From: a virus
Strand: one strand, 5' to 3'
Length of the DNA: 20,284 bases
Virus record (IMG/VR): IMGVR_UViG_3300017951_000179
Location: 1 to 20,284 of that record
In this document: in pieces, positions 1 to 20,284 of the stretch
Numbering within the stretch: the stretch's first letter is position 1
Layout of the letters: each line of letters begins with the position of its first letter
Translations under genes and position numbers: made by a program
The notes under the pieces: model-generated
What the model saw: the letters and a program-made list of their open reading frames with translations, nothing else
Told to the model about the DNA's origin: nothing
The model's database searches: none

Positions 1-2
1 AA

Positions 3-746
3 GGCGAAAAGGTAGAAAAAGTCAAGACGATCACCTTCGAGAAAAAGGCCGTTCCTCAACCCAAGGCCGAACCCAAAAAGCCAGTCAAAAAGCTCAAGTT
101 CGGCGAAGCGCCCAAGACCACCACGGACGTGGCCTACGACTACAAAGCCAATTGGTCTGGCATGTACGAGAAGCGCCACCAGTACACCAAGGTCGTGGAC
201 GACATGGACGACTGGTCTGGCGATGGCTTCAAGGGAGTCAGGGCTGCTCAGTTCAAGCGGGCTCAGGAGCGCGGTGTGCAGTTGAACGCCTGGGAAAAGT
301 CAAGGATCAAGCTCCTCGACAAGGGCGAAGACAAGACGTTTGGGCGGATGGCGGACCGCATCGAGGATTTCATCAGCCGCGCTCCCAAATACAAGGGCGA
401 GGTTTATCGCGGGGCTGGCTTCAGCGACAAAGAGGCTGCGCTGGAATACATCAAAGGGATGAGCCAAGGCGGCAAGTCGCTGACCATGGACAGCTGGTCG
501 GCCAGTCAAGGCGTTGCTAACACCTTCGCGTCAGGCGAAGCCTTGGGTTTCGGTGGCGCTGTCTATGACCATCGAGTGGTTATGAAGATGCCGAACAAGG
601 CCGGCGCTCCGATCGAGACCCTGAGCGGCGTTGGCGCTGAGAAGGAAGTCCTTCAGCCTTCTGGCATCGAGTACAAGATCAAGAAAGTCACCACCAAGAC
701 CACGGGCAACGTGACTGTCTACGAGGTCGAGATGGAGACGCTCTAG
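3..746 (+). CDS. C-terminal part of phage head protein with ADP-ribosyltransferase-like domain (5' partial)
   Basis: The reading frame is open from base 3 with no stop, so the gene begins before the window. A GTG at 129 lies inside it and need not be the start. The first ~40 visible residues are a Lys/Pro-rich linker. The C-terminal ~150 residues carry the three signatures of the R-S-E class of ADP-ribosyltransferases in order: the Arg of VYRG (codon 408-410), a Ser-rich strand SWSAS (492-506), and an E-K-E pair (639-647) followed by VLQPSG, which matches the usual ExE-V-L-x-P-x-G ending. Such domains are known fused to SPP1 gp7-like or portal-type head proteins, where they may modify host or virion proteins. 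Position just before scaffold and capsid genes fits a minor head protein. The head-protein half lies outside the window, so that part is inference. The stop shares a CTAG palindrome with the convergent gene. Confidence 0.72.
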   Translation, partial: GEKVEKVKTITFEKKAVPQPKAEPKKPVKKLKFGEAPKTTTDVAYDYKANWSGMYEKRHQYTKVVDDMDDWSGDGFKGVRAAQFKRAQERGVQLNAWEKSRIKLLDKGEDKTFGRMADRIEDFISRAPKYKGEVYRGAGFSDKEAALEYIKGMSQGGKSLTMDSWSASQGVANTFASGEALGFGGAVYDHRVVMKMPNKAGAPIETLSGVGAEKEVLQPSGIEYKIKKVTTKTTGNVTVYEVEMETL

Positions 747-892
747 CCCTCCTGAACCTTAAAACCGGCCTCTTCGCCTAGCTTTTTCAAGAAGTCGGGG
801 TCTTTGGTGTCAAGGTCTTTGCCCACGCCATTGTCTTGAAGCGGCAAGGGCTCCGAGAGGCGCTGTTGCTGATTGACGGGCTTGCCTTTCAT
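743..892 (-). CDS. 49-aa protein encoded antisense to the structural operon
   Basis: The reverse complement reads ATG at 892 to TAG at 743 and gives a 49-residue, charged, probably soluble protein (starts MKGKPVNQQQRL, ends FLKKLGEEAGFKVQEG). Three things argue that it is real. Most codons end in G or C, as in the neighbouring genes. No sensible plus-strand ORF covers the stretch. Its stop and that of the upstream plus-strand gene are written in one CTAG palindrome, so it fills the gap exactly. A weak TAGG lies about 8 nt before the ATG. No membrane segment, signal or catalytic motif is visible and I do not recognise the family. It is the only gene in the window I accept on the minus strand. 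It could be a separately expressed accessory gene or a remnant. Confidence 0.6.
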   Translation of the reverse strand: MKGKPVNQQQRLSEPLPLQDNGVGKDLDTKDPDFLKKLGEEAGFKVQEG

Positions 893-929
893 GGCACAAA
901 CCTAGCAAAAAGCGGCCTGATTAGCCTGA

Positions 930-946
930 GCGCAGCATTTCTGTGC
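930..946 (+). promoter_or_regulatory. Hairpin directly upstream of ATG 949
   Basis: GCGCAG (930-935) pairs with CTGTGC (941-946) around a CATTT loop, with one G-T pair. It ends 2 nt before the ATG at 949, where a Shine-Dalgarno sequence would be expected and none is seen. It also covers the alternative GTG at 943. The function, perhaps control of translation start, is inferred. Confidence 0.4.
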
Positions 947-948
947 AG

Positions 949-1224
949 ATGTCTTCTGATCTTGTAGCCGTCCTGGTCGGTGATCAGCTAATCCTGGCCC
1001 GCAAACTCACCCTTGACGACGGTTCCGTCCAGTACCGAAACAAGTTTGGCCTAGCCTTAGACGGAGCCAAAGAAGTAGATGGCGAAAGCAAGCCGAAAGC
1101 AGCAAAAAGTCGCCAAAGTGCTCCGCGAGTACAAAGCGGGGACACTCCGAAGCGGCAAAGCAGGGCGCGGAAAGGGGCCCAAAGTAAAAAGCCGCAAGCA
1201 AGCTCTGGCGATAGCGCTGAGTGA
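949..1224 (+). CDS. Small phage protein of unknown function, long overlap with next gene
   Basis: This 91-residue protein begins MSSDLVAVLVGDQLILAR. A GTG two codons earlier (943) is possible, but the ATG is preferred because the GTG lies inside a hairpin. The first ~43 residues look like a compact beta-rich fold with hydrophobic strands (LVAVLVGDQLILAR, VQYRNKFGLAL). The remainder (from about VDGESK) is a Lys/Ser/Gln/Ala-rich tail that shares its DNA with the DUF6496-type gene in another frame, so it may be overprinted and unstructured. No family is recognised with certainty. The N-terminal half is well supported as coding. Whether translation really runs to 1224 is less sure, but the frame has no earlier stop. 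Confidence 0.55.
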   Translation: MSSDLVAVLVGDQLILARKLTLDDGSVQYRNKFGLALDGAKEVDGESKPKAAKSRQSAPRVQSGDTPKRQSRARKGAQSKKPQASSGDSAE

Positions 1225-1249
1225 AGCTCGCAAAATGAAGCGCCGATAG
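1079..1249 (+). CDS. DUF6496-type small basic protein
   Basis: An ATG at 1079 opens a 56-residue, strongly basic protein with the characteristic pattern KVLREYKAGTLRSG ... KVKSRKQALAIALSEARK. I recognise this as the DUF6496 family, found in phages and bacteria, function unknown. It starts inside the preceding gene in another frame and overlaps it by 146 nt. The family match shows that this frame is the conserved one here. The high Lys/Arg content would suit nucleic-acid binding, but that is inference. No clear ribosome-binding site is visible, so expression may depend on translation of the upstream frame. Confidence 0.75.
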   Translation: MAKASRKQQKVAKVLREYKAGTLRSGKAGRGKGPKVKSRKQALAIALSEARKMKRR

Positions 1250-1253
1250 CATG

Positions 1254-1272
1254 AATCCAACAGCCTTGGGTT
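1254..1272 (+). promoter_or_regulatory. Hairpin ending one base before ATG 1274
   Basis: AATCCAA (1254-1260) pairs with TTGGGTT (1266-1272) around a CAGCC loop: seven pairs, one of them U-G. It nearly fills the 24-nt gap between the DUF6496-type gene and the microprotein and leaves no Shine-Dalgarno sequence. It belongs to the recurring start-codon hairpin pattern in this window. Confidence 0.45.
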
Positions 1273-1273
1273 G

Positions 1274-1336
1274 ATGCCTTATCACTACGGCAAGCCAAAG
1301 CCGAAGGGCAAAAAGAAGGGAGGCAAAAAGAAGTGA
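1274..1336 (+). CDS. 20-residue MPYHYG microprotein
   Basis: ATG 1274 to TGA 1336 encodes MPYHYGKPKPKGKKKGGKKK. Microproteins with the same MPYHYG head and poly-Lys/Gly tail recur in marine cyanophage genomes, next to virion genes. The function is unknown. The extreme positive charge suggests DNA, RNA or capsid-interior binding (inference). The stop overlaps the next start as GTGA (1333-1336), a layout typical of translationally coupled genes and good evidence that this short frame is translated. A hairpin lies immediately before the start. Confidence 0.7.
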   Translation: MPYHYGKPKPKGKKKGGKKK

Positions 1337-1554
1337 AGAAAGGCAGCCGCGTTAGCTGGACTTATCAAGGCGTTCGCACCTATGGCACCGTCACCGGGAT
1401 GGGTGGCAAGCGGGCCACAATTACAGGGCCTAGCGGTGGCAAGATCACCCGCGTCGGCACTGACGACGATCCGGTAGTGAGAATCAAGTCCGAATCAACT
1501 GGCCGGCCTGTACTGAAGCGTCGCTCTCAGCTTCGGTCTGCTCCGAAGCGTTGA
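1333..1554 (+). CDS. HVA1/DUF2945-type Tudor-like small protein
   Basis: This 73-residue protein starts with a GTG that overlaps the previous stop by 4 nt. The sequence GSRVSWTYQGVRTYGTV ... GKITRVGTDDDPVVRIKSES ... PVLKRRSQL matches the HVA1 (formerly DUF2945) pattern: a VSW strand, a G-x-V turn, T-x-x-G-T-x-x-x-P, and a final K-x-x-S-x-L. The family is predicted to adopt an SH3/Tudor-like barrel. Its role in phages is not established. The very basic C-terminus (KRRSQLRSAPKR) may contact nucleic acid. It probably belongs to the same transcript as its neighbours. Confidence 0.7.
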   Translation: MKKGSRVSWTYQGVRTYGTVTGMGGKRATITGPSGGKITRVGTDDDPVVRIKSESTGRPVLKRRSQLRSAPKR

Positions 1555-1562
1555 TATTGACA

Positions 1563-1580
1563 CCACAAAGTAAAGTGTGG
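1563..1580 (+). promoter_or_regulatory. Weak CCACA/TGTGG inverted repeat before the scaffold gene
   Basis: CCACA (1563-1567) and TGTGG (1576-1580) can form a five-pair stem with an 8-nt loop. It lies in the 51-nt gap before the scaffold gene. A TTGACA (1557-1562) abuts it, but no matching -10 box stands at the right distance. Function unknown. Confidence 0.25.
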
Positions 1581-1584
1581 GCGC

Positions 1585-1604
1585 AATTTAGCCTGTGGCT
1601 AATT
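1585..1604 (+). promoter_or_regulatory. Hairpin directly upstream of the scaffold start codon
   Basis: TTAGCC (1588-1593) pairs perfectly with GGCTAA (1597-1602) around a TGT loop. Two further A-T pairs are possible outside a bulged T. The structure ends 1 nt before ATG 1606 and occupies the Shine-Dalgarno position. No AGGAG-like motif is present. Confidence 0.45.
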
Positions 1605-1605
1605 C

Positions 1606-2277
1606 ATGTCTGAAGAGCAAACTGCTCCTGTGGAGCAAAGCGCTGATAACGCCAATCTGGTGGCCGAACTTGAGGCTATGCGCCGCAAGAATGCCGAGCT
1701 GCTAGACGAATACAAAAAGGCCAAGCAACAAGCCAAGGCTGTACCTGATGGCGTCGATGTCCAGGCCCTGCTCGACTTCAAGCGCAAGGCCGAACAGCAA
1801 GAACTCGAAGCCCAGGGCAAATACAGCGAAGCCCGCGAGGCCATGGAGCAACAGTTCCGCGAGGCCACGGCTGAGAAAGACAAGCGCATCGCTGAGCTAG
1901 AGGCCCGCGTTCGTGAGCTTGAACTATTGACCCCAGCCGTCTCGGCCCTTGCTGATATCGTCCACGATCCCGACTTGGTGATGAAAACCAAGCTGTCGGC
2001 AGATCAGATTCAGCGTGAAGCCGATGGCACCGTTGTAGTGGTCAACGGCTACGAGCGTGTGCCTGTAGTCGAGTGGGCCAAGACCCTGCCTGCATGGATG
2101 CAGAAGCAGCCCAAACCCCAAGGCAGTGGCGCACCTGTGGGGCGTGGAGGCGGCGACATCCCAGCCGGCACAACCAATCCCTTCCGGGCTGAGAGTTACA
2201 ACCTCACGGAACAAGCGCGGCTGTTTAAGACTGACCGCGATCTATATGAGCGGCTTAAAGCACAGGCCGGCCGTTAG
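1606..2277 (+). CDS. Capsid scaffolding protein
   Basis: This 223-residue, highly charged, Ala/Glu/Lys/Gln-rich protein lies directly before the major capsid gene, the standard place for a scaffold. Residues ~14-45 and ~60-107 are predicted coiled-coil helices (for example AELEARVRELELL). A middle part with two short beta strands (TVVVVNGYERVPVVEW) follows, then a Gly/Pro-rich linker. A short C-terminal helix (NLTEQARLFKTDRDLYERLKAQ) is basic near its end, like the coat-binding tail of known scaffolds. No protease motif is seen, so processing would need another protein. The role is inferred from composition and place. The start is fixed by the ATG after the stop-rich gap, with no Shine-Dalgarno sequence but a hairpin before it. 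Confidence 0.82.
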   Translation: MSEEQTAPVEQSADNANLVAELEAMRRKNAELLDEYKKAKQQAKAVPDGVDVQALLDFKRKAEQQELEAQGKYSEAREAMEQQFREATAEKDKRIAELEARVRELELLTPAVSALADIVHDPDLVMKTKLSADQIQREADGTVVVVNGYERVPVVEWAKTLPAWMQKQPKPQGSGAPVGRGGGDIPAGTTNPFRAESYNLTEQARLFKTDRDLYERLKAQAGR

Positions 2278-2312
2278 TATGAAACGGATGGCGAAGCTGT
2301 GCTGAGCCGATA

Positions 2313-2323
2313 GGGCTGTGCCC
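2313..2323 (+). promoter_or_regulatory. Short GGGC-TGT-GCCC hairpin in the scaffold-capsid gap
   Basis: This perfect 4-bp G/C stem with a TGT loop sits in the 74-nt gap between scaffold and capsid genes, 28 nt before the capsid ATG. It has no T-run after it and so is not an intrinsic terminator. Nothing else but GTAACTAAC next to the start was found in this gap. It may be chance. Confidence 0.3.
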
Positions 2324-2341
2324 AACAACCGCAAATTTCTG

Positions 2342-2351
2342 GTAACTAACG
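2342..2351 (+). promoter_or_regulatory. GTAACTAAC start-proximal motif of the capsid gene
   Basis: GTAACTAAC lies immediately before ATGG of the capsid gene and recurs at 3380-3388 before the decoration-type gene. The shorter CTAACCATGG recurs at 19037-19046. The capsid gene has no purine-rich Shine-Dalgarno sequence, so this A/C-rich leader may be an unstructured ribosome entry region. Confidence 0.3.
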
Positions 2352-3374
2352 ATGGCGACCCTCCGGTCCGATATCATCGTTCCCGAAATTTTCACCCCCT
2401 ACGTTATTGAGCAATCGACCCAACGTGATGCCTTCTTGGCTAGCGGTGTGGTGCAGCCCATGGCTGAACTCAATGCAACCGAGGGTGGGGATTTTGTGAA
2501 CGTCCCCTTCTGGAAAGCCAACCTTTCTGGAGACTTTGAGGTTCTGTCTGACAGCACCTCCCTGACCCCCGGCAAGATCACTGCCGACCGTCAGACTGGC
2601 GTGATCCTGCATCGCGGGCGGGCCTTTGAATCGCGTGACCTCGCGGCTCTCGCAGCGGGCTCGGACCCCATGGCCGCTATCGGTCAGAAGGTCGCCGAAT
2701 ACGTTGCCAACCAGCGTCAGAAAGATCTCCTTTCTTGCCTGGGTGGTGTGTTCGGTTCGCTGGGTGCTACCAGCAGCTCCGCCGCCTTCTTCGATCTCAC
2801 CATCGACGGTGAATCGGGTGACACCCCGACTGTTCTGAGCCCCCGCCACGTTGCACGGGCCCGTCAGAAGCTGGGTGATCAGGGAGAGAAGCTGACTGCA
2901 ATGTGCATTCACTCTTCCTGCTTCTACGACCTCGTAGAGCGCCGCGCAATCGACTACATCTACGACGACACTGGCGCCGCTGACACCAGCGCAACCCAGG
3001 GTTCTACCGCAGGTGCTTTCGGTAGCGTCGCAGTGCCTACTTTCATGGGCCTGCGTGTGATCGTGTCTGACGATGTTCAGACCGCCGGCAGCGGTTCCTC
3101 GACCGAATATGCCGCCTACTTCTTCACCCAAGGAGCAGTCGGTTCGGGCGAGCAACTCGCAATGCGGACGGAAGTCGATCGCGACATCTTGGCCAAATCG
3201 GACGCCATGAGTCTCGATCTGCACTACGTCTATCACCCGATTGGTGCTCGTTACACCTCCAGCACTGTCAACCCCAACCAGAGCACTCTGGAGACCGTTG
3301 GCAACTGGTCCAAGGTGTACGAAACCAAGAACCTCGGTATTTGCCGGGCGACTGTTACTTCTAATCTTGACTGA
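2352..3374 (+). CDS. Major capsid protein
   Basis: This 340-residue protein follows the scaffold gene. The N-terminus (RSDIIVPEIFTPYVIEQ) and the segment with VNVPFWKANLSGDFEVLSD, then LTPGKITADRQTGVILHRGRAFESRD, are typical of phage major capsid proteins of about this length with a separate scaffold. An HK97-like fold is expected from the family, not read directly. The long stretch AIGQKVAEYVANQRQKDLLSCL fits the spine helix that follows the E-loop region. A Ser/Thr/Gly-rich C-terminal part ends in YETKNLGICRATVTSNLD. It is preceded by GTAACTAACG rather than a Shine-Dalgarno sequence. Codons are strongly biased to C/G endings, as expected of the most abundant product. A long opposite-strand frame here is only a result of that bias. 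Confidence 0.88.
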   Translation: MATLRSDIIVPEIFTPYVIEQSTQRDAFLASGVVQPMAELNATEGGDFVNVPFWKANLSGDFEVLSDSTSLTPGKITADRQTGVILHRGRAFESRDLAALAAGSDPMAAIGQKVAEYVANQRQKDLLSCLGGVFGSLGATSSSAAFFDLTIDGESGDTPTVLSPRHVARARQKLGDQGEKLTAMCIHSSCFYDLVERRAIDYIYDDTGAADTSATQGSTAGAFGSVAVPTFMGLRVIVSDDVQTAGSGSSTEYAAYFFTQGAVGSGEQLAMRTEVDRDILAKSDAMSLDLHYVYHPIGARYTSSTVNPNQSTLETVGNWSKVYETKNLGICRATVTSNLD

Positions 3375-3389
3375 GGAGAGTAACTAACC

Positions 3390-3752
3390 ATGGCAAGTCT
3401 TTTCGAGATCGGTGCCGGTAAGGCCCTCGGATACACCTCCGGCGGTGCTGTTACCCAAGACACCAACAAAGCCACCGGCGTGACCCTTAATCAGGCCGCT
3501 GGTCAAATCACCACCTCCGATGCCTCTCTGGCCGGTGGTGCAGAAGTGTCCTTCGTCGTTACTAACGACAAGGTCGCCGCGACCGATGTGGTCGCAATGT
3601 CGCTGGCCTCTGGTGCCTCCACCGGCACCTACATCGTCAGCGTCAGCGCTGTTGCCGCAGGTTCCTTCACTGTGACCCTGAGCAACGTGGGCACCACCGC
3701 TGGTGAGGCCCTGGTGCTGAACTACGCCGTGATCAAGGCTGCTGCCTCCTGA
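3390..3752 (+). CDS. Probable capsid decoration / head-fibre-type protein
   Basis: This 120-residue Ala/Thr/Ser/Val/Gly-rich protein with alternating beta-strand pattern follows directly after the capsid gene. The segment NKATGVTLNQAAGQITTSDASLAGGAEVSF and the following VTNDKVAATDVV belong to a beta-rich domain that is frequent in marine phages next to capsid or fibre genes. A GAGGAG Shine-Dalgarno sequence (3373-3378) and the GTAACTAAC motif precede the ATG. High C-ending codon use resembles the capsid gene and suggests strong expression. Location and composition favour a surface decoration or head-fibre subunit. A minor tail function cannot be excluded. Confidence 0.6.
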   Translation: MASLFEIGAGKALGYTSGGAVTQDTNKATGVTLNQAAGQITTSDASLAGGAEVSFVVTNDKVAATDVVAMSLASGASTGTYIVSVSAVAAGSFTVTLSNVGTTAGEALVLNYAVIKAAAS

Positions 3753-3754
3753 TC

Positions 3755-3925
3755 ATGGGTTTGTTCGCTTTTAGGCGAGCACAGGCGCGTGAGGCTGCCG
3801 CTCTTGCGGTGGCCTCTGGCCCTGTGAAGTCTGAACCCAAGAAATCACCCGAGAAGCCCGATGGCGATCACGATCGACGCAACAGTCGGGGGCGCAAGCG
3901 CAAACAGCTACCTGACGCTGAGTGA
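3755..3925 (+). CDS. 56-aa small basic protein overlapping the adaptor gene
   Basis: ATG 3755 lies 2 nt after the previous stop in a TGATCATGG context that is also found before the gene at 4655. The product starts MGLFAFRRAQAREAAALAVA, an amphipathic/basic helix, continues with a Lys/Pro-rich stretch and ends in an Arg-rich tail. Small proteins with an MGLF-x-x-RR-x-x-AREAA head occur in marine phages near capsid genes. The function is unknown. Its last 65 nt overlap the adaptor gene in another frame. Good start context and the otherwise empty 108-nt gap support it. The overlapping tail is the less certain part. Confidence 0.5.
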   Translation: MGLFAFRRAQAREAAALAVASGPVKSEPKKSPEKPDGDHDRRNSRGRKRKQLPDAE

Positions 3926-4421
3926 TGCCAACGATCTGATCGACGGCCTCGTTCAGAACGATGACGTGGTTGCCTGGGCTTCTGCCACTGACGACGAAAA
4001 GAACCGAGCCCTCTACACCGCAGCGCAGCGCATCGACCGCGAGCGGTTCCTAGGGGCCAGGGCTGACAATGACCAGGCCCTGCAATGGCCGCGTGATGGT
4101 GTGCGCAAACCAGACACCTACCAGCGGACCTACACCACGGGTTTCCCGTTCCGTCTGACTGAAGACTATTACACCACCACCGAGATCCCGGATCAGATCA
4201 AGAAGGCTCAGGCAGAGCTGGCGGTCTACCTGCACAACAACAAAGACGGCCTGGGCCTTGGTGGCCTTGAGGACTTCAAGAACCTGCAGGTGGGTTCAAT
4301 CAACCTCACTCCGAACTTCTACGGGGCCGTGGGTGCTGATCGCATTCCGCCAATGGTGGAGCGTTATTTCACCGGTCTTAGAATCAGTGGACCGGGCAAC
4401 ATTGCCGTAAAGAGGAGCTGA
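3861..4421 (+). CDS. Head-tail adaptor (gp6/Ad1-like; family often labelled DnaT-like)
   Basis: The protein has 186 residues. The pattern SANSYLTLSDANDLIDGL ... ALYTAAQRIDRERFLGAR ... QALQWPRDGV is the hallmark of the phage family that databases often call DnaT-like ssDNA-binding. In structural clusters it is the first connector (adaptor) bound to the portal. A helical bundle is expected: helices around residues 20-30, 45-60 and 110-130 (IPDQIKKAQAELAVYLHNN). Place after capsid and decoration genes and before stopper, neck and terminator genes fits an adaptor, not replication. The start codon lies inside the preceding small ORF (CCCGATGGCG), with an AGAAG-like stretch upstream. Confidence 0.72.
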   Translation: MAITIDATVGGASANSYLTLSDANDLIDGLVQNDDVVAWASATDDEKNRALYTAAQRIDRERFLGARADNDQALQWPRDGVRKPDTYQRTYTTGFPFRLTEDYYTTTEIPDQIKKAQAELAVYLHNNKDGLGLGGLEDFKNLQVGSINLTPNFYGAVGADRIPPMVERYFTGLRISGPGNIAVKRS

Positions 4422-4424
4422 TTC

Positions 4425-4652
4425 ATGGGTTACGCCTACCCAGGTGCTGAGTTCATCGACGACACGGCGGCCCATACCGGACGCTTCGGCAAGATCGTCG
4501 CTCTTGAGGATTCGGTGATTGCCAGCCTGTCGGCTGAGGATTACACCGGCAACACGCTTTCAGCGATCCCTATAAAGGCAAGCTGCGAGATGTATGGGGT
4601 CTTCACCAGCGTGACCCTAACCAGCGGCACTGTCGTCGCTTATAGGCTCTGA
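4425..4652 (+). CDS. Tandem paralogue A, small beta-rich virion-region protein
   Basis: This 75-residue protein is the first and shortest of three neighbouring paralogues. The shared frame is Y-x-x-GA-(E/D)-x-(I/V)-(D/N)-(D/N)-T, then G-(R/K)-(F/W)-x-x-I and a C-terminal GVFTSVTLTSGTVVAYRL. Proteins of this type, ending FTS-I-x-L-x-SG-x-V-I-A-Y, are frequent in marine phages near head genes, with no proven role. Possible roles are decoration trimers or connector partners. A strong AAGAGGAG Shine-Dalgarno sequence stands before the ATG, so this copy may set translation for the whole trio. Only 3 nt separate it from the adaptor gene. Confidence 0.68.
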   Translation: MGYAYPGAEFIDDTAAHTGRFGKIVALEDSVIASLSAEDYTGNTLSAIPIKASCEMYGVFTSVTLTSGTVVAYRL

Positions 4653-4654
4653 TC

Positions 4655-4912
4655 ATGGCCGACAACAGAGTCAGCATCGACCCGGCGTACAGCATTGGCG
4701 CCGACTTCGTGAACAACACGACGGCGCGGAATGGTCGCTGGAATCGAATCACGATTCTGAAGAACAACACCAGCTTTAGTGCATTGACTGCGCAGAACTG
4801 GACCGGCAACAGCCTTGTGGGTGAAAGCCTCCCTGCTGGCTTTGAGATTCAAGGCGTGTTCACTGCTTTTACGTTGAACTCCTCTGGCGCTGTGGTCGCC
4901 TACAAGATCTAG
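4655..4912 (+). CDS. Tandem paralogue B, small beta-rich virion-region protein
   Basis: This 85-residue second copy starts 2 nt after copy A stops. Against A it has about ten extra N-terminal residues (MADNRVSIDP). It keeps the landmarks YSIGADFVNNT, NGRWNRI, WTGNSLVGESLPAGFEI and GVFTAFTLNSSGAVVAYKI. Similarity to A and C is clear at both ends but modest in the middle, so the duplication is old or the copies are under divergent selection. The function is unknown. A homo- or heterotrimer with its neighbours is a reasonable guess. Confidence 0.68.
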   Translation: MADNRVSIDPAYSIGADFVNNTTARNGRWNRITILKNNTSFSALTAQNWTGNSLVGESLPAGFEIQGVFTAFTLNSSGAVVAYKI

Positions 4913-4914
4913 TC

Positions 4915-5169
4915 ATGGCAAAAGCACGCGGCGGAGCCTCTGCGATTGACTACGCGGTAGGTGCTGAGGTCATCAACGACACCGAGGTGCATACCGGGAA
5001 GTTTTTGCATATTGACTTCTACGAAAGCAGCACCATCGACGAGATCGTCAGCACCAACGTGATCGACAACAGCTTCGCCGGTGCCAGCATTGATTCGGGC
5101 GCTCACCTCACGGGATATTTCACCAGCATTCAGCTCCAGAATGGAGCGTGTATCGCCTACAGGATCTGA
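4915..5169 (+). CDS. Tandem paralogue C, small beta-rich virion-region protein
   Basis: This 84-residue third copy starts 2 nt after copy B stops. Landmarks are YAVGAEVINDTEVHTGKF, IDNSFAGASIDSGAHLTGY and FTSIQLQNGACIAYRI. The HTGKF segment resembles copy A (HTGRF) more than B (RNGRW), whereas the extended N-terminus is shared with B. It is more acidic than B and has a single Cys near the C-terminus. The stop overlaps the next start by one base (TGATG), which indicates translational coupling to the stopper gene. Confidence 0.68.
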   Translation: MAKARGGASAIDYAVGAEVINDTEVHTGKFLHIDFYESSTIDEIVSTNVIDNSFAGASIDSGAHLTGYFTSIQLQNGACIAYRI

Positions 5170-5525
5170 TGGCACTTGCAGACAAGATCGCTAAAGCTGT
5201 AGGCAAGCCCTTCCCCAAGATTGGCGGTGATGTCACCTTTCGCGTGATCTCGACCGGGGCCTACAACACCACCACCGGCGCAGTCACTGAAACCGCTAGC
5301 GACACCACGATCAAGGGCGCTCTCGATTCTGTCAGCGAGCAAGAGGTCAACGAGTTGGTGCAGGCCAGCGACAAGAAGCTAACGGTTCCGGCTAGCAGCT
5401 TCAGCTCTCGCCCATCCACCGCCGATAAAGTGGTGATCAGCAGCGTTGTCCATCAAATCATTGCGGTCAATGTGACCGAAATGCAGAACGTGGACATCGC
5501 CTACGACCTGATCTTGAGGGCGTAA
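5169..5525 (+). CDS. Head-closure (stopper-like) protein
   Basis: The ATG at 5169 overlaps the previous TGA by one base and is preferred over an in-frame GTG at 5148 inside the upstream gene. The 118-residue product starts with a short helix (MALADKIAKAVGKPFPKIGG) followed by beta strands (VTFRVISTGAYNTTTGAV, TTIKGALDSVSE, KLTVPASSF, DKVVISSVVHQIIAVN). This order, a short helix, a small beta-barrel with TIKG and a closing KVVI-x-x-x-x-x-x-I strand, is typical of phage stopper/head-closure proteins between adaptor and neck genes. The call rests on pattern and position. No single invariant motif proves it. Confidence 0.62.
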   Translation: MALADKIAKAVGKPFPKIGGDVTFRVISTGAYNTTTGAVTETASDTTIKGALDSVSEQEVNELVQASDKKLTVPASSFSSRPSTADKVVISSVVHQIIAVNVTEMQNVDIAYDLILRA

Positions 5526-5527
5526 CT

Positions 5528-5977
5528 ATGGGCAAGAAGCTCAATAGCCTTGGGGAGATTGGGCCTCTGCTCGAAGAGTTCGCCAACGATCTTTTGCGGG
5601 CCTCAATTCTTGAGACCGATGCCCGCGTGAAAGAGGCCAGCCCTGTCCTGTCTGGCCGTCTGCGCAATAGCTGGATGATCGGCGAAAACAGCGAAGCTGG
5701 CCAGCCAGCAGAGCGGAAAGAATACGGCGAGAACATCCCGCCCGCAGTAGCGATCAATTACACCCAAGGCCAAGAGAGGATCGGCAACACTTACAGCATC
5801 CACAACAATCTGGAATATGCGGAGGCGGCCTGCTTCGGCACTAACCTCCCGCCGTCTTGGCAGGGCGATTTCAAGCCAGCCAAGAAAGGCGTGGTCCCTG
5901 GTTTCCCTGATCTAATCGCTAAAGAGATGCAAGCCTTTGTCGATCAGAAGGCTCGCGAGTTCCGCAGGAAATTCTGA
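5528..5977 (+). CDS. Neck / tail-completion protein (HK97 gp10-like)
   Basis: This 149-residue protein has the features of the HK97 gp10-like family. These are a long N-terminal helix, then the motif ASPVLSGRLRNSWMIG (P-x-x-[ST]-G-x-L-R-x-S-W), the beta stretch NNLEYAEAACFGTNLPPSW (the usual x-x-YA-x-x-x-E/C-x-G), and a C-terminal amphipathic helix rich in Lys/Arg. The family completes the neck or tail end during joining. A GAGGG purine run at 5516-5520 lies before the start. The stop overlaps the next start (TGATG at 5975-5979). Confidence 0.75.
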   Translation: MGKKLNSLGEIGPLLEEFANDLLRASILETDARVKEASPVLSGRLRNSWMIGENSEAGQPAERKEYGENIPPAVAINYTQGQERIGNTYSIHNNLEYAEAACFGTNLPPSWQGDFKPAKKGVVPGFPDLIAKEMQAFVDQKAREFRRKF

Positions 5978-6402
5978 TGCCAGCCGCAAACCTCAACACG
6001 ATCAGGGCCACCATCGAAGCCCGCCTGGCCACTGAACTGGCAGAGGATCCGGCTATCCCGGTGGTGTTTCACAACGTCCCCTTTGAGCCGACGCCAAACT
6101 CATCGTGGGTTCAGTGCTTGACCACCTTCGGCCGGAATCAGTACCTGAGCCAAGGCAGCACGACAAACTCGCAAAACAGGATTTTCGGCCTCGTCACGAT
6201 CAACATTTTTTCGGCCGCAGGTGTAGGTCCTGGCGCCAACTACACGATCGGGAAAAGAATCCGCGATCTTTACAATAGGGTGAACGTGTCGGGGGTTTTC
6301 TTCGACGCTCCAATAGGTCCAGAGGCTCTGGCTTCACCAGCTCCCGAGGGCTATTTCCAAACTCAGGTCCGTGTGACCTTTGAATCCATCGAGGAACTCT
6401 GA
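5977..6402 (+). CDS. Tail terminator protein (DUF4128 / gpU-like)
   Basis: This 141-residue protein starts with a helix (LNTIRATIEARLATELAE), then VVFHNVPFEP, SSWVQCLTTFG, FGLVTINIFS and GANYTIGKRIRDLYN, and ends in a strand (YFQTQVRVTFESIEEL). This helix-strand order with N-x-P-F-x-P and W-V-x-x-x-x-x-x-G matches the DUF4128/gpU-like tail terminators that cap the tube and bind the head. Its place directly before the tail tube gene agrees. The start overlaps the previous stop by one base. Confidence 0.72.
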   Translation: MPAANLNTIRATIEARLATELAEDPAIPVVFHNVPFEPTPNSSWVQCLTTFGRNQYLSQGSTTNSQNRIFGLVTINIFSAAGVGPGANYTIGKRIRDLYNRVNVSGVFFDAPIGPEALASPAPEGYFQTQVRVTFESIEEL

Positions 6403-6405
6403 CCC

Positions 6406-6828
6406 ATGGCCATTCTCCGAGGAGAGCAAGGCGCTGTTCAATTCGACGCCGCCGGCTCTGCAAACGCCACCATTGTTGGCACCCGCAGCTGGACTCTTTC
6501 CACCACGAAGGAAACTCTGGACGTTACCGATCACGGTGACACCTTCCGTTCCTTTGTTGGCAGCCTGATCTCCGGTTCCGGCACCGTGGAACTCGTCTAC
6601 GACCCCGACGCAACTGGCCAGGCTGGCTTCTTGGAAGACGTTCTGACCACTGCTGATGCTGCAGACGCAACCTTCGAGCTGTTCACTACCGGCACCACCT
6701 CCGGCTCTGATTCAATCAGCTTCGCTGGAATTATCACTGACATGGAGATTTCTTCTACTGTTGGTGAACTTGTTGTCGTTAGCTGCAACTTTGTGACCAG
6801 CGGTGCCATCACCGGCAACCTGGAATAA
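6406..6828 (+). CDS. Major tail tube protein
   Basis: This 140-residue, beta-rich protein with low Lys/Arg starts with MAILRGEQGAVQFDA and has the pattern TRSWTLSTTKETLDVTDHGDTFRSFVGSLISGSGTVELVY, typical of siphovirus tail tube subunits (a W-x-L strand, then D-V-T-x-x-G-D, and G-S-G-T-x-x). Later strands include ISFAGIITDMEISSTVGELVVVSCNF. It lies between the terminator and the chaperone/tape-measure pair, as expected. Codon use resembles the capsid gene, in keeping with a high copy number. A G/C-rich hairpin follows at once and may limit expression of the next gene. Confidence 0.82.
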   Translation: MAILRGEQGAVQFDAAGSANATIVGTRSWTLSTTKETLDVTDHGDTFRSFVGSLISGSGTVELVYDPDATGQAGFLEDVLTTADAADATFELFTTGTTSGSDSISFAGIITDMEISSTVGELVVVSCNFVTSGAITGNLE

Positions 6829-6842
6829 TCAGGTGTATAGTC

Positions 6843-6861
6843 GGGGCGATTTATTCGCCCC
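6843..6861 (+). promoter_or_regulatory. Perfect 7-bp hairpin between tube and chaperone genes
   Basis: GGGGCGA (6843-6849) pairs with TCGCCCC (6855-6861) around a TTTAT loop. No T-run follows, so it is not a standard intrinsic terminator. It stands 4 nt before the chaperone ATG (6866), in the ribosome-binding position. It could lower translation of the chaperone relative to the abundant tube protein, or protect the 3' end of an upstream transcript. Both are inferences. It is the most stable of the start-site hairpins by G/C content. Confidence 0.6.
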
Positions 6862-6865
6862 CTAG

Positions 6866-7222
6866 ATGGCAGCCCAAAAGCGAACTGTCGATTTGCTGGT
6901 TGAGGCATTTGACCTCAGCCAGCGTCGCAAATTTGTTCTTAAGAATGCAGACGGCAAGCCTGTCGTCGATTTGTATTTCAAGCCGATCACCCGCGCTGAT
7001 CGCAAGAAGGCCCAGGCCCTTGCTGGCAGTGAAGAAGCGCTAGAGATCAGCACCCAGATGCTGTGCCAGATGGCAGAGCTTGAGGATGGGACTAAGGCCT
7101 TTGCCGCGGCCGATGCACCAAAACTTCAGCGCCAACTGCCTGAGTCTGTGCTCAACGAACTGGAACTGTTCCTCTTCGGTCTTGGCGAAGACACCAGCAT
7201 GGAAGAAGCAAAAAACGACTAA
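6866..7222 (+). CDS. Tail assembly chaperone, short (G-like) form
   Basis: This 118-residue product of the normal frame is helical. It contains the strand pair FDLSQRRKFVLKNADGKPVVDLYFKPITRADRKKA (a phage analogue of lambda gpG) and an acidic C-terminus ending TSMEEAKND. The position between tube and tape-measure genes is diagnostic. It should coat the tape measure protein during tail assembly and is usually absent from the virion. The stop TAA follows one codon after a slippery A AAA AAC, so part of translation should continue as the long form. The start lies directly behind a stable hairpin and lacks a Shine-Dalgarno sequence. Confidence 0.82.
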   Translation: MAAQKRTVDLLVEAFDLSQRRKFVLKNADGKPVVDLYFKPITRADRKKAQALAGSEEALEISTQMLCQMAELEDGTKAFAAADAPKLQRQLPESVLNELELFLFGLGEDTSMEEAKND

Positions 7223-7395
7223 AGCAGGACAACTGGCTCAACTTTGAGTTTTTCTTGGCCTGCGAATTAGGCATGACAGTGAGCAAGCTCCGCACGGAAT
7301 TAACCGACGCGGAGTTCGTTCATTTTGCGGCGTACTATGAGCTGAAAGGCGAGCGGGAAGAACAGGCAATGAATAGGGCTAAGCGCCGCCGATAG
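6866..7395 (+). CDS. Tail assembly chaperone, -1 frameshift (G-T-like) long form
   Basis: After a -1 slip on the heptamer at 7210-7216 (codons 6866-7216, then reading resumes at 7216), the frame stays open for 59 more residues to TAG 7393-7395 and gives about 176 residues in total. The added domain, NWLNFEFFLACELGMTVSKL ... EFVHFAAYYELKGEREEQ ... NRAKRRR, has the typical T-domain pattern of lambda-like chaperones, which recruits tube subunits to the tape-measure complex. It has no good start codon of its own, so the frameshift is the only clear way to express it. Confidence 0.85.
7210..7216 (+). other. Programmed -1 frameshift slippery site A AAA AAC
   Basis: The zero-frame codons are gcA AAA AAC gac taa, so the X XXY YYZ heptamer is in the right phase. 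The normal stop (7220-7222) follows one codon later. Downstream, CTCA-ACTT-TGAG can form only a weak stem, so no clear stimulatory structure was identified. Confidence 0.85.
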
Positions 7396-7409
7396 ACTGC
7401 ATTCAGTCT
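7394..7409 (+). promoter_or_regulatory. Hairpin before the tape-measure start
   Basis: AGACTG (7394-7399) pairs perfectly with CAGTCT (7404-7409) around a CATT loop. It begins inside the stop codon of the frameshifted chaperone and ends 10 nt before the GTG start of the tape measure gene. The 24-nt gap holds little else. Confidence 0.5.
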
Positions 7410-7419
7410 TGGGCGTGCT

Positions 7420-9963
7420 GTGGCAGACGTTGCCATTAGGTTTGAAACGTCGCAGGCCAAGCGTGCGACAAAGGATCTAACTAGCGATACAAAGAAACTT
7501 CAGGAGGCTGTACGCGGTAGCCAATCAGCCCTTGAGAAGCAGGGCCGGGCTGCAGGTGCAGCAGCTGCTGGAACGACGAAGTTTGGGGCCTCGGCCAAGC
7601 TGGCGGCCCCTGGTGTCCGTGCGCTTGGTGCTGCAGTCAAAGCAGCGTTAGGCCCTGTTGGCCTGCTGCTGTCGGCTGCGGGTGCAATGACCCAGGCCTT
7701 TAGTATTCTTGCAAAGCAGGACTTTGCAGAGGCAAAGGTTCGCACTCTTGGGGTCAACAGCGAAGAACTGACCGCACGCTTGAAAGGCGTTAGCCGCGAG
7801 CTGAACGGTCAAGCCAGCGTCGTCGAGCTGACTGCTGCGGCCTATGACGTGGCCTCCGCTGGTTTTGCTAATGCAGCCGATAACGCCAAGATTTTGCAGG
7901 CGGCCAGCCAAGGCGCTACCGGTGGATTCTCTGACATCAACACCGTGGCCGATGCGGCCACCTCTGTTCTGAACGCCTACGGCAAAACGGCGGACGAAGT
8001 CGGCGCCATTGTCGATGGCTTTATTCAGACCCAGAACGACGGCAAGATCATCATTGGCCAGTACGCGGCCAACATCGCGAAGGTGTCGCCAGTTGCGGCC
8101 GCTTTGGGTATTGAGCTGGCTGAGGTGAACGCGGCTGTCGCTCAGATCACCGCAGGTGGCACCAACGCCGAGATGACCTTCACAGGTCTGAAGACGGCAT
8201 TCGCTCAGATTGCTTCTGGCAACGTCGGGAAAGAGTTCAAAAAATACGGCGTCGAGATTAACGCGGCGACGATCAAGAGTGACGGCCTGGCCGGCACTTT
8301 GGAGAAGATCAAAAAAACAGGTGCAGACGCTGGCACCGTAATCAAGGCCTTTGGCACCGAAGCCGGCCCTGCAGTTTTGGCCCTGCTGGAAAATACCGAC
8401 AAATACAACAGGCTTTTAGAGAATCAGAAGAAGGCTCAAGGGGCTGCGGCCAAGGCTGCATTCGAAGCCAGTGACACAATCAACGGATCGTTGAACAGGC
8501 TGCGCGTTGCGTTTGAAAACCTGTTTGCAGATGGCGGAGAGCTGGGCGATCTGCTCAAGCTGATTTTCAAAGGCGCGGCCGTCACTGTTGAGGTGCTCGG
8601 GGTCACCATCAACAACCTGCTTGCCCCGTTTAGAGCTGTTGGCGCAGCCGTTAGCGAGATTGGCAAGGCCATTGGCCAAGCCTTGGGCATTGAGGGTGTG
8701 AACGTCGCCTTCGAGATGCAAGAGGCCTACAAGGGCGTCTTGGGTGTTTTTACGCAGGTCAGCGATTTCATCGTCGGCCTTGGCGTGAGGTTCGGCAAAT
8801 TCTTTGGCGAAATTATTACTGGCACGAATCAGGTCAAAACTTTTGTCAAGCAAAACCTGATCGGCGGTTTTGCGGATGCCTTTAATGGCATCAAGACCGC
8901 GATGCAGAATTTCTACAACGGTCTGCCTGGGTGGGCCAAGTTCCTGATCCAAGGTGCAGCCAAGGCGGCCAACATCGCCGGAAACATGATTTCCGGAGTG
9001 ATGGGCCAGGTTCAACAGCAGGTTTCAAAAACCATTGCAGCGGGCCAAGGTTTCAAGGCAGAAGAGCAGAGCAGGCGCACCAGCGCGCAACAGCAGGCCG
9101 CGGCCAATGGCATTTCGCCGACTGGCGGAGTCCTAGGGAAGGGGAAACTAACTGACGCGCAGAAGGAAGAAGAGCGCCGGCGTAAGGAGGCCTTGAAGCT
9201 TGAAGAGGCTGCAGTTAAAGCGCAAGAGCGCAAGCAGCTTGCCTTTGAGAATCAAGTCAACAAGCTGCACGAACAGCAGGCCATGCAGCAGGCCATGCTC
9301 GACGGCAACGAACGAGAGGTCGCTAACGCCTTCTTGCTGTCAAAACTGATCAAGGAACACGGAGAAGAGAAGGGCCAGGTTCTTTACCAAAACAACCTGA
9401 ACCTTCAGTCCCTTGAGGATCAAGTCAAAGAATCCAAGAAACTTGAGGACCAGCAGAAGAAGGCTGCCGAAAGGATGAAGGCCCTCTATGAAGACATCGG
9501 CATGACGATCAAAGACGGTGTCGTCAGCGCAATCAAGGGCGCGATTGACGGAACCAAGAGCCTCCGTGAGGTTGCCGTCAACCTGCTGAACAACATCGCC
9601 AACAAGCTCCTAGACGTGGCCGTGAACATGGCGCTGTTCGGCGTCAGCTCTGGCACGGGCAGTGGCGGCGGGCTGCTAGGTGGCCTGTTCGGTGGTGGCA
9701 AAGCCAAAGGTGGCCCGGTCTCTGCCGGCACGTCCTACCTCGTGGGCGAGAAAGGCCCCGAACTCTTCACCCCCAGCCGCAGCGGTGCCATCGTCCCCAA
9801 TAATGCAATGGGCGGCGTTGGGAACATCACCGTGAACGTGGATGCAACCGGCTCTAATGTTCAAGGAGACACTACAGAGCAGAAGCGACTCGGCGAAGCC
9901 ATTGGCGTCGCGATTCGCCAAGAGCTAATCAAGCAGAAGCGTCCTGGAGGCTTGCTCGCCTAA
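7420..9963 (+). CDS. Tail tape measure protein
   Basis: This 847-residue protein sets tail length and is threaded through the tube. An N-terminal helical part contains a hydrophobic Ala/Gly/Leu segment (residues ~54-90). Residues ~100-430 match the TP901-type tape-measure core (AAAYDVASAGFANAADNAKI, AATSVLNAYGKTADEVGAIV, GTNAEMTFTGLKTAFAQIAS). A second hydrophobic/helical part follows. A Glu/Lys/Gln-rich coiled coil spans ~573-690. The C-terminus has KGGPV-x-x-GTSYLVGEKGPELFTP, common in lambda H-like proteins, and LGEAIGVAIRQELIKQKRPG. The start is a GTG 24 nt after the chaperone stop. Length predicts a tail of very roughly 125 nm at about 0.15 nm per residue (rule of thumb). No lytic-enzyme domain was seen. 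Confidence 0.9.
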   Translation: MADVAIRFETSQAKRATKDLTSDTKKLQEAVRGSQSALEKQGRAAGAAAAGTTKFGASAKLAAPGVRALGAAVKAALGPVGLLLSAAGAMTQAFSILAKQDFAEAKVRTLGVNSEELTARLKGVSRELNGQASVVELTAAAYDVASAGFANAADNAKILQAASQGATGGFSDINTVADAATSVLNAYGKTADEVGAIVDGFIQTQNDGKIIIGQYAANIAKVSPVAAALGIELAEVNAAVAQITAGGTNAEMTFTGLKTAFAQIASGNVGKEFKKYGVEINAATIKSDGLAGTLEKIKKTGADAGTVIKAFGTEAGPAVLALLENTDKYNRLLENQKKAQGAAAKAAFEASDTINGSLNRLRVAFENLFADGGELGDLLKLIFKGAAVTVEVLGVTINNLLAPFRAVGAAVSEIGKAIGQALGIEGVNVAFEMQEAYKGVLGVFTQVSDFIVGLGVRFGKFFGEIITGTNQVKTFVKQNLIGGFADAFNGIKTAMQNFYNGLPGWAKFLIQGAAKAANIAGNMISGVMGQVQQQVSKTIAAGQGFKAEEQSRRTSAQQQAAANGISPTGGVLGKGKLTDAQKEEERRRKEALKLEEAAVKAQERKQLAFENQVNKLHEQQAMQQAMLDGNEREVANAFLLSKLIKEHGEEKGQVLYQNNLNLQSLEDQVKESKKLEDQQKKAAERMKALYEDIGMTIKDGVVSAIKGAIDGTKSLREVAVNLLNNIANKLLDVAVNMALFGVSSGTGSGGGLLGGLFGGGKAKGGPVSAGTSYLVGEKGPELFTPSRSGAIVPNNAMGGVGNITVNVDATGSNVQGDTTEQKRLGEAIGVAIRQELIKQKRPGGLLA

Positions 9964-10310
9964 TGGCTACCTTTCCCTCGATCACGCCAACCTACGGCGC
10001 ACAGAAGACAAGCAGGCCGCGCACTCGAACGGTCCAATTCGGTGACGGTTACCAGCAACGCCTGCTCTACGGGATACCGGAGCACATGAACCCGAAAGAA
10101 TGGTCGCTGACTTGGAACGTTTCAGAGACTGACGCCGACACGATCGAGACATTTTTGGATGCGAGGGCTGAAGACTCTGCGAGTTTTGATTGGAGCCCCC
10201 TAGACGAAACTGACACCTACAAGTGGATTTGTCCCGAGTGGACCAAGTCAATCCCGTACAACAACCGGGCAACGATTAGCGCTCGCTTTGTTCAAGTTTT
10301 TGAGCCCTAA
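9963..10310 (+). CDS. Minor tail protein M-like
   Basis: This 115-residue protein begins PSITPTYGAQKTSRPRTRTVQFGDGYQQR and has W-S-L-T-W-N-V, then FLDARAEDSASFDWSPL and a final strand ISARFVQVFEP. This is the lambda gpM family pattern (P-x-x-x-G-x-x-x-x-x-x-x-R-x-x-F-G-D-G-Y and F-x-W-x-P). It belongs to the tail-tip complex and acts before tail polymerisation. It overlaps the tape-measure stop by one base (TAATG) and overlaps the next start by one base. Confidence 0.82.
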   Translation: MATFPSITPTYGAQKTSRPRTRTVQFGDGYQQRLLYGIPEHMNPKEWSLTWNVSETDADTIETFLDARAEDSASFDWSPLDETDTYKWICPEWTKSIPYNNRATISARFVQVFEP

Positions 10311-11050
10311 TGGCGATCCCTGTTTCTGAGCTTCAGAAGATCAACCCGAGCAGCATCATCGAGCTGTTTGAGCTTGAGCTGGATTCCACGCTCCATGGGA
10401 CTTCAACTACCTACAGATTTCATGCGGGCATCAATGCCGTAGGCTCTGGCGTTCAAGACATTATTTGGGACGGCAATACCTACATAAAGCTCCCTATTCA
10501 AGTTGAGGGGTTCGAGTACAACGCAGAAAGCGGTCAGCTTCCGCGGCCCACCATCACGGTGGCCAACTTGCTTGGCAGCATTACCGCGATCCTCCTCAAT
10601 GTGAACGAAACCACCCCCGGCAATGATTTGACTGGGGCTAAATTCACGCGGATTCGGACCTTGGTCCGCTACATCGACAACGCGAATTTTGACGGCGACA
10701 ATCCTTTTGGCACGCCGGACAATACGGCGACCATGCCCGCGGAAGTTTTCTATATCGCAAGAAAGGTCAGCGAAAACCGTGATGCTGTCGTCTGGGAGGC
10801 TGCGGCCAGTTTTGATCTTGCTGGTGTTCGTGCCCCAAAACGTCATTGCAGCCAGAACCTTTGCCCGTGGATCTATAAGGGTTCAGAGTGTGGCTATAGC
10901 GGGACCGATTATTTCGACGAAAACGACAACTCGGTTGACAATGTGGCAGACGATGTCTGCGGCAAAAAGCTGAGCAGCTGCGAGGCCAGATTCGGTGATG
11001 ATCCTTTACCGTTTGGAGCATTCCCAGGCATCGGCGCATTTAACGGATGA
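10310..11050 (+). CDS. Minor tail protein L-like, predicted Fe-S cluster binding
   Basis: This 246-residue protein has an N-terminal ring-forming domain ([19 protein letters not shown], then [20 protein letters not shown]) followed by a Cys-rich C-terminal region with Cys at 180, 185, 194, 217 and 224. The spacing [14 protein letters not shown] ... [20 protein letters not shown] is the lambda gpL pattern, for which a [4Fe-4S] cluster has been reported. C185, C194, C217 and C224 are the best candidate ligands, with C180 extra. It forms the ring between tube and hub at the tail tip. Reading overlaps the previous gene by one base and the next gene by four (ATGA). Confidence 0.85.
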
Positions 11051-11754
11051 AGGCGACCGCTAAAGCCAAAGCGCTTGAACATGCCAAGCAGGAAGACCCG
11101 CGGGAATCATGTGGGCTTCTTGTCATCGTCAAGGGCCGCGAGCGGTATTGGCCATGTAAAAACTTGGCTGAGACGACGGATTTTTTTATCCTTGACCCAG
11201 TCGATTACGCCGCCGCGGAAGACCACGGTGAAGTGGTAGCGGTCATTCATAGTCATCCGGTAACGCCCCCAGTCCCTAGCGAGGCTGATCGTGTGGCCTG
11301 CGAAAAGTCTGGGCTTCCTTGGTACATCGTCAACCCAAAGCTTGGCACTTGGGGTCAGTGTGAGCCTGAAGGGTACAAAGCCCCCTTAATTGGTCGGAAA
11401 TGGGTCTGGGGCGTTGCCGATTGTTGGACCTTGGTTCGCGATTGGTACGCAGAAGAAGGCCTAGTGCTTCCTGATTGGGATCGGCCCACAACGCCCGATG
11501 AGTTCAACCAAAACCCAATGTTTGACGACTGCTGGGAGCAGGCTGGGTTTCATGAAGTGAAAATCGAAGACATGCAGCGAGGCGACGCCATGCTGATGGC
11601 GATTGATTCAAGCAAGCTCAATCATGTTGGCGTCTACATTGGCGACCAGATGGTGCTGCACCATTTGCGTGGACGCTTGAGTTCCCGAGATATCGTGGGG
11701 GAGTGGATCCTTAACGTCACGGGCAGGGTGCTACGCCATGAATCGAGAGGTTAA
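11047..11754 (+). CDS. Tail tip assembly protein K-like: JAB metallopeptidase plus NlpC/P60
   Basis: This 235-residue protein has two domains. Residues ~10-110 are a JAB/MPN domain with the complete zinc-peptidase signature HxHx(7)SxxD (H68, H70, S78, D81) and an upstream Glu in PRESCGLL (E20). Residues ~118-235 are an NlpC/P60-like Cys peptidase domain: [13 protein letters not shown] (Cys126), then [10 protein letters not shown] (His193). This is the lambda gpK arrangement, required for tail-tip assembly. The NlpC part may also cut cell-wall peptides. It overlaps both neighbours (4 nt and 17 nt) and is paired with the I-like gene, whose Ubl-GG segment is a proposed JAB target in related phages. 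Confidence 0.87.
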
Positions 11755-12406
11755 GGTCTACGGTCCTCTCGCCAAGTTTGTTGGACAGCGCAGGTTTTTA
11801 GCTGAGATCAACAGCGCCGGGGAAGCCGTGCGGATGTTGCTTACTAATTTCCCAGGCCTGGAGCGGCACATGGCCGACCAGCACTACAAGGTGATCGTTG
11901 ATAACTACGAAAGCGATTTAGACGAGTTACATCATCCGGCTAGTCAGACGATCAAAATCGTGCCCGTCCTGGGTGGTGCAGGCGGTGGTACAGGCAAGAT
12001 CTTGGCTGGGATTGCCTTGGTCGCCGTCGCGATTGCGGCCCCAGGTGTAGGCCTATTCGCTGGCGGCTCGCTTGGCTTTGGTGTCGTTGCCGGTGCCACT
12101 GGTTTCGCTGCTGCTGCTGCAGCTGTCGGCGGCACGATTGGCCTGGCTTTGATTGCTGGCGGTGTTGCTCAGTTGCTCTCGCCTACGCCGCAGCTTGCGC
12201 AGATTGGCCCCGCTTCTACAACGCTAGGCGGTGGCGCTGGCCGTAGCACTTCAACAGAAGGGACAGAGCTAGACCCTCAAGAGTCCTACAGCTTTAGCGG
12301 CATTCAAAACACGAGCAGGCAGGGACTTCCAACGCCTCTGATTTTTGGTGAGACCATAGTGGGCTCTGTCGTCATTTCTGCTGGCATTGACGTAGATACG
12401 ATCTAG
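11738..12406 (+). CDS. Tail assembly protein I-like: ubiquitin-like domain with Gly-Gly and membrane-type segment
   Basis: This 222-residue protein has an N-terminal ubiquitin-like (beta-grasp) domain (residues 1-77: [42 protein letters not shown]) ending in GGAGGG (79-84). Next comes a long Ala/Gly/Val hydrophobic region (~87-147) resembling two or three transmembrane or fusion-type helices, then a C-terminal domain with [31 protein letters not shown]. This is the architecture of lambda gpI-type proteins, needed for tail-tip assembly. The start lies in the end of the K-like gene. It is followed 2 nt later by the J-like gene. Confidence 0.82.
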
Positions 12407-12408
12407 AC

Positions 12409-15400
12409 ATGGCGAAGAAAGAACCCAAGAAGATCATTGGCGGCGGCGGCGGCGGCGGCGGTGGTGGTGGTGGCCAAACAGTTGTCCAGCAGACAGTCGT
12501 CGTTCAACAGTCAGCGCCACCGGCTGTTAGGACGCCAACAAGGCAGGCAGACAACCTGGCCTCTAGCGCCCATGCAACTCTTTTGGATCTTCTTTCAGAA
12601 GGTGAAATCGAGGGTTTTCCTTCGGCTCGTGATTACACCCGCGGCACTGATAATTACAACAAGGCATTGTTAAAAGATGTCTTTCTGACTGATACGCCAA
12701 TTTTGAGATCCGAGGCGGATGTAACTGATCTCAGTGATAGCGATTACAACTTCAAGGGGGTGACGGTTGAGGCCAGGTATGGCACCAACTCGCAGACCTA
12801 CATCAGCGCCAACGGCTTTGGGGATGTAGAGAATATCAATTCGGTGAATGTCGAGGTGGTGCAAGCCACCCCAATCACTCGGCAGATCACAGATTCAAAC
12901 GTGGACGCGGTGCGCGTTAGCATCGCTGTGCCACGGCTTGAAGCCTCAAACAACCAAGGCGACATCCTTGGCACGAGCGTCAGCCTTGATATAGAAGTCC
13001 AATACAACGGCGGTGGCTTTACCAAAGTCAAAGACGCTGACATCAGCGGCCGCACTGCTGACAAATATGAGCGTGATTATCTGATCACGTTAGACGGTGA
13101 CTTCCCCGTAGATATTCGCGTGACGCGGGTTTCGGCTGACAGCAGCGACACAAACGTCAACCCAACCTTTTGGACCGCCTACACCGAAATTATCAGGAAA
13201 AAGCTGCGTTATCCCAACAGCGCTCTTGCAGCTGTTCGCTTTTCCGCTGAGCAGTTTCAAAACATCCCAGCGCGTTCTTATCGCATTCGCGGCATCAAAG
13301 TCAAGATCCCGAACAACGGCACAGTAGACCAAACAACCGGGGCCATTACATACAGCGGAACTTGGACTGGCACCTTTGGCGCTGCCCAGTGGACTTCTGA
13401 TCCGGCCTGGATTTTATATGCATTGCTAACCAATAAAAGATGGGGTTTTGGTGATCATATAGCCGAGGCACAGCTCGACAAGTTTAGCTTTTACTCAGCC
13501 AGCCAGTATTGTTCAACGCTTGTTGATGATGGCAACGGCGGCGAAGAGCCCCGCTTTAGTTGTAACGTTCTAATCCAGAACCAATACGAAGCCTATAAGT
13601 TGGTCAATGACCTTTGTTCGGTCATGCGGGCTCAGCCATTTTGGTCAACTGGCTCTCTGTCAATCTCGCAAGATAAGCCGACAGACTCGACCTACCTTTT
13701 CAACCGTTCCAATGTCTTAGAGCCTGGCTTTAGTTACGCCGGTTCTGACCTGAAGACGCGCCACACGGTTGCCATTGTCAGCTATTTGGATTTGGAGACT
13801 AGGGAACAAAACTACGAACTTGTAGAAGATCGCGACGCCATCGCCAAATATGGCTGGGTTCCAACTCAGATCAAGGCCTTTGCTTGTACTTCACGCGGCC
13901 AAGCTCATCGCCTCGGTTCGTGGATTCTTTTCTCAGAGCAAAATGAGGTAGATGTCTGTACGTTCACAGCCTCAATCGAAGCTGGCGTCTTAGTGCGTCC
14001 TGGTAACGTCATCGACATTCAGGATCCCGTCAGGGCTGGCGTTCGCTACGGCGGCAGGATTGCTGGCGCTGGCGATAACACGATCAACGTAGACGATGCT
14101 ACGGGCCTGCCTGAAGAAGATGCAACGCTGAGCGTCTTGCTGCCTGACGGCACGCTTGAAACTAAAGACATCACCGGCCGCACCGGCACGCTAATCACGG
14201 TTGACGGAGACTGGACCGAGCGCCCAAATATCAACAGCGTTTGGGTCATTCAAACAACGGCGATTGAAACGCAGAAGTTCCGCGTTTTGACAGTCAAAGA
14301 AAAAGAGGGGCATCTTTACGAGATCACGGCCCTTTCGCACAATCCTGATAAATATGACTACGTCGAGCGCGGCGACACTCTTTCAACTCGCTCGATCACT
14401 AACCTCAACCCGATCCCGAACCCGCCAACTTCACCGAAGGCGGAAGAGAAGTTCTACGCCGAAAACGACAAGGCAAGGGTCAAAATTATCGTCAGCTGGG
14501 CTGCTGTCAAAGGCGTGCCGCAGTATAAAGTGCGCTACCGCCGAGACAATGAAAACTGGGAGTCTGCCATTGTCGTCAAAACTGACCATGAGATTCTCGA
14601 CACTCGTGCCGGGAAGTACACGATTGAGGTCTATAGCATCAACTCGTTGGGTCGTCAGTCCTCAGATTTTGCAAGTCTGACGTTTAATGCTGCAGGCAAA
14701 ACTGCAGTTCCGGGCAACGTTCAAAACCTGCAGTTTGAGGCAACTAGCGACAAGGAAGGCACGCTGAAATGGGACGAGACTGTCGATCTAGATGTCAAGC
14801 ACGGCGGCAAGGTCTACATCAGGCACAACAGCCTGACTGATGGCACTGCCACTTGGTCCAACTCTGTTGATCTGATCGAGGCAATCGCTGGCAACTCTAC
14901 TAGCGCCAAGATTTCGCTAATTGAAGGTGAGGTGCTGGTCAAGTTCGCAGACGATGGCGGGCGCCTGAGTGACCAGGAAACGAGCGTGATCATCGACCTG
15001 CCGGACACGCGAAACAAACTACTGTTGGCCACTCGCCGCGAGGACCAAGATTCTCCGCCGTTCCAAGGCACAGACGACGACACCTTCTACAGCGATGAAT
15101 ACGACGCGCTGACGCTGCAGAGCACGGAGCGCATCGACGACAAAACGGACAATATCAACAGCTGGGGCAAGATCGACTCGCTGGGCGATACCGAGGCCAA
15201 TGGCGAATACACCTTCGCCACCACGCTGGACCTGGGCCACGTTTTCTCGCTTGACCTGACTCGGCGATTTGTGACTCGGGGTTTCTACCCCGACGATCTG
15301 ATCGACGACAAGACCGAAGACATCGACGACTGGAAAGGCAAGTTCGACGGCGACGTGGCCGACGCTGTCAATGCGAAGCTCTACGTTCGCAAGACCGACG

Positions 15401-15834
15401 ACGACCCCAGCGGCTCGCCCACCTATGGGGACTGGAGCGAGTTCAGCAATGGCACTTTCAAGGGCCGCGGCTTCCAGTTCAAAACTGAGCTGACTAGCAC
15501 TGACACAGCCCAGAACATCCTCGTCGATGAGCTGGGTTACGTCGCGGAGCTAGAGCGCCGCACAGAGTCCAGCGAGGAAGCCGTATCGAGCGGGACTGGG
15601 GCCAAGGCCATCACGTTCGCGAATCGCTTCTTCACTGGAACGGCCAGCCTGCTCGGAACGAATAGCAGGCTCCCAAGCGTCGGCATCACGGCTCAGAACA
15701 TGCAGAGCGGTGACTATTTCACTGTGAGCAGTGTTTCGGCTACGGGCTTCACGGTCAACTTCTACAACTCGTCCGACACAGGTGTCAGCCGTGACTTCAA
15801 CTGGTCAGCCGTTGGCTACGGGAAGGGAAGTTAA
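12409..15834 (+). CDS. Central tail-tip / host-specificity protein J-like
   Basis: This 1141-residue protein starts with a basic head, then a 12-glycine run (residues 11-22) and a Gln/Val-rich linker. The segment LLDLLSEGEIEGFPSARDYTRG and NKALLKDVFLTDTPIL is the conserved N-terminus of lambda gpJ-like hub proteins. Residues ~330-560 (WILYALLTNKRWGFG, PFWSTGSLSISQDKP, RGQAHRLGSWILFSEQN) are the typical tip-attachment part. Two fibronectin-type III-like modules follow (~667-765 and ~770-860, with VSWAAVKGVPQYKVRYRR as the first F/G region). The receptor-facing end contains two copies of an IDDKT-x-x-I-x-x-W motif. Codon use becomes more G/C-rich near 15000-15500, which suggests a separately acquired tip. 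It is shorter on the far side than some J proteins. Confidence 0.85.
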   Translation: MAKKEPKKIIGGGGGGGGGGGGQTVVQQTVVVQQSAPPAVRTPTRQADNLASSAHATLLDLLSEGEIEGFPSARDYTRGTDNYNKALLKDVFLTDTPILRSEADVTDLSDSDYNFKGVTVEARYGTNSQTYISANGFGDVENINSVNVEVVQATPITRQITDSNVDAVRVSIAVPRLEASNNQGDILGTSVSLDIEVQYNGGGFTKVKDADISGRTADKYERDYLITLDGDFPVDIRVTRVSADSSDTNVNPTFWTAYTEIIRKKLRYPNSALAAVRFSAEQFQNIPARSYRIRGIKVKIPNNGTVDQTTGAITYSGTWTGTFGAAQWTSDPAWILYALLTNKRWGFGDHIAEAQLDKFSFYSASQYCSTLVDDGNGGEEPRFSCNVLIQNQYEAYKLVNDLCSVMRAQPFWSTGSLSISQDKPTDSTYLFNRSNVLEPGFSYAGSDLKTRHTVAIVSYLDLETREQNYELVEDRDAIAKYGWVPTQIKAFACTSRGQAHRLGSWILFSEQNEVDVCTFTASIEAGVLVRPGNVIDIQDPVRAGVRYGGRIAGAGDNTINVDDATGLPEEDATLSVLLPDGTLETKDITGRTGTLITVDGDWTERPNINSVWVIQTTAIETQKFRVLTVKEKEGHLYEITALSHNPDKYDYVERGDTLSTRSITNLNPIPNPPTSPKAEEKFYAENDKARVKIIVSWAAVKGVPQYKVRYRRDNENWESAIVVKTDHEILDTRAGKYTIEVYSINSLGRQSSDFASLTFNAAGKTAVPGNVQNLQFEATSDKEGTLKWDETVDLDVKHGGKVYIRHNSLTDGTATWSNSVDLIEAIAGNSTSAKISLIEGEVLVKFADDGGRLSDQETSVIIDLPDTRNKLLLATRREDQDSPPFQGTDDDTFYSDEYDALTLQSTERIDDKTDNINSWGKIDSLGDTEANGEYTFATTLDLGHVFSLDLTRRFVTRGFYPDDLIDDKTEDIDDWKGKFDGDVADAVNAKLYVRKTDDDPSGSPTYGDWSEFSNGTFKGRGFQFKTELTSTDTAQNILVDELGYVAELERRTESSEEAVSSGTGAKAITFANRFFTGTASLLGTNSRLPSVGITAQNMQSGDYFTVSSVSATGFTVNFYNSSDTGVSRDFNWSAVGYGKGS
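12439..12474 (+). repeat. Trinucleotide GGC/GGT repeat encoding 12 glycines
   Basis: Seven GGC, four GGT and one GGC codons in frame near the start of the J-like gene. Slippage here would change linker length without changing the frame. Confidence 0.9.
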
Positions 15835-15841
15835 GATAGAG

Positions 15842-15868
15842 ACAGTTCCTTTTTGTGTAAAGAACTGT
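15842..15868 (+). promoter_or_regulatory. Hairpin covering the fibre gene GTG start
   Basis: ACAGTT (15842-15847) pairs with AACTGT (15863-15868), then, past a bulged C, CTTT (15849-15852) pairs with AAAG (15859-15862) around TTGTGT. The 3' arm contains two bases of the GTG start codon (15867-15869), so folding would hide the start. It fills most of the gap after the J-like gene. Confidence 0.55.
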
Positions 15869-16658
15869 GGCCACTCATGATTATAATCTAGCCAATCAAG
15901 ATGGCGCCAGTTTTAGGAGCGATCTCAATAATGCGCTGAGCGCGATTGTAAGCAATAACAGCAGTAGTACGGAGCCAAGTACAACTTTTGCCTTTCAATG
16001 GTGGGTCGATACTAATAACACATTGATCAAGATTCGCAATGCTGCGAATGATGGATGGGTCACAGTTGGCGATTACAGCGCCACTAACTTCGGTCTGCTG
16101 ACTAGCGCCACCGCTAACAGCACCTACTTGGCCTTGGCAGGCGGCACGGTCACTGGTGCGCTTGAGATTGGCACCGCTGGCTCGGTGGTGTTTGAGGGCG
16201 CAACCGCTAATGACTTCGAGACAACCTTGGCGGTCACCGATCCGACCGCTGACCGGACTTTCACGCTGCCTGATGCAACGACCACGGCGGCTGGTCTTGC
16301 TGTAGCTCAGACCTTCACCAAGGCACAACGCGGCAGCATTTCGGCAATCACGGTTGCTTCAGGTGACACGACCGAAACGCTTGATTTTGCGACGGCGAAC
16401 AACTTCGCCCTGACGCTTGAGAACACTGCATCTTGCACGCTGGCTAATCCGAGCAACCTGACGGCAGGGCAGAGCGGTTCGATCTTTGTGGTGCAGGACG
16501 CCACGGGCGGGCGATTATTGACTTACGGCAGCCAATGGGATTTTGCGGGCGGAACTGCGCCTACTCTGTCCACGGCTGCATCGGCGGTTGATCGTATTGA
16601 TTACGTCGTCCGCACGACCAGTTCCATCCACGCCGTCTTCACCGCTGCTTACTCATGA
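15867..16658 (+). CDS. Tail fibre protein with virion-attachment N-terminus
   Basis: This 263-residue protein starts with GTG. The N-terminus (HDYNLANQDGASFRSDLNNALSAI ... STTFAFQWWVDTNN, KIRNAANDGWVTVGD) is a module seen at the start of many marine phage fibres and probably binds the tail or another fibre. TYLALAGGTVTGALEIG is the usual Gly-Gly-T-x-T-G-x-L fibre repeat, and ADRTFTLPDATTTAA is a beta-helix-type strand. The C-terminal ~100 residues are a Ser/Thr/Ala-rich beta domain without a recognised receptor-binding motif. It overlaps the adhesin gene by 4 nt (ATGA), so the two are probably made together. The alternative ATG at 15877 runs straight into a stop. Confidence 0.75.
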   Translation: MATHDYNLANQDGASFRSDLNNALSAIVSNNSSSTEPSTTFAFQWWVDTNNTLIKIRNAANDGWVTVGDYSATNFGLLTSATANSTYLALAGGTVTGALEIGTAGSVVFEGATANDFETTLAVTDPTADRTFTLPDATTTAAGLAVAQTFTKAQRGSISAITVASGDTTETLDFATANNFALTLENTASCTLANPSNLTAGQSGSIFVVQDATGGRLLTYGSQWDFAGGTAPTLSTAASAVDRIDYVVRTTSSIHAVFTAAYS

Positions 16659-19033
16659 GCATCATTGGTAGCAATATCCTTGCAGGTGCTAGTGGGCAGG
16701 CTGCTGGCGGGTATGAGATCGAGCAGAGCTTGCGGTTTGATGGGACGGCTGATCTTGTTTTAACGACTCCGGCGACTACCGAGTCTATTAACGCCTTCAC
16801 AATGTCTTGCTGGGTAAAAGTTCTGCACGGCAGCGACCAAACTCAGTTCATGGGACGCAAAGGCGCACCAAACAACGTCAACAATGTTTGGTTGACTCAC
16901 AACGCTTTAGGCGGGCAAGGTATTGGATCTTATATGTATACCTCGTCTATTAACGGACGTGGTGTTTTAAATACGAACGCTAAATACCGAGATTATTCGG
17001 CTTGGATGCACGTCCACTATTCGGTGGATAGCTCTGCTGGTAACACGCAAAAATTGTATGTTAACGGTGTAGATGTTACGGCAAACACTGACACCATCTC
17101 TGGCGTCCTTACATTTGACTTTTCATCTACCTATCCGTTCCAAATTGGCAATGCCAGCTCCAGCAAGTTTTACTTAGCTGAATATCATTTTATCTCCGGT
17201 AGCCGACCTGATTACACTAATTTTGGCGAGGAAGACGAATTTGGCGTCTGGCGTCCTATTGAGTACACCGGAAGCTATGGCAATAACGGGATGTACCTTA
17301 AGTTCGACCCCACTGCCACCAATGGCATCGGTCACGACCATAGCGGCACTGGAAACCATTTAACCGCTACTGGCTTCACCACCTCCGGCACTGGTACGGA
17401 CGTGATGAGCGACACGCCGACGACGAACTGGTGTACGTTGAATCCGCTTGAAAAGCCGGGTGGTACTGCGCCGGTCTACGAAAACGGCAATCTAACGCTT
17501 AGAAACTCGACAAATTATTTTTTTGCTCATGGTGTAGGCACTTTTGGTCTTAATAGTGGCAAGTGGTATTTTGAAACTTCCGGTGATACGAGTATTTATG
17601 TTCAAATTGGATTTTTAGACAGTTCACAAATCACAAGCATGACCGGAGGTGGTGGCATTTCCGGCGCAAACATAAGCTGGCATTACCAATCCAACGGAAT
17701 CATTCGTGGGCTTAGCAGCACTTATCAAGACACAGGTTTAACTGCTGCGTCTACTGCTGGCGACATCATGGGACTTGCCATTGATTTCGACGCAGGCGAA
17801 GCTTTGTGGTATGTAAATGGAACGCAAGTTGGAAGCACTGTAGATTTTTCCTCTTATCTAAGTAGTAGTCGCATTTGGTATCCAGTTGTAGCTGTCACCA
17901 ATGAGGGCACAGATATTACAAATGTCAACTTCGGACAACGCGACTTTGCCTACACCCCACCGACCGGCTTTAAAGCACTGAACACCGCCAACCTGCCCGC
18001 GCCGACGGTTAAGGATGGGTCGGCTAATTTCAATACGGTTACCTATACCGGCACAGGTGCTGCCCTGTCAATTACCGGCGTCGGTTTCCAGCCTGATTTT
18101 ATTTGGTTCAAGCGCCGCAGTCATGCTGAGAATCATTGGTTACAAGATGCTGTCCGCGGTGTCACTAAAGGTCTGTATTCAAACCTCACCGATGCTGAAG
18201 CCACGAGGACTGACCAACTCCAATCTTTTGATTCAGATGGATTTAGCTTGGGAGTAGACGCTGCTGGTTTTACTAATATTTCTACCAGAACCTACGTCGC
18301 TTGGAACTGGCTCGCAGGCGGCAGCGGCTCAAGCAACACCGACGGCAGCATCACCAGCACGGTAAGCGCCAACCCCACCGCTGGGTTCTCGATTGTTCAA
18401 TTTGACGGTACTGGAGCCAACGGAAGTATCGGTCACGGTCTCGGTGTTGCGCCTAGTTTTATCGTGGCGAAGTCAAAAACACATTCAGACAACTGGTTTG
18501 TTTATCACTCTGCCATCGGTGCTAATGGATACATAATGCTTAATCAAACTGCAGCAGCAGACAGTCCAAACTCGTCAGTCTGGCAAAACGTATCGCCTAC
18601 AGGCACTGTTTTTTATGCCAGTACAGGCGGATACAACGACAGCGGCGAGACAATCATCGCCTACTGCTTTGCCGAAGTCGAATCCTACAGCCGGTTTGGC
18701 AGCTACGTCGGAAATGGTTCCAGCGATGGTCCGTTCGTGTACACCGGAATGGCTCCAGCGTTCATCCTAGTGAAACAATCCTCAGGTGGCGAAAACTGGC
18801 TTATTTTTGATACTACTAGAAAAACCTACAACGAGATTGACACCACTCTTTCTCCAAACGTATCCAGTGCTGAAGTCACTAACTCGACCAACGAGTATGA
18901 CATTCTATCCAACGGATTCAAAGCGCGTAACTCATCAGCTGGTGTAAATCAAAACGGCCAGACTTACATATTTGCCGCATTTAGTGAAAACCCATTCGGC
19001 GGCTCCGGTGTTTCGCCCGCTACTGCTCGCTAG
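16655..19033 (+). CDS. Large multidomain receptor-binding adhesin (LamG-like, SPRY-like, DUF7483-like repeats)
   Basis: This 792-residue protein has, in order: (1) residues ~22-180, a LamG/concanavalin-like beta sandwich (LRFDGTADLVLTTP, FTMSCWVKV, KLYVNGVDV, FQIGNASSSKFYLAEYHF); (2) a linker with the frequently shared block NWCTLNPLEKPGGTAPVYENGNLTLR; (3) residues ~285-435, a SPRY/B30.2-like sandwich (GKWYFETSGDTSIYVQIGFL, GLAIDFDAGEALWYVNGTQVG); (4) residues ~455-785, three diverged repeats of a W-F-rich module (FQPDFIWFKRRSHAENHW; VAPSFIVAKSKTHSDNWF; MAPAFILVKQSSGGENWL). Such proteins in marine phages are thought to bind host glycans or surface proteins. The middle is clearly AT-richer than its flanks, which suggests domain exchange. 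It ends in FGGSGVSPATAR, a typical ending of the repeat. Confidence 0.78.
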   Translation: MSIIGSNILAGASGQAAGGYEIEQSLRFDGTADLVLTTPATTESINAFTMSCWVKVLHGSDQTQFMGRKGAPNNVNNVWLTHNALGGQGIGSYMYTSSINGRGVLNTNAKYRDYSAWMHVHYSVDSSAGNTQKLYVNGVDVTANTDTISGVLTFDFSSTYPFQIGNASSSKFYLAEYHFISGSRPDYTNFGEEDEFGVWRPIEYTGSYGNNGMYLKFDPTATNGIGHDHSGTGNHLTATGFTTSGTGTDVMSDTPTTNWCTLNPLEKPGGTAPVYENGNLTLRNSTNYFFAHGVGTFGLNSGKWYFETSGDTSIYVQIGFLDSSQITSMTGGGGISGANISWHYQSNGIIRGLSSTYQDTGLTAASTAGDIMGLAIDFDAGEALWYVNGTQVGSTVDFSSYLSSSRIWYPVVAVTNEGTDITNVNFGQRDFAYTPPTGFKALNTANLPAPTVKDGSANFNTVTYTGTGAALSITGVGFQPDFIWFKRRSHAENHWLQDAVRGVTKGLYSNLTDAEATRTDQLQSFDSDGFSLGVDAAGFTNISTRTYVAWNWLAGGSGSSNTDGSITSTVSANPTAGFSIVQFDGTGANGSIGHGLGVAPSFIVAKSKTHSDNWFVYHSAIGANGYIMLNQTAAADSPNSSVWQNVSPTGTVFYASTGGYNDSGETIIAYCFAEVESYSRFGSYVGNGSSDGPFVYTGMAPAFILVKQSSGGENWLIFDTTRKTYNEIDTTLSPNVSSAEVTNSTNEYDILSNGFKARNSSAGVNQNGQTYIFAAFSENPFGGSGVSPATAR

Positions 19034-19042
19034 GATCTAACC

Positions 19043-19609
19043 ATGGGATACCTAATCAACGGTCAGCCGCTTCGCGTTGGTCGCCCCTTCACTGATGCTG
19101 ACGGGGTGCAATACCCGTCGAACTGGCTTCGCCTTGCTAGCGAGGCTGATAAGGCTGCAATCGGCATCACTTGGGAAGCAGATCCTGCCCCAGTCGATAC
19201 TCGTTTTTACTGGGACCACGATCTCCCCAAGCGGCTTGAAGATGAGCCTGCTGTTGATGAAGACGGCAACCCCGTGCTGGATGCTGACGGCGTTCAGATC
19301 ATCAACTACGGCTTGAAGACTGAGTGGGTTAAAAAGCAGAAAGAGATCGCAGGCAGCCTGCTGGCACCTACTGACTGGTACGTCACGCGCAAGGCTGAGG
19401 ATCCCACCGCTGAGATCCCTGCTGCTGTTGCCACTTACCGCGCTGCAGTTCGTACCGCTAGCGGCACCCGCGAGGCTGAGATTAACGCCTGCATCACCAC
19501 GGAAGAACTGGTGGCACTGCTGACCAACCCGGAGCAGGTGATGAATGACGACGGCGAAATGGTTGCCAATGCTGAGCCGTTCATCACCCCTTGGCCTGAG
19601 CAGGACTAA
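19043..19609 (+). CDS. Probable tail-fibre assembly / fibre-associated protein
   Basis: This 188-residue acidic protein has an N-terminal part (MGYLINGQPLRVGRPFTDADGVQYPSNWLRL) of a type common in phages downstream of tail fibres. Then come DTRFYWDHDLPKRLED, a short linker, and a helical segment with LLAPTDWYVTRKAEDPTAEIPAAVATYRAAVR, the T-D-W-Y/(I/V)-x-R-x-x-E pattern of DUF4376 and tail-fibre assembly proteins. It probably helps trimerise or attach the upstream adhesin. It begins 9 nt after the adhesin stop, with TAGGAT upstream as Shine-Dalgarno. It overlaps the next gene by one base. Confidence 0.68.
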   Translation: MGYLINGQPLRVGRPFTDADGVQYPSNWLRLASEADKAAIGITWEADPAPVDTRFYWDHDLPKRLEDEPAVDEDGNPVLDADGVQIINYGLKTEWVKKQKEIAGSLLAPTDWYVTRKAEDPTAEIPAAVATYRAAVRTASGTREAEINACITTEELVALLTNPEQVMNDDGEMVANAEPFITPWPEQD

Positions 19610-19746
19610 TGGCGGTCAAGTCGAAGACGGCGCTGGGTCGCATTGAGCACCGCCCTGGAAAGCCTAAGAAAACCCGTCAAGGTGCGGGTCAACACACAAA
19701 AACCGTTAAACACGGAAGGAAGAAATATCGCGGCCAGGGCAGGTGA
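19609..19746 (+). CDS. 45-aa basic protein (MAVKSKT type)
   Basis: The ATG overlaps the previous TAA (TAATG). The 45-residue product has MAVKSKTALGRIEHRPGKPKKTRQGAG and a final KKYRGQGR, a pattern I recognise from many cyanophage genomes, usually among structural genes. It is almost wholly Lys/Arg/Gly and probably unstructured when free. Nucleic-acid or capsid binding is a guess. The layout (1-nt overlap before it, ATG directly after its stop) supports translation. Confidence 0.72.
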   Translation: MAVKSKTALGRIEHRPGKPKKTRQGAGQHTKTVKHGRKKYRGQGR

Positions 19747-19911
19747 ATGGATCGGCACACCCGCAACAACTGGCGCAAGATTATGTTTGCGCTAGAGGCT
19801 GCGGGTAAGACCGATTCTCTTTACTACAAGCGAGCCGTTGTGATCTGCAAGGGTGGGAAAGACCCGCTAGATCATGAAGATGTGAGGCTTGACGGTGGCG
19901 GTCATGCATGA
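19747..19911 (+). CDS. 54-aa small protein (MDRHTRNNW type)
   Basis: The ATG follows the previous TGA directly. The product starts MDRHTRNNWRKIMFALEAAG, continues KTDSLYYKRAVVICKGGKDPLD and ends in a Gly/His-rich tail. The pattern N-W-x-K-I-x-x-A-L-E-x-A-G-K-T-D-x-x-Y-x-R-A recurs in marine cyanophages and predicts a two-helix protein. No function is known. The stop (TGA 19909-19911) lies inside the next gene, giving an overlap of a few codons. Confidence 0.68.
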   Translation: MDRHTRNNWRKIMFALEAAGKTDSLYYKRAVVICKGGKDPLDHEDVRLDGGGHA

Positions 19912-20074
19912 GTTCAGCGATAGCGAGATGCGGTTGATCTATACCGCAGTCTTGGCCTACCGCGAACGAGGCAACGACAACCCATCAATCAGGCAACATC
20001 AGGCCGAGCTGTGGCGAATCCTGCAACGCCTCAAGCCGATGGCCTACTACCGAAGCTATTTGCAGGAGGTATGA
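19904..20074 (+). CDS. 56-aa small helical protein
   Basis: The ATG at 19904 (MHEFSDSEMRLIYTAVLAYR) gives 56 residues and an 8-nt overlap with the previous gene. In-frame TTG 19889 and GTG 19895 would add up to five residues. The sequence consists of two amphipathic helices (EMRLIYTAVLAYRERG and QHQAELWRILQRLKPM) and ends in AYYRSYLQEV. The family is not recognised with certainty. It is the last gene before the terminator, hence the likely end of the late operon. Confidence 0.65.
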   Translation: MHEFSDSEMRLIYTAVLAYRERGNDNPSIRQHQAELWRILQRLKPMAYYRSYLQEV

Positions 20075-20106
20075 TCTTTGGGCCGCTTCTGGGGCGGTAA
20101 TGCAAG

Positions 20107-20145
20107 GCCCTGACCGACGCCAACTCGGTCGGGGCTTTGTCTTTG
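20107..20145 (+). terminator. Intrinsic terminator closing the structural operon
   Basis: GCCCTGACCGA (20107-20117) pairs with TCGGTCGGGGC (20125-20135): eleven pairs, one of them T-G, around a 7-nt loop. It is followed at once by TTTGTCTTTG. It lies 33 nt after the last small gene. The following 68 nt up to ATG 20214 hold a T6 run but no convincing promoter. Confidence 0.82.
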
Positions 20146-20213
20146 AAAGACACTTTTTCCACCGGCCAAGTAACAACCAACGGTAGGATTTGGCGACGGT
20201 TTTTTCTATTGTC

Positions 20214-20284
20214 ATGATCAAGACCGCATCTGCTGCCATCGCTGTGATTGCCCTGGCTGCACCTGCAATGGCCGGGCCCTACGT
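20214..20284 (+). CDS. Secreted or outer-membrane-type protein, signal peptide only (3' partial)
   Basis: The frame begins MIKTASAAIAVIALAAPAMA and runs off the window after GPYV. It has a short basic head (K3), a hydrophobic core and an A-M-A cleavage site before G21: a textbook Sec signal peptide. Marine cyanophages often carry a gene with the same head and the start GPYVN of the mature part. It is regarded as a porin-like or outer-membrane beta-barrel protein. The mature part is outside the window, so that assignment is tentative. It lies after a strong terminator and so should have its own promoter or depend on read-through. A start-site hairpin is not clear here (GACGG/TTGTC at 20195-20213 is weak). 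Confidence 0.65.
   Translation, partial: MIKTASAAIAVIALAAPAMAGPY

What the first reader, a model, noticed from the sequence alone, without database searches (positions are those of the whole stretch)
743..892. Hidden 49-aa gene on the opposite strand, sharing a CTAG palindromic stop with the upstream gene
A G/C-ending-codon ORF fills the gap between two plus-strand genes exactly, on the minus strand. Its stop and that of the head protein are both encoded in the same four bases (743-746). Antisense genes inside a late operon are rare and are often accessory or regulatory. Transcription from its strand would also oppose the head-gene transcript.
Basis: partly seen in the sequence, partly recalled or inferred. 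Interest (0 to 1): 0.55.

Follow-up and report, generated by a model that had tools for sequence, protein, structure and literature searches.

The report
Phage toxin's small antisense partner gene
The small reverse-strand gene is real: in viruses related to those of marine cyanobacteria its relatives were found only right behind an ADP-ribosylating enzyme built into a virus head protein, and the two are swapped together, so it is most likely that enzyme's matching antidote.

Summary
The 49-aa minus-strand ORF (743-892) is a real, selected gene. Length alone means nothing here (62 minus-strand ORFs of at least 49 aa), but relatives keep the frame with dN/dS 0.10-0.18. The gene before it is the end of a MuF minor head protein with an R-S-E ADP-ribosyltransferase (ART) tail. 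The ORF belongs to an unannotated family of 49-65 aa proteins. All 14 contigs fetched by the small gene itself have it directly 3' of such an ART; among 62 capsid-related loci, 5 of 5 ART-tailed have it and 0 of 57 others (by profile). Six ART lineages carry it tail-to-tail on the opposite strand, three co-directionally, so antisense transcription and the shared CTAG stop look incidental. In near-identical phages the ART tail and this gene are replaced together, homology resuming at its start codon. A zinc-peptidase-like tail has its own unrelated partner; one giant head protein with both domains has both partners. Best reading: a MuF toxin/partner cassette whose small protein restrains its ART, as shown for the prophage MuF-ART Bxa and its binding partner Bsi. 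Linkage is shown; inhibition is inferred. New: the partner family, its opposite-strand placement and the cyanophage-like setting.

The parts
743..892 (-). partner A gene, 49 aa (MKGKPVNQ...GFKVQEG)
   Evidence: relatives on 4 contigs without in-frame stops, dN/dS 0.10-0.18; family profile matches in nine ART lineages
3..746 (+). C-terminal 247 aa of the MuF minor head protein; ART tail within about 120-743 (the window begins inside the gene)
   Evidence: PF03496 E 2e-4, below its cutoff; phrog_16619 minor head protein E 9e-30; full gene in L005, same lineage, aligns to a cyanophage MuF; AF2 model pLDDT 88, PDB ART toxins and effectors at probability 1.0
408..410 (+). invariant Arg of the R-S-E ART site (YRG)
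   Evidence: alignment A6, R97 invariant in 10 of 10 rows
492..497 (+). invariant Ser-Trp of the S-x-S-like motif (SWSAS)
   Evidence: alignment A6, S125 W126
639..647 (+). invariant Glu-x-Glu (EKE) of the ART site
   Evidence: alignment A6, E174 and E176
743..746 (.). CTAG shared by the two stop codons; not conserved as a palindrome
890..892 (-). start codon of partner A; DNA homology to phages with another ART/partner cassette resumes here
   Evidence: L005 position 2988 = window 890
893..948 (.). leader between the two divergent start codons; identical in two phages with different antisense partner genes (L005, L006), its first 24 nt outside the matching DNA where the partner is on the plus strand (L008)
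949..1224 (+). next late gene, unknown function, outside the cassette
   Evidence: similar genes at the same place in L006, L018, L023 (by eye); no Pfam or PHROG match for the 943-1224 frame

Best explanation
The ORF is the cognate partner gene of the ART tail of the MuF head protein, and together they form one exchangeable cassette. Shown by sequence: it is a protein-coding gene under purifying selection; in what was examined it occurs only directly behind C-terminal ARTs of one family; it follows the ART rather than the phage backbone; it occurs in either orientation; another MuF tail has its own, different partner. Inferred: the ART, part of a head protein, is carried in the virion and injected with the DNA, where it ADP-ribosylates host targets (probably on arginine, from the E-x-E motif; family knowledge); the roughly 50-aa protein, predicted mostly extended with one short conserved helix, binds the ART domain in the producing cell and keeps it inactive until packaging, protecting the infected cell from the newly made enzyme. 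It is an antidote (immunity) protein acting by direct binding.
For: Association: 5 of 5 ART-tailed against 0 of 57 other MuF loci fetched by capsid similarity, Fisher 1.5e-7, not corrected for kinship; presence was scored with a profile that includes members from those loci. 18 of 21 contigs fetched by the ART profile have it. All 14 contigs fetched by the small gene itself have an ART next to it. Cassette swap: phages 97-98% identical in MuF up to L005:1946-1959 show no match beyond that until 2988, the small gene's start codon. Divergence of small proteins tracks that of ARTs: r = 0.82, p = 0.0001 for 10 pairs; r = 0.32, p = 0.014 with one member per close clade. Specificity: a zinc-peptidase-like MuF tail has a different 63-64 aa partner; of 24 contigs fetched by that partner 23 have that tail directly upstream (the 24th is cut), none has an ART there or partner A in the DNA fetched; L101's giant MuF protein has both domains and both partners lie behind it. 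Precedent: 89.4% of 191 MuF toxin genes against 25.5% of 952 short MuF genes are followed by an ORF under 150 aa (PMC5576092 section 8); the MuF-ART Bxa of a Bacteroides prophage is bound and blocked by the small protein Bsi (PMC11699363 sections 6 and 7).
Against: No binding or neutralisation was tested and no complex could be modelled. The model of a family member (L096) is only moderately confident (pLDDT 73.8, pTM 0.42). Net charge is not conserved (pI 4.1-9.7), so no simple electrostatic picture holds. L122 has a C-terminal ART but no profile match (another 56-aa ORF follows); S-2L has an ART and no convincing match; in P-SS2 and L123 the ART is internal and partner A is not found. The immunity idea was framed for temperate phages; no recombinase was found here and no copy in the genome collection, though both tests are weak. 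No promoter for the minus-strand gene was recognised, and opposite-strand placement is awkward for a protein that should be made together with the toxin.
Confidence: 0.65

Rival explanations
1. The small protein is a cognate helper, not an inhibitor: it folds, stabilises, loads or activates the ART tail in the capsid, or acts with it in the host after injection.
For: The same linkage, swap and co-divergence data. Phages without evident lysogeny need no immunity for a lysogen (weak; KBS-S-2A, a capsid relative without the ART, is reported as probably lytic in PMC3751600, whole text).
Against: The MuF precedents with measured activity, Bxa/Bsi and Apk2/IapK, are inhibitors; a zinc-peptidase tail with its own unrelated small partner fits tail-specific immunity better than a general packaging role.
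Confidence: 0.19
2. A moron or hitchhiker whose place behind the ART is history, with an unrelated function.
For: No direct functional data; small phage genes are often carried as morons (general knowledge).
Against: Adjacent to an ART in all 14 contigs found by the gene itself, in nine ART lineages, in both orientations, and on two clearly different MuF backbones (the L005 type, and L100/L101, which match it at most 28% over 116-171 aa).
Confidence: 0.1
3. A regulatory antisense transcript: transcription from the minus strand dampens the head-gene message, the peptide being incidental.
For: Tail-to-tail placement and 4-nt overlap in the window.
Against: The amino-acid sequence is under purifying selection; three related lineages encode it on the same strand as the head gene; in L100 and L101 the two genes do not overlap.
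Confidence: 0.03
4. A spurious ORF.
For: Many minus-strand ORFs of this length exist by chance here.
Against: dN/dS 0.10-0.18 and a profile reaching nine lineages, two of them (L107/L108 and L120) outside the set it was built from.
Confidence: 0.01

Closest known systems
Bxa / Bsi, MuF-ART of a Bacteroides prophage and its structural immunity protein (PMC11699363, outline and sections 6 and 7)
   Same: N-terminal MuF domain, C-terminal ADP-ribosyltransferase, and an adjacently encoded small non-enzymatic protein that binds it and neutralises its toxicity.
   Different: A second, enzymatic immunity protein (BAH) is present there; Bsi is at least 92 residues long (mutants K89, Y90, E92) against 49-65 aa here; whether Bsi is homologous was not tested; here mostly the opposite strand, in cyanophage-like viruses.
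MuF polymorphic toxins with a downstream small ORF (Jamet et al. 2017, PMC5576092, passages and section 8)
   Same: MuF domain first, variable toxin-like C-terminus (ART is one of their types), short ORF behind it.
   Different: Described as exclusive to temperate phages and prophages; here no sign of lysogeny was found (weak test); the small gene is mostly on the opposite strand; its family has no match in the libraries searched.
Apk2 / IapK / Aph1 MuF module (PMC12226406, passages)
   Same: A MuF toxin followed by a partner that occludes its active site; occluding partners work mainly on their own toxin.
   Different: Other enzyme (adenosine 3'-pyrophosphokinase), prophages of Streptococcus, Mannheimia and Pasteurella, two partner genes.
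T4 Alt-type injected ARTs (PMC9503650, passages; T4 details recalled)
   Same: ART carried in the phage head and injected with DNA.
   Different: Alt is a separate protein, not a MuF tail; no cognate small partner gene is known to me (recalled).

Membership tests
MuF polymorphic toxin / partner module | MuF (SPP1 gp7-like) domain N-terminal in the toxin protein | tested here: met
   PF04233 above cutoff in L006, L008, L089, L098, L100 and TIGR01641 in L096; for the window's own gene inferred from L005 (same lineage), whose full gene aligns to the KBS-S-2A MuF at 44.7%, because the window starts inside the gene
MuF polymorphic toxin / partner module | variable C-terminal enzymatic domain | tested here: met
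   no tail, ART tail or zinc-peptidase-like tail on related MuF cores
MuF polymorphic toxin / partner module | ORF under 150 aa directly behind the toxin gene, specific to the tail type | tested here: met
   exceptions L122, L123, P-SS2, S-2L
MuF polymorphic toxin / partner module | small protein neutralises the toxin | not testable with these tools
   needs a co-expression or binding assay
MuF polymorphic toxin / partner module | carried by temperate phages | tested here: inconclusive
   PF00589 matched 0 of 10 and 0 of 4 records, PF00239 0 of 10, but P-SS2, said in PMC3751600 to have an integrase, gave none either
R-S-E mono-ADP-ribosyltransferase | R, S-x-S-like and E-x-E residues | tested here: met
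   invariant R97, S125-W126, E174/E176 in 10 of 10 rows of A6
R-S-E mono-ADP-ribosyltransferase | ART fold | tested here: met
   AF2 pLDDT 88, pTM 0.83; the 50 best-listed PDB matches by fold are ART toxins and effectors, probability 1.0, query TM 0.42-0.60, rmsd 5-10
R-S-E mono-ADP-ribosyltransferase | NAD-dependent transferase activity | not testable with these tools
   enzymology needed
Bsi (structural immunity protein of Bxa) | sequence homology of the small protein | not tested
   the Bsi sequence was not fetched; only its length bound and role are known
Known protein families for the 49-aa protein (Pfam, PHROGs, NCBIfam, PADLOC, PDB) | profile match | tested here: not met
   no match for the window protein in Pfam or PHROGs at E up to 1, NCBIfam or PADLOC at E up to 0.1; family profile best PDB E 0.62; one relative, L006, weakly hits phrog_23001 of unknown function, E 0.004

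The most novel reading that the evidence does not exclude
A new family of about 50-residue ART inhibitors used by lytic viruses of marine cyanobacteria: MuF toxin/antidote cassettes would then not serve lysogen immunity but self-restraint during virion production, and possibly protection of the infected cell from ARTs injected by competing phages with other cassettes. The antidote gene would be driven from its own minus-strand promoter in the leader shared by different cassettes, so that it can be made before the late genes.
Probability: 0.3. Interest if true: 0.75.

Novelty: new variant of a known kind. Interest (0 to 1): 0.55.

Why it matters
It turns an unannotated 49-aa reverse-strand ORF into a testable toxin/antidote-like pair in viruses related to phages of Synechococcus and Prochlorococcus, a setting for which a search of the held library for cyanophage, MuF and ADP-ribosyltransferase together returned no paper. 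Two tail-partner pairs (ART and zinc-peptidase-like) serve as natural controls for each other, and both partners are small enough for direct expression and binding tests. It may offer a very small protein inhibitor of an R-S-E ADP-ribosyltransferase, and it shows that a partner gene can be missed when it lies against the strand of a late operon.

Tried and rejected
Antisense regulation: rejected as the conserved function because the family also occurs co-directionally. CTAG stop palindrome as a functional element: not conserved, although P-SS2 has the same CTAG sharing between its minor head gene and an annotated minus-strand 67-aa gene that is not a profile relative. S-H1's annotated minus-strand ORF at about the same place (AZB50564.1): its MuF has no ART and the family profile finds nothing there. 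S-2L: an unannotated antisense ORF overlapping the ART end looked similar by eye, but the profile gives 1.5 bits, outside the conserved motif, so it is not counted. A conserved AGGCTAAT stretch in the leader looked like a minus-strand promoter, but the same motif read as wTTAGCCTG also precedes plus-strand genes, including the scaffold gene and loci without the antisense gene, so it is not claimed. Sigma-70 scan of 600-1700: no promoter-like site. Arginine-decoy and charge-complement ideas: residues not conserved. tblastn of 'phages' with small proteins: none with the window's, only E of 8 to 9 with L101's. Genome collection (one genome per species, 84,980): 14 and 54 pattern matches, none a relative; this is limited to exact short peptide patterns. 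In viral contigs too, the small-family scans confirmed only 7 of 266 and 6 of 47 pattern matches, so distant members without an ART could be missed. Structure of the small protein: too weak for a fold search, not searched. One literature search was too wide to be of use.

Full report
Observation. Reading the window directly, the minus-strand ORF 743-892 starts with ATG, ends with TAG, has 49 codons, and shares CTAG (743-746) with the stop of the plus-strand gene that ends at 746. The next plus-strand gene begins at 943 or 949, so the gap is filled except for a leader of 50-56 nt. In this window 62 minus-strand ORFs reach 49 aa (21 if only ATG starts count), so length proves nothing.

It is a gene. 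tblastn-confirmed relatives lie on four IMG/VR contigs, on the minus strand behind the same head gene. Against L087 the changes fall 7, 1 and 14 on codon positions 1, 2, 3 of the minus frame, with no indel in the ORF, while the DNA beyond the start codon has indels. dN/dS is 0.096 (window-L009), 0.156 (window-L087) and 0.177 (L009-L087); the non-synonymous fraction is lower than expected from random placement of the same changes (p = 0.013 for L009, 0.0005 for L087; 2000 permutations). All three plus-strand frames over the same stretch contain stops.

The upstream gene. The window holds the last 247 aa of a minor head protein. Pfam gives the ADP-ribosyltransferase exoenzyme model below its cutoff (E 2e-4) and PHROGs a minor head protein (E 9e-30). 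The complete gene in L005, the same lineage, has an N-terminal part that aligns to the MuF protein of cyanophage KBS-S-2A (44.7%). Aligned with nine relatives the tail keeps Arg, Ser-Trp and Glu-x-Glu in 10 of 10 rows, the R-S-E signature (family knowledge). AlphaFold2 gives pLDDT 88 and pTM 0.83; the 50 best-listed PDB matches by fold are ART toxins and effectors at probability 1.0, with query TM 0.42-0.60. The capsid protein is 78% identical to that of KBS-S-2A and 69% to Prochlorococcus phage MED4-184, so the window comes from a virus related to siphoviruses of picocyanobacteria; its own host is not known.

The family. Phages fetched by capsid or ART similarity with different ART tails turned out to have a small gene directly behind the ART, sometimes on the minus and sometimes on the plus strand, with a shared C-terminal motif like (D/E)xGF(L/M)EALAxxxGFKF. 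Iterating gave nine ART lineages. On the opposite strand: window/L009/L086/L087, L006 and its near-copies, L089, L100, L101, L107/L108. Co-directional: L018/L098, L023/L096, L120. L107/L108 and L120 were not in the profile that found them (E 2.8e-13 and 1.2e-20). In the ART tree the three co-directional lineages form one group (100/100), so one change of orientation suffices. Co-directional members overlap the head gene by 4 nt (ATGA; L023/L096, L120) or 1 nt (TGATG; L098); opposite-strand members overlap it by 4, 11 or 35 nt or leave 1 or 5 nt.

Linkage. In the capsid-fetched set 62 of 80 loci include the MuF stop; 5 have an ART tail and all 5 have the small gene, 57 have no ART and 0 have it (Fisher 1.5e-7; the five are four lineages, some of the 57 are near-copies, the test ignores kinship, and presence was scored by a profile built partly from these loci). 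Of 21 contigs fetched by the ART profile 18 have it; the three without are L122 (C-terminal ART in a phage with other neighbours; a 56-aa ORF without profile match follows), L123 (ART internal) and L124 (cut by the contig end). Among named phages P-SS2 (ART internal) and S-2L (31 residues follow the ART) have no recognisable member. The 14 contigs fetched by the small gene itself all have an ART next to it; in one of them (L018/L097) the ART frame is interrupted. The members sit on at least two different MuF backbones: the cores of L005, L096, L098, L089 and L120 are 40-79% identical, while L100 and L101 match these at most 28% over 116-171 aa.

Cassette exchange. Between L005 (window lineage) and L006, L118 and L119, DNA is 97-98% identical up to L005:1946-1959, inside MuF; then no match until 2988, which is the small gene's start codon (window 890). 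The 56-nt leader is identical between L005 and L006. So the ART tail and small gene were exchanged as one unit, keeping the leader that precedes the minus-strand gene. L006, L118 and L119 carry one and the same cassette, so this is one exchange. In L008, a third cassette, the tail is peptidase-like (HEVGH; weak M90 and ATLF matches below cutoff), its small gene is on the plus strand (ATGA overlap), and homology resumes only at L005:3015, so that the first 24 nt of the leader are outside it.

A second pair as control. The partner of the zinc-peptidase-like tail (63-64 aa, MTPxEA...) is shared by L007/L008 and MED4-184 (33% identical); MED4-117 also has both tail and partner, and KBS-S-2A and S-H1 have neither of the two tails and neither partner. 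A scan with it gave 24 contigs: 23 match the zinc-peptidase tail profile directly upstream (22 show HExGH, one is cut before it), the 24th is cut; none has an ART there and none has partner A within the DNA fetched. In L101, a 106-kb virus record, the MuF protein (more than 1664 aa) has both a zinc-peptidase domain (HEMGH, 58.5 bits) and the C-terminal ART, and behind it lie both partners: the ART partner tail-to-tail and a homologue of the zinc-peptidase partner (E 5.5e-6). Domain and partner therefore go together in what was examined, with the exceptions listed above.

Mechanism. The linkage, exchange and co-divergence (r = 0.82, p = 0.0001; 0.32, p = 0.014 with one member per close clade) are shown. 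That the small protein binds and silences its ART is inferred from MuF toxins in general (PMC5576092: passages and section 8), above all from Bxa, a MuF-ART of a Bacteroides prophage neutralised by the binding protein Bsi (PMC11699363: outline, sections 6 and 7), and from Apk2/IapK, whose occluding partners work mainly on their own toxin (PMC12226406: passages). That MuF-fused ARTs are packaged and injected is the view of PMC9503650 (passages) and was not tested here. A helper role in folding or loading is the main rival. No minus-strand promoter was recognised and no expression data exist here.

Temperate or lytic. No tyrosine or serine recombinase was found in the records searched (0 of 10, 0 of 10 and 0 of 4), and neither the ART nor the small gene in the genome collection of 84,980 species. 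Both tests are weak: most records are fragments, the scans need exact short peptides, and P-SS2, reported with an integrase in PMC3751600 (whole text), also gave no match. KBS-S-2A itself is reported there as probably lytic, but it has neither ART nor small gene.

Novelty. The window's small protein has no match in Pfam, PHROGs, NCBIfam or PADLOC, and its family profile has none of note in PDB sequences; one relative weakly hits phrog_23001, function unknown. A search of the held library for cyanophage, MuF and ADP-ribosyltransferase together returned nothing; cyanophage with polymorphic toxin gave four papers and MuF with immunity protein, ADP-ribosyltransferase and phage gave five, seen as listings except for PMC5576092, PMC11699363 and PMC9503650. 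MuF-ART with a small binding partner is a known kind (Bxa/Bsi); the opposite-strand partner, the new partner family and the cyanophage-like setting make this a variant.

Noticed in passing
L007:1374-1565, L008:3498-3689, L093:3833-4024 and L130-L153: A second MuF tail/partner pair: zinc-peptidase-like tail (HExGH) with its own 63-64 aa plus-strand partner; 23 of 24 contigs fetched by the partner have the tail upstream, the 24th is cut.
   Followed up: yes
L101:5131-10125 (-): A giant MuF protein of more than 1664 aa carrying a P-loop kinase-like stretch (by eye), a zinc-peptidase domain and a C-terminal ART, followed by at least two partner genes.
   Followed up: partly
L102:4989-5192 (P-SS2, ACT65593.1): Annotated minus-strand 67-aa gene tail-to-tail with the P-SS2 minor head gene, sharing CTAG as in the window, not a profile relative; possibly a third partner type for another MuF tail.
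   Followed up: partly
L052:1725-3761: MuF gene with an in-frame insert of about 270 aa that starts with C and ends HN before CRSTT, like an intein (by eye).
   Followed up: no
window 920-928 and 1587-1595: Repeated wTTAGCCTG motif shortly before plus-strand start codons, also in several relatives; a possible late-gene leader element, but its count is not above chance in the window as a whole.
   Followed up: partly
L018:2761-3270: The MuF-ART gene is interrupted within the ART on this contig while a close relative (L098) is intact; sequencing error or a broken gene.
   Followed up: no
window 1333-1554: Small late gene matching the Hva1_TUDOR domain above cutoff (PF11160, E 6e-8), found between MuF and scaffold genes in many of the relatives.
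   Followed up: no
window 1079-1249: Lysine/arginine-rich 56-aa plus-strand gene matching DUF6496 (PF20106, E 5e-15), overlapping the 943-1224 frame; found in some relatives only.
   Followed up: no
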